A DNA stretch of 64,000 nucleotides from Elusimicrobiota bacterium. Lineage in GTDB: Bacteria; Elusimicrobiota; Elusimicrobia; UBA1565; UBA9628. The notes under the pieces are model-generated. The model searched no databases and was not told the origin of the DNA. It saw nothing but the letters and a program-made list of their open reading frames with translations. The translations under genes and the position numbers were made by a program. This document shows, in pieces, positions 1-64,000 of this stretch. Each line of letters starts with the position of its first letter. Within the stretch, counting starts at the first letter, position 1. The stretch lies in the NCBI GenBank assembly GCA_026388095.1, contig JAPLKL010000004.1, positions 1-64,000 on the forward strand, given 5' to 3'.

Positions 1-166
1 CGGACAGGAGAATCACAAGGATAAGCAGGCTTTGGCGGATGCCTGACCTGAAGGTCGGGATAGCGGTAGGACTCTGTGCCCCGCAAGGCAGAGTTGTTTC
101 TACAGAAAACCTCGGCGAAGAGGTGCTCGGCGTTTTCAGATAAGCCCCATGCTCTCGGCGAAGCAT
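1..166 (-). CDS. Secreted protein, 5' fragment (paralogue of the 1162-2520 gene), cut by window edge
   Basis: Reading from the complement of 164-166, the frame is open to the window edge and begins MLRREHGAYLKTPSTSSP. Over about 55 residues it matches the N-terminus of the protein encoded at 1162-2520 nearly residue for residue, ending in a hydrophobic stretch (QSLLILVILLS) that looks like the start of a signal-peptide core. The upstream promoter is also duplicated. Only the N-terminus is visible, so function is unknown; by homology it would be an exported protein with an Ig-like or similar beta-rich body. The true start may lie nearer the hydrophobic core, as in the paralogue. Confidence 0.7.
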   Translation of the reverse strand, partial: MLRREHGAYLKTPSTSSPRFSVETTLPCGAQSPTAIPTFRSGIRQSLLILVILLS

Positions 167-469
167 GAAGGCAACAACGCTGGGATTGTAGCACAGGCCA
201 GTCTACTATTGTCAAGGGAAACCAGGTCCTATATTCCCATTCCGTAAGGTTGCAAATCCGAAGTCGAGGAATAGCTTTGGGAGGGCAAGGTATAATCCAT
301 CGGTTACTGCTGGGCATCAGATGATACATGCGAAGTCCTTCAGCCGGTCGCAACTCAGCTATCAACCCCGAAAATCCCCTATCGCGAATCAGGCTTCCCG
401 ACGGGATCGGGATACTCCAATTGTCTTTCGTTTGACCAATGCATGTGGGCGTTGACGAAACTCGCCTAG
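167..469. other. Intergenic stretch with no recognisable gene
   Basis: About 300 nt between two minus-strand genes. It holds the promoter of the truncated paralogue at its left end and the 3' hairpin of the next gene at its right end (461-497). The rest shows no coding periodicity in any frame, no RNA fold that I can recognise and no repeats. Base composition is lower in GC than the rest of the window. Confidence 0.5.
185..215 (-). promoter_or_regulatory. Sigma-70-type promoter of the truncated paralogue
   Basis: On the minus strand TTGACA (210-215) is followed after 19 nt by TACAAT (185-190), which has an extended -10 TG one base upstream. The block is conserved base for base with the promoter at 2540-2570, apart from a few spacer changes. 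The spacer is 2 nt longer than ideal, but the extended -10 would compensate. Confidence 0.65.
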
Positions 470-497
470 TCATTTCGTCTTTCCTTCGTTAGGCGAG
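461..497 (-). terminator. Possible hairpin terminator over the stop codon
   Basis: CTCGCCTA (461-468) and TAGGCGAG (490-497) form an 8-bp inverted repeat around a 21-nt loop that contains the TGA stop of the 470-1147 gene. On the minus strand it is followed by TTTC only, so it is a weak candidate for intrinsic termination. Confidence 0.35.
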
Positions 498-1147
498 AAA
501 TCAATGCCGCCTTTCTTGCGCCAAGATGAGCAGTTTACCAGCCACGAGTCAGGCCCCAGTCGGTCAAGTATCCATACTGCTTGTCCTTCCATCTTCGCGA
601 TGGAGATAAGCGCCTCACGAACTGAAACTCCCTTCAGGTCGATGGAAATCGGATAAAACTGCTGCCACCCATATGATTGATTGACTGCCAAACCCAACTG
701 CGCCGCCGCGAAGACTTTCGTCACGGCGAACATGCTCGATTTCTTCTTAATGGACAATGACTTGACGCGTTTCGCCAGTTCCTGGCTAGCAGGTTTATCC
801 GGCCGTTGCCACATCACCAACACCCCATTCTCAGATCGCCATTGAAAATCTGGGTGGCGCCGCATAATCTGATCGAGAATGGCTCTCGGCGTGGTGTCTT
901 TCATGACGAGGCGATCATCGTCCTTCCATCCATTGTCGCCTCGCTGCCCAAATATAATGCACGGCAACCCAAGCTGAAAGCACAATCCCAAAAACTCTCC
1001 GCCATCCCGGGCGTTAAAGTTCTTGGTTGGTTGGTCAAGAAAATCCTGCTGAGCCACGCTGGGACCCGCAGCGCCTGTCACGCAACAAATAGACACGCAA
1101 AGCAAATTGACAAGTCCACGAAACCGCCTCATCTCGTGGTCGTTCAT
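470..1147 (-). CDS. Secreted protein of unknown function, STN-like repeats
   Basis: The start was set at the second of two adjacent ATGs (1147) because AGGGG lies 5 nt upstream. The frame stays open to 1204 but that would overlap the upstream gene. The protein (about 225 aa) opens with a signal peptide (charged MRRFRG, then LVNLLCVSICCVTGAAG, cleavage near SVAQQ). Two segments, around PRAILDQIMRRHPDFQWR and VSVREALISIAKMEGQAVW, resemble the short secretin/TonB N-terminal (STN) fold, where a helix precedes two strands; this is a weak structural guess. It starts 14 nt after the stop of the 452-aa secreted protein, so the two are probably co-transcribed. No known family recognised. Confidence 0.6.
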   Translation of the reverse strand: MNDHEMRRFRGLVNLLCVSICCVTGAAGPSVAQQDFLDQPTKNFNARDGGEFLGLCFQLGLPCIIFGQRGDNGWKDDDRLVMKDTTPRAILDQIMRRHPDFQWRSENGVLVMWQRPDKPASQELAKRVKSLSIKKKSSMFAVTKVFAAAQLGLAVNQSYGWQQFYPISIDLKGVSVREALISIAKMEGQAVWILDRLGPDSWLVNCSSWRKKGGIDFSPNEGKTK

Positions 1148-1161
1148 CATAACCCCTAACC

Positions 1162-2520
1162 TCACGGGCCGAGCGGTGGCGAACTTCCGCCATCGCTGCG
1201 CCATATAGTCATATGCCCAGAAGAATCAACAAACTTTTCCGTAATGGTGTTCTTAATAGGGCAGGCACCGACATTAAGTGTCTGTTCAATCTGGCTCGCA
1301 CATTGCCTGAACAACATCCTATCTCTCTCTGTCGGGATTGGGATACATGTTCCATTCCTATCTTGTTCTTGCGAAAAATTATCAGCGCGGATAGTACTTC
1401 CGGGCACCGCCTGATCGGTTATGGAAGTAGAGGGGCCAACAAAGCATCGGTCGGTTTTCCAAGGTATACTTATAGTTTCGGTAAAAGTCAGGCCATAAAA
1501 TGAGACATTATGGGGATTTGTAAACTGGATGTTAAAGCGAGCGCGGCCCCCCCATGCACATCTTATGCTCGAATCCGCGTCGTAAGTTGAAACTGTCGCT
1601 TTAGGTACAAGGATTGGGACCTCAACCGCAGCGTCCGCATGCGGGATTCTTTGCCTCCCTCCATCGAGCCACCCTTGTACCCAGTCCTTATCCCAACATT
1701 GGTCAAGTGTGGATTGCACTTCTACGGTCTCGGTACCTTTCCCAGTCTGTTCACACTCAGTGCGCAACGCAAATTGGTTCCACTTCAGGGCCCCCCGAGC
1801 ACTTTGAAAAAAGACCCTGTTCGTATAGTTGTGGTTCACCTTTGCGCAGAGGAAGCCAGTGCTCCCATAGGCCACCCCGTCTGCAGCACCCAATCCGGTC
1901 ACGACTCCGATGGTGTTTTGGGTAATCTTCCACACCCCCGTTAGCGTCAGTTCAGGCTCATAAGTAAAATACTTAGAATCGACGGTCGTAGCCGTATTGC
2001 CGGCAGAATCCGTCACCCAAATCGTAGCGAGGTATGTCCCTTGTTCCATAAGTTCCGACGGGACAGGGGGGCAAGTCCATGTGACCGATTTGCTGCTGCC
2101 ATGCCAGCACTCTACCTTTTCCAAATAATTTATGGGGTCCGTCTGAAAGCTCGTCCCGTTCCAATAAAACCTGGGATTTGAGCCGTACTCAAATGTCTCT
2201 GTCACTTTCACCAAATTCGGAGCAGGGTCGGGATCATCTACGCTTGCAGTCCCCGATAGAACAAAACCATCGGGGAAACGTGTAAAATCCCCGCCCTGCT
2301 GATCGATTGTAATTGTGACACTGGACCTTGCGGCAGACGGGAATACTAGGCCGCCAGACAGGATAAGCACAAGCATCACCAGGCTTTGGAGAATCCCTGG
2401 CTCGAAGGTTGGAATAACGGAAGGGCTCTGTGCCCCGCAAGGCAGAACTGTATCTATAGAAAACCTCGGCGAAGAGGTGCTCGGCGTTTTCAGATGAGCC
2501 CCATGCTCCCGACGGCGCAT
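1162..2520 (-). CDS. Secreted cysteine-containing protein with Ig-like segment, unknown function
   Basis: 452 aa. The first 45 residues are hydrophilic and are shared with the truncated paralogue at 1-166; a hydrophobic core QSLVMLVLILSGGLVF then leads to a cleavage-like FPSAARSS. Residues about 65-185 read as a beta-sandwich of the bacterial Ig-like type (for example GTYLATIWVTDSAGNTATT). The rest is rich in beta strands with about ten cysteines, which suggests disulphides in the periplasm or outside. There is no convincing ribosome-binding site before the ATG at 2520, and the promoter predicts a leader of only about a dozen nucleotides, so translation may start further in. Its GC content and codon use are unlike the 70% GC genes that follow 3600. 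Confidence 0.7.
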   Translation of the reverse strand: MRRREHGAHLKTPSTSSPRFSIDTVLPCGAQSPSVIPTFEPGILQSLVMLVLILSGGLVFPSAARSSVTITIDQQGGDFTRFPDGFVLSGTASVDDPDPAPNLVKVTETFEYGSNPRFYWNGTSFQTDPINYLEKVECWHGSSKSVTWTCPPVPSELMEQGTYLATIWVTDSAGNTATTVDSKYFTYEPELTLTGVWKITQNTIGVVTGLGAADGVAYGSTGFLCAKVNHNYTNRVFFQSARGALKWNQFALRTECEQTGKGTETVEVQSTLDQCWDKDWVQGWLDGGRQRIPHADAAVEVPILVPKATVSTYDADSSIRCAWGGRARFNIQFTNPHNVSFYGLTFTETISIPWKTDRCFVGPSTSITDQAVPGSTIRADNFSQEQDRNGTCIPIPTERDRMLFRQCASQIEQTLNVGACPIKNTITEKFVDSSGHMTIWRSDGGSSPPLGP

Positions 2521-2539
2521 GATAGGGAACGACGATGGG

Positions 2540-2570
2540 ATTGTAACACAGGTCAGTCTACTATTGTCAA
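2540..2570 (-). promoter_or_regulatory. Sigma-70-type promoter of the 452-aa secreted protein gene
   Basis: Minus strand TTGACA (2565-2570), 19-nt spacer, TACAAT (2540-2545) with TG placed one base upstream as an extended -10. The copy at 185-215 differs in only two spacer bases. The predicted transcription start is near 2533, just ahead of the ATG at 2520. Confidence 0.7.
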
Positions 2571-2589
2571 GTGAATCAAATGACAGGAA

Positions 2590-3366
2590 TTAAGTGTCTA
2601 AATTCTTACAAGCAGCAAGGCCGTCTGACCTTCCCGATGAGAAGGCCCTTTCGGAAGGTGGCTCAGCTATCGCAATCAGTTTATAACCATGCGGTGTGGT
2701 TCCGATTCTCCTCGTGCTGTAACGCTGCAGATCCCGACGCAGACGATTAATCATGACCTCAACCAAGTTGAGGTTCCCCTTCTCCACCCGCGCCTCTTGG
2801 AGAAGGTCCGCCCGGCAGACTGGTCCCTCGCTACGTAACAAGATGCATGGCAAAGCGAAGCGCCAAGCACCCAAGGAAGGAATTAATTGACCATCGCCGA
2901 CCCCAAACCTTCTGGCTAAGGAGGTCGGCGGCGATTCGGCCTCGCCGCACAAGGTGCTGACCGTCGGGGACAAGTCTACCCCGGGCTTAAGCCGGTGCAG
3001 CCAACGCCTTATGAGCCCGCTCCACAAGAAGGTTCAGATCAAGGTCCCCCTTCTTGAAAACGGCGTGGCATTCAGGCTGACAGAGATTGCCTCCAAGACG
3101 TTCTCGATGAACGCCTCACCATTCATAAGGATAGCGGGAATACCCCGTTGCCTGCGGAGCCCTTATAGATAGTGATGCCATCAATATCAGGCAAACGGAT
3201 CTCGAGCAGGATAAGGTCCTGCAGAGAGGCATTGCCCCGGGTCAGCCCTTCCGCGGCCGTGGCCGCGAGATATGCCTCGTAGCCGTCTCCCTGGAGGGTG
3301 CGGCAGACCACCCGGCCATATTCGAGGTCGTCATCGATGGCCAGGACGCGCCGGGTCGCGGGGATA
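2590..3366 (-). pseudogene. Decayed OmpR-family response regulator
   Basis: On the minus strand a receiver domain begins near 3356 (RRVLAIDDDLEYGRVV, then LILLEIRLPDIDG) and stops at 3123. The reading continues in a second frame as IPAILMNGEAFIENVLEAIS, then in a third as FKKGDLDLNLLVERAHKALAAP. The C-terminal part (2590-2900) is a winged-helix output domain: LLRSEGPVCRADLLQEAR, MINRLRRDLQRYSTRRIGTTPHGYKLIA. At least two frameshifts and an in-frame stop separate the pieces. The phospho-acceptor Asp is Glu (LLEIRLPD). This is a clear former two-component regulator, now broken. No partner kinase is adjacent. It sits in the lower-GC accessory stretch. Confidence 0.8.
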
Positions 3367-3540
3367 GTGGAATCTGTCCAGCCTGAGCAGTCTGAGATTC
3401 CTTTCCGGCCTCGGCCAAGTGGTGCCCTCTGTGGTGCCCTCCGGCCATCCCAGGGCACCAAACGCCATCATACAGCCGGGACTTGCGATGTGCCATTCGC
3501 CGACGAGGAACCCAAATCGGCAAGGACGGTCAACGAAACG

Positions 3541-3586
3541 GGGCCCGCTTCGAAGCCACGTGCTCTATCCGTTGAACTACGGGCCC
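3541..3586 (-). pseudogene. tRNA-Arg(UCG) remnant lacking anticodon 3' stem and T arm
   Basis: Read on the minus strand from 3586: a 5' acceptor strand GGGCCCG, then TA, a canonical D arm (GTTC AACGGATA GAGC), the anticodon stem 5' half CGTGG and the loop CTTCGAA with anticodon TCG (complement of 3551-3553). After that the 3' anticodon stem, variable loop and T arm are missing. The acceptor 3' strand CGGGCCC follows almost at once (complement of 3541-3547), without a CCA end. It cannot fold as a functional tRNA. It marks the edge between the lower-GC stretch and the 70% GC backbone and is probably a deletion or integration scar. Confidence 0.75.
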
Positions 3587-3660
3587 TGAGGCGTTGATTC
3601 TACAACAATAATCCACGGAACGGGGACAAAGCTCGCGGTGGGTCGGAGGGTGCTGACAAG

Positions 3661-3689
3661 TTGCAAAGCAGCTCAAAAACTCCTACAAC
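3661..3689 (+). promoter_or_regulatory. Promoter of the SGNH/TPR gene
   Basis: TTGCAA (3661-3666), 17-nt spacer, TACAAC (3684-3689). The expected start of transcription falls at 3696-3698, directly at the ATG of 3699. The mRNA would therefore be leaderless or nearly so, which fits the absence of a Shine-Dalgarno sequence. Confidence 0.6.
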
Positions 3690-3698
3690 CAAGTGCTC

Positions 3699-5756
3699 AT
3701 GAAGACTGAAGGCCTGGGGCCGGTGCTCTCCCGATGCCTCGCGCTCGCTCTGGGGCTGCTGGCCGCGGTCCTGGCGCTGGACCTCGGCTTGTGGGTCATC
3801 GGCCGGGTCCATCTCTGGCGCTACGGGCGGGCCGAACGCCCGGTCGCGGGGCGGACCGTCATCCTCTGCGTCGGGGACTCCTTCACGGCCGGGACCGGCG
3901 CCCCGCCCGGTCAGGGCTACCCGGCCCAACTCGAGGCCCTGCTCAACCAAGGCTCCGGCGCCGCCTACCGCGTCGTCAACGCCAACCGCGGCGCCGCCAA
4001 CACGGCCATCGCCAAGAGCATGTTCCTGAAGGCCGCCGACGAGTTCCAGCCCCGCATCGTGACCCTGATGATCGGCGCGGCGAACTATTGGAACTATACC
4101 GGCTTCCACCCGGCCGGCCGCCCGCCCCTGGCGCGCGCCCTGGTCGACACTCTGCGCAACTTGCGCGTGGTCAAGCTCGCCCGGCTGCTCTGGCACCCCT
4201 GGCAGCGCGGGTTGCCCAGCGCGGCCGGCGCCGCTTGGCCGCAGGGAGTCGGCCATTGCCAGAGGGCGACGCGGCCCGTGGACCTCCCCTCCCGGGTCAG
4301 CGCGCTTCTCGAGACCGGCCGCGTGGCCGCGGCGCGGCGGACGGTCCAGGACGCCCTGGCCGCAAGGCCCCGGGACGGGAGACTGCTCGCGTTCTTGGGG
4401 TTCGTGGACCTGGTCGCACAGGACCCGGCCCAGGCGCGGTCCCGCTTCGAGGCCGCCCTGCGCCTGGCTCCCGGGGACGGCTACGCGCAAGTGGGGCTCT
4501 GCGGCGCGGCGACGGAGGGTGGGGCTCCGACCTGCCAAAAGCTCGACCGCGTGCTCGCCGCGGCGCCGCCGGACCCGCTGCTCTACCGCATCGCCGGGCA
4601 CATCGTGGACCGGACGGACCCCGCCTGCGCCATCGCCCTGCTCCAGAAGTCCCTGCGGCTCGACTCCTGCCAGGGCGGCAGCTGGCTGGCCTTGGGACGG
4701 TTGCTGCGCAATGCGGGACGGTCCGAGGAAAGCCTGGCCATGACGGCGGAGGCGCTCCGGCTCGACCCCGGCCTGAGCGACAGCCTGCCGGAAGGCGGGC
4801 CAGGCGACGGGAACGCCGCGCAGACGGCTCAGGCTCGGTTCAACGCCCTGCTCAACAGCGGCGGTTACGATGAGATCATCGAGCGGTGCACCGCCCGCGG
4901 CGCGTCCCAGCCCTCCTGGCAGGAGCTCTGCCTCGACGCGCCGGAGACCCTCCGGCGCGCCGGCGCGCCGGAGCGGCAAGTCCTGGAACTGGCCCGCAGG
5001 CTCTTGCGCCTGCGGCCTGCAGACCATCGCCCGCTTTTGGTCATGGGCGAGGAAGAACTGAACCCGGGACGGGCCCGCCAAGCCGAGGCATTTTTCGCCA
5101 GAGCCGCGGCGCTGCGTCCCCGGGACCCCAAGCTCATCTTCGAGATCGCGCTCAAGTTCCTTTACCACGACCAAGCGGAGAAGGCCCGGGAGTGGGCCGA
5201 CCGCGGCCGGCGGCTGGCGCCGGAGGTGCCGGACTTCGACCTGTTGACTCTGCATTCCTACCGGGGCCGGGGCACCAAGAGCGGGGACCCCGCTGCGGCG
5301 GAGCCCTGGGCCAGGAAGTTCCAGGAGCACGCGCGCCTGGGCCGCCGACTGGCCTATTGGAGCGAGCTCAGGGGACAATCCATGGATGAGCTCCTGGCCA
5401 CGCCCGAGGGCCTTGCCGGCGGCAGCCGGGACGAGAAGTCGCTCCCGCAGAGGCTCGACGCGTGGATACGAAGCGACATCCGGGACATCGCCGCCGAATG
5501 CCACAGGCGCGGGATCAAGCTCGTCATCATGAACTATCCGGAGGGGACGGGCTTCACGCGATACGCGGGCTACGCCGAGCTGGCCGCTGCCGAAGGGGCG
5601 GCCTTCGTGGACGTCCACCAGGCCTTCGCCCGCCTGCGCGAACAGGGTGTCGAGGCCCAGTACTACTCCCGGGACGGGCACTGCAACGCCGCGGGCTATG
5701 GGATCATAGCCCGGACTTTGGCCGACGGGCTCAAGCAGGCCGGGCTCATCCCCTAG
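3699..5756 (+). CDS. Membrane-anchored SGNH hydrolase with a TPR block inserted in the catalytic domain
   Basis: About 685 aa; numbering below counts from the alternative GTG at 3693. A single membrane segment (residues 12-37) puts the protein at the inner membrane facing the periplasm. SGNH block I is GDSFTAG (Ser63), block II is the Gly of NRGAAN (100), block III is GAAN (128-131) and block V is DGHCNAAG (Asp661, His663). Blocks III and V are more than 500 residues apart, far more than in the usual 200-250 aa enzyme. The gap is filled by TPR-like helical repeats (roughly 200-540). Such hydrolases remove or transfer acyl groups on glycans or lipids; the substrate here is unknown. The gene stands alone, on the opposite strand from the downstream lipoprotein. 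ATG 3699 was preferred to the GTG because of the promoter position. Confidence 0.75.
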   Translation: MKTEGLGPVLSRCLALALGLLAAVLALDLGLWVIGRVHLWRYGRAERPVAGRTVILCVGDSFTAGTGAPPGQGYPAQLEALLNQGSGAAYRVVNANRGAANTAIAKSMFLKAADEFQPRIVTLMIGAANYWNYTGFHPAGRPPLARALVDTLRNLRVVKLARLLWHPWQRGLPSAAGAAWPQGVGHCQRATRPVDLPSRVSALLETGRVAAARRTVQDALAARPRDGRLLAFLGFVDLVAQDPAQARSRFEAALRLAPGDGYAQVGLCGAATEGGAPTCQKLDRVLAAAPPDPLLYRIAGHIVDRTDPACAIALLQKSLRLDSCQGGSWLALGRLLRNAGRSEESLAMTAEALRLDPGLSDSLPEGGPGDGNAAQTAQARFNALLNSGGYDEIIERCTARGASQPSWQELCLDAPETLRRAGAPERQVLELARRLLRLRPADHRPLLVMGEEELNPGRARQAEAFFARAAALRPRDPKLIFEIALKFLYHDQAEKAREWADRGRRLAPEVPDFDLLTLHSYRGRGTKSGDPAAAEPWARKFQEHARLGRRLAYWSELRGQSMDELLATPEGLAGGSRDEKSLPQRLDAWIRSDIRDIAAECHRRGIKLVIMNYPEGTGFTRYAGYAELAAAEGAAFVDVHQAFARLREQGVEAQYYSRDGHCNAAGYGIIARTLADGLKQAGLIP

Positions 5757-5766
5757 AAGCCAGCAT

Positions 5767-6159
5767 TCAAGGCTTGCCGGCGAAATCCCCCTTCCGGCCC
5801 CGCCGCCACAGCTGGTAGCCATCCACCTCATCGGGCTTGAGCTCCTCGCGGGACAGCAGCACCGGCTTCCAGGAGACGAACTCCTCCTGGCTCAGAGCCA
5901 GATGACCGATGCCGAAGCCGTCGGAATCGTAGACGGTGCCCAAGGCCAAGGAGCTGGAGTCCACCGCCTTCGGCCTGCGCTTCCAGTTGTTTTTGAAGAG
6001 CCGGAGATGGATTCCGTCCTCGTCGATGGCCACCACCTTGGCGGCCCGATAGAGGCCTTGCCCGTCTTGCACCGAATAGAGCCCGCCGACCGCGGCTTGG
6101 GGAGCGCGATAGCAGCCGCACAGGCCGGACGCCAAGACGGCCAGCAGGCAGGCGCGCAT
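5767..6159 (-). CDS. Small lipoprotein of unknown function
   Basis: 130 aa. The N-terminus MRACLLAVLASGLCGC is a short signal peptide with a lipobox-like ending (LCGC, lipidated Cys at 16, or Cys14). The mature part carries short beta segments such as LYRAAKVVAIDEDGIHLRL and a run of charged residues at the end, reminiscent of small SH3-like or Tudor-like periplasmic domains, but I cannot assign a family. It begins 1 nt after the stop of the SRAP gene and is presumably co-transcribed with it. It converges with the SGNH gene, with only 10 nt between the stops. Confidence 0.6.
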   Translation of the reverse strand: MRACLLAVLASGLCGCYRAPQAAVGGLYSVQDGQGLYRAAKVVAIDEDGIHLRLFKNNWKRRPKAVDSSSLALGTVYDSDGFGIGHLALSQEEFVSWKPVLLSREELKPDEVDGYQLWRRGRKGDFAGKP

Positions 6160-6160
6160 G

Positions 6161-6829
6161 TCAGCGGCGGACCTCCTCGATGCAGGCCGGCAGGTCGGCC
6201 TTGGGAGAATTGACCAGCGGCGACACCTCGACGCACGCCAGTTCGCCCGGGTACGGGACCAGCAGGCGGGACAGATCCGCGGGCGCGGCCTCCGGATCGA
6301 GCCAGGCGTCCTCGTCTTCTCTCCTGAGGATCACCGGCATCCGGTCGTGGACGGACCGCAAGGCCGCGTTGGCCTGCGTGGTGATGATGGCGAAGGACCT
6401 GACCACGGCGCCGTCCGGCGCCTGCCGCGAGTCCCAGAGCCCGGCCATGGCGAAAGGCTCACGAGCCGGGAGCGTGAAGCGCAGCGGGATCTTCGCTCTC
6501 TCTCCAGGCTGTGGCCGCCATTCATAGAAGCCGTCGGCCAGCACCAGGCAGCGGGACTTGCGGAAGGGCGCCTTGAAGGCCGGCTTCTCGGCCACGGACT
6601 CGGCCCGCGCGTTGATCAGCTTGTGCCCGATGGACATGTCCTTGGCCCAGGCCGGGATGAGCCCCCAGCGCAGGGCGTCGAGGACCCGCCCGGCGTCGGC
6701 CAGGACCACCGGCGCCGGCTGGGTCGGGGCGATGTTGTAGCGAGGCGTGGGCTCGGAGCGGCACGCCGCAAAATGGAAGCGCTCCTGCAGGGCCCGGAGG
6801 TCCAAGGTCTGGGTGTAGCGGCCGCACAT
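6161..6829 (-). CDS. yedK: SRAP (HMCES/YedK) abasic-site protein
   Basis: 222 aa, typical for the family. Cys2 (after Met removal, the nucleophile that forms a thiazolidine link to abasic sites in single-stranded DNA) is in MCGRYT. The other expected active-site residues are present: Asn73 in NARAE, Glu103 in GFYEW and His161 in SVHDRMPVIL. The family protects abasic sites during replication and is often SOS-linked; no LexA-type box was evident here. The promoter puts the transcription start at the ATG, so this is a predicted leaderless mRNA. A small lipoprotein follows in the same operon with no obvious functional link. Confidence 0.93.
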   Translation of the reverse strand: MCGRYTQTLDLRALQERFHFAACRSEPTPRYNIAPTQPAPVVLADAGRVLDALRWGLIPAWAKDMSIGHKLINARAESVAEKPAFKAPFRKSRCLVLADGFYEWRPQPGERAKIPLRFTLPAREPFAMAGLWDSRQAPDGAVVRSFAIITTQANAALRSVHDRMPVILRREDEDAWLDPEAAPADLSRLLVPYPGELACVEVSPLVNSPKADLPACIEEVRR

Positions 6830-6835
6830 GCCGAG

Positions 6836-6864
6836 AGTCTACCGTTTCCTTCGGGGGGTGTCCA
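6836..6864 (-). promoter_or_regulatory. Promoter of yedK, leaderless arrangement
   Basis: On the minus strand TGGACA (6859-6864), a 17-nt spacer, TAGACT (6836-6841), then exactly 6 nt (CTCGGC) to the ATG at 6829. The spacing puts the first transcribed base at the start codon. No Shine-Dalgarno sequence could fit. Confidence 0.7.
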
Positions 6865-6955
6865 CGGGCCTAGGCCCCTCGGGCCGCCCGGGATGGGCCG
6901 ATTTCCGCGCCGGGCCTGGGACTTTCTTCACTATGGGCCCGCGCCCGCGGCCGAG

Positions 6956-6961
6956 TACAAT
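6956..6961 (+). promoter_or_regulatory. -10 box of the 6968 gene, leaderless arrangement
   Basis: TACAAT is followed by exactly 6 nt (GGAGGC) and the ATG at 6968. The GGAGG is only 1 nt from the ATG, too close to act as a normal ribosome-binding site. No convincing -35 box is seen 16-18 nt upstream. Confidence 0.45.
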
Positions 6962-6967
6962 GGAGGC

Positions 6968-8233
6968 ATGCTCCCCTGGAGGGCGCTGCGCCTGGCCGGC
7001 CTGAGCCTCTGTCTGGCGGCGCCGGCCGCGGCGCAGGCTTTGCGGTCCGTGGCACCGGCGCGTCTGCCGGCGCCCGCGGCCAGCTTGGTGCTCCAGGCCA
7101 ACGAGGCCGCGGCCTGGCGCGGCAGCCTCGGCGATTCGGCCTCCCTGTCCGGGCCCGGCTTCAAGCTGAGCCTCCGCGGCGCCTACCTGCGCGAGACCTT
7201 CGTCCGCGTCGCGGTCCGCTCCGGCCTTCCGGCCGCGCAGTTCCAGGCCGCGGCCGGGCCCGAGGCCCGGGCGGCCCTCGTCACCGAGGCCGTGGGCGCC
7301 TACACGCGCGGCCTGCTCTCCCAGGCGCAGGGCGTTGAGACCCAGCGCGAGGCCGGCTCCCTTTACCAGGAACTCGACGACCTGCGGCGGGTCCTTCCCC
7401 TCGTTGCCGACTCCGACCGCGCGGCCGTGCGCAAGCTCCATGCGGTCCTGCGCTCCTATCTTGAGGAGGAGTCCGCCCGCCGGGTCCGCCTGCGCGTCCG
7501 GGAGGCCCTGGCGGACTGGCAGGGCCGGTCCCCTGAAGAGGGATCCGCGGTCGCCGATTCCGGTCAGCGCCGCCCCGCCGGCCTGCTGGCCCGGACGCGC
7601 GGGACTCTAGCCGGGCTCTTCTCGGGTGAGCGCATCAGGCGCGTGTTCAACGGCGACGCGGGAACCGGGAGTTGGCAGAAGGACATCCAAGGTCAGCCCT
7701 GGCTCGACAAGGACGCGCAGGTCACCGGCTTCGAGCTCGCGGCCCCCAAAAACTATGCGGAGTACGACCGCGACTCGGCCTCGCGTCCCGACCCGCGCTC
7801 CAACTGGCGCGACGTCGCGGTCCTGACCTCCCCCGAAGACCCCCGCTATCCCCGGGCCGGCAGCGTGGACCTCGCCCATGTCGCCTTCCTGGACATGAGC
7901 GGGGACTGGCGCAAGCGCCTGCAGGGCTACATGAGCCTGGTGCGCGAGGGCGGCTTCTTCCTCATCGCGCACAACCACCAGTATGACGAGACCGCCTTCG
8001 CCCAGTACAACTACCGGGAAAAGGTCCGCGACCAGGTCTCCATAGAGTTCGTGTCTTCCGGGGAATGGGAGCTGATCGCAGCTTTCAACGAGAAGACGGT
8101 CCCCTCGGACTACCCGGTCACGGAGTGGTGGCGCATCTTCCAGCACCGCGCCCGGGACCGCGGCGACGAGATCCGACGTCAGGGGTATCAGACCAACAAC
8201 TTCCTGCTGGTGTTCCGCAAGAAGCTCAACTGA
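6968..8233 (+). CDS. Secreted protein of unknown function
   Basis: 421 aa. The frame is open far upstream, but the start is set at the ATG that opens a clear signal peptide (MLPWRALRLAGLSLCLAAPAAAQA). Residues about 20-210 are helical and alanine-rich. The C-terminal half is more structured, with conserved-looking aromatic and acidic segments such as SVDLAHVAFLDMSGDWRKRL, GGFFLIAHNHQYDE and PVTEWWRIFQH. The layout of the latter faintly recalls a Rossmann-like methyltransferase end (a hydrophobic strand followed by an aromatic turn), but no glycine-rich binding loop is visible, so I make no functional claim. It converges with the lysozyme gene (19-nt gap). Confidence 0.65.
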   Translation: MLPWRALRLAGLSLCLAAPAAAQALRSVAPARLPAPAASLVLQANEAAAWRGSLGDSASLSGPGFKLSLRGAYLRETFVRVAVRSGLPAAQFQAAAGPEARAALVTEAVGAYTRGLLSQAQGVETQREAGSLYQELDDLRRVLPLVADSDRAAVRKLHAVLRSYLEEESARRVRLRVREALADWQGRSPEEGSAVADSGQRRPAGLLARTRGTLAGLFSGERIRRVFNGDAGTGSWQKDIQGQPWLDKDAQVTGFELAAPKNYAEYDRDSASRPDPRSNWRDVAVLTSPEDPRYPRAGSVDLAHVAFLDMSGDWRKRLQGYMSLVREGGFFLIAHNHQYDETAFAQYNYREKVRDQVSIEFVSSGEWELIAAFNEKTVPSDYPVTEWWRIFQHRARDRGDEIRRQGYQTNNFLLVFRKKLN

Positions 8234-8251
8234 GCGGGGCCCGCAGAGCGC

Positions 8252-8995
8252 TCAGCGCTGGGCGAAGAGGCTCGGGACCGGCTTGCCCAGGAAGACGAAT
8301 TGCGCCGCGCTGCCCCGGAAGAGGTCCACATCCACCGGCCCATTGATGCCCCGCAGCGTGGCCTTGTTGGAGATCTGCCAGAAGGTCCAGGCGCGGCCGT
8401 CCGAGAGGGCCGGCCGGTCCTTGTAGTACGGGATCCAGAGCGCGTAGCCGTGCTTCTGACCCTTGAGGTAGCGGTCGTACATCTTGTAGTCCAGGTATAA
8501 GACCGGCGCCTTGCCGTAGCGGCTGCGGACTTTCCGCGAATAGGCGGCCAGCTCCCGGAGCAGGGTCTTGCGGCTGGGCAGCCTGGCGCAGCCCGGTGAA
8601 GGCTCCAGGTCGATGGCCGGAGGCAAAGACCCCGGGCTGCGCGGGACCAGCTTGATGAACTGGTCGGCCTGGGGCGCGCCGCGGCCGCACAGGTCGAAGA
8701 AATGGTAGGCGCCCCGGGCCAGCCCGGCGCGCGCCGCGCCCTGCCAGTTCTCCAGGAAGGTGGGATCCGCCATATAGTCGCCTTCCGTGGCCTTTATGTA
8801 GACGAAGGAGAGACCCTGCCCCTGCAACTGGTCCCAGCGGATGCGGCCTTGATGATGGGACACGTCGATGCCCCAGACCGCCTTGGGCACCGGCTTGGGT
8901 GCCGCCTTGGCGCCGGGCCGGGCCAGGGCGGGCCGGGGCGCGGCACCGGCGAACGCCAAGACCAGAAGCCAGGCCGTCCACTGCGCGGGGTTCAT
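8252..8995 (-). CDS. Secreted GH25-family lysozyme
   Basis: 247 aa from the ATG at 8995. A signal peptide (MNPAQWTAWLLVLAFAGAAP, cleavage near ALA) is followed by a Pro/Ala linker and one GH25 domain. Motifs are GIDVSHHQG (Asp44), SFVYIKATEGDY (Glu71), GAYHFF and PAIDLEP (Asp129, Glu131, the catalytic pair region). These enzymes cleave the MurNAc-GlcNAc bond of peptidoglycan. There is no cell-wall binding module. In a diderm it would act in the periplasm or be exported against other bacteria; neither immunity nor export partners are adjacent. The gene is divergent from yebC. Confidence 0.9.
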   Translation of the reverse strand: MNPAQWTAWLLVLAFAGAAPRPALARPGAKAAPKPVPKAVWGIDVSHHQGRIRWDQLQGQGLSFVYIKATEGDYMADPTFLENWQGAARAGLARGAYHFFDLCGRGAPQADQFIKLVPRSPGSLPPAIDLEPSPGCARLPSRKTLLRELAAYSRKVRSRYGKAPVLYLDYKMYDRYLKGQKHGYALWIPYYKDRPALSDGRAWTFWQISNKATLRGINGPVDVDLFRGSAAQFVFLGKPVPSLFAQR

Positions 8996-9004
8996 CGCAG
9001 AGCA

Positions 9005-9010
9005 ATGATA
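9005..9010 (-). promoter_or_regulatory. Extended -10 box of the lysozyme gene
   Basis: The minus strand reads TGG-TATCAT, a close match to TGn-TATAAT, ending 9 nt before the ATG at 8995. The predicted leader is only 2-3 nt. Confidence 0.45.
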
Positions 9011-9018
9011 CCATGGCC

Positions 9019-9037
9019 GCGTGGCCTGCGGCCACGC
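9019..9037. other. Perfect 8-bp hairpin in the lysozyme/yebC divergent region
   Basis: GCGTGGCC-TGC-GGCCACGC lies between the two divergent starts. It could be an operator or part of a 5' structure, or chance in 70% GC sequence. No other copy was noticed in the window. Confidence 0.25.
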
Positions 9038-9102
9038 TCCGTTGGCAAGGCCCGGACAATTTTGATACCAGCAGTGCAATCTCAGGCGGACCAGGAGGAC
9101 AC

Positions 9103-9858
9103 GTGGGCGGACACTCGCATTGGGCCGGGATCAAGCACAAGAAGGCCATCGTCGACGCCAAGCGCGGCAAGGTCTGGACCAAGATCGTCAAGGAAATAGC
9201 GATCGCGGCCCGGGCCGGAGGCGGGGACCCCGGCTCCAACCCGCGCCTGCGCCAGGCCATCGACGATGCCAAGGCGTCCAACATGCCCGCGGACAACGTC
9301 AAGCGCGCCATCCAGCGCGGCACGGGAGAACTCCCGGGCGTGATGTACGAGGAGCGCGTCTACGAAGGCTACGGCCCCAACGGCGTGGCCATGATCGTGG
9401 AAGTCACCACGGACAACCACAACCGGACCCTCAACGAAGTGCGCCAGGTCTTCCGGGAGCACGGCGGCAACCTCGGAGAAGCCAACTGCGTGGCCTGGAT
9501 GTTCAAGCCCAAAGGCTTCCTCTCCGTGGCCAAGCCCGCCCCGGTCGACGAGGACACCTTGATCTCACACGCTCTGGATCTGGGCGCCGAGGACGTGGTC
9601 ACCGATGTGGCCGAAGCCTACGAAATCTACACCGACCCCAAGGACCTCGCCAAGGTCAAGGACGGGCTGGCGGCCCAGAAGATCCCCGTGGCCTCAGCCG
9701 AGATTTACATGAAGCCTGACACCACCGTCCCGGTCACCAAGGCCGAGGCCGCGGCGCAGATCCTCAAGCTCATGGACGCCCTTGAGGACAACGACGACGT
9801 CAAGAAGGTCCACGCCAACTTCGACATCCCGGACGAAATCCTGGACAAGGTGGGATGA
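9103..9858 (+). CDS. yebC: YebC/PmpR family protein
   Basis: 251 aa from a GTG start preceded by AGGAGG 4 nt upstream. The start is confirmed by the family N-terminus, here VGGHSHWAGIKHKKAIVDAK (others begin MAGHSKWANIKHRK). Conserved blocks include ARAGGGDPGSNPRLRQAI, NMPADNVKRAI, VYEGYGPNGVAMIVE and LGEANCVAWMF. YebC proteins act in the cytoplasm on translation (relief of ribosome stalling at proline runs) or as DNA-binding regulators. As in many genomes it leads a ruvC-ruvA-ruvB run. Its stop overlaps the ruvC start (ATGA). Confidence 0.96.
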   Translation: MGGHSHWAGIKHKKAIVDAKRGKVWTKIVKEIAIAARAGGGDPGSNPRLRQAIDDAKASNMPADNVKRAIQRGTGELPGVMYEERVYEGYGPNGVAMIVEVTTDNHNRTLNEVRQVFREHGGNLGEANCVAWMFKPKGFLSVAKPAPVDEDTLISHALDLGAEDVVTDVAEAYEIYTDPKDLAKVKDGLAAQKIPVASAEIYMKPDTTVPVTKAEAAAQILKLMDALEDNDDVKKVHANFDIPDEILDKVG

Positions 9859-10376
9859 CCAGCACCGTCCTGGGCATAGACCCGGGCGTATCCGAGACGG
9901 GCTGGGCCGTGCTCTGCGGCGAAGCGGGGGCCGCGCCGCGCCTGGAGGACTCCGGCCTCATCAAGACCTTCCCGGCCCAGCCTTTGCCCGAGCGCCTCTG
10001 CCTCATCTACGGCGCAGTGGCGCGCCTGCTGGAGCGCCACCGGCCGCAGGACGTGGCCGTGGAGGAGATGTTCTTCCTCAAGGCCGCCCACACCATCCGC
10101 GGCACCTTGCAGGCGCGCGGGGTCATCCTGCTCGCCGCGGCCCAGGCCGGCTGCGCCATCTCCGAGTACAACCCGCGCACCGTCAAGTCCGCTCTGACCG
10201 GAAGCGGCGCGGCCGATAAGCGGCAGATGCAGCGCTTGGTCTCCAAGACCTTGGGCCTGGCCGACCTGCTGCGTCCCGACGACGTGGCCGACGCCGCGGC
10301 CATCGCCCTGTGCCACCTGCGCTGCGGCCGCGTCAAGCGCCTGCAGGTCCTGGAAGTGCACGGGGGCGCCAGGTGA
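9855..10376 (+). CDS. ruvC: Holliday junction resolvase RuvC
   Basis: 173 aa, full length. The four catalytic acidic residues of the RNase H-like fold are in place: Asp9 in GIDPG, Glu70 in VAVEEMFF, and Asp143 and Asp146 in [15 protein letters not shown]. It cleaves four-way junctions delivered by RuvAB. The start overlaps yebC by 4 nt and the end overlaps the GTG of ruvA, so translation is coupled. Confidence 0.97.
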
Positions 10377-10996
10377 TCGCCTCGCTGCGCGGCGCGGTCC
10401 TCAGCAAGACCCAGGACAGCGTGGTGCTGGAGGTCGCGGGCGTGGGCTACGAGGTCTCGGTGACGCCCGCCACGGCGTCGTCCTTGCCCGAGCCGGGCCG
10501 CGGCGTCCAACTGCACATCGCCGAGTCCGTGGCCATGTATGGCGGCGGGGTCACGCTCTACGGCTTCATGACCCCATCCGACAAGGAGATGTTCCTGACC
10601 TTCCGGGACTGCGTGCCCTCCACCGGGGCCAAGAAGGCCCTGGAGTACCTGGACAAGGCCTCCCGGTCCCTGCCCGACTTCCGCCGGGCCGTGCTGGACA
10701 AGGACGCCAAGGTCCTCACCGGCGTGTTCGGCTTCACGCGCAAGACCGCGGAGCGGCTCATCGACGCGCTCAAGGACGAGATCGAGGCGGTGAGCGTGCC
10801 CGGCGCCGAGCGCCTGGTCCGCGCGGGCGGAGCGCAGGTCCCGGCCGGCGCCATGAACCAGGCCTTGAGCGGACTGGCGGCGCTGGGCTATCGTTCCGCC
10901 GAGGCGCGCGCGGCGCTCCTGGCCGTGGCCGAGGAGAATGCGGGCGAGGCGCTGGACGCCGAGCGCATCATCCGCCTGGCCCTCAAGAGGCTCTGA
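10373..10996 (+). CDS. ruvA: Holliday junction helicase subunit RuvA
   Basis: 207 aa from GTG 10373 (VIASLRGAV, matching the family start MIASLRG); the open frame upstream is inside ruvC. It has the N-terminal OB fold ([24 protein letters not shown]), two helix-hairpin-helix segments ([17 protein letters not shown] and [17 protein letters not shown]) and the C-terminal helical domain that contacts RuvB ([20 protein letters not shown]). The first hairpin reads VPSTGAKKA in place of the usual VSGVGPKLA, a mild deviation. It overlaps the start of ruvB by one base. Confidence 0.95.
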
Positions 10997-12027
10997 TGGC
11001 AGACCCCGAAGGCATCGATTCCGTCCTGACCCCCGCGGCCAAGCCCGAGGACGAGGCCCTGGACCGGTCTTTGCGGCCGAAGTCGCTCGACGAGTTCATC
11101 GGCCAGGAGAAGCTCAAGGCCAACCTGCGGGTGTTCCTGGCCGCGGCCAAGGCCCGCAAGGAGCCGCTGGACCACTGCCTCTTCTATTCCCCCCCGGGCC
11201 TGGGCAAGACCACTTTGGCCAACATCATGGCCCGCGAGCTGGGCGTCAGCCTGCGCACCTCCTCGGGCCCCATCCTGGAGCGCGCCGGCGACCTGGCCGC
11301 CGTGCTCACCGACCTGGTGGAAGGCGACGTCTTCTTCATCGACGAGATCCACCGCCTCAACCCCATCGTCGAGGAGGCCCTCTACCCGGTCATGGAGGAC
11401 TTCACCTTCTTCATCTCCACGGGCAAGGGCCCCGCGGCCTCGACCATGAAGCTGGCCATCCCGCGCTTCACTTTGGTCGGCGCCACCACCCGGGCGGGCC
11501 TCCTGACCGGACCGCTGCGCGACCGCTTCGGCATCATCGGGAACCTGGGCTTCTACGAGGCCGCAGAGCTCGAGGCCATCGTGCGGCGCTCCGCCGCGAT
11601 CCTGAGGATCCAGACGGAGCCGGACGGCGCCCGCGAGATCGCGCGGCGCTGCCGCGGCACCCCGCGCATCGCCAACCGGCTGCTGCGCCGGGTGCGGGAC
11701 TTCGCCCAGGTCAAGGGCCAGGGCGTCATCACCGCCGAAATCGCGCGCTACGCCCTGGAATGCCTCGAGGTCGACGCCGCGGGCCTCGACGCGGCCGACC
11801 GGCGCCTGCTGTCCACCATCATCGAGAAGTTCGGCGGCGGTCCCGTGGGCGTGGAGAACCTGGCCATCGCCGTCAGCGAGGAGATCGACACTCTGACCGA
11901 CGTGACCGAGCCCTTCCTCATCAAGTCCGGGCTCATCGCGCGCACGCCCCGCGGCCGGGTGGTCACGGCCAAGGGCTACGCCCACCTGGGCCGCAAGGCT
12001 CCCAAGAAGGAACCCGAGCTGTTCTGA
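10996..12027 (+). CDS. ruvB: Holliday junction branch-migration ATPase RuvB
   Basis: 343 aa. It is an AAA+ motor with Walker A PPGLGKTT (66-73), Walker [11 protein letters not shown] (112-121), sensor motif [10 protein letters not shown] and the arginine-finger region GPLRDRFG. The C-terminal winged helix that binds DNA ends in [13 protein letters not shown]. It forms hexamers that pump DNA through RuvA-bound junctions. Translationally coupled to ruvA (TGATG). Confidence 0.97.
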
Positions 12028-12029
12028 AG

Positions 12030-13181
12030 ATGCCCGCCCTGCTGCTGGCCGCGGTCCTGGCCTGGTCGGCCGCGGCGCCCGCGCCGCAGGCGCGGGCCGC
12101 GTACAACGAGCGGCTCATCCAGATCGGCGTCCTGCACGGGGTGCGCCGCCTCATTATCAAGCCCGAGGGCCGCTTCACTTTGCGCGACGCAGCCGGCCGC
12201 TGGCAGGAGGAACTGCTGCCGTACAAGGACTACCGCGTCTCCGTCGACGGAGACGACCTGATCTTCGGCCCCTTCCACCTGCGGGGCCAGGCGCGGCTCG
12301 TCCCCCAGGACCCCCAGGCCACGGTGCTGGCCGGATCGGGCCGCTACCGGGGCAGCCTCATCGTCAAGCCCGTCGCCGACGACAGTGTCACGGTGGTGGC
12401 CGAGATGGGCGTGGAGGAGTACCTGCTCGGCGTCGTGCCCCGCGAGATGGAGCCGGGCTGGCCGCGGGAGGCGCTCAAGGCCCAGGCCGTGGTGGCCCGG
12501 ACCTTCGCCTACCACCACCTCGGCAAGTACCGCAAGTCCGGCTTCGACCTGACCTCGGACACGCGTTCACAGGTCTACGGCGGCGTCGGCGCCGACAACG
12601 AGGCCGTGCGCCGCGCCGTGGCCGAGACCCGCGGCGAGGTCCTGGGCTTCAAAGGCGAGCTCCTCGACGTCTACTACCACGCCTGCTGCGGCGGGCACAC
12701 CGCGGACTACGGCCAGGTCTGGGGGCAGGGCGCGACGGCGCCCGTGCCCCTGCGCGGGGTCAAGGACCGCTACTGCGCGAAGTCGCCTTTGGGTCGCTGG
12801 AGAGTGCTGGTGTCCAAGGCCGATGTGCTCGCGGCCCTGCAGAGCCGCCGCTTGGTCGGCGGCAGGCTCAAGAGCTTCCGGCTGGGCCGGCGCGACGGGG
12901 CGGGCTACCTGCGCACCTTCCTGGCCGACATCGGCGGCGAGGCGGTCGTGGTGAGCGCCGAGGCGTTCCGCAAGGCCGTAGGGCCTACGGTTTTGCGCAG
13001 CCTGCGTCTGCGCTCGGCGAAGCTGCGGCGCCAAGGGGTGGAGTTCGAGGGCGCGGGCTCGGGACACGGGGTGGGGCTGTGCCAATGGGGCGCGCGCATG
13101 CAGGCCGACGCCGGCCGCGGCTACGAGAAGATCCTGCAGTACTACTTCCCGGGCTCGACCTTGTCCGTGGTGGACGAGTGA
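12030..13181 (+). CDS. SpoIID/LytB-domain lytic transglycosylase-like protein
   Basis: 383 aa; the open frame begins far upstream within ruvB, but the ATG at 12030 opens a signal peptide (MPALLLAAVLAWSAAAPA). The SpoIID domain carries VEEYLLGVVPREMEPGWP (around 128-144, with the conserved Glu) and ALKAQAVVARTFAY, then YYHACCGGHTADY and, near the end, GHGVGLCQWGA. SpoIID cleaves denuded glycan strands during sporulation. In non-sporulating diderms the family is thought to trim peptidoglycan. Placement between ruvB and queA is common in several phyla and is not functional evidence. 2-nt gap from ruvB, 1-nt overlap with queA. Confidence 0.9.
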   Translation: MPALLLAAVLAWSAAAPAPQARAAYNERLIQIGVLHGVRRLIIKPEGRFTLRDAAGRWQEELLPYKDYRVSVDGDDLIFGPFHLRGQARLVPQDPQATVLAGSGRYRGSLIVKPVADDSVTVVAEMGVEEYLLGVVPREMEPGWPREALKAQAVVARTFAYHHLGKYRKSGFDLTSDTRSQVYGGVGADNEAVRRAVAETRGEVLGFKGELLDVYYHACCGGHTADYGQVWGQGATAPVPLRGVKDRYCAKSPLGRWRVLVSKADVLAALQSRRLVGGRLKSFRLGRRDGAGYLRTFLADIGGEAVVVSAEAFRKAVGPTVLRSLRLRSAKLRRQGVEFEGAGSGHGVGLCQWGARMQADAGRGYEKILQYYFPGSTLSVVDE

Positions 13182-14215
13182 TGGCCGAGCGCATCCCTCT
13201 TTCCGATTACGATTTCCCTTTCCCCGAGGAGCTGGTGGCCTCGGTCCCGGCCGAGCCGCGCGATTCGGCCCGGCTGCTGGTCCTGGACCGCGCCGGCGCG
13301 GCGCTGCGCCACGCGCATTTCCGCGACCTGCCGAGCTTGCTCAAGCCCGGCGACTGCCTCGTGCTCAACGAGACCAAGGTCCTGCCCTGCCGCCTGCTGG
13401 GCAAGAAGTCCACGGGCGGCAAGGCGGAACTGCTGCTGGTGCGCGAGCTGGAGCCCGGCTTCTGGACCGCTTTGGCCACCGGGCTCAAGGCCGGCATGCG
13501 CCTGTCCTTCCCCGGCGGCGCCGAGGCGCAGGTGGAGGGACTCAACGAAGACGGAGAGTACCTCTGCCGCTTCGACCGCGCGGACCTCTCCGCTTACCTG
13601 GCCGAGCATGGCCACGCGCCCTTGCCGCCCTACATCCTCAAGCGCAAGCGCCTGCCGGACGCCGCCGACCGGGAGCGCTACCAGACGGTCTATGCCTCGG
13701 CTGCGGGCTCCATCGCGGCGCCCACGGCGGGCCTGCACTTCACAGCCCGGCTGCTCGATGAGCTGCGGGGGCGAGGCGTGGGCTTGGCCAAGGTGACCCT
13801 GCACGTGGGCCGGGGCACGTTCCGGCCGGTGACCGTGGACGACGCGAGCCGCCATCCCATGCTGCCCGAGCACTTCCACATGGCCGAGGCCCAGGCGCAG
13901 CTCGTGGCGCGGGCTCTGCGCGAGGGCGGGCGGGTGGTGGCCGTGGGGACGACGAGCACTCGGGCGCTGGAGACCTTGGCCCGCCAGCCGGGCGGCTTCG
14001 GTCCGGGCCAGGGCTGGACGTCTTTGTATATCTGCCCGGGCCATGAGTTCCGCGTGGTGGGCGGGCTGATCACGAATTTCCACCTGCCGAAGTCCACGCC
14101 GCTCTTTTTGGCCGCGGCTTTGGCCGGACGGGAGAGGCTGCTGGCCGCCTACCGGGAGGCGTTCCGCGAGCGCTACCGGCTTTATTCCTACGGCGACGCG
14201 ATGCTGGTGCTCTGA
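13181..14215 (+). CDS. queA: S-adenosylmethionine:tRNA ribosyltransferase-isomerase QueA
   Basis: 344 aa. It transfers and isomerises the ribosyl part of SAM onto preQ1 at tRNA position 34 to give epoxyqueuosine. Recognisable blocks: DYDFPFPEELVASVPAEPRD, LNETKVLPCRLLG, PPYILKR, AAPTAGLHFT and VTLHVGRGTF. The ATG at 13181 overlaps the stop of the preceding gene. tgt, the preceding enzyme in the queuosine pathway, lies 3 kb downstream at 17098, separated by a two-component pair and a metallo-hydrolase. Confidence 0.96.
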   Translation: MAERIPLSDYDFPFPEELVASVPAEPRDSARLLVLDRAGAALRHAHFRDLPSLLKPGDCLVLNETKVLPCRLLGKKSTGGKAELLLVRELEPGFWTALATGLKAGMRLSFPGGAEAQVEGLNEDGEYLCRFDRADLSAYLAEHGHAPLPPYILKRKRLPDAADRERYQTVYASAAGSIAAPTAGLHFTARLLDELRGRGVGLAKVTLHVGRGTFRPVTVDDASRHPMLPEHFHMAEAQAQLVARALREGGRVVAVGTTSTRALETLARQPGGFGPGQGWTSLYICPGHEFRVVGGLITNFHLPKSTPLFLAAALAGRERLLAAYREAFRERYRLYSYGDAMLVL

Positions 14216-14224
14216 GGGGCGCGC

Positions 14225-14614
14225 TCAGCGGCCGCCCGGCTGCTCCGGCAAGGGAGCCAGCCGGGTCACTTTCTCCAGCAGTATGGACATGTCGAAGGGC
14301 TTGTTCATCCGGTCATCGCAGGGGATGGCCTCGCAGACCTCCGGCGGCAGCATGGCCGTGCTGGCTGAGAGCAGGATGACCGGGATGCGCTTCAATTCGG
14401 CATCGGCCTTCACGAGCCTGCAGACTTCGTCTCCCTTCATGGTGGGCAGGAAGTAGTCCAGGATGATCAACTCGGGCTTCTCCTTGCGGATCAGCTCGAG
14501 AGCCTGCTTGCCTTCCCCGGCCGATATGACCACATAGCCGCGCTTGGCCAATTTCTTGGACACCAGGAGCAAGGTGTCCGGGTCGGAGTCGGCATAAAGG
14601 ATTCGAATCGGCAT
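14225..14614 (-). CDS. Single-domain response regulator receiver
   Basis: 129 aa from the ATG at 14614 (MPIRILYADSDPDT). It has acidic residues Asp9 and Asp11, phospho-acceptor Asp53 in LIILDYFLP, Ser/Thr switch in VILLSAST and Lys in MNKPFD. There is no output domain, so it must act through protein contacts or phosphotransfer. It starts 1 nt after the stop of the membrane histidine kinase, which is its likely donor. It ends facing queA (9-nt gap). Confidence 0.92.
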   Translation of the reverse strand: MPIRILYADSDPDTLLLVSKKLAKRGYVVISAGEGKQALELIRKEKPELIILDYFLPTMKGDEVCRLVKADAELKRIPVILLSASTAMLPPEVCEAIPCDDRMNKPFDMSILLEKVTRLAPLPEQPGGR

Positions 14615-14615
14615 A

Positions 14616-16220
14616 TCAAGCGCTCCTGGTCTCGGCCGGCAGTGTGAAATAGAACGTCGTCCCTTTCCCGGGCCGGGAGTCAAGCCCGATGTTCCCGCCG
14701 TGGCTCTCTATGATGTTGCGCGAGATCGCGAGACCCAGCCCGCTGCCTTCCTTCTTGGCGCTGATCGAGCTGATCTGGGAGAAGCTCTTGAACAGAGCGT
14801 CCATGTCCTCTTTCCTGATGCCGGGCCCTTCGTCCTGCACCGAGACCCGGACTTGCCCGTCGTGGAGGGCGCTCTTGATCGTCACTCGTCCCCGCTCCGA
14901 GAACTTGACGGCGTTGTTGAGCAGATTGATCACGACCTGGGAGATCTTGTCCTTGTCGCAGCTCACGCGCGGCAGGCCCTGCGCCAGCTCCAAGGCCAGG
15001 TCCAGGCCCTTGGCTTTGGCGACCGGGGAGAACGCCTGCGCGGTCTCGTCGAGCAAGACGTTGATATCCAGGGATTTCTTAAAGAACGGCATGCGCCCGG
15101 AGTCCAGCTTCTGGAAGTCCAGGACGTCGTTGATGAGGCGAGCCAAGCGGTCCACGTTGCGCTTGGCGATGCTGAGGCAGTCGCGCTGCCCCTCGGTGGG
15201 AGTGCCTTCCGACCCGTCCAGGACGTTGTCGATGCCCAGCTTGATGCAGGTCAAAGGCGCGCGCAACTCGTGGGCGACCACGTTGACGAAGTTCACCTTC
15301 AGTTCCGCCGCTTCCCGCGCTTTCTCTTCGGCCCGCAGGCGCTCGCGGTTCATCTGCTGCAGGGATTCGGCGTTCCAGAAGATCAGGATGGCGAAGATGA
15401 GCACGTTGGCCAGGCCGAACAGCGACGAGCCCGCGGTGGAGTCGTAGAGCCCGGTGCTCTGGACCAACAGCCTGACGGTGGCCAGGCTGGTCGGTATGAT
15501 GATCATGGCCGGCAGCAGGAGGCGCACGCTCGAGCCGCCGGGCCCTTCGCTGCTCATGAGGACCATGATCCCCCGCTGCGGCCGGGCGCATAGGATGCCG
15601 AGATTCAGGACGGCGAAAGCCAGCGCGACGTTGAGCTCCATGGCGTCGAAGAAGGGGCCGCGATACAGCAGGGGCCTGATGCCGTAGCCATAGCCGGTCA
15701 GCGTCTGCAGGGCCACGGCCAGGCCGCCGGCGCATACGATCTGCGCCGGCCACAGGCCGGCCGGCCATTCCAGCTCCAAGAACAGCAGCGCCAGCCCTAT
15801 GAACAGGAACCCCACGATCGCCAGGGGGGCCACATGCGGCGCGGCCTGCCCGGCCTTCCAATGGCTCATGAACAGATGATCGAGGCTCACATACCCGCCT
15901 CCGAAGCCGGCCAGGTTGAGGATCGCCAGGACGATCAGGAGCGCGGCGCCGACCTGCCCCAGGCGGCGCACCCGGGGATCCCGGATCTCCATGCCGCGCA
16001 GAGAAGCTCCCGCCGCGACGAACATGACGGCCGTCAGCGGATGCACGGCCAGCAGCGCCGCGGGGACCAGGAAGAGCCCGCCGCTTTGCAGGATCCAGCC
16101 CAGGAGCACGCAGCAGCCCAGGAACATCGAACTGGCTGCGGCCAGGATCGCGAATCTCCCCAACAGCGCGGTCACTTCGGAATCGCTAGGAGGCATGGCG
16201 GATGCCATAGATTCTATCAC
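14616..16220 (-). CDS. Membrane histidine kinase with multi-TM sensor
   Basis: 534 aa from GTG 16220 (GGAG just upstream; ATGs at 16208 and 16196 are alternatives). About eight hydrophobic helices span residues 20-280, in a MASE-like arrangement without a periplasmic domain, so it may sense membrane state or a small lipophilic ligand. A short coiled segment (285-310) leads to HisKA (His317 in VVAHELRAPLT). The ATPase domain is intact: N box NLLNNAVKFS (Asn436), G1 DEGPGI (463-468), GSGLGLAI (492-499). It forms an operon with the single receiver and is divergent from the metallo-hydrolase. Confidence 0.92.
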   Translation of the reverse strand: MIESMASAMPPSDSEVTALLGRFAILAAASSMFLGCCVLLGWILQSGGLFLVPAALLAVHPLTAVMFVAAGASLRGMEIRDPRVRRLGQVGAALLIVLAILNLAGFGGGYVSLDHLFMSHWKAGQAAPHVAPLAIVGFLFIGLALLFLELEWPAGLWPAQIVCAGGLAVALQTLTGYGYGIRPLLYRGPFFDAMELNVALAFAVLNLGILCARPQRGIMVLMSSEGPGGSSVRLLLPAMIIIPTSLATVRLLVQSTGLYDSTAGSSLFGLANVLIFAILIFWNAESLQQMNRERLRAEEKAREAAELKVNFVNVVAHELRAPLTCIKLGIDNVLDGSEGTPTEGQRDCLSIAKRNVDRLARLINDVLDFQKLDSGRMPFFKKSLDINVLLDETAQAFSPVAKAKGLDLALELAQGLPRVSCDKDKISQVVINLLNNAVKFSERGRVTIKSALHDGQVRVSVQDEGPGIRKEDMDALFKSFSQISSISAKKEGSGLGLAISRNIIESHGGNIGLDSRPGKGTTFYFTLPAETRSA

Positions 16221-16231
16221 ACTCCATTTGG

Positions 16232-16239
16232 ATTATGAT
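16232..16239. promoter_or_regulatory. Overlapping divergent -10 boxes
   Basis: TATGAT on the plus strand (16234-16239) and CATAAT on the minus strand (complement of 16232-16237) overlap in an AT-rich 25-nt island between the histidine kinase and the metallo-hydrolase. Transcription of the two genes may be mutually exclusive or co-regulated. No convincing -35 boxes. Confidence 0.35.
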
Positions 16240-16251
16240 ATGTTAGTCATC

Positions 16252-17091
16252 ATGAAGATCGTCTGCTGGGGCGCGCGCGGCTCCATCCCGGTCTCCGGAC
16301 CGGATTACCTTAAATACGGCGGCGACACCACCTGCCTGGAGATCCGCTCGGCCGCGGGCGACGTGGTCCTGGTGGACTGCGGCAGCGGGGTGCGCCGCGC
16401 GGGCAACCGGCTGCTCGAGGAGAAGGTCCGGCGCTTCACCATCCTCCTGACGCATGCCCACTGGGACCATATCCTGGGCTTCCCCTTCCTCAAGCCGCTC
16501 TACCATTCCGACGTCAAGATCGACTTCCACGGCTGTCCTTTCGCCCAGAAGTCCATCCAAACCGTGATCGGGAAGATCATGGAGCCGCCGCAATTCCCGG
16601 TGAACCTGGGCGCCATCCGGGCGAAGATGAGCTTCAACGACCCTTGTCTGTCGGGCGTCAAGATCGGCTCTCTGACGGTGACGCCGATCCTGCTCAGCCA
16701 CCCCAACCAGGGCCTGGGCTACAAGTTCCAGGAGAACGGCAGCTCCTTCATCTTCCTGACCGACAACGAGCTGCGCTACCAGCACCCCGGAGGCTGCCAG
16801 TACGAGGATTACGTGGCCTTCTGCGCCGGCGCCGAGGTGCTCATCCACGACGCGGAGTTCACCGACGATGACTACGGGCGGACCAGGACCTGGGGGCATT
16901 CCACCTGCCGGCAGGCGGTCGGGCTGGCGCTGGAGGCGAAGGTCAAGCGCTTCGGGCTGTTCCACCACAACCAGGACCGGCCGGACTCCCAGGTCGACGC
17001 CATGGTGGGAGACTGCCGGCGCCTGGCCGGGGAGCAGGGCTCCCCCCTCGACTGCTTCGGCGTGACCCAAGAGACGGCCTTCGAGCTGTAG
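16252..17091 (+). CDS. Metallo-beta-lactamase-fold hydrolase (PhnP/cyclic-phosphodiesterase-like)
   Basis: 279 aa. The start MKIVCWGARGSIPVSGP is the usual beginning for this group (others read MKITFWGVRGSIPVPGP), which favours ATG 16252 over the ATG 12 nt upstream. The metal site is LLTHAHWDHILGFPF (HxHxDH at 68-73), with later ligands in LLSHPNQGLGY, VLIHDAEF and FGLFHHNQ. Relatives are found next to or fused with two-component and cyclic-nucleotide proteins and are likely phosphodiesterases; the substrate is unknown. Divergent from the histidine kinase, which suggests a shared circuit. Confidence 0.85.
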   Translation: MKIVCWGARGSIPVSGPDYLKYGGDTTCLEIRSAAGDVVLVDCGSGVRRAGNRLLEEKVRRFTILLTHAHWDHILGFPFLKPLYHSDVKIDFHGCPFAQKSIQTVIGKIMEPPQFPVNLGAIRAKMSFNDPCLSGVKIGSLTVTPILLSHPNQGLGYKFQENGSSFIFLTDNELRYQHPGGCQYEDYVAFCAGAEVLIHDAEFTDDDYGRTRTWGHSTCRQAVGLALEAKVKRFGLFHHNQDRPDSQVDAMVGDCRRLAGEQGSPLDCFGVTQETAFEL

Positions 17092-17097
17092 GCTCCC

Positions 17098-18219
17098 GTG
17101 AGCTTCCTGGTCCGAGCCCAAGACCCCTCCTGTCGCGCCCGCGCCGGAGTCCTCTCCACCCCCCACGGCGAGGTGGAGACCCCGGTCTTCATGCCCGTGG
17201 CCACCCAGGGCACGGTCAAGGCCTTGTCGCAGGAGGACCTCGGGACTTTGGGCGTGCGCGCCATCCTGTCCAACTCCTATCACCTCTACCTGCGACCCGG
17301 CGTGGAGGTCGTGCGCAAGGCCGGCGGCTTGCACCGCTTCATGGCCTACGACGGCATGATCCTCACGGATTCTGGCGGCTTCCAGGTCCTGAGCCTCGCC
17401 GACCTCAGGAACGTCGACGACGAGGGAGTGACTTTCAAATCCCATCTCGACGGCTCCGAGCACCGGCTCACCGCGGAGAGCGTCATCGACGTGCAACGCG
17501 GCCTCGGCTCCGATTGCTGGACCACCCTCGACGAGTGCGCGCCCTACCCCGCCGACGAGGCGCACGCCGCCGCGGCCCTGCGCCGCACCATGGCCTGGAG
17601 CGACCGCTCCGTCGCCGCGCTCCAGCGCGCGCGCGACGCCGGGGCCAAGTCCCTCTTCTTCCCTATATTGCAGGGCTCCTTTCACCCCTCCCTGCGCCGC
17701 CGAGCTGTCGAGCACCTGCAGACCTTGCCTTGGGACGGAGTCTCCATCGGAGGCCTCTCCGTCGGAGAGCCCAAGGACATGACCTGGTCGACTTTGGACC
17801 TCGTCACCAGCCTGCTGCCCCAGGGAAAGCCTCGCTACCTCATGGGCGTGGGCACTCCGGCGGACCTTTGGGAGGCCGTCAGCCACGGCGTGGACATGAT
17901 GGACTGCGTCTGGCCTACGCGCGTGGCCCGCAATGGCCTGGCCATGACGCGCCGCGGCCGGCTCAACATCTGCAACAGCGCCTGCCGCGAGGACTTCTCC
18001 CCCCTCGACGCGGACTGCGCCTGCCTCGTCTGCCGCCGCTACACCCGGGCCTACCTATCCCACCTCTTCCGCGCCAAGGAGTTGCTGGCCTACCGTCTCT
18101 TGAGCTATCACAACGTCCACCTCATGATGGAGACCGCGGCCGCCATCCGTCGGTCCCTGTACGACGGCTGCTTCGAGGTCAAGCGCCGGGAATTCCTGGC
18201 GGACCTCGCAAGTCATTGA
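17098..18219 (+). CDS. tgt: tRNA-guanine transglycosylase (queuine/preQ1)
   Basis: 373 aa from GTG 17098. It exchanges guanine 34 of GUN-anticodon tRNAs for preQ1. Asp91 in LTDSGGFQ is the general acid/base, and the nucleophilic Asp is in the segment HGVDMMDCVWPTR. The zinc site CACLVC, with the further ligand in YLSHL, follows near 310. The family motif ILQGS is present (FFPILQGSFH). It follows the metallo-hydrolase by 6 nt. queA lies upstream at 13181. Confidence 0.96.
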   Translation: MSFLVRAQDPSCRARAGVLSTPHGEVETPVFMPVATQGTVKALSQEDLGTLGVRAILSNSYHLYLRPGVEVVRKAGGLHRFMAYDGMILTDSGGFQVLSLADLRNVDDEGVTFKSHLDGSEHRLTAESVIDVQRGLGSDCWTTLDECAPYPADEAHAAAALRRTMAWSDRSVAALQRARDAGAKSLFFPILQGSFHPSLRRRAVEHLQTLPWDGVSIGGLSVGEPKDMTWSTLDLVTSLLPQGKPRYLMGVGTPADLWEAVSHGVDMMDCVWPTRVARNGLAMTRRGRLNICNSACREDFSPLDADCACLVCRRYTRAYLSHLFRAKELLAYRLLSYHNVHLMMETAAAIRRSLYDGCFEVKRREFLADLASH

Positions 18220-18244
18220 CCTCGCGCCCCAAAATAGGTTTATT
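18216..18244 (+). promoter_or_regulatory. Promoter of hppA
   Basis: TTGACC (18216-18221, overlapping the tgt stop), 17-nt spacer, TTTATT (18239-18244). The transcript would start near 18251 and carry a leader of about 37 nt with CTGGAGG ahead of the ATG at 18288, unlike the leaderless genes elsewhere in the window. Confidence 0.5.
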
Positions 18245-18287
18245 CTCATATCGAAAAATCAATGACAGGTAGAACTGGAGGCCGTTC

Positions 18288-20447
<2,160 letters not shown>

Positions 20448-20464
20448 GTCGAAACGGCAGGGCT

Positions 20465-20540
20465 CCCCAACGGAACCGCCGCCCCCTCAAGGGGGCGGCG
20501 GTTGCGCTTGAAGACGGCTTTGCCGTCTTCAAGCGCCATT
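20465..20540 (+). repeat. Tandem-hairpin 3' element, copy 1
   Basis: It begins 18 nt after the hppA stop. The order is CCCCAACGG; hairpin 1 with 13-bp arms AACCGCCGCCCCC / GGGGGCGGCGGTT and TCAA loop (20474-20503); hairpin 2 with 15-bp arms GCGCTTGAAGACGGC / GCCGTCTTCAAGCGC and TTT loop (20504-20536); CATT. Copy 2 at 55681-55747 on the other strand has the same order and the same outer sequences, while the paired bases differ in a compensatory way. No U tract follows, so it is not a classical intrinsic terminator. It may terminate, stabilise or process the transcript, or be a small repeat family. Confidence 0.8.
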
Positions 20541-20565
20541 CTACGGCAAGAAACCCTTGAAAATG

Positions 20566-20574
20566 TGCTAGAAT
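20566..20574 (+). promoter_or_regulatory. Extended -10 promoter of the yajC-secDF operon
   Basis: TGC-TAGAAT (TAGAAT at 20569-20574) matches TGn-TATAAT. The leader runs about 25 nt to the yajC ATG and holds AAGGAG (20597-20602). Confidence 0.5.
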
Positions 20575-20606
20575 CTTCGACCAGTTCAGTTATCCAAGGA
20601 GCGAAC

Positions 20607-20930
20607 ATGCCACCACAAGCGCAGCCCAACATGTGGGTCAATATGGTACCCATCGCGGCCGTCTTCGTCATCTTCTACTTCTTCCTCATCCGGCCGCAGC
20701 AGAAGCAGGCGAAGGAGCACCAGCAGATGCTCGATTCCGTCCAGAAGGGCGACCGCATCCTGACCACGGGCGGGCTCTACGGCACCGTCGTGGGGCTCAA
20801 GGGCACCGACCTGGAGGTGCGCTTCGCCGAGAACGTGAAGCTGACCCTGGCCCGCACCGGCATCGCCCGGGTGCTCAAGTCCGAGGCGGGCGAGACCGCC
20901 CCGGAGAAGGCCCAGACCGGCGTCTCCTGA
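20607..20930 (+). CDS. yajC: YajC preprotein translocase subunit
   Basis: 107 aa. It has one membrane helix (MVPIAAVFVIFYFFLIRP) followed by the family signature RPQQKQAKEHQQML, then a small cytoplasmic domain (GDRILTTGGLYGTVVGL). YajC associates with SecD and SecF, which follow at once (10-nt gap). ATG 20607 has a good AAGGAG site 4 nt upstream. Confidence 0.95.
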   Translation: MPPQAQPNMWVNMVPIAAVFVIFYFFLIRPQQKQAKEHQQMLDSVQKGDRILTTGGLYGTVVGLKGTDLEVRFAENVKLTLARTGIARVLKSEAGETAPEKAQTGVS

Positions 20931-20940
20931 GCGAAAGACC

Positions 20941-22359
20941 ATGAGCAAGAACCAGATCAAGTGGTCGTGCATCCTTTTGAGCATCATCGGCGCCGTCGCG
21001 CTCCTCTATCCCACCGTCAACTGGTACAGCCTGGAGCCGGCCGAACGGGCCCGCCAGGAATCCTTCCGCATGCGGCCGAAGTTCATCCTGAACCTGGGAC
21101 TGGACCTGCGCGGCGGCACGCATATGGTCATGGAGCTCGACGTCTCCAAGCTCGATCCGAAGGCGGACATCAACGACGCCATGGCGCGAGCCATCGAGAT
21201 CATCCGCAACCGCGTGGACCAGTTCGGCGTGGCCGAGCCCCTCATCGTGCGCCAGGGCCAGCGCTGGATCGTGGTCCAACTGCCCGGCATCACCAACTCC
21301 GCCCAGGCCAAGGAGCTGGTGGGCAAGACGGCCCTGCTGGAGTTCCGAATGGTCGACGAGTCCGAGACCGCACAGAAGGCCTTGGGCAAGATCGCCGAGT
21401 TGGGCGTGTCCGCCTTCAACGGGACCAAGGTCTCCACCGCGGCGGCCAAGCTCGTCCCCGAAGAGGACCAGCTCTACGCGGGCAAGGAGAGCGCCCTCTA
21501 CATGCTCAAGAAAGATGTCCCCCTCACCGGCGCCTCGCTCGAAACCGCGCGCGTGGAAACGGCGGGCGGCGACTACGGCATGCCCGTGGTGGCGTTCAAG
21601 TTCAAGCCGGAGTCCGCGGCTGTCTTCGGTACCCTGACCGGAGCCAACGTGGGCAAGCACATGGCCATCGTGCTCGACGACATCGTCTACTCCGCCCCGG
21701 TCATCAAGTCGCGCATCGGCGGCGGCTCCGGCATCATCGAGGGCCAGTTCACGGCCGACGACGCGCGGAATCTCGCCATCGTCTTGCGCGCCGGCGCCCT
21801 GCCCGCCCCGGTCAACATCATCGAGGAGCGCACCGTGGGCCCGACCTTGGGCGAGGACTCCATCCGCGCCGGCATCACCTCCAGCGTGATCGGCCTCATC
21901 CTGGTGATCCTCTTCATGGTGGCGTACTACCGTCTCTCCGGGATGGTGGCCTGCATGGCTCTGGGGCTCAACTTCCTGTACCTGGCGGCCTGCATGGCCT
22001 ACTTCAAGTTCACCCTGACTTTGCCCGGCATCGCGGGCATGATCCTGTCCTTGGCCATGGCGGTGGACGCCAACGTCCTGATCTTCGAGCGCATCCGCGA
22101 GGAGCTCAGGGCGGGCAAGCCCGTGCGCATGGCCGTGGACCAGGGCTACGACCGGGCCTTCACGGCCATCTTCGACTGCAACCTGACCACCGTCATGACG
22201 GCCGCCTTCCTGTTCCAGTTCGGCACGGGCCCGATCAAGGGCTTCGCCATCACCCTGATCCTGGGCATCATCATGAGCTTCATCACGGCCATCTACGTGA
22301 CCCGGCTCATATTCGAGTCCTATCTCTCCGCCAATCCCGTAGAGGAGCTTTCGATCTAA
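20941..22359 (+). CDS. secD: Protein-export membrane protein SecD
   Basis: 472 aa. Helix 1 (about 9-26) is followed by DLRGGTHMVMELD, the first periplasmic region (RAIEIIRNRVDQFGVAEP, then QLPGITNSAQAKELVGKTALLEFR), GPTLGEDSIRAGITSS and five more helices with the RND-type proton-path segment SLAMAVDANVLIFERIREE. It uses the proton gradient to pull exported proteins across the inner membrane. It is shorter than the 615-aa E. coli protein because the periplasmic head is reduced, a common variant. 1-nt gap to secF. Confidence 0.96.
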   Translation: MSKNQIKWSCILLSIIGAVALLYPTVNWYSLEPAERARQESFRMRPKFILNLGLDLRGGTHMVMELDVSKLDPKADINDAMARAIEIIRNRVDQFGVAEPLIVRQGQRWIVVQLPGITNSAQAKELVGKTALLEFRMVDESETAQKALGKIAELGVSAFNGTKVSTAAAKLVPEEDQLYAGKESALYMLKKDVPLTGASLETARVETAGGDYGMPVVAFKFKPESAAVFGTLTGANVGKHMAIVLDDIVYSAPVIKSRIGGGSGIIEGQFTADDARNLAIVLRAGALPAPVNIIEERTVGPTLGEDSIRAGITSSVIGLILVILFMVAYYRLSGMVACMALGLNFLYLAACMAYFKFTLTLPGIAGMILSLAMAVDANVLIFERIREELRAGKPVRMAVDQGYDRAFTAIFDCNLTTVMTAAFLFQFGTGPIKGFAITLILGIIMSFITAIYVTRLIFESYLSANPVEELSI

Positions 22360-22360
22360 C

Positions 22361-23335
22361 ATGCAATTCCTCCATAATCCCGACATCGACTTCGTCAAGT
22401 GGCGCCGCATCCCGATCGTGCTGTCGCTGATCATCATGTTCGGCGGCCTGGTCACGATCGTCTTCAAGGGGTTCCACTACTCCATCGAGTTCACGGGCGG
22501 CACGCTCGTCCAGGTGGCGTTCGCCAAGGGTCAGACCGTGGATATGGCCAAGATGCGCTCCGCCCTGACGGAGGCGGGCTTGGCGCCCGAGATCCAGACC
22601 ATCAGCTCCGGCGGCAAGGTCAGCTACAGCCTGCGCGAGAAGGGCGACGAGAAGGCCATGGAGGCCGTCTCCAACAAGACCATGGACGTGCTCACCAAGG
22701 CCTTCCCGGAGGCGTCCCCGGTCCTCGAGAAGAAGGACATGGTCGGCCCGGTCGTGGGCAAAGACCTCAAGCGCAAGACCTACTGGGCCATCTTCCTGAG
22801 CCTGATGGGCATCGTCATCTACCTGGCCTTCCGTTTCTCCAACCCCCTCTGGGGCTTCACGGGAGTCGTCGAGCTCTTCCACGACGTCATCGGCGTAGCG
22901 GCCTTCTTCTGCATCATGGGCACGGAGATCGACCTGCTCATCGTGACGGCTCTGCTGACCATCGCGGGCTACTCGGTGCACGACACCATCATCATCTTCG
23001 ACCGGATCCGCGAGAACCTGCGCATCAAGCGCGGCGCGAACTTCGGCGAGATCGTCAACGCCTCCATCAACGAGACGCTGTCGCGGACCATCATCACGGT
23101 GCTGACCGTGCAGACCGTCTGCATCATCCTGCTCATCTTCGGCGGGCCGGTCATGCGCAACTTCTCCCTGGCCATGGTGCTGGGCAACATCCTGGGCACC
23201 TACTCCTCCATCGCCGCCACCGCCACTTTGATCTACGAGTGGGAGACGCATTGGGGGGGCAAGAAGGCCGCCGAGCCGGCTGCCCCGCTCAAGGGCGGCA
23301 AGCCGCAGCCCAAGAAACAGAAGGGCTATGCGTAA
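22361..23335 (+). CDS. secF: Protein-export membrane protein SecF
   Basis: 324 aa. Features are the first helix, the SecF signature region IEFTGGTLVQVAFAKGQTVD and a periplasmic part ending VGPVVGKDLKRKTYWA. Then come the membrane bundle with YSVHDTIIIFDRIRENLR, SINETLSRTIITVLTV and a Lys-rich cytoplasmic tail. It pairs with SecD. The last 8 nt overlap the next gene, so the downstream genes of the operon are probably co-expressed. Confidence 0.96.
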   Translation: MQFLHNPDIDFVKWRRIPIVLSLIIMFGGLVTIVFKGFHYSIEFTGGTLVQVAFAKGQTVDMAKMRSALTEAGLAPEIQTISSGGKVSYSLREKGDEKAMEAVSNKTMDVLTKAFPEASPVLEKKDMVGPVVGKDLKRKTYWAIFLSLMGIVIYLAFRFSNPLWGFTGVVELFHDVIGVAAFFCIMGTEIDLLIVTALLTIAGYSVHDTIIIFDRIRENLRIKRGANFGEIVNASINETLSRTIITVLTVQTVCIILLIFGGPVMRNFSLAMVLGNILGTYSSIAATATLIYEWETHWGGKKAAEPAAPLKGGKPQPKKQKGYA

Positions 23336-23903
23336 GATCCGGGGCTTCAAGCTCGCCCTCAAGGCCGCGGACGTCAAGCGCCGCGCCAAGAAGGCCGGCT
23401 TGGATCTCGCGGCGCTGGGCCTGGGAGACGACGATCTGGCGAAGCTCCTGGCGGCGGCAGCCAAGACCATCGCGCCGGGCGTGCTCTTCGAGACCTTCAA
23501 GCACCCCGACTCCGACGCCGCGGCCCTCTCCCCCATCCCGGGCCTGGCCTACAGCGTGATCCTGGCGACACTGGGGCCGGGATTCGCCCCGGCCAAGGAG
23601 CAGTCCCGGCAGAGCTCGGCGGAGACCTACGCCCTCTGGGGCTTGGTGGAGGCCGCCGCCTTGGACGAGGCCGTGCGCTTCGCCGCGGCCCTGCTGGAGG
23701 AGGAGGCGGCCACCGAATCCTGCACTTTGAGCCCCTGGAACGCGCTCCAGGAACCCGCGGCCCTGGAGATCGTGCTGCGCAAGCTCGACGCCGGAAAGCT
23801 CGACGTGCGCCTGCACGAGGGCCGGCTGGACCCCCCGGCCACGACCGCAGTGAGCCTGAGCTGGCTGGCCCAATCCCGGGCGCGCAAGCCCAAGAAGGAT
23901 TGA
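23328..23903 (+). CDS. Protein of unknown function, mostly helical
   Basis: 191 aa, starting inside the end of secF (8-nt overlap). It begins with a basic stretch (MRKIRGFKLALKAADVKRRAKKAG), followed by alternating hydrophobic and acidic helices and a Lys-rich end (RARKPKKD). There is no signal peptide, membrane helix or catalytic motif. It is flanked by secF and a lipid A-type acyltransferase with overlapping stop/start codons, so it is a genuine member of the operon. I do not recognise a family. Confidence 0.7.
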   Translation: MRKIRGFKLALKAADVKRRAKKAGLDLAALGLGDDDLAKLLAAAAKTIAPGVLFETFKHPDSDAAALSPIPGLAYSVILATLGPGFAPAKEQSRQSSAETYALWGLVEAAALDEAVRFAAALLEEEAATESCTLSPWNALQEPAALEIVLRKLDAGKLDVRLHEGRLDPPATTAVSLSWLAQSRARKPKKD

Positions 23904-24535
23904 GCATCCTCCGCCGCCTCGCCCCTTATCTCGCCTATCTCTACGTCTCCTTCGTCGGCCTGACCTCGCGCCTGCGCTGGCTGGGCGAAGAGCATCTCGC
24001 CGCAGCCCGCCGCGTGAAGGGCCCGGTGATCTACGCCTTCTGGCACCAGCGCCAGGTCTTCTTCACCTGGGCCCACCGCGGGTGGCATGTGAAGGTCCTG
24101 GTCAGCCGCAGCCGCGATGGGGAGATCATCGCCCAGGCCATGCGGCTCTCGCGCATCCCGGCCTGCCGGGGCTCCTCCTCGCGCGGCGCCGTCACCGCGG
24201 CCCGTGAGCTCCTGGAGGCCTTGAACGATGGCTTCGACGTGGCCGTCACCTGCGACGGCCCGAAAGGGCCGGCGCGGGAGGTCAAGGCCGGCATCCTGTA
24301 CCTGGCCCAGAAGACCGGCCTGCCCATCGTGCCCATAGCCAATGCGCTGTCGCGTAGGCTCGAGATCTCCCGCGCCTGGGACCGGTTCCAGATCCCCCTC
24401 CCTTTCTCCCGAGCCGTGGTGGTCCACGGGCCGGCGCTCTTCGTGGGGCCGCAGGACGACCTGGCGGCCAAGGCTAAAGAGCTCAAGCTCGCCTTGGACC
24501 GCATCCACGAGGATGCCGACCGCGAGGTGTCCTGA
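23900..24535 (+). CDS. DUF374 lysophospholipid-acyltransferase-family protein
   Basis: 211 aa from a TTG start that overlaps the preceding stop (TTGA). The DUF374 pattern is clear: YAFWHQRQVFF, LVSRSRDGEIIAQAM, ACRGSSSRGAVTAARELL, VTCDGPKGPAREVKAGILYLAQKTGLPIVP (given here as its first and last motifs, DGPKGPAREVK and GLPIVP). The HxxxxD acyltransferase motif is modified, as is usual for the family. Together with waaA directly downstream it probably acylates or otherwise matures lipid A/Kdo precursors at the inner membrane. Confidence 0.88.
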   Translation: MSILRRLAPYLAYLYVSFVGLTSRLRWLGEEHLAAARRVKGPVIYAFWHQRQVFFTWAHRGWHVKVLVSRSRDGEIIAQAMRLSRIPACRGSSSRGAVTAARELLEALNDGFDVAVTCDGPKGPAREVKAGILYLAQKTGLPIVPIANALSRRLEISRAWDRFQIPLPFSRAVVVHGPALFVGPQDDLAAKAKELKLALDRIHEDADREVS

Positions 24536-25833
24536 TGGCTCTTGCGGTCCTGCTCGCGCTCAATCTGGCGGCGCCGTTTGTGGTGCTGGGGGTCCTGGCC
24601 AAGTTCGTCTTCTCGGCGCGGCGCGGCCTGCTGCGCGACCTGCCCACCGAACTCGACGAGCGCCTGGGCGGCCTGCCGCGACAAGCCCGCGCCAAGCTCG
24701 CGGGCCGGCCGGTGCTTTGGGTCCACGCGGCTTCCGCGGGCGAGGTCGCGGCCGTCTCCGAGATCCTGCGCCGGCTGCGCGAGCGCCCCGGAGCCCCGGC
24801 GGTCCTGCTCTCAACCACGACCCGCGCCGGCCGCGAGGCGGCGGCGCGCCTGGCGAGCGTGGACGCCGCAGTCCTGGCCCCCATCGACTGCTGGCCCGCG
24901 GTGCGGCGCTTCCTGCGCCAGGCCCGGCCCTACGCATTGGTGCTCGTGGAGACCGAGCTGTGGCCCAACATGATCGAGCTGGCCGCGCGCGCCGGGCTGC
25001 GCATCGGGGTGGTCAACGGCCGCATCTCGGAGAGGAGCTTCCCGCGCTACCGGCGGATCGCGCGGCTGCTGCATCCATTCTTCGCGCGCATCGACCGGGT
25101 GGCGGCCCGGACCGAGGCGGATGGGCGGCGTTTCGCCGCGTTGGGCATCCCTGCCGACCGGGTCCTGGTCGCGGGCAACATGAAATACGACCGATTGTCA
25201 TCCGGAGACGAGCGCGGCCGCGCCGAGCTTGTGCGCTTGGGCTGGCAGGGCTCTGCGGTGCTCGTGGCGGCCAGCACTCATCCCGGCGAGGAAGAGATCA
25301 TCCTGGAGGCCTTCACCGGCCTGCGCCGGCGCTTCCCGGCATTAAAGCTGGTCATGGCTCCCCGCCACGTGGAGCGCGCGGACGACGCGGCCGAAGCCTT
25401 GCGCAAAGCGGAGCTGTGTTTCTGCCGCCTCGGCGGCGAGGCCCCGGCCGAGGCCTGCGTTCTTCTCGTAGACGCGATGGGCTGGCTGCCCTCCTTCTTC
25501 GCCTGCGCCGCCGCGGCTTTCGTTGGCGGGACCATGGTCCCGGTCGGCGGCCATAACGTCCTGGAGCCCGCCTTGGCCGGCGTCCCGGTGCTCTTCGGCC
25601 CGCATACGGGACACACCCAGGAGGCGGCCGATGCCCTCAAAGTCTGCGGCGGCGGCTTCCAGGCCGCGGACGCGGCGGCTCTGGCAAGGATCATGGAGCG
25701 GCTCCTGGCCGAGCCGGAGTTCTCTGCCGACTCCGGGCTCAAGGCTCAGGCCCTGGTGCGCAGTCTGCAGGGCGCCACGCAGCGGACTTTGGAGCATCTG
25801 GGACCTGTCCTCGCGCTGCCTCTGCGGCCCTAA
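24535..25833 (+). CDS. waaA: 3-deoxy-D-manno-octulosonate transferase WaaA (KdtA)
   Basis: 432 aa. It has an N-terminal membrane anchor, then the GT30 acceptor domain with VHAASAGEVAAVSEIL (catalytic Glu), VETELWPNMIELA and VNGRISERSFPRY. The GT-B donor domain contains LVAASTHPGEEEIILEAF, APRHVER and FVGGTMVPVGGHNVLEPA. It transfers Kdo from CMP-Kdo to lipid IVA. It overlaps the preceding gene by one base (TGATG) and ends the yajC operon. Confidence 0.95.
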   Translation: MALAVLLALNLAAPFVVLGVLAKFVFSARRGLLRDLPTELDERLGGLPRQARAKLAGRPVLWVHAASAGEVAAVSEILRRLRERPGAPAVLLSTTTRAGREAAARLASVDAAVLAPIDCWPAVRRFLRQARPYALVLVETELWPNMIELAARAGLRIGVVNGRISERSFPRYRRIARLLHPFFARIDRVAARTEADGRRFAALGIPADRVLVAGNMKYDRLSSGDERGRAELVRLGWQGSAVLVAASTHPGEEEIILEAFTGLRRRFPALKLVMAPRHVERADDAAEALRKAELCFCRLGGEAPAEACVLLVDAMGWLPSFFACAAAAFVGGTMVPVGGHNVLEPALAGVPVLFGPHTGHTQEAADALKVCGGGFQAADAAALARIMERLLAEPEFSADSGLKAQALVRSLQGATQRTLEHLGPVLALPLRP

Positions 25834-25844
25834 GCGAAAAAGCC

Positions 25845-25873
25845 TTGTCAGCCCGCGGTCCGGCTGTTACACT
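25845..25873 (+). promoter_or_regulatory. Promoter of the 25880 gene, leaderless arrangement
   Basis: TTGTCA (25845-25850), 17-nt spacer, TACACT (25868-25873) with TG one base upstream, then exactly 6 nt to the ATG at 25880. This is a near-ideal promoter whose start point coincides with the start codon. Confidence 0.75.
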
Positions 25874-25879
25874 AATGCC

Positions 25880-27025
25880 ATGAGGCCTGTCCGCGCCTGC
25901 CTGCTCTTGCTGTTGCCGATCTTCGCCTCCGCAGCCAAGGTCGGCGAGGTCCCGCCCATCTCCCCTGAGATCGGCTCCGGGCAGCGTCTTACACTCATGG
26001 GCGGCTCCCAACTCGGGGATTCCCGGCTTCTTACGCCCACCCTCCAGAGCGGCGCGCCGTCCTTGATAAGCCTCACCCTGCCGCCTTCGGTGATCCCGCG
26101 GGTCTCGGTCGCGCCAACGCCAATACTGAACGCGGCCCCGGCGGTGAAGACCGGCATGGACCCGCTTGCCGCGCCAGAACAGCCTAGCTCACTGCCCGGA
26201 GGCACGGGTCAGCTCGACACCGCCTCGCGCAAGTCCGTGGAGATCACCGGCGACTTAAACGCCCCTTCCGGCCAGGTCCAGGAGGAACAGGTCCAGGGCT
26301 CGGCTTCGGCCATGTTCGACGGCGTCGCCAAGTCCGGCCTGCAGCAGGATCTTGCTCCTGTGCTGGCCGCTCCAGCTGAGACCGCCCCCGGCTATTCCCC
26401 CCGCCCCATATACGAGGCCGCCAAAGGCGATAGCCGCAGGGACTGGTCCATAGGCGGCCGGCCCGCGACTTACCTGGGCGGGGGCGGCTTCAAGGACATA
26501 CTCCTGCACCCGGACGACCCGGAGGTCCTGCTCACTCTCTTCACCCAGGCCGGCTCCGATGACGCGCTGGGCAGCCGCAGCGAACGCAACCTGGACCTCG
26601 GCCGGCATAGGCCCCTGGAGGAACTGGGCTTGGCCCCGCGCGTCCTGCAGGTGGGAGCGCTCAAGATCGCGCAGGGCCAGGGGGTGCGGCAGGTCTCCTA
26701 CTACATGCAGGAGCGCGTCCGGGGCCGGACCTTGAGCCAGGCCTCGCCCGCGGACCTGCCGCTGGTGCGGGCCCTCTTCGACCGGCTGGTGGCGGCCCGC
26801 ATCAAGCTGACCGACCGCAACCAGATGCTCGAGAATATCATGGTCGGGACCACCCGCTCGCAGCCCAGCCGCCGGGCCTATGTGATCGACGCCGGGGAAG
26901 CGCTCGCTGTCCCCGGCCAAGGCTTCATGGACAAGCTGGCTCGCAGGCCGGATCCCCTGCGCGAATATTACGACGGTCTGCTCCGGGATCTCTCCGCGCG
27001 GCTCAAGACCGGCGGCCGGTCCTGA
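25880..27025 (+). CDS. Secreted protein, possible kinase-like fold at the C-terminus
   Basis: 381 aa. The signal peptide is MRPVRACLLLLLPIFASAA. Residues 20-180 are low-complexity, rich in Pro, Ser and Ala. From about 195 the sequence has the order of a protein-kinase-like fold: a glycine loop (YLGGGGFKDIL, 198-208), a linker (MQERVRGRTLSQASP), a loop resembling the catalytic segment (LTDRNQMLENIMVG, 310-323) and a DxG-like YVIDAGEA (334-341). The usual beta-3 Lys is not seen and the Asp-to-Asn spacing is unusual, so the assignment is tentative. The gene has its own strong promoter and stands between waaA and the LPS glycosyltransferases. Confidence 0.6.
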   Translation: MRPVRACLLLLLPIFASAAKVGEVPPISPEIGSGQRLTLMGGSQLGDSRLLTPTLQSGAPSLISLTLPPSVIPRVSVAPTPILNAAPAVKTGMDPLAAPEQPSSLPGGTGQLDTASRKSVEITGDLNAPSGQVQEEQVQGSASAMFDGVAKSGLQQDLAPVLAAPAETAPGYSPRPIYEAAKGDSRRDWSIGGRPATYLGGGGFKDILLHPDDPEVLLTLFTQAGSDDALGSRSERNLDLGRHRPLEELGLAPRVLQVGALKIAQGQGVRQVSYYMQERVRGRTLSQASPADLPLVRALFDRLVAARIKLTDRNQMLENIMVGTTRSQPSRRAYVIDAGEALAVPGQGFMDKLARRPDPLREYYDGLLRDLSARLKTGGRS

Positions 27026-27038
27026 GCGAGCCACAAAT

Positions 27039-27047
27039 TGGTAAAAT
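27039..27047 (+). promoter_or_regulatory. Extended -10 of the 27054 gene, leaderless arrangement
   Basis: TGG-TAAAAT (TAAAAT at 27042-27047) is followed by exactly 6 nt and the GTG at 27054. The -35 region is poor, as tolerated with an extended -10. Confidence 0.6.
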
Positions 27048-27053
27048 GCGTCG

Positions 27054-28571
27054 GTGCCCAATAGAATACTCGTCATCCGGCTCTCCTCTTTGGGCGACGT
27101 CATCCTGACCGCGCCGGTCTACAAGAACCTCAAGGCGCATTGGCCGGACTGCCGCATCTCGGTCCTGGTCAAGCCAGCCTACGCCGGCATCGTGGCCGGC
27201 ATGCTCGGCGTCGACGAGGTCATCCCTTTCACCGGCCTTTTGGGCGCTCTGCGGCGCATCAGCGCCGGGGGCTTCACGCACCTGCTCGACCTGCACGCCA
27301 ATTTCCGCTCCTGGCTCATCCGCCAGTTCTGCGCCGTACCCCAGGTCAGCGTCTACCGCAAGGACGCCCTGATCCGCCGCCTCTTCGTCTTCCTGCGCCT
27401 GCCCTTCCCCGCTTTGGAGCGCCACAACGTGGAGCGCTATCTCGCGGCCCTGGCGGACTGGGGCGTCCCGGTCCGGGAGCGCTGGCTCAGCCTGGGCGAT
27501 TACGGCGGACCGGCCGCGGCTTCCGGCACCCCTTCCAGGACCAATGTCCTGATCCTGCAGAGCGCTTTTCTGGGCGACAGCCTCCTGACCTTGCCCCTGG
27601 CTCGCGACCTCAAGAGCATACTCCCCGACTGCCGCGTGACCGTCCTGACCTTGCCCAGGAGCGGGGCTCTGTTCACGGATTCCCCTTACGTCGACGAGGT
27701 CGTCCTCGACGACAAGCGCGGCATCCATCGCGGCCCGCGCGGGACCTGGCGCCTGGCCCAGGACCTGCGCCGCAGGAAGTTCGACCTGGCCTTGATCCCC
27801 CACCGCTCTTTGCGCAGCGCCCTCCTGGCGCGCCTGGCCGGAATCCCCCGCCGCATCGGCTCCGCCGCGAGCGCCGGTCGCTGGCTCCTCACGGACGCGG
27901 TGCCCTTCACCTGGCTGATGCACGACCTGGAGCGCAACCTGGCCCTGCTGCAGCCTCTGAAGCCCGACATCCGCCCCCGGCCGGACGAATCCGTGTTCGT
28001 GGCCAAAGACGACAAAGCGACCCAGACCATCGGCATGCGGCTGCGCGAGGAAGGGGTGGCGCCCGAGGAGCGCCTGGTGGGACTGCATCCCGGCTCGGTC
28101 TGGGCCACCAAACGCTGGCTGCCGGAACGCTTCGCCGCGCTGGCCCGCGGCCTGCGCGCGCAGGGCCTGCGCGTGGTCATGGTGGGAGGCGAGACCGACC
28201 GGGAGCTCTGCGGCCGCATCGCCCGGGACGGCGACGCCCTGGATTGGTCGGGGCGCACCGACCTCATGGAGCTCAAGGCGCTGATGGGGCGCATGGCCCT
28301 GTTCGTGACCAACGATTCCGGCCCCATGCACATGGCCACTGGCATGGGCGTGCCCACGCTCGCGATCTTCGGGCCCACCACCCGGGAGCTGGGCTTCTTC
28401 CCCTACGGGGCCGGGCATCGGGTCGTGGAGAAGGACCTGGCCTGCCGGCCCTGCAGCCTTCACGGCGGCAAGGCCTGCCCGGCCGGGCATTTCCTCTGCA
28501 TGCGGCTCATCACGGCCGAGGAAGTCCTCGCCGGCGCCCTGCAGATGGTCCGCGCGGCGGTGGCGCCGTGA
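27054..28571 (+). CDS. GT9 heptosyltransferase-like protein with an extra N-terminal lobe
   Basis: 505 aa, against 330-360 for the family. Residues 1-160 look like the acceptor lobe of one GT9 protein (ILVIRLSSLGDVILTAPVYK, then HLLDLHANFRSWL). A second, complete GT9 protein starts at about 163 (NVLILQSAFLGDSLLTLPLA). Its donor domain includes VGLHPGSVWATKRWLPERF, FVTNDSGPMHMATGMG and IFGPTTRELGFFPYG, which match ADP-heptose:LPS heptosyltransferase II. The first lobe lacks a donor domain of its own. The gene opens the long LPS run and is coupled to the next glycosyltransferase (GTGA overlap). Confidence 0.85.
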   Translation: MPNRILVIRLSSLGDVILTAPVYKNLKAHWPDCRISVLVKPAYAGIVAGMLGVDEVIPFTGLLGALRRISAGGFTHLLDLHANFRSWLIRQFCAVPQVSVYRKDALIRRLFVFLRLPFPALERHNVERYLAALADWGVPVRERWLSLGDYGGPAAASGTPSRTNVLILQSAFLGDSLLTLPLARDLKSILPDCRVTVLTLPRSGALFTDSPYVDEVVLDDKRGIHRGPRGTWRLAQDLRRRKFDLALIPHRSLRSALLARLAGIPRRIGSAASAGRWLLTDAVPFTWLMHDLERNLALLQPLKPDIRPRPDESVFVAKDDKATQTIGMRLREEGVAPEERLVGLHPGSVWATKRWLPERFAALARGLRAQGLRVVMVGGETDRELCGRIARDGDALDWSGRTDLMELKALMGRMALFVTNDSGPMHMATGMGVPTLAIFGPTTRELGFFPYGAGHRVVEKDLACRPCSLHGGKACPAGHFLCMRLITAEEVLAGALQMVRAAVAP

Positions 28572-29617
28572 GGATCCTGCAGATCGAAGACGAGCCCTGG
28601 GATTCCGGCATCGCCCACTACGCCCTGACCCTCTCCGCTCAGCTCCAGCGCCTCGGCCATGAGGTCCATTTCTGGGGCCGCGCCGGCTCCACGCTCGTCG
28701 CCGCGGCGGCGCGCGCCGGACTGCGCGCGCGGGGCCTGCGGCGCCCCTGGTCCTCTTTGCACGGCCTGCGCGCCCAGGTGCGCGCCGCGGGCATCGAGCT
28801 CATCAACGCCCACACGGGCAGCGGCCACGCCCTGGCTGCGGCCTTGGCCGCCTTGACCACCGTGGCCGTGGTGCGCACGCGCGGCGACGCCCGTCCCGCG
28901 GCCAAGCATCCCCTGGCCCGGCTGCTGGCCCGCAGGACCGACGCCTACATCGCCGCCAACTCGGCCATCGCCCGGGATCTGGCGGCCGCGTTCTGGGGCT
29001 CGCGGGTCGCCACCGTGTTCCAGGGCATCGCGGCCGGGCCGCCCCCGCCCCTGCCCGCGGGCTGCGCCTTCGGCCTGCTCGGCCGGCTGGACCCGGTCAA
29101 GGGACACGAGACCGTTCTGCAGGCCTTGGCTCTGCTCAGGAAGGTGCATCCGGCGGCGCGCTTGCGCGCCGTGGGCGGGGGCGCGCCCCTGCGCCGCGAG
29201 CAGCTGGAAGCCCGGGCTCGGGCCCTGGGCCTGGAGGGGTGCGCGGTGTTCACCGGCTTCGTGCCCGACGTAGCGGCCGAACTCGCGCGCTGCCGGATCG
29301 GGGTGGTGGCGTCCACGGCCTCGGAGGCCGTGTCACGCGCCGCCCTGGAGTGGATGGCGGCGGGCCGGCCGGTGGCGGCCGCGGCCGTGGGCTGCCTGCC
29401 GGACCTCGTGGAGGAGGGCGTGACGGGCTTCTTGACCCCGCCGGGCGACGCCGCGGCCCTGGCCCGGGCCCTGGCGCGGCTGCTGGAGCAGCCGGCTCTG
29501 GCCGAGCGCATGGGCGCCGCGGCGCGGCGCGTCTTCGAGGAGCGCTTCAGCCTGGAACGATTCGGCGCCGAAACGATGAAGGTCTATGGACAGGTCCTGG
29601 GACATCTTCCATCTTGA
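28568..29617 (+). CDS. GT4-type glycosyltransferase
   Basis: 349 aa from GTG 28568, which overlaps the previous stop. The long open frame upstream is a shadow of the heptosyltransferase. It has the N-terminal Rossmann lobe MRILQIEDEPWDSGIAHYAL and a donor lobe with LLGRLDPVKGHETVLQAL, VFTGFVPDVAAELARC and the EX7E-type segment STASEAVSRAALEWMAAGRP with VGCLPDLVEEG. It probably adds a sugar to the LPS core or a surface glycan; donor and acceptor are unknown. The end overlaps the next gene by 32 nt. Confidence 0.85.
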   Translation: MRILQIEDEPWDSGIAHYALTLSAQLQRLGHEVHFWGRAGSTLVAAAARAGLRARGLRRPWSSLHGLRAQVRAAGIELINAHTGSGHALAAALAALTTVAVVRTRGDARPAAKHPLARLLARRTDAYIAANSAIARDLAAAFWGSRVATVFQGIAAGPPPPLPAGCAFGLLGRLDPVKGHETVLQALALLRKVHPAARLRAVGGGAPLRREQLEARARALGLEGCAVFTGFVPDVAAELARCRIGVVASTASEAVSRAALEWMAAGRPVAAAAVGCLPDLVEEGVTGFLTPPGDAAALARALARLLEQPALAERMGAAARRVFEERFSLERFGAETMKVYGQVLGHLPS

Positions 29618-30728
29618 CGGAGAGCGCGGGCTGCGCGGCGGGGAGCGCCAGCTCCTCTACCTGGCCGCGGCCCTGCGCGCCCGCGGGCACCGCAACACCG
29701 TGGTCTGCCGCCGGGCCTCCCCCCTGGAGACCGAGGCGCGGCGGCAGGGTTTCCAGACCGAGAACCTGCCGTACCTGTGTGAGTGGGACCCTATTTCCGC
29801 CTGGAAGCTCGCGCGGCTGGCCCGCCGCTCCCGGCGCCCGGTCCTGCACGCGCACACCGCGCACACGGCGGCGCTGGCGGCTTTCGCCAGCCCCCTGGGC
29901 GGCCTGCCCTGGGTCGCGCACCGGCGCGTGGACTTCGAGCTCAGCGGCAGGCTCAGCCGGAGGCTCAAGTACGACCGGGCCGGGCGCGTGGTGGCCGTGT
30001 CCGGGGCCATCGCGCGCCTTCTAGAGCGTTCCGGCGTCCCCCCCGCCCGCATCGCCGTGGTCCCCGATGGCCTGCCCGTCGGCGACCGGGAGAGGCAGTG
30101 GACCGGCGCGGGCGAGGAGGTCTTCTCCCCGGCCTCGGCCCAGGAGAAGGCCCACCTGCGCTGGCAGCTGGCGCAGCGCTTCGGCGCGCGCGAGTCGGAC
30201 GCCTGGGTCGGGAACCTCGCCGCTTTGGTCCCGCACAAGGACCATGACACCTTGATCGCCGCGGCCCTGCTGGTCATCCAGAAGCGGCCGGAGACGACCT
30301 TCCTCATCGCCGGGCAGGGGCCGGAGCAGGAGCGCCTCCTCAAGCAGATCAAGCTCATGGGCCTGATGGGGAAGATCCTCATCCTGGGGCAGTTGGGCGA
30401 CCCGGCTGCGCTGCTCAGATCGCTCGACCTCTTCGTCCTCTCCTCCTGGGGCGAGGGCATGGGCAGCGTGCTCCTGGAGGCTGCGGCCTGCGGCGTGCCC
30501 ATCGCGGCCACCACGGCTGGCGGCATCCCCGAGATCGTCACGGACGGAAGCTCCGGGCTCCTGGTGCCGCCGCGCGACCCGGAATCCCTGGCCGGAGCCA
30601 TCGACAGGCTGCTCGCGGACCGGGAGTTGGCGCAGCGGCTCGCGGACCGGGCTCGGGCTGGCCTGCGGGATTTCGGGCTCGAGCGCATGGCCGTTGAAAT
30701 GGAGGCCGTCTATGCCGCCCTTGCTTAG
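29586..30728 (+). CDS. GT4-type glycosyltransferase
   Basis: 380 aa. The N-terminal lobe has the glycine-rich FHLDGERGLRGGERQLLYLA and VLHAHTAHTAALA. The donor lobe has VGNLAALVPHKDHDTLIAAA, FLIAGQGPEQERLL, ILILGQLGDPAALL and SWGEGMGSVLLEAAACGVP with the EX7E pair, then GGIPEIVTDGSSGLLV. It resembles core-LPS or capsule transferases of the WaaG type. Strong overlaps on both sides (32 nt and 17 nt) mark a translationally coupled cassette. Confidence 0.87.
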   Translation: MDRSWDIFHLDGERGLRGGERQLLYLAAALRARGHRNTVVCRRASPLETEARRQGFQTENLPYLCEWDPISAWKLARLARRSRRPVLHAHTAHTAALAAFASPLGGLPWVAHRRVDFELSGRLSRRLKYDRAGRVVAVSGAIARLLERSGVPPARIAVVPDGLPVGDRERQWTGAGEEVFSPASAQEKAHLRWQLAQRFGARESDAWVGNLAALVPHKDHDTLIAAALLVIQKRPETTFLIAGQGPEQERLLKQIKLMGLMGKILILGQLGDPAALLRSLDLFVLSSWGEGMGSVLLEAAACGVPIAATTAGGIPEIVTDGSSGLLVPPRDPESLAGAIDRLLADRELAQRLADRARAGLRDFGLERMAVEMEAVYAALA

Positions 30729-31476
30729 CGCCATCCTGATCGCCACCGACGAAGAACGCGACCTGCCGGGCTGCCTGGAGAGCCTCCAGGGTCTGGCTGA
30801 CGAGATCGTCGTGGTGGTCTCCGAAGAGACCGCGGACCGCACCGAGGAGCTCGCCCGCGCCGCCGGGGCCAAGGTCATCCGCCGCAAATTCATCGACTAC
30901 GCCTCCCAGCGGCAGGTCTCCCTCGACGCGGCGGCCGGCGACTGGTGCCTCTGGATAGACCCGGACGAGCGGGTCACGCCGCCGCTGCGCGATGAGATCC
31001 GCTCCTTGCTGGCGGCGGCGGACGCGGACGCTTACGACATCCGCTTCGAGGTCCGGTTCCTGGGCCGCCCTCTGCGCTGGGGCGGCATGGGCCGGGAATC
31101 CCACGTGCGGCTCTTCCGGCGGGGCAAAGCGCGCTTCCAGGGCGGGCTGCTGCATGAGGGATTGGACGTGGCCGGCGCCACGGGACGCCTCCGGCACGGG
31201 CGGATGGTCCATGTCCCGTACGAGGACCTCGGCGACTACCTGAGCAAGCTTGACCGCTACACCTCTTTGGCCGCGCGCAAACGCTGGGACCAGGGGCAGC
31301 GATTCCACCGGTGGCATCATCTCATCCTGCCCTGGGAATTCTTCGCGCGGGCGGTGCTCAAGCTCGGCATCCTGGACGGTGGACCGGGCTTGATCTGGGC
31401 CGGGCTGGCCGCATTCCACAGCTGGCTCAAATATGTCAAACTAGGGGAAATCCAGAAGGAGGCGAAGCCTTGCTAG
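30712..31476 (+). CDS. GT2 glycosyltransferase, WaaE/KdtX-like
   Basis: 254 aa from ATG 30712, which has GGAGG 6 nt upstream; an earlier ATG at 30694 is in frame but less well placed. It has the GT-A fold with LSAILIATDEERDLPGCLES, LADEIVVVVSEETADRTEE and the DxD-like WIDPDERVTP. The C-terminal YLSKLDRYTSLAARKRW and a hydrophobic end match lipopolysaccharide core beta-glucosyltransferases of the WaaE group. It is therefore a likely inner-core enzyme. Confidence 0.87.
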   Translation: MPPLLSAILIATDEERDLPGCLESLQGLADEIVVVVSEETADRTEELARAAGAKVIRRKFIDYASQRQVSLDAAAGDWCLWIDPDERVTPPLRDEIRSLLAAADADAYDIRFEVRFLGRPLRWGGMGRESHVRLFRRGKARFQGGLLHEGLDVAGATGRLRHGRMVHVPYEDLGDYLSKLDRYTSLAARKRWDQGQRFHRWHHLILPWEFFARAVLKLGILDGGPGLIWAGLAAFHSWLKYVKLGEIQKEAKPC

Positions 31477-32279
31477 AGACGATTGCAGGCGGCGCAGCCA
31501 TCGCCGGCGTGCTCAGCGCGCGCTGGAACTGGTGGCGGCCCAAGGCCGAGGGCCTGCCGAGCCTCATGTATCACAAGGTGGGCGACCATCCCCCAGGGTC
31601 CAAGCTCGCCAAGCTTTGGGTCACGGCCGCGGACTTCAGGCGGCAGATGCAGTATCTCAAGCGGCAGGGCTACACCTCCATGCTTTTCGCGGAGCTGCGC
31701 GACGCGGAGGTCGGCAGCCGCCCCATGCCGGCCAAGCCGGTCCTCATCACTTTCGACGACGGCTACGCCAACAACGCCGAAGTCGCCTTCCCCATCATGC
31801 GGGAGTCCGGGATGAAGGGCAACATCTTCCTGGTCTACGAGACCATCGAGCGGCACAACGCCTGGCACGACCCCGCCAGCGAGCCCTGGGTGCGCATGCT
31901 GACCTGGGCGGCCATCGACGAGTTGCAGCGCTCCGGCCTCGTGGAGTTCGGCTCCCATACCATGCGCCATCCCAACCTGGCCCGCACCCCGCTCGACGAG
32001 GTCCGCTGGGAGCTCTGCGAAAGCAAGAAGCGCCTGGAGGACAAGCTGGGTCGCCAGATGCTCGGCTTCGCCTACCCCTACGGTGCCGGGGCTTTCGTCC
32101 CGGAGGTCCGGCGCCTGGCTCGCGAAGCGGGCTACCGCTACGACTTCAGCATCAAGCAGGGCATCTCTCCTTGGCCCTGGGACCCGGAGTCCGGCCCGCT
32201 CCATAGGCTCTTCGTCCGCGGCGACGACTACATGCTGGATTTCCACCTGAACCTGACGCGGGGCAAGGCCCGCTTCTGA
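31470..32279 (+). CDS. Polysaccharide deacetylase (NodB domain)
   Basis: 269 aa from TTG 31470, chosen because AAGGAGG lies 7 nt upstream and the codon overlaps the previous stop region. The NodB metal motif is complete: PVLITFDDGYANN (Asp96, Asp97) and GSHTMRHPNL (His163, His167), with FAYPYGAG as motif 3. A hydrophobic start (IAGGAAIAGVLSA) may anchor it. It lies among LPS glycosyltransferases, so the substrate may be an N-acetylated sugar of the core or surface glycan, not peptidoglycan. Confidence 0.88.
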   Translation: MLETIAGGAAIAGVLSARWNWWRPKAEGLPSLMYHKVGDHPPGSKLAKLWVTAADFRRQMQYLKRQGYTSMLFAELRDAEVGSRPMPAKPVLITFDDGYANNAEVAFPIMRESGMKGNIFLVYETIERHNAWHDPASEPWVRMLTWAAIDELQRSGLVEFGSHTMRHPNLARTPLDEVRWELCESKKRLEDKLGRQMLGFAYPYGAGAFVPEVRRLAREAGYRYDFSIKQGISPWPWDPESGPLHRLFVRGDDYMLDFHLNLTRGKARF

Positions 32280-32292
32280 GGCCAGGCCCGCC

Positions 32293-33384
32293 ATGAGCTG
32301 GGTAGACCGCCGCGCCCGCCTGCTCAAGAGCTTCTGGGGCCGCGGGCTCTTGTGGCTGCTCTCCATGGCCTACGGCGCGGGAGTCCTGGCGCGAGGTCTG
32401 CTCTATGACCTGCGCGTGCTCAAGCCCCGCCGGATCGACGCCAAGGTGGTCTGCATCGGGAACCTCACCACCGGCGGCACCGGCAAGACCCCGGCCACGA
32501 TCCTCGCGGCCCTGACCCTGCGCCGGCGCGACCACCATGTCGCCATCCTGAGCCGGGGCTACGGCCGCCCGCAGAAGGACGCCGAGGTCTGCGTGCTCCA
32601 CGACGATTCCGAGATGGACTGGAAGCGTTGCGGCGATGAGCCCTGGATGATGCACCAGATACTCAAAGGGCAGGACGTGCCCATCCTGGTCTCGCCGGAC
32701 CGGGTCGGCGCCGCGGCGCAGGCCGTGACCTTCTTCGACTCCCGGGTGGTCGTCCTCGACGACGGCTTCCAGCACCGGCGCCTCGCGCGAGACCTCGACG
32801 TGGTGCTGGTCAACGCGCTCGACCCCTTCGGCGGCCACGCCCTTCTTCCCCTGGGGACCCTGCGCGAGCCCTTGGGAGCCCTGCGCCGGGCTCACCTCAT
32901 CATGCTGACCCATGTGGACCTGGCGGAGCCGGAGGCGCTCGCCGCCCTGCGCCAGGTCATCCACAAGGCCAACCCGCGGGCGCCGCTGCTCGAGGCGGTC
33001 CACCGGCCGGATTTCCTGCTTGAGGTCAAGACCCAGGCCAAGCAGCGCTTCGACCACCTCCAAGGACGGCCCGTGGCGGCCCTCTCCGGCCTGGCCTCGC
33101 CGCAGCAGTTCGAGGACAGCCTGGAGCGCAGCGGGGTGCCCATCTCCCAGCGCTGGCGCTATCCGGACCACCACCGCTACACCAAACGCGAGTTGACCTC
33201 CGTCGACCACCTTCGGGCCGGCCTGCCCTTGGTGACCACCTTCAAGGACCTGGTGAAGTTCCCGGCGGACTGGCGCGGGATGCTCAGCGGAGAGGTCTAC
33301 GTCCTGAGCATCAGGCTGGACATCGTCAAGGGCAAGAGCATCTGGCTCGAGACCTTGGGCGGCCTGGTGGGTGAGAAGGTATGA
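32293..33384 (+). CDS. lpxK: Tetraacyldisaccharide 4'-kinase LpxK
   Basis: 363 aa. An N-terminal membrane helix is followed by the P-loop VCIGNLTTGGTGKTP (53-67), HVAILSRGYGR, DEPWMM, VVVLDDGFQHRRL (catalytic Asp pair) and DLVKFPAD near the end. It phosphorylates the 4' position of the lipid A disaccharide on the inner membrane. It is part of the LPS run and overlaps the next gene by 4 nt. Confidence 0.95.
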   Translation: MSWVDRRARLLKSFWGRGLLWLLSMAYGAGVLARGLLYDLRVLKPRRIDAKVVCIGNLTTGGTGKTPATILAALTLRRRDHHVAILSRGYGRPQKDAEVCVLHDDSEMDWKRCGDEPWMMHQILKGQDVPILVSPDRVGAAAQAVTFFDSRVVVLDDGFQHRRLARDLDVVLVNALDPFGGHALLPLGTLREPLGALRRAHLIMLTHVDLAEPEALAALRQVIHKANPRAPLLEAVHRPDFLLEVKTQAKQRFDHLQGRPVAALSGLASPQQFEDSLERSGVPISQRWRYPDHHRYTKRELTSVDHLRAGLPLVTTFKDLVKFPADWRGMLSGEVYVLSIRLDIVKGKSIWLETLGGLVGEKV

Positions 33385-34187
33385 CGTCCGTCATCGCCCT
33401 TCTGTTAGCCCTCCCGCTCGGTGCCGGCGCCGTCGATATCTCAAGTTCGACCATTGCCGACCTGCATCAGCTCTCGGAAGGCAAGATCGAGGCCTCGACG
33501 GACCTAGTCCATCTGGCCGTATTCCCGGAGCAGCTCTCCTACGACGTGTCCTGGGGCATCCTGGCCGTGGGCCGGGCCACCTTGGACGTGCGCGAGGTCG
33601 TGCTCTTCAGCGGGGTCCCCGCCTACCACGTGGTCTCCGAATCGAAGTCCAACGCCTTCTGCGACACGTTCTACAAGGTCCGCGACATCAACGAGTCATG
33701 GATCGACGCCAGGACCATCACCTCGCTGGGATACTCCAAGAAGCTGCGCGAGGGACACTTCTTCCGGGACGAATGGGTGCTCTACGACAAGCCGGCGGGG
33801 AAGTTCCTCTCCAAGAAGATCAACCGCGACGGGACGTTCGCTTGGTCGGCAGGCACCATCCCGGTCCAGGTGCAGGACATCCTCTCCAGCCTCTATTACG
33901 TCCGCTCCCGGGCGCTTGCGCCCGGGACCGAGGTGGTGGTGGACGTCAACACCAAGAACACCTGGCCTTTCGTCATCCGGGTCCTGCGCCGGGAGACCGT
34001 CAAGACCGCGGCCGGGACCTTCCCCTGCCTGGTGGTGGAGCCCGCCCTGCGCGAGGAAGGCATCTTCATCCAGAAGGGCCGCAAGCTCCAGATATGGCTG
34101 ACGGACGACGCGCGCAAGGTCCCGGTGCTCATGCGCGTCGAGGTCTTCTTCGGGCACATTTCGGCCAGTTTGGCTAAAATGTTATAA
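33381..34187 (+). CDS. DUF3108 periplasmic protein
   Basis: 268 aa with a short signal peptide (MTSVIALLLALPLGAGA). The body reads as the DUF3108 beta-barrel-like domain: EQLSYDVSWGILAVGRATLDV, YHVVSESKSNAF, FYKVRDINESWIDA, and at the end GRKLQIWLTDDARKVPVLMR. The fold is lipoprotein-carrier-like and members are often near LPS genes, which fits here, but the role is not established. It overlaps lpxK by 4 nt. Confidence 0.82.
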   Translation: MTSVIALLLALPLGAGAVDISSSTIADLHQLSEGKIEASTDLVHLAVFPEQLSYDVSWGILAVGRATLDVREVVLFSGVPAYHVVSESKSNAFCDTFYKVRDINESWIDARTITSLGYSKKLREGHFFRDEWVLYDKPAGKFLSKKINRDGTFAWSAGTIPVQVQDILSSLYYVRSRALAPGTEVVVDVNTKNTWPFVIRVLRRETVKTAAGTFPCLVVEPALREEGIFIQKGRKLQIWLTDDARKVPVLMRVEVFFGHISASLAKML

Positions 34188-34188
34188 T
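34180..34188 (+). promoter_or_regulatory. Extended -10 promoter upstream of the heptose kinase gene
   Basis: TGT-TATAAT (TATAAT at 34183-34188) is a perfect extended -10, lying across the end of the DUF3108 gene. Transcription would start about 10 nt before the ATG at 34205, giving the kdsB-pyrG-kdsA-lpt genes a second promoter. Confidence 0.6.
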
Positions 34189-34204
34189 CGCGAAAGATAT
34201 TGAT

Positions 34205-35197
34205 ATGACCATAGCGCATGCCGAGCGCTCCCGCCTGCAGGGCATCGTAGACCGTTTCTCCCGGAAGCGCATCCTGGTTGTCGGCGACCTCATGCTCGAC
34301 CAGTTCATCCGGGGCGGGGTCTCGCGCATCTCCCCGGAGGCCCCGGTGCCGGTGGTGCAGGTCCGCTCCGAGAGCTTCGTGCTCGGCGGCGCGGGCAACG
34401 TGGCCCACAACCTCTCGGCCTTGGGAGCCCGCGTCGAGGCCGTGGGGGTGCTGGGAGACGATCCGGCGGGCCGCATGCTGCGCGACGAGCTCTCGGCCCG
34501 GGGCGTCGAGGTCGGCCGCTTGGTGACGGACCCTTCGCGCGTGACCTCCCAGAAATGCCGCGTCATCGCGGAGCATCAGCAGGTGGTCCGCTTCGACCGC
34601 GAGACCCCCGGCCCTCTGCCCGTCCCGACTGAGCGGGGCCTGCTCAAGAGCCTCCTGACGGCCCTGCTCGATTGCGACGGGATCGTCCTTTCCGATTACG
34701 GCAAGGGAGTCATCTCCCGCAAGCTCATCGCAACGGCCATCTCCGGGGCTAGGCGGCGGGGCATCCCGGTCACCGTTGACCCCAAGGTGGAGCATTTCGG
34801 CTTCTACCGCGGCGTGGACTGCATCACCCCCAACACCGCCGAGGCCTGGGCGGGCATGCGGCGTCCTCAGCAGGCCGGCGAGAGACCCCTGACCGCACTG
34901 GGTTGGGACATCCGGGCCCGCTTGCGGGCCAAATCCGTCCTGATCACACGCGGCTCGGACGGGATGAGCCTTTTCGAGGCCGGCGGCCGCCTCACCCATA
35001 TCCCCACGGTGGCCCAAGAGGTCTATGACGTGACCGGCGCCGGGGATACGGTCATCTCCGTATTGACTTTGGGCTTGGCGGCCGGCGCGCGCATCCGAGA
35101 AGCCGCCGTGCTCTCGAACTACGCGGCCGGCATCGTAGTGGGAAAGCTGGGCACCGCGGTCTGCACCGTGCCGGAACTGAAAGGGGCCTTGCGTTGA
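34205..35197 (+). CDS. rfaE1: D-glycero-beta-D-manno-heptose-7-phosphate kinase
   Basis: 330 aa, PfkB fold. Blocks: RILVVGDLMLDQFIRGGVSRISPE, FVLGGAGNVAHNLSALGARVE, DYGKGVISRKL, VTVDPKVEHFGFYRGVDCITPN (shown by its ends) and the catalytic VTGAGDTVIS. Only the kinase half of bifunctional HldE is present, with no adenylyltransferase domain; the second half would have to be encoded elsewhere. It supplies heptose-1,7-bisphosphate for the ADP-heptose used by the GT9 protein upstream. Confidence 0.92.
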   Translation: MTIAHAERSRLQGIVDRFSRKRILVVGDLMLDQFIRGGVSRISPEAPVPVVQVRSESFVLGGAGNVAHNLSALGARVEAVGVLGDDPAGRMLRDELSARGVEVGRLVTDPSRVTSQKCRVIAEHQQVVRFDRETPGPLPVPTERGLLKSLLTALLDCDGIVLSDYGKGVISRKLIATAISGARRRGIPVTVDPKVEHFGFYRGVDCITPNTAEAWAGMRRPQQAGERPLTALGWDIRARLRAKSVLITRGSDGMSLFEAGGRLTHIPTVAQEVYDVTGAGDTVISVLTLGLAAGARIREAAVLSNYAAGIVVGKLGTAVCTVPELKGALR

Positions 35198-35934
35198 GGA
35201 AAGAGGGCGACTGCCTCGTCGTGATCCCGGCCCGCTTGGGCTCGACCAGGTTCCCGGCCAAGGTCCTGGCGCGCCTGGGCGGCAGGCCCGTGGTGGAATG
35301 GTGCTGGCGGGCGGCGCGCGCGGCCGGCGTGGGCCCCGTGCTCGTGGCCACCGACGACGAGCGCGTGCGCCGGGCCGTGGCCGCCTTCGGGGGCTTGGCG
35401 GTGATGACCCCGGTCTCCTGCGCCTCGGGCAGCGACCGCGTGGCCCGGGCCGCCCGAGGCCGCCGGGAGCCTCTGGTCATCAACCTGCAGGGCGACATGC
35501 CCTTCATCAAGCCCTCCACGGTCCGCCGCGTGGCCGAGCTCCTGCGCCGCAACCCCGGCGCGGACATGGCCACCGCGGTCATGCCCCTGCGCGACCCGCG
35601 GCGGGACGCTGACCCCAACGTGGTCAAGGCGGCCCTGGCTCAAGACGGCCGCGCGCTCTACTTCTCCCGCGCCGCCATCCCGTTCGCCCGCGACGGAGGC
35701 AAGCCCCGGCGTTTCGAGCACCTGGGCATCTACGGGTTCCGGCGCCGGTCCTTGGACCGATTCGTGCGCCTGCCCGCCACCGCTCTGGAACGCTGCGAAT
35801 GCCTGGAACAGCTCCGGGCCCTGGAAGACGGAATGTCCATCTACGCCGCCGTGGTGACCGAGAGGCCCGTGGCCATCGACACCCCGGCGGACCTTCGTCG
35901 TGCCGAGCGTATGTTGCAGGGAACCAAAAAATGA
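35194..35934 (+). CDS. kdsB: CMP-Kdo synthetase KdsB
   Basis: 246 aa from TTG 35194, overlapping the previous stop by 4 nt. It is a nucleotidyltransferase with [39 protein letters not shown] (metal-binding Asp), YFSRAAIPF and the end motif [11 protein letters not shown]. It activates Kdo with CTP, which fits the pyrG gene directly downstream (ATGA overlap). Confidence 0.95.
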
Positions 35935-37535
35935 CCAAATACATCTTCGTGACCGGCGGGGTGGTGAGCTCGCTAGGCAAGGGCATCTCCGCCTCCTCCA
36001 TCGGCAAGCTCCTGCAGGCCCGGGGCTTGCGGGTGTCCATGCTCAAGTGCGACCCCTACATCAACGTGGATCCCGGCACCATGAACCCCTTCCAGCACGG
36101 CGAGGTCTTCGTGACCGAGGACGGGGCCGAGACCGACCTGGACCTGGGCCACTACGAGCGCTTCCTCAACGCGGAGATGCACCAGGCCAACAACTTCACC
36201 GCCGGGAAGGTCTACGAAACGGTCATCTCGCGCGAGCGCAAAGGCGATTTCCTGGGCGCCACGGTTCAGGTCATCCCCCACATCACAGACGAGATCAAGA
36301 ACCGCTTCCGGGCCATCTCCAAGGACGGGGACGTGGCCATCGTGGAGATCGGCGGCACGGTCGGCGACATCGAGAGCCTGCCCTTCCTGGAGGCCGCCCG
36401 GCAGATGGGCCTGGAAGGCGGCCGGGACAACGTCCTCTACGTGCACGTCACCCTCGTCCCCTACATCAAGGCCTCGGAGGAACTCAAGACCAAGCCCACC
36501 CAGCACAGCGTCGGCAAGCTCCGCGAGATCGGCATCAACCCGGACATCATCATCTGCCGCAGCGAGAAGCCCCTCAACTCCGACATCAAGGCCAAGCTCA
36601 GCCTGTTCTGCAACGTGCCCAAGGAGTCCGTGATCGAGGCCCAGGACGCGTTCAGCATCTACGAGGTCCCTCTCATGCTCCACAAGCAGGGCCTCGACGA
36701 CCAGATCATCATGCTCCTGCGCCTGCGCACGCACTCCAAGGACCTGGAGTCCTGGACGGCCATGGTGGAGCGCCTGCGCAAGCCCAAGCGCGAGGTCACC
36801 ATCGCCCTGGCCGGAAAGTACACCGACTACAAGGACGCCTACAAGTCGGTCAACGAATCCTTGGTCCACGCCGGCATCGCGCACTCCGCCCAGGTGCACG
36901 TGCGCTTCGTGGAGACCACGGACCACGACCTGGAGGAGAAGCTTGCCGACGTGGGGGGCATCCTCGTGCCCGGCGGCTTCGGCGACCGCGGCATCGAGGG
37001 CAAGATCCACGTGGCGCGCCTGGCCCGCGAGGGCCGCATCCCCTACTTCGGGCTGTGCCTGGGCATGCAGGTGGCGGTCATCGAGTTCGCGCGCAACGTG
37101 CTCAAGCTGGCCGGCGCCCACTCCACGGAGTTCGACGCGCAGACCCGCTACCCGGTCATCGACCTGCTTCCGGAGCAGAAGACGGTCAAGGACAAGGGCG
37201 CGACGATGCGCCTGGGCACCTACGAGTGCGCGCTCAAGAAGGGCAGCCTGGCGCATAAGGCCTACGGCGCCAGCACCGTGCGCGAGCGCCACCGCCACCG
37301 CTACGAGGTCAACAACAAGTTCCGCAAGCTGCTCGAGGACTCCGGCCTCTGCGTGGCCGGGACCTACGCGGCCAAGAACCTCGTGGAGATCATCGAGCTG
37401 CCAGACCACCCCTGGTTCCTGGCCGTGCAATTCCACCCGGAATTCAAGAGCCGGCCGGAGGTTCCGCATCCGCTGTTCCGCGACTTCGTGGCCGCGGCCC
37501 TGGCCCGGACCTCCCAGCAAGTCCATGCCCGCTAA
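35931..37535 (+). CDS. pyrG: CTP synthase PyrG
   Basis: 534 aa. The synthetase domain begins [19 protein letters not shown] with [25 protein letters not shown] and [13 protein letters not shown]. The class I glutaminase domain has [13 protein letters not shown], the nucleophile segment YFGLCLGMQ and the final His-Glu pair in VQFHPEFKS. It makes CTP from UTP. Its place between kdsB and kdsA ties CTP supply to CMP-Kdo formation, a known gene order. Confidence 0.97.
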
Positions 37536-38363
37536 GCTGCGCGCCGTGCGCCAGGCGCGCCTGGCGGTGGGCGGGGCCGTCTTCGCCAACGACGCCCCCT
37601 TGGCCTTCATCGGCGGCCTCTGCGCCCTGGAATCCGAAGCGCTGCTCCGGCGGGTGGGCCGGTCGCTCAAGGACTGCTTCGCCAAGCTCGGCGCGGGCTT
37701 CGTCCTGAAATGCTCCGCGGACAAGGCCAACCGGACCTCGGGCGAGGCTTTTCGCGGCCCTGGCTTCGAAGCCGGCCTGCGCATACTCGCCCGGGTGGCG
37801 CGGGGCCTGGGCGTGGCCTGCCTGACCGACGTGCACGAGCCGGCCCAGGCCGCGCTGGCCGCTTGCAGGTCCCGGCCTTCCTGTGCCGGCAGACCGAGAT
37901 GCTCCTGGCCTGCGGCCGGACCGGCAAGCCGGTCAACCTCAAGAAGGGGCAGTTCGTCTCTCCCTGGGACATGGCCCACGCGGTGCGCAAGGTCGAGTCC
38001 ACGGGAAACCGCAGGATCATGCTCACGGAGCGCGGCACGAGCTTCGGCTACGGCAACCTCGTCGTGGATATGCGCTCGCTGACCGTCCTGCGCTCTTTGG
38101 GCTACCCGGTCATCTTCGACGCGACGCATTCCGTGCAGCTTCCGGGAGGCCTGGGCCATGCCACGGGGGGCGACCGCCGCGCCATCTGGCCGCTGACCCG
38201 GGCCGCGGCGGCCGTGGGCGTGGCCGGGGTCTTCTTCGAGGCGCATCCGGACCCGGACCGGGCTTTGAGCGACGGCCCCAACGCCTTGGCCCTGCGCGAC
38301 GTGCCGCGCTTCGCCGCCATGGCGCAGCGCATAGACTCCATGGTGAAAAGGGAACTCCTATGA
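37525..38363 (+). pseudogene. kdsA: Kdo-8-phosphate synthase gene with an internal frameshift
   Basis: It starts at ATG 37525, overlapping pyrG by 11 nt. Frame 1 encodes the N-terminal half: GGAVFANDAPLAFIGGLC, CSADKANRTSGEAFRGPG, CLTDVHEPAQAALAA. Near 37862 the reading jumps frame and continues LQVPAFLCRQTEMLLA, GKPVNLKKGQFVSPWDMA, GYGNLVVDMRSL, DATHSVQLPGG and FFEAHPDPDRALSDGPNAL to the stop at 38361. Against family members ([21 protein letters not shown] in E. coli) five residues of the DVVDV type are missing, so about 16 nt appear deleted. All other motifs are intact. It is either a real lesion, a recoded gene or an assembly error. Confidence 0.85.
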
Positions 38364-38686
38364 AATGCATGAACTGCGGCCAAGAGAACAAGGACACGGC
38401 CAAGGCCTGCAAGAAGTGCGGCCGGGACCTCACCATCCCGCCGGCCTGGTTCCCGGACGCGAAATGGCACCTGAGGACCTTGGGCATCATCTACGCCTGC
38501 CTCGTCGTGTTCTATTTCGGGGTGACCTATCTGCTGCGCAAGATGCCCCGGCCCTACCACATCCGCAAGATCCCCGTCGAGATGACGCCCTGGCTGCGTC
38601 CCGGGGGCAAGATCGTCCCCGATGAAGAACTGCAGGCCCCGGCCCAGCGGCCCCAAGTCGAAGACCCCGCCCCCGGCAAGAAGTGA
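38360..38686 (+). CDS. Zinc-ribbon protein with one membrane helix
   Basis: 108 aa. The N-terminal zinc ribbon has the pattern MKCMNCGQENKDTAKACKKC (CxxC 14 residues CxxC type). It is followed by a linker and one membrane helix (LGIIYACLVVFYFGVTYLL), with a Pro-rich C-terminus. The ATG at 38360 overlaps the kdsA stop. Such DZANK/zinc-ribbon anchors are common and have no assigned role. Its fixed position between kdsA and lptC suggests envelope assembly. Confidence 0.75.
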   Translation: MKCMNCGQENKDTAKACKKCGRDLTIPPAWFPDAKWHLRTLGIIYACLVVFYFGVTYLLRKMPRPYHIRKIPVEMTPWLRPGGKIVPDEELQAPAQRPQVEDPAPGKK

Positions 38687-39207
38687 GCGCAATCGCCCGC
38701 GTCGGCGCCGTCCTCGTCCTGCTGGTCCCGCTCGGCGCGGGCGGGTGCCGCCAGGCCCGGCCTACGGCCTCCGAACCGCTCCAGACCATGGAAGACTTCG
38801 TCTTGGACCAGACCGTCCACGGGGTCCAGGTCTGGGAGCTCGCGGCACGCAGCGCCGTCCTGCATGAGGAGGCGGGCCACGCGATCCTCGACCAGCCGCG
38901 CATGCGCTTCTTCCGCGACGGCCGCGTGGTCTCCCGGGTGAGCTCCGCGACCGGCAAGGTGCTGGTGGCCACGCACGACGTGTTCCTGTCGAGCTCGGTG
39001 GTGCTCGAAGCCCTTGAAGACCGCTCGGTCTTGGAGACGGAGTCCATGACCTATTCGGCCAAGCGCGACCGCTTCCTCACGGACGCCGAGGTTCTGGTCA
39101 AGAGGCCGGAAGGCCGCCTGCGCGGCCGCGGGCTGGAGGCCAAGCCGGACCTATCGGAGATCCGCATCTTCAATCAGCGCGCCGTGGTCAAGGAGAAGTC
39201 CTCATGA
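38683..39207 (+). CDS. lptC: LptC-like LPS export protein
   Basis: 174 aa from GTG 38683 (overlapping the previous stop). The N-terminus ends in LGAGGC, so it may be lipid-anchored instead of held by a helix. The beta-jellyroll LptC domain shows VHGVQVWELAARSAVLHEE, SVVLEALEDRSVLETESM and RFLTDAEVLVKRPEGRLRG. LptC passes LPS from the LptFG transporter to LptA, which follows at once (4-nt overlap). Confidence 0.88.
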   Translation: MSAIARVGAVLVLLVPLGAGGCRQARPTASEPLQTMEDFVLDQTVHGVQVWELAARSAVLHEEAGHAILDQPRMRFFRDGRVVSRVSSATGKVLVATHDVFLSSSVVLEALEDRSVLETESMTYSAKRDRFLTDAEVLVKRPEGRLRGRGLEAKPDLSEIRIFNQRAVVKEKSS

Positions 39208-39902
39208 CCTGGCTCGCCGCCCTGCTCCTGTGCGCCGGGCCGGCCCTAGGGGCCGACTCCGGGGCCGCGCACGAGGGCCGGCCTGTGGTGGGCGGCGTGG
39301 TGCGCAGCAAGGAATGGGTCATCCGCCGCGCCCCGCACCGGGAAGAGGAGTTCATCGGCGACGTGAGCTACCATAAGGGGCCCAGCCTGCTGACCTCGGA
39401 TTGGGCGCTCTTCCGGCACGAGCCGCAGCTCTGGGACGCCCGCGGGCATGTGCGCCTGGAGCACACGCTCAAGTCCGGCGACCGCATCGAGGTCCTCGGC
39501 GATACGGCCCATTTCGACCAGAACACCGGCCGCGGCCGGCTGCTGCCGCCGAAGGACGGCCTGGTCGCCTATTCCCGCACCCCTTTGGAAGGCGCGCCTG
39601 ACTCGGGTTCGGCCAAGCGCATCGATTGGGAGGGGCAGGAGCACATCCGCCTGACGGGGCGGGTGCATGTGTGGGGCTCGCGCCTGGCGCTCTGGGGCGA
39701 CCAAGCGGACTATGAAGCGGGCGCGGGAAAGCTGACCGTGACAGGAGGCCGTCCGGTGGTGCAGGTTCTTCAAGGCGATTGGACCGGCGCGGTGCAGGGC
39801 GACCAGGTGACCGCTTTGCAGAAGCCGGACCGGGTTCAGGCTGACGGGCGGACCCGGGGTTGGATCAAGTTCAAAGAGAAGCCGGGGAAGAAGAAGAAAT
39901 GA
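39204..39902 (+). CDS. lptA: LptA-like periplasmic LPS transport protein (OstA domain)
   Basis: 232 aa. The signal peptide is MTWLAALLLCAGPALG. Repeated OstA-type strands follow: EEFIGDVSYHKGPSLLTSDWA, WDARGHVRLEHTLKSGDRIEV, DTAHFDQNTGRGRLL, IRLTGRVHVWGSRLALWGDQ (one strand pair each). A Lys-rich tail ends the protein. It forms the periplasmic LPS bridge. It overlaps lptB (ATGA), giving the usual lptC-lptA-lptB order. Confidence 0.9.
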   Translation: MTWLAALLLCAGPALGADSGAAHEGRPVVGGVVRSKEWVIRRAPHREEEFIGDVSYHKGPSLLTSDWALFRHEPQLWDARGHVRLEHTLKSGDRIEVLGDTAHFDQNTGRGRLLPPKDGLVAYSRTPLEGAPDSGSAKRIDWEGQEHIRLTGRVHVWGSRLALWGDQADYEAGAGKLTVTGGRPVVQVLQGDWTGAVQGDQVTALQKPDRVQADGRTRGWIKFKEKPGKKKK

Positions 39903-40618
39903 AGCTGAGCGCCAAAGACATCCACAAGGCTTACGGCCACCGCCAGGTGGTCAAGGGCGTGTCTTTGGAGGTCTCCTCCGGCGAGATCGTGGGTCTGCTG
40001 GGGCCCAACGGGGCGGGCAAGACCACCACTTTCTACAGCTTGGCGGGCTTCATCACGCCTGAGTCCGGGGTGATCGCCATAGACGATCAGGACGTGACGG
40101 CCCTGCCCATGTACGCGCGGGCCCGGCGGGGCCTGGGTTATCTGGCCCAGGAGCCGACGGTGTTCCGGGGCCTGAGCGTGGAGGAGAACCTGCGCGCGGT
40201 CCTGGAGCGGACGGTGCCCAGCCGCCTGGAGCAGATGCGCCGGGTCAAGGACCTTCTGGAGGAATTCGGACTCTGGGAGCTGCGGCGCCAGAAGGCCTGG
40301 ACCTTGTCGGGCGGGGAGAAGCGGCGCTTGGAGGTCGCCCGGGCGATGATCAGCGATCCGAAGATCATCATGCTCGACGAGCCGTTCGTGGGCATCGACC
40401 CGATCACGGTCGGGGATCTCAAGACCATGATCTCGGCGCTCAAGGACCGGGGCATCGGCATCCTGATCACGGACCACAACGTGCGCGAGACCCTGCCCAT
40501 CATCGAGCGCGCCTACCTGATGTTCGACGGGAAGATCCTCGTCGAGGGCAACTCCAGGCAGCTTCTGGAGGACCCGAAGGCCCGCGAACTGTACCTCGGG
40601 CACGACTTCAAGATCTAG
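39899..40618 (+). CDS. lptB: LPS export ABC transporter ATPase LptB
   Basis: 239 aa from ATG 39899 (the frame extends upstream but lies inside lptA). Walker A LLGPNGAGKTTT (33-44), Q loop YLAQEPTVF, signature TLSGGEKRRLEVARA, Walker B IIMLDEPFVGIDP and H-loop ITDHNVRE are all intact. It powers LPS extraction with LptFG, which are not in this window. Confidence 0.97.
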   Translation: MKLSAKDIHKAYGHRQVVKGVSLEVSSGEIVGLLGPNGAGKTTTFYSLAGFITPESGVIAIDDQDVTALPMYARARRGLGYLAQEPTVFRGLSVEENLRAVLERTVPSRLEQMRRVKDLLEEFGLWELRRQKAWTLSGGEKRRLEVARAMISDPKIIMLDEPFVGIDPITVGDLKTMISALKDRGIGILITDHNVRETLPIIERAYLMFDGKILVEGNSRQLLEDPKARELYLGHDFKI

Positions 40619-40635
40619 CGGCGCTGGAGGACCAC

Positions 40636-41169
40636 ATGCTCAAGGGGATCATCATGGGAGCCGCGGGTTCCGCGGCGGCGGCGCTCCTGGGCGCGTATCT
40701 CTTCATTACCTTGGGAGGGATGCCGGCCAACGCGGACGCCGAGCCGTCGCGGCTGGAGAGGTGGGCTGCCCGCAAATCCCTGCGCGCGACCATCCGGCGC
40801 GAGTCCCCGAAGGGGCCCAATCCGGAGGCGCTCAGCGACGAGAACCTGCTCGCCGGCGTGCGGCTCTATGCGATCAAATGCGCCGAGTGCCACGGGGCGG
40901 CGGATGGGAAGGCCTCGTCCATAGCCAAGGGCCTGTTCCAGAAGCCGCCGCAGTTCGCCGAGGAAGGGGTGGAGGATGACCCGGAGGGCGCGACGTTCTG
41001 GAAGATCCTCCATGGGATCAGGTTGACGGGGATGCCTTCGCATCGGAACGCCCTATCGGAGCGGCAGATCTGGCAGCTGACGCTCTTCCTCAAGCATATG
41101 GATGGGCTGACGCCCGCGGCCGGGAAGGCTTGGAAGGATGTCCCGAGCCAAGCCGAGCCATCGAAGTAG
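40636..41169 (+). CDS. Membrane-anchored monohaem cytochrome c
   Basis: 177 aa. An N-terminal helix (IIMGAAGSAAAALLGAYLFI) serves as uncleaved anchor or signal. There is one haem site CAECH (Cys82, Cys85, His86) and a probable axial Met133 in RLTGMPSH. The size and spacing match class I cytochromes such as cbb3-associated or alternative complex subunits. No oxidase or reductase genes are adjacent, so its partner is unknown. It starts 17 nt after lptB and ends that transcription unit. Confidence 0.88.
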   Translation: MLKGIIMGAAGSAAAALLGAYLFITLGGMPANADAEPSRLERWAARKSLRATIRRESPKGPNPEALSDENLLAGVRLYAIKCAECHGAADGKASSIAKGLFQKPPQFAEEGVEDDPEGATFWKILHGIRLTGMPSHRNALSERQIWQLTLFLKHMDGLTPAAGKAWKDVPSQAEPSK

Positions 41170-41215
41170 GACTGGAAGATTCTTCTCCCCAGGACTGGTG
41201 ATCGATAGTGCATCC

Positions 41216-41252
41216 CTCTTAACTTATCAGACCAAAAGTTGAAAGTTAAGAG
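41216..41252. terminator. Hairpin between convergent genes
   Basis: CTCTTAACTT (41216-41225) and AAGTTAAGAG (41243-41252) form a perfect 10-bp AT-rich stem with a 17-nt loop, in the 107-nt gap between the cytochrome c and AroA-like genes, which face each other. It probably serves as a shared terminator, although no long T tract follows on either side. Confidence 0.45.
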
Positions 41253-41276
41253 AGTTGACCACCGGCACCGCAAAGA

Positions 41277-42515
41277 CTAGCCCCGCAGCCTGGAGAGGTC
41301 CTTGAGCAGGGCGGGGTAGCGGTCGGACAAGACTCCCGTCTGCGAGACCGTGGTCTCGCCGTCGGCCAGGATCCCCGCCAGGATCCCGGCCCGAGCCAGT
41401 TGCAGCTCCTCGTCGGCGGCGACCCGCCCGGGCCTCAGCCCTGTCGGTCCCGACACCACCAGGTCCTTGCCCTCGGCCTCGGCGCGGACGCCGAAGCCGT
41501 CGAGCAGCTTGATGAGCCGCTCCGGGCTGTCTCCCGCGGCGCCGCGCAGGCGGCTGGCGCCCTCGGCCTGGGACGCGGCCACGGCCAGCAGCGCAGGGTC
41601 AGCGGAGGCCTCTTGCCAAGGCAGGTCGGCTCCGCAAAGCCTCAGCCTGCGGACCCGGAGCCCGGCCGCGTGCCAGTCCGCCCGCAGGCCCATGCGGCAG
41701 AGCGCTCCAAGGACCCCAGTGCTGGCGTCCTGCGGGGTCAGCCCTTCGATGAAGATCTCGCCGCCCGCGGCTAGGCCCGCTGCCAAGGCCCAGAACGCGG
41801 CCCAGGAAAAGTCCGGCGGCACGGCCAGGCGCGTCCCCGCGAGGTTCCTCCCGCCCAGGACCGTGCAGGTGAAGCCTGCGCTGCGCACCTCGGCCCCGAA
41901 CAGGGCCAGCAGCCCCTCCAGGCGCGGGTCGGACGGGAACGGCTCTGCGACGGAGGTCTCCCCGATGGACATGGTCCCGGCCAGCAGGACCGCGGCCTTA
42001 AGATGTCCGCAGGGCCGCTGCATGACGTGCCGGGCCGCCTTGAGCGCTCGGCCCAGCACGCAGACCGGGACGGTGTCTCCGGGGCCGTGCAGGTGGATGG
42101 AGGCGCCCATCTTGCGCAGGGCAACCGCCACCTCGGACAGGGAGACGCGCTGTAGGCCTTCCTCGCCGGAGATGTCGGCCGCGATGGGGTTGGCCGCAAT
42201 GACTCCCATGAGCAGGCTCGCGGTGGCTACGGAGTCTCCGGCCTTCAGGCAATGCTTGGGCTGGGCCAGCCCCCGCCAGCCCAGGCCGCGGACCGCGGTC
42301 TGCTCGCCGTCTGGCGAAGGGGTGATGGTCACGCCCAGCTCCGTCAGGCAGGAGCACGTGCAATGGACATCGAGAGACGGCGGCAGCCTCTCCAGGACCG
42401 TATGCCCTCCGGCCATGGCCCCCAGCAGCAGGGCCGTGTGGGCGAGAGTCTCGTCCGCGGGAGGCCTGAGCCTCCCGCGCAAGGGCAATCCGCCGCTGAT
42501 CTTAATCCTGTCCAT
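41277..42515 (-). CDS. EPSP-synthase-like protein with degenerate active site
   Basis: 412 aa with the length and repeat pattern of the AroA/MurA fold (ISGGLPLRGRLRPPADETLA, AGDSVATASLLMGVIA, HVMQRPCGHLKAAVLLAGT, GDSPERLIKLLDGFGV). The residues that bind shikimate-3-phosphate and PEP are not there: GDKSISHR is ADETLAHT, GNSGTTxR is AGDSVATAS, KESDR is GDSPER, and the DHR motif is ADEELQ. It cannot work as an ordinary AroA and is probably a pseudoenzyme or a new activity on the same fold. It is the last gene of a long minus-strand operon, 30 nt after the TPR gene. Confidence 0.75.
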   Translation of the reverse strand: MDRIKISGGLPLRGRLRPPADETLAHTALLLGAMAGGHTVLERLPPSLDVHCTCSCLTELGVTITPSPDGEQTAVRGLGWRGLAQPKHCLKAGDSVATASLLMGVIAANPIAADISGEEGLQRVSLSEVAVALRKMGASIHLHGPGDTVPVCVLGRALKAARHVMQRPCGHLKAAVLLAGTMSIGETSVAEPFPSDPRLEGLLALFGAEVRSAGFTCTVLGGRNLAGTRLAVPPDFSWAAFWALAAGLAAGGEIFIEGLTPQDASTGVLGALCRMGLRADWHAAGLRVRRLRLCGADLPWQEASADPALLAVAASQAEGASRLRGAAGDSPERLIKLLDGFGVRAEAEGKDLVVSGPTGLRPGRVAADEELQLARAGILAGILADGETTVSQTGVLSDRYPALLKDLSRLRG

Positions 42516-42545
42516 GGCGCTCCGGCAGACCGGACGTCCGGTCGT

Positions 42546-43634
42546 TCAGGTGAACAGTTCCAGGTGCGTGTGGATCCCGGCCCGCCGCGCCCGCCGCACA
42601 GCCTGATCGAAGACCCGCTCGGCCTCATTGGTGCGGCCCTTGGCGTGCAGCAAGGTAGCCAAGGACGTCTCCGAGAGCACGATCCCCCGGGTCTCCCCCC
42701 CCTTCGCGAAGCCCGCCAGGGCGGCACGGAACGTCTTCTCAGCCGGCCCCAACTCCCCCCGCCGCAAGTGGATCTGCCCCAGCCCCCAGTCCACATAGGC
42801 CAGGTCCACCGGGTCGCCTATGCCCGTGTAGAGCGCGTGCGCCTTGACGTAATGTCTCTGCGCTTCGGCGAGCCGCCCCCGCTGACGGAGCACATTCGCC
42901 AGTCCGCAATGCGCGTACGCCTGGCCGAAAACGTCCTCGGTCCCGGCCATCGCCCGCAGGGCCCGCGAATAGAACCCCTCGGCCTCGGCGAAGCGCCCCT
43001 GGATGCGCGTCACCCCGCCCAAGCCGAACCAGGCATAGGCTTGGCCCGAGGCGTCGCCGGCGCGGCGGCTCAACGCCAGGCCCTGCTGGAAAGCCCGCCG
43101 AGACCCCGCCAGGTCACCGGCGAAGCGCAGGGCCCCGCCTATCGCCCAGAGGACATAGCCCGCCCCCGCCCAATCGCGCTCCCGCTGGAAGCGCGCCAGG
43201 TGCCGCCGCAGCTTCCTCAAGCAGGGCCCGAAATCGCCCGCAGCCCGCTCGATGAGTGCCCCTTCCAGAGCGAAGCGCTCTTTCATCTCTTTGCCGGCAG
43301 CGACCTTGCTGCCCACCGCCCAATACCTCCGGGCCTCCGCCACCTCGCCTAGACTGCGCAGGCAAGCCACCAACCCTAGACAGCAGTCCAGCCAGGAAGC
43401 CCGGTCCGGAGCCGTCAGCCGATCCACGAGCCCCCGGTACAAAGACGCGGCGGCTGCCAGGAACCCCCGGTTGCGCAGGCACTCCGCCTTGAGCATATCC
43501 CCTTCCGGCCGGAACGCCGCCGGCAAAGGCCTGTCCAGGAGGGCCAAAGCCTCCTCGAAACAGCCTTCGTCCGACAGCTCCTTGGCCCGCTCCAAGCGCA
43601 GGGCCGCGGCGGAGACGTCATCGTTCTTGGACAT
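42546..43634 (-). CDS. TPR-repeat protein
   Basis: About 362 aa from ATG 43634 (GGAG 10 nt upstream; a GTG at 43658 is the alternative). It lacks a signal peptide. At least six 34-40 residue TPR units are visible, for example GQAYAWFGLGGVTRIQGRFA and DLAYVDWGLGQIHLRRGELG. The repeats recall MalT/LGN-type scaffolds that bind partner peptides. It overlaps the end of the TMTC-like gene by 17 nt, so the two are coupled and may interact. Confidence 0.8.
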   Translation of the reverse strand: MSKNDDVSAAALRLERAKELSDEGCFEEALALLDRPLPAAFRPEGDMLKAECLRNRGFLAAAASLYRGLVDRLTAPDRASWLDCCLGLVACLRSLGEVAEARRYWAVGSKVAAGKEMKERFALEGALIERAAGDFGPCLRKLRRHLARFQRERDWAGAGYVLWAIGGALRFAGDLAGSRRAFQQGLALSRRAGDASGQAYAWFGLGGVTRIQGRFAEAEGFYSRALRAMAGTEDVFGQAYAHCGLANVLRQRGRLAEAQRHYVKAHALYTGIGDPVDLAYVDWGLGQIHLRRGELGPAEKTFRAALAGFAKGGETRGIVLSETSLATLLHAKGRTNEAERVFDQAVRRARRAGIHTHLELFT

Positions 43635-45894
43635 GGTTGATCTTCTCCAGTTCTTCACGGATCATGCGGCGGATGCGGGCTGCGGGCTCCTGAGGAGCCG
43701 GCCTCTCCAGGGCGGCCGCATACAGCCGGGCCGCTTCGGCCCGGCGGCCAGAGCGCGCGCGGAGCCCGCCCAAGGTCAGATAGGCGGCAAGGCAATCAGG
43801 GTCCAGGGCGATCGCCCGCTCGAGGTCCTGCGCCGCCCCGGCCGCGTTGCCCATCATCTGCCTGGCCACGCCGCGGTCGTTCCAATACCGGGGATCCGCC
43901 GGGTGGTCGCGGACCAGGCGGTTCATGATGCGCAGGGCGTCCACGTATTGCCGGCCGTCCTGATACAGACGCGCCATCCGGAGGAGTTCCTCGGCGCCGG
44001 GTTGCAATCCTTCCGCCCGGGCCAGGGCTTCCCGGAGCCGGGCGCGCTCATGCCGCGCCGACGCGGCCGAGGCCAATTCCAGCACCAGATCCAGATCCCC
44101 GGGCTTGCGCTTCGCCCAGCGCTCCAAGGTCTCCAGCGACGGCCCCTGGCGCTCCGGCGGCGAGGCGCCCAGCCAGGTCCGACGGGACGCCAGGAAGGCG
44201 TCGCTGTCCCGATCCGCCTCGGCCAAGTCGAGGAAGCGGCAGGAGGCGTCCCTGGGCGCCGGGCAGCGGGCGCGGGCCCAGGCCTCCAGCTGGTAGTAGG
44301 CCATTGGCCCGCGCAGCGCAACCTCGTAGCTGCGCAGGGCACCGTCGAGGTCGCCCTGCGCGCAGAGGCACCGCGCCTGCTGGAGGCGGGCTTCGGTGAA
44401 CGACGGCCAGGACCGCAGCGCCGCCTCATAAGAGGCGGCGGCAGCGGCGAGCCGCCCGGCCCGCAGTCCGGCCTCGCCGGCCTCGAACTCCGCGACGGCG
44501 GCGATGCAGCCGCCGATCTCCCGGCGCTCGGACATAGCCTGCGCCAAGCAGCGCCATTTGGACGCTTTCCAATCCTGATGGTCGTCCGTGAAGAAGGCGA
44601 AATAGTCGTCGGCGCGCGGTTCCGGCAGGCTCCGGGCCAAGGTCTCGCGCAGCCCCGGCAGCGCCTGCGGCGCCCGGGAGCGCGCCAGATTCAAGGACAG
44701 CAAGGACTCCACGCAGGGCCAGTCCAGCAGGACCTCACCGCCGCAGTACCGCAAGCCCCGGTCGATGGCGGCCAGCTCGTCGGCCGGAGGCCGCAGCGCG
44801 CGGGCCGCGCCGGGGAGCACCGGCGCCAGGACGAGCAAGGCCAGGGCCGCCGCGCCGAAGCCCGCCGCCCCGCCCGCCATGGAATCCAGGACTATCGCGG
44901 TCAGCCATGCCGCCCCCGGCATGGCGAGGAAGAGGTAGCGGCTCCCCACGCTCTGCACGTGAGCGGGCAGCCGGAAGGGGAGGATTCCGAGCACCGGTAG
45001 GATCCCCAGGACGTACCAAGCGGCGCAGAACGCGCAAAGGCCCCAATAGGATGCCGCGGGACGCCTCCTCAGGCAGAGCGGGAGGATGACGGCCAGCGGA
45101 AAAACCGGAGCATAGCAGGAGGCCTTGAGCGCCTCCCCCAGCCGCCGTCCCGCGTCCGCGAGCCGGGCCGCAGACCAGACAGTCTCGGGGACGGCCCAGG
45201 CCCTCCAAAGGTCCGCCCGGGCCCATAGACAGAACGCCCCGACCGCCAGAAGTCCGGCATAGGCGCGCAGGCGCGGCCTCCAGGCGCCGGGTGCGGCCCC
45301 GGACATTGCGTCGCAGCAGAGCAGGAACAAGGGGAACAGGAGCCCGCTCTCCTTGGAGAACGCGGCCAGCGCGTAGAGGACGCAGAGGCCGGCCGTCGCT
45401 GCCCAGCCCGCGCCTCTCTGGCGCGTGGCCAGATGCAACTGGAGACCGCTGAGGATGAAGAACGTGGCCAGGTAGTGGGGTACTCCCAGGCAGGACCAGC
45501 CCGCATGCATGGGATGGAGCAGATAGACGAGACCGGCCAGAGCCGCCCAAGGCGGCCTTCGGACCCAACGGACCGCGATCCAAGCCACCAAAGCGGCATC
45601 CGCCGCGTGCAAGACGATCTCGAGCCAGCGGAAGCCCTCAGGCCCGCCGGCCCGCAGCGGGCCGTAGATCAGCCAATAGGAGAGATTGGTCACGGGCTCG
45701 TAGCTGGAGAAGATTCCGACCCCGGCGGCCAGCCAGCGCAGCATGGCCAGCAGCCTGACCGGCCCGAGGTAAAACACCGTCATGGCGTTGAGGCTGTCCA
45801 TATCCATGCGGCAGCTGTGCAGGGTCCCCAGATGCAGGGCGAAGGAGAGGAGCAGGCAGGCCGCCAGGAGCGCGGCGAAGGCCCTGCGGCTCAT
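43618..45894 (-). CDS. TMTC-like membrane protein: GT-C-type helices plus C-terminal TPRs
   Basis: 758 aa. About ten membrane helices occupy residues 5-370, with a GT-C-like loop (DMDSLNAMTVFY) and the HPMHAGWSCLGVPHYLATFF segment that corresponds to the HPxHxE region of TMTC/PMT-type proteins. From about 470 TPR repeats follow (GEAGLRAGRLAAAAASYEAA, DPRYWNDRGVARQMMGNAAG). Eukaryotic TMTCs are O-mannosyltransferases; bacterial relatives are unstudied. A similar protein lies at 61642-63621. It overlaps the upstream hydrolase by 4 nt. Confidence 0.75.
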   Translation of the reverse strand: MSRRAFAALLAACLLLSFALHLGTLHSCRMDMDSLNAMTVFYLGPVRLLAMLRWLAAGVGIFSSYEPVTNLSYWLIYGPLRAGGPEGFRWLEIVLHAADAALVAWIAVRWVRRPPWAALAGLVYLLHPMHAGWSCLGVPHYLATFFILSGLQLHLATRQRGAGWAATAGLCVLYALAAFSKESGLLFPLFLLCCDAMSGAAPGAWRPRLRAYAGLLAVGAFCLWARADLWRAWAVPETVWSAARLADAGRRLGEALKASCYAPVFPLAVILPLCLRRRPAASYWGLCAFCAAWYVLGILPVLGILPFRLPAHVQSVGSRYLFLAMPGAAWLTAIVLDSMAGGAAGFGAAALALLVLAPVLPGAARALRPPADELAAIDRGLRYCGGEVLLDWPCVESLLSLNLARSRAPQALPGLRETLARSLPEPRADDYFAFFTDDHQDWKASKWRCLAQAMSERREIGGCIAAVAEFEAGEAGLRAGRLAAAAASYEAALRSWPSFTEARLQQARCLCAQGDLDGALRSYEVALRGPMAYYQLEAWARARCPAPRDASCRFLDLAEADRDSDAFLASRRTWLGASPPERQGPSLETLERWAKRKPGDLDLVLELASAASARHERARLREALARAEGLQPGAEELLRMARLYQDGRQYVDALRIMNRLVRDHPADPRYWNDRGVARQMMGNAAGAAQDLERAIALDPDCLAAYLTLGGLRARSGRRAEAARLYAAALERPAPQEPAARIRRMIREELEKINHVQER

Positions 45895-47345
45895 GGCCGC
45901 TGCGGCTCCCGGCCCTCGCCGGCGCCCAGCAGATCGCGGGCTGCCCGCAGGAGCAGCGGCGCGGCGGAAGGGCCGACCGAGTTGGTCTCCTCGTAATGGT
46001 CCCCGGGCAGGCGAGGCGTCATGGTCAGGTTGTTCCGGACTTTGAAGTCATACTCCGGCATGATGTAGCCCAGCTCGTCGTTGGCAAGGCCGACGACCAT
46101 GGGGACCGGCCGGCGGATGAGGTCCTTCAGGTACGGCGGCTTGGGAGCATGGTCCAGGTCCGGCGGAGAGGGGTTGCCCGGCTTGACCAGAGGCTGGCCG
46201 AACCGGAAGCGCCCGTCATACCCCCCCAGCACCAGCTCAGGGAACGCCTCCCCCGGCAGACCCAGCAGGCGCGCCGGACCCACATCCACCACCGAGACCT
46301 CGGTCTTCACCCAGGGCCTCTCGGCCCACTGCAAGCCCCGCAGCGCGTGCTGATAGACCAGTCCCCATATCTTCCACCGCGGCAGAAGCTGGCCGCGGAT
46401 GTCGAAGAGCCGATGGCTCGCGGCCAAGGCCGGCAGGAAGAGCAGGTAGCGTGAATTCTCCACCGGCACATCCACCGACAGGCTGCGGAAGGAAAGCCCG
46501 GGCTGCGCGGTCGGACGCGCCTTGGCCAAGCCTCGCAAGGCCGCGCCAGCCACCGCCTCCCCTATGCGCGTCGACTCCTGCCAGGGTGAGAGCCCCTGGG
46601 CCGCGTCAGGCGTGAGCAGGCCCCCGATAGGGCCGTTGAAGAACAGGCAAGCCCCGCCGGTGTCACGCTCGACCTTCGCGCAGAGCGTGCCGGGAAAATC
46701 AGCCGTGATGAGCCGGTTCGACCGGTCCAGCACTTCCGCATGACAGGCCCAGTTCACCACCGTGGCGATGGCGCGGCCATCCCTGCTTTTCAAGCTCAGA
46801 GCCGCCAAGTCGGGGTCGAGCACCGCAGGGTCCCGCAAGTCGCGGCAAAGGCCCTTTGGGTCCAAGGCCCCCTGCCAGCCGGAGACGCTCGCCTCCTTCA
46901 GCCGGCCCTCAAGGCCACGCAAGGCCTCGGCCACGTTCTTCTTGAGAGCCTCCAGCCAGACCTGGTTCACTCCTGAAATGCCGGGCAGCGGCCCCCAAAG
47001 TCCCATGGTGTCCGGCCCGGAATGGACGTGGGTCGCGGCCACGAAAAGGTACCGGCCAGGGGCCCCGAAGCCGGCCAGGCGCCTCAGGTCCTCCACATCG
47101 TCATGGGAGAAGCCCAGCAGGTCCAAGGACACCAGGGCCACCGTGCGCCCGCCCTCCTTGAGCACCAGCAGACGCGCGTAGAGCGGGTCATGCACTCCCG
47201 AAGGCCTGCGCCCCATGGCGCCGAAGCCGGCCAGGTAAGCGCTCTGATGCTCCAGGTCCGGAGTGATGTCGACTTTCCCGGCCGCGGCGGAAAGCGCCCA
47301 GGCTTGAACGCCCAGGACCAGCAACAGGCTAACGAGCGAGGCCAT
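45891..47345 (-). CDS. Neutral/alkaline ceramidase-family secreted hydrolase
   Basis: 484 aa with signal peptide MASLVSLLLVLGVQAWALSA. The family pattern starts AAGKVDITPDLEHQSAYLAG and has zinc ligands in FVAATHVHSGPD and NWACHAEVLD, plus LANDELGYIMPEYDF (Glu and Tyr ligands). The segment that should hold the nucleophilic Ser (GDVSPN in true ceramidases) reads FFNGPIGGLLTPDA, so amide hydrolysis by the usual route is doubtful. It may act on other acylated lipids or glycans in the periplasm. It overlaps the glycosylase gene by 17 nt. Confidence 0.8.
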   Translation of the reverse strand: MASLVSLLLVLGVQAWALSAAAGKVDITPDLEHQSAYLAGFGAMGRRPSGVHDPLYARLLVLKEGGRTVALVSLDLLGFSHDDVEDLRRLAGFGAPGRYLFVAATHVHSGPDTMGLWGPLPGISGVNQVWLEALKKNVAEALRGLEGRLKEASVSGWQGALDPKGLCRDLRDPAVLDPDLAALSLKSRDGRAIATVVNWACHAEVLDRSNRLITADFPGTLCAKVERDTGGACLFFNGPIGGLLTPDAAQGLSPWQESTRIGEAVAGAALRGLAKARPTAQPGLSFRSLSVDVPVENSRYLLFLPALAASHRLFDIRGQLLPRWKIWGLVYQHALRGLQWAERPWVKTEVSVVDVGPARLLGLPGEAFPELVLGGYDGRFRFGQPLVKPGNPSPPDLDHAPKPPYLKDLIRRPVPMVVGLANDELGYIMPEYDFKVRNNLTMTPRLPGDHYEETNSVGPSAAPLLLRAARDLLGAGEGREPQRP

Positions 47346-48042
47346 GGCGGCAGACCTCCTGCAAAGGACATCCGACGCAGAGCGGCACGGCCTTGCGGCA
47401 GCGGACCTTGGCTAAGGCCACGAGCAGAGCATGGAACTCGTTGTACAGCGCGGCGTCCTTGGGAAGACGCCGGGTCAGATAAGACTGGGCCCGCTGGTAG
47501 GACGCATCTTTGAACCAGCCCAGTCGCCGGCCGATGCGCAGGGTATAAGCGTCGATGACGAAGCAGGGCCGGCCCGCCGCGTAGAGCAAGATGGAATCGG
47601 CCGTCTCCGGCCCGACCCCGTAAAGCCCCAAAAGCTCCTCGCGCCGCGTCTCCAGCCCGCCGGAGAGCCAGTCGGCGACCTTCCCCCCTCGGCCCTCCAG
47701 GTGCCGGGCGAAGGCCTTGAGCTTCTTGGCCTTTTGCCGGAAATAGCCGGAGGAACGGATGAGTCCCTCCAGCCTCGGTTGGGACACTGCCAGCAGGCCT
47801 GGGAGGTCCCATAGCCCGGCCTCATGCAGGCGGGCCAGGGCCTTCTGCACATTGCCCCAGCTCGTGTTCTGGGTCAGGAAGGCGCCCACGCAGATCTCGA
47901 AGCGCTGGCGCTGCGTGAGCCGGCCCGCAAAGCCGGGTCGGTAGCGGGGCTGGCCCCCGCGGGCCGGCGTGACCGGCCACCAGCCCTGCGGGCCGTAGGC
48001 GCACAGGAGCCGGCGGTAAGCGGTCAGTGGCGAGATAGTCAT
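47329..48042 (-). CDS. Endonuclease III-family DNA glycosylase, MagIII-like
   Basis: 237 aa. The helix-hairpin-helix LLGLYGVGPETADSILLYAA is followed by the catalytic Asp164 in FVIDAYTLRI. The Lys that makes EndoIII a bifunctional lyase is Glu146 (GVGPET in place of GVGRKT), so it should be monofunctional. The [4Fe-4S] motif is intact (C-x6-C-x2-C-x5-C in RCRKAVPLCVGCPLQEVC). The features agree with 3-methyladenine glycosylase III (MagIII) or related alkylation-repair enzymes. It follows a response regulator by 5 nt. Confidence 0.85.
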   Translation of the reverse strand: MTISPLTAYRRLLCAYGPQGWWPVTPARGGQPRYRPGFAGRLTQRQRFEICVGAFLTQNTSWGNVQKALARLHEAGLWDLPGLLAVSQPRLEGLIRSSGYFRQKAKKLKAFARHLEGRGGKVADWLSGGLETRREELLGLYGVGPETADSILLYAAGRPCFVIDAYTLRIGRRLGWFKDASYQRAQSYLTRRLPKDAALYNEFHALLVALAKVRCRKAVPLCVGCPLQEVCRHGLAR

Positions 48043-48047
48043 CGGAA

Positions 48048-48428
48048 TCAGGCCGGGCCGGGGCCGGCGAGGACCTTTTGGATCTTCTGGATCAACTGGT
48101 CCAAGTCGTAAGGCTTGGCCAGGTAACCGTCGGCGCCGGCGGTGAGAGCCAGCTCTAGATCGCTGGTGTGGCCCAGGCCCGTCATCATGACGATCCGTAT
48201 GTCTTTAGTCCCGGCGTCGGCCTTCAGGATGCGGCAGACCTCGATGCCGTCCAGCGTGGGGAGCATGATGTCCAGCAGCATCAAGTCAGGCTTGGATTTG
48301 CGGGCCGCGGCCACTCCCTCCGGGCCGTCGGGAGCGCTGCTGGCCTCATAGCCCCTAGCCTGCAGGAAGGCCTGGAGGCTCTCGGCGATGGCAGGTTCGT
48401 CATCTACGATGAGCACCTTGATAGCCAT
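48048..48428 (-). CDS. Single-domain response regulator receiver
   Basis: 126 aa. It has an acidic pocket VLIVDDEPAIAES, phospho-acceptor Asp in LMLLDIMLPTLDG, Thr switch in IVMMTGLG and Lys in YLAKPYDLDQL. It has no output domain. It lies 48 nt after a histidine kinase gene on the same strand, so it is likely paired with it. It resembles the receiver at 14225 in size and end structure. Confidence 0.93.
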   Translation of the reverse strand: MAIKVLIVDDEPAIAESLQAFLQARGYEASSAPDGPEGVAAARKSKPDLMLLDIMLPTLDGIEVCRILKADAGTKDIRIVMMTGLGHTSDLELALTAGADGYLAKPYDLDQLIQKIQKVLAGPGPA

Positions 48429-48476
48429 TCAGGCCCTCCCGCAGCGGAGGCAGTCTAGCATATCGGAGATTCGGGG

Positions 48477-49253
48477 CTATTTCGACGCGACCGGCAAAGA
48501 CAGGCAGAGAGTGGTGCGCCCATCCGTTCCGACCTGGATGCCCAGGTCCCCGCCACCCTGCCGGGCCACCGCTCTCAGGACTCCCAGGCCCAGGCCTACC
48601 GAGTTGAGGGTATGGCCGGCGCGGCTGGCGGGATAGAGCAGGTCCAGGCTGCGCTGGGCTTCGGCCTGGGTGATGGGGTGGCCCGCGTATTCCAGCCGCA
48701 GCGCCACCGAAGCGCCCTTATCCTCAGCTGTGAGGCGCAGGTCCCCGGAACTGCGAAACTTCCGAGCATGGAAGACGAGGCTGACCAAGGTCCGCATGGT
48801 GCGGGACCGGTCCACGCGTACCCGAGGCAGGCCCGCGGGCAGATCCGCGTCGATGTCGGCTTGGGAGGTCGAAGCACCCCGCCGCACCGCGGCCAGGGCT
48901 TCCTCGACCAGGTCGGCGGGCACCACGCTCTCGTTCTGCAGCGCCAGGTCGCGGCAGAGCATCAGGTGGATGAGGTCGCGCAGCTCGCCCACCATGCCGT
49001 TGAGCCGGCCGACCTGCTCGCGCATCATTTCCATCCATTTGACCTGGTCGGGGGGCATGGAGCCGAAGACGCCGGAGATGAAATTCAGGGTGGTGATGTT
49101 GATGGCCGTGATCGGAGTGTTGATCTCGTGGGCGGCGTGGGAGAAGAAACGCCCCAGACGCAGCCTGCGGGCGCTGTCCCAGAAGTACACTCCCGCCGCC
49201 ACGGCGGCGGCGCCCATGAACAGACCGCCCAGGAACGCCAACCCGGCCCCCAT
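48477..49253 (-). CDS. Histidine kinase with degenerate ATP-binding domain
   Basis: 258 aa. One N-terminal helix (LAFLGGLFMGAAAVAAGVYF) leads directly to HisKA (His42 in SHAAHEINTPITAI). In the ATPase domain the N box reads SLVFHARKFRSSG, without the metal-binding Asn. The G1 DxGxG motif is absent, while the G2-like VGLGLGVLRAVARQGG remains. It may act as a phosphatase, a scaffold or a dimerisation partner for the other kinase. There is no sensor domain. It starts 6 nt after the gamma-carbonic-anhydrase-like gene. Confidence 0.8.
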   Translation of the reverse strand: MGAGLAFLGGLFMGAAAVAAGVYFWDSARRLRLGRFFSHAAHEINTPITAINITTLNFISGVFGSMPPDQVKWMEMMREQVGRLNGMVGELRDLIHLMLCRDLALQNESVVPADLVEEALAAVRRGASTSQADIDADLPAGLPRVRVDRSRTMRTLVSLVFHARKFRSSGDLRLTAEDKGASVALRLEYAGHPITQAEAQRSLDLLYPASRAGHTLNSVGLGLGVLRAVARQGGGDLGIQVGTDGRTTLCLSLPVASK

Positions 49254-49259
49254 GCGCCC

Positions 49260-49778
49260 TTAGAAGAGCACCCGCGAGCCGCGCTGATGCTGATGCGCCA
49301 GCCGCACGTAGGCGGCGGCGGAGCGCTTGAGGCGGCGCAGTTCCGCCGCGGTCAGCGGACGCACCACCTTGGCCGGCAGGCCCAGGACCAAGGAGCGCGC
49401 GGGGATGCGGACTCCCCTGGGAACCAGCGCGCCGGCGCCTACCAGGCACTCCCGGCCGATGCTGCATTCCAGGACCGTGGCCCCCATGCCGATGAGGCAG
49501 CCGTCCGCGATGCGGGCCCCGTGGATCACGACGCTGTGGCCTATGGTGACGCCCCGGCCGATCCATGCCGGCCGGCCGTGGTCGCCGTGCAGCATGGAGA
49601 GGTCCTGGATGTTGGTCCCGGCGCCGACCACGATCGCGGCCACGTCTCCGCGAAGAACGGTCAGGGGCCAGACCGAGACCTCCGCCCCCAGGACGACCCT
49701 GCCGATGACCTCGGCCGAGTCATGCACGAAGGCTTTCGGATGGATCCGCGGCCGGAAGGACGCGAAGCTACGGACCAC
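49260..49778 (-). CDS. Gamma-carbonic-anhydrase-like hexapeptide protein
   Basis: 172 aa from GTG 49778. It has left-handed beta-helix repeats (VIGRVVLGAEVSVWPLTVLR, IGRGVTIGHSVVIHGARIAD) with the three zinc His in MLHGDHG and IGHSVVIHG. The end helix carries LTAAELRRLKRSAAAYVRLA. Family members include active carbonic anhydrases and inactive PaaY/YrdA-type proteins; activity cannot be told from sequence alone. It is the first gene of the minus-strand operon, divergent from nadB. Confidence 0.9.
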   Translation of the reverse strand: MVRSFASFRPRIHPKAFVHDSAEVIGRVVLGAEVSVWPLTVLRGDVAAIVVGAGTNIQDLSMLHGDHGRPAWIGRGVTIGHSVVIHGARIADGCLIGMGATVLECSIGRECLVGAGALVPRGVRIPARSLVLGLPAKVVRPLTAAELRRLKRSAAAYVRLAHQHQRGSRVLF

Positions 49779-49838
49779 CTTAGGAGCGCCTCATAGTTTG
49801 ATAGACTCTAGCATTCCCGCTCCGGACAGTCAAAAAAC

Positions 49839-51428
49839 ATGAAACATTCGTGCGATTTCCTGGTCATCGGCAGCGGCCTGGCCGGCCTGCTCAGCGCGCA
49901 CCAGCTCTCGGCTCTCGGCACGGTCTATCTGCTGACCAAGAAGGAGGCCGCCGAGTGCAACAGCAACTACGCCCAGGGCGGCATCGCGGCCGCGGTGGGC
50001 GCGGGCGACACGCCGGAGAGCCACGTCGCCGACACCCTCAAGGCCGGGGCGGGCCTGTGCCGGGAGGACATCGTGCGCTTGGTCGCGGGCGAGGCCCCGG
50101 CCCGCGTACGGGAGCTGATCGACCTGGGCGTGGACTTCAGCCGCAAGGACGGGGCCCTGGACCTGGGGCTCGAGGCCGGCCACTGCCGCCGCCGGGTCCT
50201 GCACGCCGGCGACATCACGGGACACGAGATCGTGCGGGCCCTGCTGGAGCGCTGCCGGGCCGACCGCGGGGTGCGCATCTTCGAGGACCACGCCGCGGTC
50301 AACCTCATCCGGGACAACCGCGGCGTCTGCTGCGGGGCCTACGCGCTGGAGCGGGCCACGGGCGAGGTTCACACCTTCACGGCCCGGGCTACGGTCCTGG
50401 CCACGGGCGGGGCGGGCAAGGTCTATCTCTACACCACCAACCCGGACGTGGCCACGGGAGACGGCATGGCCATGGCTTGGCGCGCCGGCGCGACCTTGGC
50501 CAATATGGAGTTCGTGCAGTTCCACCCGACCTGCCTGTACCATCCCCAGGCCAAGTCCTTCCTCATCTCCGAGGCCCTGCGCGGCGAGGGCGGCCGCCTG
50601 GTGGACCGCCGGGGCCGCGCCTTCATGGCGGACTACCACCCCCAGAAAGAGCTCGCCCCGCGCGACATCGTCGCGCGCGCCATCGACGCGGAGCTCAAGC
50701 GCACGGGCGAGGAGTGCGTGTTCCTGGACATGACGCACATGAGCGCCGAGGCCCTGCGCGCGCGCTTCCCCAACATCTACGAGAAATGCCGCGGCTTCGG
50801 CATCGACATGGCCGTAGAGCCTATCCCCGTGGTCCCGGCCGCGCACTTCTTCTGCGGCGGGGTGCAGACCGACGCGGACGCCGCCACCACCATCCCCCGG
50901 CTCTTCGCCGTCGGGGAGGTGGCGCACACGGGCCTGCACGGCGCCAACCGCTTGGCCTCCAACTCCCTGCTGGAGTGCTGCGTGTTCGCCCACCGGCTCC
51001 GCACGCTTCTGGAGCGCCGGCCGGAGCTATGGCCGCGGCCGGACTTCGCCGCGCCCCCGGAATGGAACCCCGGCCGCGCGGTCAAGTCGGACGAGGCCGT
51101 GGTCATCGAGCAGAACTGGGACGAGGTCCGCCGGATCATGTGGAACTACGTGGGCATCGTGCGCTCCAAGAAGCGCCTGGAGCGGGCCCTCAACCGCATG
51201 CAGCTGCTCAACCGCGAGATCGAGCAGTATTACTGGGACTTCCTGCTGACCCCTGACCTCATCGAGCTGCGCAGCATCGCGGTGGTGGCCACGGCCGTCA
51301 TCCAGTCGGCCATGGCGCGCCGCGAGTCCCGCGGCCTGCACTACACCCTGGACTTCCCGGACCCCGTCGAGGCCGAGCGCAAGGATACGGTGCTCTCGCG
51401 CTACAACGTGCCGGCCCCTTCCCGGTAG
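49839..51428 (+). CDS. nadB: L-aspartate oxidase NadB
   Basis: 529 aa. The FAD site is DFLVIGSGLAGLLSAHQL with a later ATVLATGGAGKVYLYTTNP. The substrate/catalytic regions are ECNSNYAQGGIAAAVGAGD, FVQFHPTCLYHP, RGEGGRLVDRRGRAFM, and VPAAHFFCGGVQTDADAATT near the C-terminus. The helical cap ends in RESRGLHYTLDFP. It oxidises aspartate to iminoaspartate for NAD synthesis; nadA and nadC are not in this window. No Shine-Dalgarno sequence is seen before the ATG. Confidence 0.96.
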   Translation: MKHSCDFLVIGSGLAGLLSAHQLSALGTVYLLTKKEAAECNSNYAQGGIAAAVGAGDTPESHVADTLKAGAGLCREDIVRLVAGEAPARVRELIDLGVDFSRKDGALDLGLEAGHCRRRVLHAGDITGHEIVRALLERCRADRGVRIFEDHAAVNLIRDNRGVCCGAYALERATGEVHTFTARATVLATGGAGKVYLYTTNPDVATGDGMAMAWRAGATLANMEFVQFHPTCLYHPQAKSFLISEALRGEGGRLVDRRGRAFMADYHPQKELAPRDIVARAIDAELKRTGEECVFLDMTHMSAEALRARFPNIYEKCRGFGIDMAVEPIPVVPAAHFFCGGVQTDADAATTIPRLFAVGEVAHTGLHGANRLASNSLLECCVFAHRLRTLLERRPELWPRPDFAAPPEWNPGRAVKSDEAVVIEQNWDEVRRIMWNYVGIVRSKKRLERALNRMQLLNREIEQYYWDFLLTPDLIELRSIAVVATAVIQSAMARRESRGLHYTLDFPDPVEAERKDTVLSRYNVPAPSR

Positions 51429-51432
51429 CCCC

Positions 51433-52572
51433 TCAGACGCGTCGCCCTTTTGCCTCCCCGAACATCCGCCGCGCCCTCATCTGATTGTGCTCCCGGCACA
51501 GCAGGCGGATGTTGCGTGGGTCGAAGGATCTCCCCCCCAGCGCCCAGGGCATGATGTGGTCGAACTCCAGGCCTTCCCGCTCCGGGCAGCGCGCGCCGCC
51601 GGGCGGGACGAAGACGCACTGTCCTGCGTCGCGGGCCCAGACCTCGTCCTTGACCCACTGCGGGATGCGGCGCGGCTCCGTGTCCGCGGCGCTGGTCGGA
51701 GGCTTGCGCTTGAGGCGCTTCTGCCTCGCCAAACGGCGCTCGGGGTCCTTCTTGTCGAGCAGGAAGTCCAGGGCCTCGGCGAAGATGTCCTCCAGCTTGC
51801 CCGCGGGATGCTTGTGCCAGAGGATGGCCTGCGCCCTCTCCACCTTGCGCAGCAGGGCCTCGTCGCCGGTGAAGGAGAAGCGTACGCGGTCCGGGGCGGT
51901 GGGCTCGATGCGGTCATAGAGGCTGGCCCCGGGAGGCTTCGGTGGGCAGGCAGTGCCGGGCATGAAGACGGGCGACGGCGCGACGGCAGTCTCCGACCCG
52001 GACGGAACTGGGGCGATGTCAGGGACCGGCGAGGCCGGCTGAGATGATGAGATAGGCGGTGCAAAGGAGAGTTCGGCGGGGCCGTCTGGGTCGATTCCAG
52101 GAAAGGCGGAGGCGGGCGTGTTGGGGCCGACGGTCGGAAGCCGCCGCATGACGTCGGGCTTATCGAGTTGGGGCGCCAGGGCGGCTACGATGAACTCGAC
52201 ATCGCGTTTGCTCTTGCCGCATGCACTGGACAGCAGATACTGGACGTTGTCTTGAGTCAGATGCGGAGCTAACAGCAAGACTGCGGCGAGATGGAGTTCC
52301 CCCTCTCCGACCATGGCGAGGATCTCCGGGAATTGGCGGACGGCACGAGCGGCATGGATGCGCTTGTAAGCGGCGTCTTCCGAGAAACGCAGCGCCCTCA
52401 CGCAATAGACGAACAATGAGGGATGTCCCAGGGGAGAATAGAGTTTCCTATGATCGAATTCCGCCAAGTGGGCGAGGATGGAAACGGTTGTGTCGCGTTC
52501 CTCCGCCGCGAGGCGATTGAGCCGAAACGTGAGCTCCTCGTCGCTGAGTCCGGCTAGATTGAAGTTATCCAC
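51433..52572 (-). CDS. HNH endonuclease-domain protein
   Basis: 379 aa from GTG 52572. The N-terminal helical domain resembles the DUF222-like part of HNH proteins (LLAPHLTQDNVQYLLSSACG). A Pro/Ser-rich linker (150-215) and a basic segment follow, then the HNH nuclease at the end: GQCVFVPPGGARCPEREGLE, FDHIMPWALGG and NIRLLCREHNQMRARRMFGE. Proteins of this type are numerous in some phyla, and their role (mobile or housekeeping) is unknown. The start codon abuts a perfect 20-bp palindrome. It faces nadB with only 4 nt between the stops. Confidence 0.85.
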   Translation of the reverse strand: MDNFNLAGLSDEELTFRLNRLAAEERDTTVSILAHLAEFDHRKLYSPLGHPSLFVYCVRALRFSEDAAYKRIHAARAVRQFPEILAMVGEGELHLAAVLLLAPHLTQDNVQYLLSSACGKSKRDVEFIVAALAPQLDKPDVMRRLPTVGPNTPASAFPGIDPDGPAELSFAPPISSSQPASPVPDIAPVPSGSETAVAPSPVFMPGTACPPKPPGASLYDRIEPTAPDRVRFSFTGDEALLRKVERAQAILWHKHPAGKLEDIFAEALDFLLDKKDPERRLARQKRLKRKPPTSAADTEPRRIPQWVKDEVWARDAGQCVFVPPGGARCPEREGLEFDHIMPWALGGRSFDPRNIRLLCREHNQMRARRMFGEAKGRRV

Positions 52573-52592
52573 AACTTGCCCCGGGGCAAGTT
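52573..52592 (-). promoter_or_regulatory. Perfect 20-bp palindrome abutting the HNH start codon
   Basis: AACTTGCCCCGGGGCAAGTT is a perfect palindrome whose last base is next to the GTG at 52572. On the mRNA it would fold into a hairpin covering the ribosome-binding region, and on DNA it could be a dimer operator. A third partial arm (GGGGCAA) precedes it. Confidence 0.6.
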
Positions 52593-52598
52593 GCCCCT

Positions 52599-52604
52599 AC
52601 TATA
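52599..52604 (-). promoter_or_regulatory. -10 box of the HNH gene
   Basis: The minus strand reads TATAGT, with transcription expected near 52592, so the palindrome would form the whole 5' leader. Confidence 0.4.
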
Positions 52605-52650
52605 CATACGACGTCGGCCCGAAAAAGTTCCAGCGCCCTCACGAATGCGG

Positions 52651-52656
52651 TACAAT
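52651..52656 (+). promoter_or_regulatory. -10 box ahead of the small ORF and uvrA
   Basis: TACAAT with a weak TTCCAG 17 nt upstream (52628-52633). It is placed to transcribe the 50-aa ORF at 52697 and uvrA. No SOS (LexA) box was recognised. Confidence 0.4.
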
Positions 52657-52696
52657 TTATCGCAGGAAGGATTTGCGACACGGAAAAATCTTTAGC

Positions 52697-52836
52697 ATGT
52701 CAAAGGACCGAGAAAAGATCGTCGGTTATGGCATCATCGTTTTGTTCATCATTACACTCCTCTCAGCTATACTATTGAACCCTTCTCTTAGGCCCTTCAT
52801 GGTGAGATTTTTTTCAGCGGCCTGGGCCACGGAACC

Positions 52837-52849
<13 letters not shown>
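52697..52849 (+). CDS. Possible 50-aa single-helix membrane protein
   Basis: [20 protein letters not shown] and on to the stop at 52847, in all 50 aa, with one strong membrane helix ([16 protein letters not shown]). It ends 13 nt inside uvrA in another frame. It lies within a lower-GC gap, about 40 nt after a -10 box, without a good ribosome-binding site. Base composition and the clean helix suggest a real small protein, but there is no homologue I recognise. Confidence 0.45.
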
Positions 52850-55671
<2,822 letters not shown>

Positions 55672-55680
55672 CCCCTCTTG

Positions 55681-55747
55681 AATGGCGCGCCGCCTTCGGC
55701 GGCGCGCAACCGGCGCCCCCTATGAGGGGGCGCCGGTTCCGTTGGGG
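55681..55747 (-). repeat. Tandem-hairpin 3' element, copy 2
   Basis: Read on the minus strand from 55747: CCCCAACGG; hairpin 1 with 13-bp arms AACCGGCGCCCCC / GGGGGCGCCGGTT and loop TCATA (55708-55738); hairpin 2 with 10-bp arms GCGCGCCGCC / GGCGGCGCGC and loop GAA (55685-55707); CATT. It begins 26 nt after the stop of the zinc-peptidase gene on the same strand and also lies just 3' of uvrA. Outer sequences equal copy 1 at 20465-20540, while the stems differ by paired changes. Confidence 0.8.
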
Positions 55748-55773
55748 TGGCCGGCGTTGTGCGGCAGAGTGGC

Positions 55774-56697
55774 CTACTCTCGCAGCGACTTGAAGCCCCT
55801 CATGGGCTTCAAGCCGGACGGCGCGAAGGACCCCGTGGACTTGCGCCCTTCGGGCTGGGGCTGGTCCTGGGTCTCGGCCTGGGCCTCCTCGACCTTGTGG
55901 CGCAGATCCGAACGGCCCAGCCAGCGCCGCCAGTCCTTCTCCAATGCCGGGAAGCCGTGATAGCGATAGGCGAGCCACAGGCTCTGCTCCACGTCCTTGC
56001 CGTCGCGGAGCTGCGCGCAGAAGTTCTTGAACTGCAGAGGCTGGTGGGCGCGGTAGAGGAAGTAGGCTATCGAGTAGGCCTGGACGTAGAAATCCCCGAC
56101 GATCGTCGAGTTGTGCAGGTCCTGGGTGGGGTTCAGGGAGAAGAACTGCTGCATGGGCAGCCAGGCGCTAGGCTTGGCCAGCACCATGTTCTGGAACCAG
56201 AGCGAACGCTCCGGGTTCTCGGGAGATTCGTCCTCCTCCATCATGGCGAGGCCCTCATTGAGCCAGGAGGGCGGCTCCTTGCCGGCGTCTCGCCAGAAAC
56301 CCGCGAAGAGCAAGTGCGTGGTCTCGTGCCTGATGACGCGCAGCAGGGCCTTGCGGTCCGGATTGTCCGGCACGGCTACGGCCTTGAGCTCGTAGAGAGC
56401 CAGGCCGTTGGACCAGGACGGCGGCTGGAACTCGCCCGAAAGGAACGATGGGGTATCCTTGTAGAGGTAGAGCTTGATGCGCTCCTTGGCCATCCACGGA
56501 GAGAACATCCCCAGGTCCATGCGCAGCCTGCCGTGCATGCGCTCCAGGCTCATGACGAACCCCGGTGGCGTCCACGGCATCTCATGCTCCACCACGAAGT
56601 GCGGCGATGTCGTCTCCTGCCAGTTCCAGCCCTTCTCCTTGGGCGCGGCGCTCAATGATGCTGATACCATGAGGCTGACGGTCAGCCACGGAAGCAT
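55774..56697 (-). CDS. Secreted gluzincin-type metallopeptidase (MA-like)
   Basis: 307 aa with signal peptide MLPWLTVSLMVSASLSAAP. The zinc site is VIRHETTHLLFAG (HExxH at 124-128) with the third ligand Glu148 in PSWLNEGLAMMEED. The upstream segment HFVVEHEMPW and the region YVQAYSIAYFLYR are typical of the peptidase MA-like family (usually about 250-300 aa). The C-terminus is polar and may be disordered. Its substrate is unknown. The gene has a leaderless-type promoter. Confidence 0.88.
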   Translation of the reverse strand: MLPWLTVSLMVSASLSAAPKEKGWNWQETTSPHFVVEHEMPWTPPGFVMSLERMHGRLRMDLGMFSPWMAKERIKLYLYKDTPSFLSGEFQPPSWSNGLALYELKAVAVPDNPDRKALLRVIRHETTHLLFAGFWRDAGKEPPSWLNEGLAMMEEDESPENPERSLWFQNMVLAKPSAWLPMQQFFSLNPTQDLHNSTIVGDFYVQAYSIAYFLYRAHQPLQFKNFCAQLRDGKDVEQSLWLAYRYHGFPALEKDWRRWLGRSDLRHKVEEAQAETQDQPQPEGRKSTGSFAPSGLKPMRGFKSLRE

Positions 56698-56703
56698 GCT
56701 TTC

Positions 56704-56712
56704 AGTTTACCA
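56704..56712 (-). promoter_or_regulatory. Extended -10 of the metallopeptidase gene, leaderless arrangement
   Basis: The minus strand reads TGG-TAAACT, then exactly 6 nt (GAAAGC) to the ATG at 56697. Confidence 0.6.
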
Positions 56713-56787
56713 GAAATGCCCGTTGTTATCCACGAGAAATTTTGATAAAATCTCTTAAATTCAAGAATCAGTAACTGCTGTAAGGGG

Positions 56788-56793
56788 TATAAT
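56788..56793 (+). promoter_or_regulatory. -10 box at the hpnJ start
   Basis: TATAAT overlaps the ATG at 56792. If it is used, transcription starts near 56800, at the in-frame TTG (56801), which would give a leaderless mRNA. The alternative is translation from ATG 56792 with AAGGGG upstream and a more distant promoter. Confidence 0.45.
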
Positions 56794-58270
56794 GGCCACA
56801 TTGCGGACGCTGTTCCTGAACCCTCCTTCATACGCCGGATTCGACGGAGGGGCGGGGTCACGCTACCAAGCCTGCCGCGAGATCCGCTCCTTTTGGTACC
56901 CGACGTGGCTGGCCCAGCCCGCGGCCTTGATCGCCAATTCCAAGCTCATCGACGCGCCGGCGGACGGCCTCAGCCTCGAACAGGTCTTGCAGATGGCCAA
57001 GGGCTTCGAGCTCTGCGTCATTCACACTTCCACCCCCTCCTTCTCCAACGACGTTCGGGTCGCCGAGACCCTCAAGCGCGCTTATCCGGACATGGTCATC
57101 GGCTTCGTGGGGGCCCACGTGGCGGTCCTGGCCGAGGAGTCCCTGCGCGCCGCGCCGGTGCTCGATTTCGTGGCCCGGGAGGAGTTCGACTACTCTTTGC
57201 TCGAGATCGCCCAGGGCGAGCCCTTGTCCAAGGTCGCGGGCATCAGCTTCCGGCAGGACGGAGCCATCCGCCACAACCCCGACCGCGAGCTCATCAAGGA
57301 CATGGATGCCCTGCCGAGCGTGCTGGACATCTACAAGCGGGACCTGAAGGTGGAGAACTACTACATCGGCTACCTCCAACATCCCTACCTCTCGCTCTAC
57401 ACCGGCCGCGGCTGCCCGGCCCGCTGCACCTTCTGCCTCTGGCCCCAGACCGTGGGTGGCCGCACCTATCGGCCCCGCAGCGCCGCCAACGTGGTCGCGG
57501 AGATGACCCGGGCGAAAGCCCTCTTCCCGCAGGTCAAGGAGTTCTTCTTCGACGACGACACCTTCACCGCCGACCTGCCCCGCGCCGCCGAGATCGCCAA
57601 GGGCCTGGGGAAGCTCGGCCTCACCTGGTCCTGCAACGCGCGCGCCAACGTGCCTTACGAGTACCTCAAGACCTTCAAGGAGAACGGGCTGCGTCTGCTC
57701 CTGGTGGGTTACGAGTCGGGCAACCAGGAGATCCTCAACAACGTCAAGAAGGGCCTGCGCCTGGACGTGGCTGAGGAGTTCTCGCGCAATTGCCGGCTGC
57801 TGGGCATCCTCGTGCACGGGACCTTCGTCCTGGGCCTTCCCGGAGAGACGCGGGAGACCATCGCCGAGTCCATCCGCTACGCCTGCCGTCTCGACGTGGA
57901 CACCATCCAGGTTTCTTTGGCCGCCCCTTATCCGGGCACCGAGCTCTACCGGCAGGCCATGGCCAACAAGTGGTATGAGCCCGGAAGCCTGGTGCGCAAC
58001 GACGGGACCCAGTCCTGCGCGCTATCCTACCCCGGCCTCTCCGCAGCCGACATACAAGCCGGGGTGAAGCGCTTCTACGCGCGCTTCTATGCGCGGCCCA
58101 CGCCGATCTGGCGCATGCTGGTGCGCATGGCCAGGGACCCTGAGGAGCGGCGCCGACGGCTGCGCGAGGGCCGCGAGTTCCTGCGTTACCTGGGGGGCCG
58201 GACGCCCAGCCATGACCCCTCCTGCGCGTGCGCGGACCAGGAAAAACCCCGGGAATCGGTGGCGGCCTGA
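56792..58270 (+). CDS. hpnJ: Hopanoid-associated radical SAM/B12-type protein HpnJ
   Basis: 492 aa (489 from TTG 56801). The N-terminus TLFLNPPSYAGFDGGAGSRY, with CREIRSFWYPTWLAQPAALI soon after, is the signature of HpnJ proteins. The radical SAM cluster is Cys208, Cys212 and Cys215 in GRGCPARCTFCLWPQT, with FFFDDDTFTADLPRA, WSCNARANVPYEYL, LVGYESGNQEILNN and GTFVLGLPGETRETI. HpnJ contracts the ribose of bacteriohopanetetrol glucosamine to give the cyclitol ether head group. It is coupled to hpnI by TGATG. Confidence 0.92.
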   Translation: MATLRTLFLNPPSYAGFDGGAGSRYQACREIRSFWYPTWLAQPAALIANSKLIDAPADGLSLEQVLQMAKGFELCVIHTSTPSFSNDVRVAETLKRAYPDMVIGFVGAHVAVLAEESLRAAPVLDFVAREEFDYSLLEIAQGEPLSKVAGISFRQDGAIRHNPDRELIKDMDALPSVLDIYKRDLKVENYYIGYLQHPYLSLYTGRGCPARCTFCLWPQTVGGRTYRPRSAANVVAEMTRAKALFPQVKEFFFDDDTFTADLPRAAEIAKGLGKLGLTWSCNARANVPYEYLKTFKENGLRLLLVGYESGNQEILNNVKKGLRLDVAEEFSRNCRLLGILVHGTFVLGLPGETRETIAESIRYACRLDVDTIQVSLAAPYPGTELYRQAMANKWYEPGSLVRNDGTQSCALSYPGLSAADIQAGVKRFYARFYARPTPIWRMLVRMARDPEERRRRLREGREFLRYLGGRTPSHDPSCACADQEKPRESVAA

Positions 58271-59508
58271 TGGATTGGCGACTGCTCTTATTGCTGGCCC
58301 TGGTCACCTATGTGGCCGGCAAAGCGGTCGCGGTCTGGCTCGCTTCCGTCGCCGCCGCATTCGCCGCGGTCTTCGCCCTGGCCACCGTGCCCGCCGCGGC
58401 CCTCATCCTGCGCCGGCGGCGGGCTCTGCCCGGGGACCCGCCCCCCGTCACCATCCTCAAGCCCCTCAAAGGGGCCGACCGCGGCCTCTATGAGAACCTG
58501 GTCAGCTTCTGCGACCAGGATTATCCCCGATTCCAGCTGCTCTTCGCGGTGGCCTCACCCGATGACCCGGCGCTGGCGGTCGTGTCCCGTCTGCGCCGCG
58601 ACCGGCCGAGCTGCGACATCGAAGTCGTCGTTTCCGATGGCCGCCTGGGCTGCAACCCGAAGATCAACAACATCGCCAACGCCTATCCCTTGGCCAAGCA
58701 CGGTCTGCTGCTGCTCTCGGACTCCGACATCCGCGTCGCGCCGGACTTCCTGAGGCGCTGCGCGGCCCCGCTGGCCGACCCGCGGGTCGGCCTGGTCACA
58801 TGCTTCTACCGCTGCGCCGAGACGCACGGCCTCTGGGGCGCGCTGGAGGAGCTCTGCGTCAACGCGCATTTCCTGCCCCAGGCGCTCCTGGCGGGGGCGG
58901 CCGGCCTGCGCTTCGCCATGGGCGCGGCCACATTGGTGCGCCGCCGCGTCTTCGATCAAGCCGGGGGCTTCGGGGCCCTGGCCGACCGCCTGGCGGACGA
59001 CTTCGCATTGGGCGAGATCGTGGAGCGCGCCGGCTTCCGCATCGATTTCGCCGATGTCGTGGTCGAGTCCGTGCCTCCCGACGACCCGTCATTCTCCGAG
59101 ATCTTCCGCCACCAGGTCCGCTGGCAGCGCACGGTGCGCCTGTGCAACCCGGCCGGCTATTGCGGCTCCGTACTCCTGCACGGGTTCTCCCTCGCCACTT
59201 TGGCCCTGCTGCTCTTCGGCTGGGACCCGCGTCTGGCGGCCCTCGCCGGTGGCCTCCTGGCCGCCAAGGCCCTGGCCGCCGCTGCCATCCAGGGCCTTGC
59301 CGGCCGCAGGCAGCGCTTGGCTCCGCTGGCCTGCCTGCCCCTGAGCGAGTGGCTGTCCTTCGGAGCCTGGCTCTCCGGCTTCGCGCCCGGCGCGGTGCTC
59401 TGGCGCGGCCGGCTCTATCGGATCCTGCCCAAGGGACGGCTGGTCCCCATCGAGGATTTCGAGCCGGCGCAGTCCCTGCCCGCCGGCCCCCTGACCGTCG
59501 AGCCCTGA
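58270..59508 (+). CDS. hpnI: Hopanoid-associated glycosyltransferase HpnI
   Basis: 412 aa. It is a GT21-type membrane transferase like ceramide glucosyltransferase. An N-terminal helix precedes PPVTILKPLKGADRGLYENL, NNIANAYPLAKHGLLLLSDS (DxD), FAMGAATLVRRRVFDQAGGF, LADDFALGEIVERAG and RHQVRWQRTVR (the Q/RxxRW motif). Two or three C-terminal helices follow. HpnI adds N-acetylglucosamine to bacteriohopanetetrol, and HpnK then deacetylates it. The ATG overlaps the hpnJ stop. Confidence 0.92.
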   Translation: MDWRLLLLLALVTYVAGKAVAVWLASVAAAFAAVFALATVPAAALILRRRRALPGDPPPVTILKPLKGADRGLYENLVSFCDQDYPRFQLLFAVASPDDPALAVVSRLRRDRPSCDIEVVVSDGRLGCNPKINNIANAYPLAKHGLLLLSDSDIRVAPDFLRRCAAPLADPRVGLVTCFYRCAETHGLWGALEELCVNAHFLPQALLAGAAGLRFAMGAATLVRRRVFDQAGGFGALADRLADDFALGEIVERAGFRIDFADVVVESVPPDDPSFSEIFRHQVRWQRTVRLCNPAGYCGSVLLHGFSLATLALLLFGWDPRLAALAGGLLAAKALAAAAIQGLAGRRQRLAPLACLPLSEWLSFGAWLSGFAPGAVLWRGRLYRILPKGRLVPIEDFEPAQSLPAGPLTVEP

Positions 59509-59527
59509 GAGGGCTGGAGCCCCAGCC

Positions 59528-60526
59528 ATCAAATACTTCGAGCGCGTCATCCTCGCCGTCGGCTTCCTCACTTTGGCCGTGTTGCTCTGGAAGTTCGAGC
59601 CAGCGACGGTCTGGAGCTTGGTCTGCCGGGTCGGCTGGGGATTCCTCATCATCCTGCCCATGCAGCTCTGCGACCATCTCCTCAATGCCGTGGGCTGGCG
59701 CTACGCTTTCTCCGGAGCGGATGCGGCGCGCGTGCCGTTCTGGCAATTGGTGCGCGTCCGGGTGGCCGGCGACGGGGTCAACTACCTCACGCCCAGCGCC
59801 ACCATCGCCGGAGAGATCATCCGGCCCGCCATGCTGGACGCGCACCTCTCGGCCCAGTCCCGCAACTCCAGCGTGGTGGTGGCCAAAGTCGCCCAATCCC
59901 TGGGCCAGGCCGGATTCTCCATGGTCGGGCTGCTCGTGCTCATCCCCCTGCGCCTCGGGTTCCTCTCCGGCGGGCAGGTGTGGGCCGGCCTGGGGGCCTG
60001 CGCGTCCATCATCGTCCTGGTCGGCGCGGGCATGACGGGATTCTGCGCCCGGCGCCGCGGCGGGGCCTACCTCTGGCGCCTGCGCGAGCCGCTGGCCGGG
60101 CTGCGCGACCAGACGGCGCGCTATCTGCGCGAGAACCCCGGCCGTTTCGCCCTCTCCACGGTGTTTTTCCTGCTGGGCTTCGCCTGGGGCGCCTGGGAGG
60201 TCCTGGTCATCTGCTACTTCCTCGGCATACCAATGGACGCGCTCACGGCCCTGTCCGTGGAAGTCCTCTCAGTCCTGGTGGACTCGGTCTTCATCGTGGT
60301 CCCGGCCAAGATCGGGACCCAGGAAGCCGGCAAGACGGCCATCTTCGCGGGACTCGGTTTGACCGCCAGCAAAGGCCTGGCCTTCGGCCTGGTCCGTCAC
60401 GTGCGCGAGCTGGCCTGGGCCGCGGCGGGGTTCGCCCTCTACGCCTGGGACCGGCGCCAGCGCGCTAGCCGGCCCGCAACAGCTCGATGCCCTCTTCCTG
60501 CAGGGTCTGCCGCACCCGGGGACTGA
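59528..60526 (+). CDS. hpnL: HpnL-type membrane protein (LPG synthase/flippase fold)
   Basis: Up to 332 aa with about eight membrane helices (VILAVGFLTLAVLLW, WGFLIILPMQLCDHLLN, FALSTVFFLLGFAWGAWEVL). Family motifs VNYLTPSATIAGEIIRPAML and VDSVFIVVPAKIGTQEAGKT are clear. No ATG, GTG or TTG exists early in the frame. The first helix needs residues before TTG 59573, so I place the start at ATC 59528 (IKYFERVILA), with GGAG 8 nt upstream. The C-terminal 20 residues run into the convergent hpnK gene. HpnL is thought to help move or process hopanoids; its reaction is unknown. Confidence 0.82.
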   Translation: MKYFERVILAVGFLTLAVLLWKFEPATVWSLVCRVGWGFLIILPMQLCDHLLNAVGWRYAFSGADAARVPFWQLVRVRVAGDGVNYLTPSATIAGEIIRPAMLDAHLSAQSRNSSVVVAKVAQSLGQAGFSMVGLLVLIPLRLGFLSGGQVWAGLGACASIIVLVGAGMTGFCARRRGGAYLWRLREPLAGLRDQTARYLRENPGRFALSTVFFLLGFAWGAWEVLVICYFLGIPMDALTALSVEVLSVLVDSVFIVVPAKIGTQEAGKTAIFAGLGLTASKGLAFGLVRHVRELAWAAAGFALYAWDRRQRASRPATARCPLPAGSAAPGD

Positions 60527-61295
60527 GCAAGGTCAGCAGTTCGGTCGCGCTGCGGTGGCTGGGCGTCGGCATCCCGTCGCCCAAGGCCGGCTCCAACGAG
60601 GGATGGAAATACAGCTCGGTCACTCCCTGCGGCAGGCGGCGCAGGAGCCAGATCACGTAGTCGTCGGTCATCATGCCGGAGTGCAGCATGCCGAAGGCCC
60701 GGGTCAGGCTCAGGCCCCCGGCCCGCCACCGCGACGCCAATCCCAAAGCGCCGTAAGCTCCGGATAGAAGCACTTGCCGCAAGACGGGCGAGGGGCTGCG
60801 GTCCGGCACCGGCGAGCCGGTCAGGACGGCTCGCCAATGCGTCCAGGCATAGGCCAGGCTCGGGCCCAGCTCGCCGGCGGGCCAGCGGATGCGGGGGATG
60901 GAGAAGCGCCTGGCCAAGCGCAGGACCGCCGGCAGGACCGCGGGGTGGACGTGCGCGTTGAAATGACTGTCCAGATGCGTCGGGACCAGGCCCAGGGCCA
61001 GGAATCGCTCGACTTGGCCGCTCATCAGGGCCTCGACCTCGCCTCTGGCCCGACCGTCGCCCAGCAGGCGCAGGCCCCAGGCGGCGGGGTCCTCAGAGCA
61101 GAGCTCCAGGTGCACGCCCACCCCGAGCCCGCGGCAAGCGATCGCTGCTTCGGCAGCCAGGGCCGCCGCCGGAGCGTCGACCATGAGGCTGGCGAAGCGC
61201 AGGATGCCTTCCCGGTAGGCCTGGACGACGGCTTCGTTGACTTCCGGGCTGGCGCCGAAGTCGTCGGCCGTGGTGATGAGCTGGCGCGGGCTCAT
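60465..61295 (-). CDS. hpnK: Hopanoid-associated deacetylase HpnK (YdjC/ChbG family)
   Basis: 276 aa from ATG 61295. The YdjC fold has TTADDFGASPEVNEAV (metal-binding Asp11, Asp12), VGVHLELCSE, THLDSHFNAHVHP (metal-binding His and catalytic region) and TELYFHPSLEPALGD. HpnK removes the acetyl group from the GlcNAc that HpnI adds. It is encoded opposite to hpnJIL, overlaps the end of hpnL by 62 nt and is coupled to the prepilin gene upstream (ATGA), an unusual arrangement for an hpn gene. Confidence 0.9.
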   Translation of the reverse strand: MSPRQLITTADDFGASPEVNEAVVQAYREGILRFASLMVDAPAAALAAEAAIACRGLGVGVHLELCSEDPAAWGLRLLGDGRARGEVEALMSGQVERFLALGLVPTHLDSHFNAHVHPAVLPAVLRLARRFSIPRIRWPAGELGPSLAYAWTHWRAVLTGSPVPDRSPSPVLRQVLLSGAYGALGLASRWRAGGLSLTRAFGMLHSGMMTDDYVIWLLRRLPQGVTELYFHPSLEPALGDGMPTPSHRSATELLTLLSPRVRQTLQEEGIELLRAG

Positions 61296-61645
61296 GGCGG
61301 CGGGCTTCCGACGATGTTCAGCGTGCACTGTCCGTTGACGAGCTTGGCCGCGATGGTCGCGGTCCCGTCGGCCGAGGTGTAGGAGCAGTCGCAGTTCCCG
61401 GGCATGCCGCTGTTCATGATGTAACCGTTGACCGGGGAGCAGGTGACCCCGCCGGCCGCGGACCAGCCTCTGATGATGGCGTCGAGCGTCGAGCGCACGC
61501 GCGCCTTGCCGGCCTCGCTGTCCTGGGCGCGCTTGAGGACCGTGGCCCGCTGCAGGATCAGGTTCATGATCCCGGCGGCGATGACGGAGCCCACGACCGC
61601 GGCCAGGAGGACCTGGACCAGGATGTTGCCATTCTTGCCTTTCAT
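61292..61645 (-). CDS. Type IV prepilin-like protein, Gln at +5
   Basis: 117 aa. The leader MKGKNG is followed by NILVQVLLAAVVGSVIAAGI, a prepilin N-terminus cut after Gly6. The conserved Glu at +5 is Gln. The C-terminal domain has four Cys (CSP, NCDCSY, GQCTL) in the same order as the prepilin at 63631. It was probably processed by a prepilin peptidase not in view. It overlaps the TMTC-like gene upstream (ATGA) and hpnK downstream (ATGA). Confidence 0.82.
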   Translation of the reverse strand: MKGKNGNILVQVLLAAVVGSVIAAGIMNLILQRATVLKRAQDSEAGKARVRSTLDAIIRGWSAAGGVTCSPVNGYIMNSGMPGNCDCSYTSADGTATIAAKLVNGQCTLNIVGSPPP

Positions 61646-63621
61646 AGCGGTCGCCCTGCCGCGCGGTTCATCCTCTGCCCTGGACTGCGGCCTTCCCGGT
61701 AGGCGGCCGCGAGCCTCGGCGAGGCCCGCAGCAAGACGGCATAGGTCCTCGCCGCCTGCCGGGGCATCCTCAACCCCCGGTAGGCCAGCGCCAGATAGTA
61801 TAGCCCTTCGGGAAGCCCCCAGCGCGTCGTGGCCAGGGCCTGCCTGAGGTGCGCGCTGCCCTCTTTGAAGCGTCCCAGGCGCACCTGCAGTTCCCCCGCC
61901 TTCAGGTCCGCGGACCAGTAGGCGGGGTCGCATCCGGCCGCGGCCTCGTAGGCGGCTAGGGCCTCCCGGAGCCGCCCGGACATCTCATGGGCGCGGCCTA
62001 ATGCGTACTGGAATTCGGCTTCCTTTGCCCCCCAGGGCAGCCCTTCGCGCAGTTCTGTCATCGCGTCGGCGGGGCGGTCCTGCGCCATGAGCTGCTCCGC
62101 GAGCAGAAGCCGGGCGTCCGTGTATCCCGGCCACAAACGCACCGCGCTGCGCAGTTCCGCTTCCGCTCGCCGCGTCTGCCCCGCTCGCTGCAGGGTCAAG
62201 GCCAGATTGACGTGGTTGCGCGGTATGCCCGGATCGAGCCTGTCCGTGGCCTGGTAGAAAGCGAGCTCGTCGCGATAGTCCCGGTTGCGCGAGTTCGTCC
62301 GCCACCCGAAGAAGGCCAGCAGGCCCAGGCCGGAAGACCAGGCCGCGGCCCGCAGCCAGCGGCGGCGCGCTCGCGCCGCCTCGGACAGCGCCGCGGCGGC
62401 GGCCAGGCACCAGCCCGCCGAAGGGACGTAGAGGTAGCGGTCAGCCTGGAGGTTGAGCAGGGGGATGATGCCGCTGACCGGAAGGAGCGTCACCGGGATC
62501 CACAGGAGACCGAAGCTCAGCACCGGGCGGCTGCGGCGCAGCATCCACGCTGCGGCCAACAGGGTCAGCCACGCCAGCCAGGCCGCCAGGACCTTCGCGT
62601 CGGCCCAGGAATCCACCACGGGCGGGGCATAGTCTCCCTGCAGGGTCCAGGGCCACGACAGCAGCCGCAGATAGGACCCGCTGATGCGCGACATGGTCAG
62701 GAAGCGCACCTCCGGCTCTCGGTATATCCTGCCCCAGGGCATGAAATCAGGGGGCGGGCCCTTGGCCCGCGTGATATAGTCCCATTCCGGGGCGCTCGGA
62801 GCCTTCAGCCACGAGGACTCCGGCCTGCCCCGGGACGGCCCCGCCTGCGGCTCCAGGACATAGCCGGAGCGCGGGGCCCGGAAAGCGATGAAGAGGATCA
62901 GCACAAGGGCGTAGAGGCCGTACCGGGCCCAGCGCCCGCGCAGCGGCGCCGCGGGCCCCGGCCCATCGGGGATTCGGGGCAGCAGCGCGTCGGCGAGGAT
63001 CATGAGTGCGGGCAAAGACACGGCCATCTCCTTGGAGAGCACGGCCGCCGCGTAGCAGCCCAAAGAGGCCGCGAAGGCCGCCGCTCCCCGCCAGCCGGTC
63101 TGGAGGCGGCCCCGCAGGTAGAGGCACAGCGACAAGGCCATGAAGGCGAAGGCCATCAGGTCCGCCCGGAAGGTGATGAGGTTCACCGGCTCCGTATGGA
63201 GAGGATGCGCCACGAAAATGAGCCCTGCCAGCAGGCTGCACCAGCGGTCTCGGGAGAGTTCCCAGGCTAGGGCCATGAGCAGGACCCCGCCCAGGCCGTG
63301 CCAGAGGATGCTGGTCAGGCGCAGTCCTGGCCAAGCGTCCGGGAAGAGGCAGGAATCGCAGAGCACCGAGGCCAGCCAGGCGGGGCGCGCCGAGTTCTCC
63401 ACGGGCAGGACCCAGAACAGGTAGCGGGGGTTGAGCGTAAGGCCCAGGTTGCCGCAGTCGCGCAAGAAGGGCTGGCCGGCGACGAAGTAGACGTCGTCCC
63501 AGACCGGCGGATTCAAAAGCGTCCGGCCGTAGAGGAGCAGACTCAGGGAGACGACTGAGAGGGCCAGGAGGCGCCAACTCCAGGACGGAGTCCAGCCGCT
63601 CTGGAGCAGCTTACATCTCAT
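61642..63621 (-). CDS. TMTC-like membrane protein with C-terminal TPRs
   Basis: 659 aa. Helices span residues 12-440, with a GT-C-like first loop (NPPVWDDVYFVAGQPFLRD, Asp pair) and the HPLHTEPVNLITFRADLMAF segment that is diagnostic of the TMTC group. At least four TPR units follow (DPGIPRNHVNLALTLQRAGQ, AEFQYALGRAHEMSGRLREA). It resembles the 43618-45894 protein. Encoded between two prepilin genes with 4-nt and 9-nt junctions, it may glycosylate them. Confidence 0.8.
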   Translation of the reverse strand: MRCKLLQSGWTPSWSWRLLALSVVSLSLLLYGRTLLNPPVWDDVYFVAGQPFLRDCGNLGLTLNPRYLFWVLPVENSARPAWLASVLCDSCLFPDAWPGLRLTSILWHGLGGVLLMALAWELSRDRWCSLLAGLIFVAHPLHTEPVNLITFRADLMAFAFMALSLCLYLRGRLQTGWRGAAAFAASLGCYAAAVLSKEMAVSLPALMILADALLPRIPDGPGPAAPLRGRWARYGLYALVLILFIAFRAPRSGYVLEPQAGPSRGRPESSWLKAPSAPEWDYITRAKGPPPDFMPWGRIYREPEVRFLTMSRISGSYLRLLSWPWTLQGDYAPPVVDSWADAKVLAAWLAWLTLLAAAWMLRRSRPVLSFGLLWIPVTLLPVSGIIPLLNLQADRYLYVPSAGWCLAAAAALSEAARARRRWLRAAAWSSGLGLLAFFGWRTNSRNRDYRDELAFYQATDRLDPGIPRNHVNLALTLQRAGQTRRAEAELRSAVRLWPGYTDARLLLAEQLMAQDRPADAMTELREGLPWGAKEAEFQYALGRAHEMSGRLREALAAYEAAAGCDPAYWSADLKAGELQVRLGRFKEGSAHLRQALATTRWGLPEGLYYLALAYRGLRMPRQAARTYAVLLRASPRLAAAYREGRSPGQRMNRAAGRPL

Positions 63622-63630
63622 GGCGAAGCA

Positions 63631-63996
63631 TCAAAGCGGGGCTTTGGAGTTGATGGACAGGCCGCATCTCGCGCCACCGCCGCTAGACGTGGCCGTGGCC
63701 GTTATGATGGTTTTGCCGTCGCTGTAGGTGCAGTTGCAGCCTCCGGGCGTGCCGGGGACCGTAGCGGTGAAGCCTGCCGGCGTGCCGGAGCAATTGACGC
63801 CGCCGTTCTTGCTCCAGATGGCCAAGATGGCGTCCAGCCCCGAGTTCGTGGTGGCGGTGGTGACGGTGCTGTCCTGGCCGCGCTTGATGGCCTGGGAGCG
63901 CAGCAGGAGCAGATGCATCATCCCGGCCGCGATGATGGAGACTATGACCGCGGTCATGAGGACCTGGACGAGCACGCTGCCTTTCATCTTCCTCAT
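63631..63996 (-). CDS. Type IV prepilin-like protein, Gln at +5
   Basis: 121 aa from ATG 63996 (or ATG 63987). The leader MRKMKG precedes SVLVQVLMTAVIVSIIAAGM, again with Gln in place of Glu at +5. The rest carries Cys in NCSGT, GGCNCTYSDG and ARCGLS, the same pattern as the 61292 prepilin, so the two are paralogues with a shared fold. It starts near the window edge, so genes further upstream are not visible. Confidence 0.82.
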   Translation of the reverse strand: MRKMKGSVLVQVLMTAVIVSIIAAGMMHLLLLRSQAIKRGQDSTVTTATTNSGLDAILAIWSKNGGVNCSGTPAGFTATVPGTPGGCNCTYSDGKTIITATATSSGGGARCGLSINSKAPL

Positions 63997-64000
63997 CGGC

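Follow-up and report, generated by a model that had tools for sequence, protein, structure and literature searches.

The window, a 64,000-nt stretch of an Elusimicrobiota genome, contains two short elements of the same build, and the question they raise is what kind of sequence keeps its outer parts fixed while its hairpin arms change and still pair. Copy 1, on the plus strand, consists of the head CCCCAACGG (20465..20473; the conserved AAC right after it is part of the hairpin 1 arm), a 13-bp hairpin 1 (AACCGCCGCCCCC-TCAA-GGGGGCGGCGGTT, 20474..20503), a 15-bp hairpin 2 (GCGCTTGAAGACGGC-TTT-GCCGTCTTCAAGCGC, 20504..20536) and the tail CATT (20537..20540), which elsewhere in the family is mostly TCG... 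Copy 2, on the minus strand, has the same head (55739..55747), a 14-bp hairpin 1 (AACCGGCGCCCCCT-CAT-AGGGGGCGCCGGTT, 55708..55738), a 10-bp hairpin 2 (GCGCGCCGCC-GAA-GGCGGCGCGC, 55685..55707) and again CATT (55681..55684). RNA folding agrees with these parts and gives two abutting hairpins for each copy (z −7.6 and −7.2), with none of 200 shuffles as stable. A sequence-only reading had described both copies, and its coordinates and order of parts are exact; so are the swap at pair 6 of hairpin 1 (C-G in copy 1, G-C in copy 2) and the hairpin 2 arms that differ yet pair perfectly. Its 13-bp hairpin 1 is correct for copy 1, whereas copy 2 has an extra T-A pair. We put at about 0.6 the probability that both copies are REP/BIME-like dispersed extragenic palindromic repeats that persist mainly behind genes, with arms kept complementary by template switching.

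Copy 1 begins 17 nt past the stop (20447) of the membrane H+-translocating pyrophosphatase gene (H_PPase, hppA; 18288..20447, plus strand), and about 70 nt further on lies yajC (20608..20930, plus strand), followed by secD and secF, both named from sequence. Between copy 1 and yajC a promoter-like TG-n-TAGAAT site can be read by eye. The head of copy 2 lies 26 nt past the stop (55774) of a Peptidase_MA-like gene (Peptidase_MA_2 domain; 55774..56697, minus strand). This copy occupies a convergent gap, as the stop of uvrA (52837..55671, plus strand) is only 9 nt away on the other strand, a neighbour that the sequence-only reading had missed. The window also contains two pairs of direct repeats, at 3-220 and 2357-2575 (85% identical) and at 61517-61634 and 63868-63985 (80% identical), which are mutually unrelated, share a spacing of about 2.35 kb and lie at opposite ends of the window.

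The two copies belong to a repeat family, as had been suspected. In the window's own genome (G000, 4.6 Mb, one of seven genomes of the genus, G000-G006), an exact bipartite pattern found 7 matches against 0 for a reversed control pattern, and, at E<=0.003, a covariance model (R1) built from six copies recovered about 33 full-length matches, with more in relatives. The 30-33 copies are dispersed, as single copies and one inverted pair. The core of about 70 nt has sharp boundaries in alignment, flanks outside it being unconserved, and is made up of a head of 12 nt, a pair of perfect hairpins that abut (about 13 bp and 10 bp; typically 13-14 bp for hairpin 1 and 10-11 bp for hairpin 2) and a short tail. 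The head is invariant in 31-32 copies, nearly all of which read CCCC[A/G]ACGGAAC. Two classes can be distinguished: in class A, GCG[C/A] closes hairpin 2 directly after CGGTT, and in class B there is one spacer base and hairpin 2 is closed by ACTCC, ATTCC and similar sequences. Divergent among themselves (median identity 0.74; best pair 0.90), the copies are old, and movement in this genome is therefore not recent. At one copy (L069, G000:C39:60155) an N stretch stands directly behind the element and is followed by a second hairpin 2 right arm, possibly a collapsed or masked duplication.

The sequence-only reading had placed both copies downstream of stop codons in the same orientation. Closeness to stops holds generally, but the orientation does not: among the 27 clearly intergenic copies of G000, 9 are in convergent gaps, 17 in tandem gaps (the element runs with the genes in 6 and opposite to them in 11) and 1 in a divergent gap. 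Measured against the 60-600 bp gaps of the same loci, with genes called by a simple codon-usage script, divergent gaps are avoided (1/27 copies versus 30/70 background gaps, Fisher p 8e-5). Since only one copy is divergent and tandem copies point both ways, the family avoids promoters without a fixed orientation.

Pairing within the family is close to perfect. In 31 G000 copies, each assessed by its own arms, Watson-Crick pairing accounts for 744 of 745 arm pairs; none is G-U or A-C, and one is of another kind. Paired cells make up 96.9% versus 74.2% in shuffles, the covariation score is 0.553 versus 0.126, and slid structures score at most 0.088. Two-sided changes occur at 16 of the 21 modelled pairs, and all 122 changed cells are two-sided, with 0 one-sided; the 20 unpaired cells represent two A-T pairs exclusive to class A and are found in class B copies. 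Among relatives, approximate counts in which some loci enter twice gave 1777 Watson-Crick, 6 G-U, 6 A-C and 28 other pairs for G004, and 218 Watson-Crick and 9 irregular pairs for G005. As a G-U pair reads as A-C on the opposite strand, the equal numbers in G004 indicate no strand preference. The hairpin 2 loop in G000 is TTC in 11 of 31 copies and its reverse complement GAA in 6 of 31, and two copies 450 bp apart (L056 and L056b) have the same arms with the loop inverted. The idea that loop orientation is adapted to the transcribed strand was discarded, GAA being about as frequent as TTC among G000 copies with minus/minus neighbours (counted by eye). The expectation of further, covarying copies was borne out, and the covariation is very strong. 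Selection on the RNA does not follow from it, given the lack of G-U pairs and strand bias and the one-sided mismatches in one relative's orthologues, all of which would agree with arm copying in DNA as well.

These orthologues allow paired change to be observed in situ. At the copy 1 site between HppA and YajC, G005 has the same element, its head nearly unchanged, with many paired and two unpaired changes; the double hairpin that G001 has there carries another head. Where copy 2 stands, only the right part of the element is left in G005, and the G001 site is taken by a 17-bp hairpin that is unrelated. Copies present in both of two compared genomes, with arms that differ in sequence but remain complementary, were found at L049/L194, L063/L205, L059/L197 and G001 C2:325/G005 C66:33870 (L223/L224). 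Other sites show partial elements, namely heads without hairpins (L067/L210, L071/L217), half elements (L192, L208) and hairpins without head (L060/L214), and in G005 there are decayed copies with one-sided mismatches (L055/L206, L069/L213) whose G000 counterparts are perfect. No hairpin at all is present in the orthologous gaps L203, L204 and L207, the last of which, compared with L070, is the one clean empty site, and no target duplication was recognised there. Double hairpins with another head occupy the orthologous sites L191, L215 and L220. A second double-hairpin family (GGTYCCG..CGGRACC-CG-hairpin-CCATTCCTCGG, with head GAGGTYCC and tail CCATTCCTCGG) has about 16-20 G000 copies (e.g., G000:C47:5659-5726, L077; loci L230-L259), is arranged in inverted pairs in G001, with a spacing of about 115 bp, and takes up some sites where the orthologous position has the first family.

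The first family is present in 6/7 genomes of the genus. Across the phylum, a scan with stricter filters, which loses weak copies, matched 11/295 genomes from five genera, two families and one order; outside the genus the repeat is thus sparse within its order, with 0 in the other phylum genomes sampled. Named records having the pattern together with both hairpins are all Elusimicrobia MAGs, and pattern matches in Rhodococcus, Allokutzneria and others outside Elusimicrobia lack the hairpins. G004 has 92 matches, mostly clustered, with 27/30 close neighbours alternating in orientation, TRF periods of 185 and 202 bp and gaps between neighbours mostly of 10-40 nt. This array layout is that of BIMEs. 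Many pairs of G004 copies on different contigs are >=90% identical, against the median of 74% in G000.

Some relatives carry the repeat inside insertion sequences (ISs). In G191, copies lie within a multi-copy IS that encodes a DUF772/DDE_Tnp_1 transposase (L170 2376-4219, G191:C16), which is why they are found at contig ends. Two copies in inverted orientation are enclosed by its terminal repeats (CCTAGGA..TGAGCAA.TAGTCGG), and at least 7 IS ends have a copy just within the terminal repeat, inverted between both ends; we take this IS to be IS1182-like. In G221, a copy lies between the stop of a transposase-like ORF, for which a Pfam scan gave no match, and the IS end. An AACGGC / CAACGAC-rich stretch separates that copy from the IS end (L183 1830-1960, G221:C14), and similar motifs are also found near many G000 copies. 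The suggested association with a REP-type tyrosine transposase (RAYT) did not hold up when linked genes were looked for in the genus: Y1_Tnp genes are present in 6/7 of its genomes, none flanked by copies, and among 19 PF01797 (Y1) loci one has a copy, 1.2 kb off. Both Y1 genes of G000 have no copy nearby.

On the REP/BIME-like reading, the repeat would have spread, through present or past mobility, to many non-homologous sites in G000, into alternating arrays in G004 and to the insides of ISs in other relatives, and it would persist mainly behind genes, where it does little harm and could have a role as a bidirectional 3'-end hairpin or terminator. Its arms would change fast and stay complementary if one arm served as template for the other at replication (template switching, or palindrome correction) in DNA. 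Such copying would give perfect arms, two-sided changes, absence of strand bias and loop inversion, and the TTC/GAA loops and the L056 pair fit the last of these. DNA-level arm copying is favoured, not proven, over RNA selection, because G-U pairs are lacking, the strands are symmetrical and copies decay in one relative; G-U intermediates on the transcribed strand and preserved orthologues, both expected under RNA selection, were not seen. Use of both strands would suppress G-U pairs, however, and some selection for the hairpin in RNA may act on top of arm copying. Several observations stand against the REP/BIME-like reading. TTC and GAA loops would also be expected from selection of UUCG-type loops on either strand, the head of the copy between HppA and YajC is conserved in two species, a hint of selection, and double hairpins with another head (L191, L215, L220) are what would be expected of a useful hairpin. 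The divergence of the G000 copies speaks against recent movement, no linked transposase was found in the genus, and there is only one clean empty site and no established target duplication. Loss of the hairpin nuclease SbcD (TIGR00619) was considered as a cause. SbcD has no match in 7/7 genus genomes, and 148/150 phylum genomes drawn had no match above the family cut-off, which only 2 exceed, so its absence, shared by nearly all phylum genomes drawn, is at most permissive; it may make perfect palindromes tolerable.

A possible but doubtful alternative is that the element works in both directions as an intrinsic terminator or as a protector of 3' ends, with two abutting, U-tract-less (V-shaped) hairpins kept paired by RNA selection from both strands. 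Terminators of abutting, U-less form have been described (PMC8355165), G-U pairs would be excluded as well if both strands were used, and the copies lie close behind stops, including those of convergent gaps, and are nearly absent from divergent ones. Copy 1 stands between hppA and the promoter-like site before yajC, transposase genes end beside a copy in two relatives, and at the corresponding position some relatives have a single or a double hairpin with another sequence (L191, L193, L214). Against this, a U-run is missing from both sides (T makes up 3.2 of the 12 nt behind hairpin 2) and a terminator scan missed the element, which together rule out a canonical terminator with a U-run; orthologous gaps have no hairpin (L203, L204, L207) or a decayed one (L206, L213); and arms of >=10 bp are rare window-wide (11 versus 6-8 in shuffles), so the element is not the genome's usual terminator. 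Unlikely, though worth stating, is the broader proposal of a class of double-hairpin repeats, with two or more families distinguished by their heads, in which template switching would continually rewrite the arms; these would stay perfect in one lineage and decay in the orthologous copies of another, and the class would show strong apparent RNA covariation without RNA selection and spread by non-RAYT transposition. It is quite improbable that the copies are cargo or end sequences of ISs, i.e., remnants of decayed hairpin-carrying elements such as the DDE_Tnp_1/DUF772 element of G191: the IS ends of G191 and the G221 copy would suit such an origin, but the flanks in G000 are unconserved right outside the core, with no IS ends, and IS carriage follows more simply from the repeat being common. 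Chance likeness of two hairpins, or of ordinary terminators, might be suggested by the 14-nt head, which in a 2-mismatch scan is by itself not significant in the window; the 33 copies, the sharp invariant head and the 0 control matches already refute it, and its probability is practically nil.

How, then, does the REP/BIME-like reading compare with known systems? The claim that no described element has this form is supported by the curated Rfam models, which gave no match at curated thresholds or at E<=0.1, and no earlier report of such repeats in Elusimicrobiota was found in the literature searched, but the form is close to that of REP/BIME repeats. Spacer inversion with homogenisation of arms is a described outcome of template switching (PMC8604942; also PMC8794818). 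Those hairpins share with the present family multi-base compensatory change, perfect arms and loop inversion; the cases described there come from rRNA genes and from coding inverted repeats in yeast, whereas here a bacterial repeat family is concerned. Covariation is usually taken to prove that an RNA is functional. In this dispersed bacterial repeat it is extreme and G-U pairs are lacking, and if arm copying is indeed the cause, strong apparent RNA covariation can arise without RNA selection. Orthologues decaying in one relative offer natural replicates for separating selection from palindrome correction.

Intrinsic terminators likewise have a GC-rich hairpin 3' of the stop, but also a U-tract, which the present repeat lacks. 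V-shaped U-less terminators (WebGeSTer classes; PMC8355165) resemble it in having two abutting hairpins just past the stop codon, a likeness that rests on place and shape, whereas the Elusimicrobiota repeat is dispersed in both orientations, with a conserved unpaired head and perfect palindromes. REPINs and MITEs are similarly dispersed and non-coding, with paired inverted units as in G004, but the repeat has no recognised parent transposase ends or target duplication.

Close in form are REP/BIME sequences. These are short extragenic palindromes whose hairpin has a conserved, unpaired tag on its 5' side; they occur in many copies behind genes, avoid divergent promoters, have heterogeneous stems and form alternating-orientation arrays (PMC3733652, PMC8266576). 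The Elusimicrobiota repeat resembles the GTAG and CGTC super-families of E. coli and Pseudomonas in being extragenic, in its many copies behind genes, in divergent avoidance, in heterogeneous stems and, in G004, in alternating arrays; its copy number is moderate (about 33 in G000, 92 matches in G004). Membership of the GTAG/CGTC REPs was rejected on tag, hairpin number and RAYT. The tag is CCCC[A/G]ACGG, and in the 26 nt around the head GTAG occurs in 0/31 copies and CGTC in 3/31. A REP is a single palindrome of 20-40(50) nt (PMC3733652/PMC8266576) with one, often imperfect, hairpin, whereas the Elusimicrobiota repeat has two abutting perfect ones of 13 + 10 bp. RAYT genes are flanked by their REPs and none is linked here, a situation also described for CGTC REPs (PMC3733652/PMC8266576). 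The Elusimicrobiota repeat is thus REP-like, outside the described REP families, and adds Elusimicrobiota to the range of REP/BIME-like repeats, there with a new tag and two hairpins.
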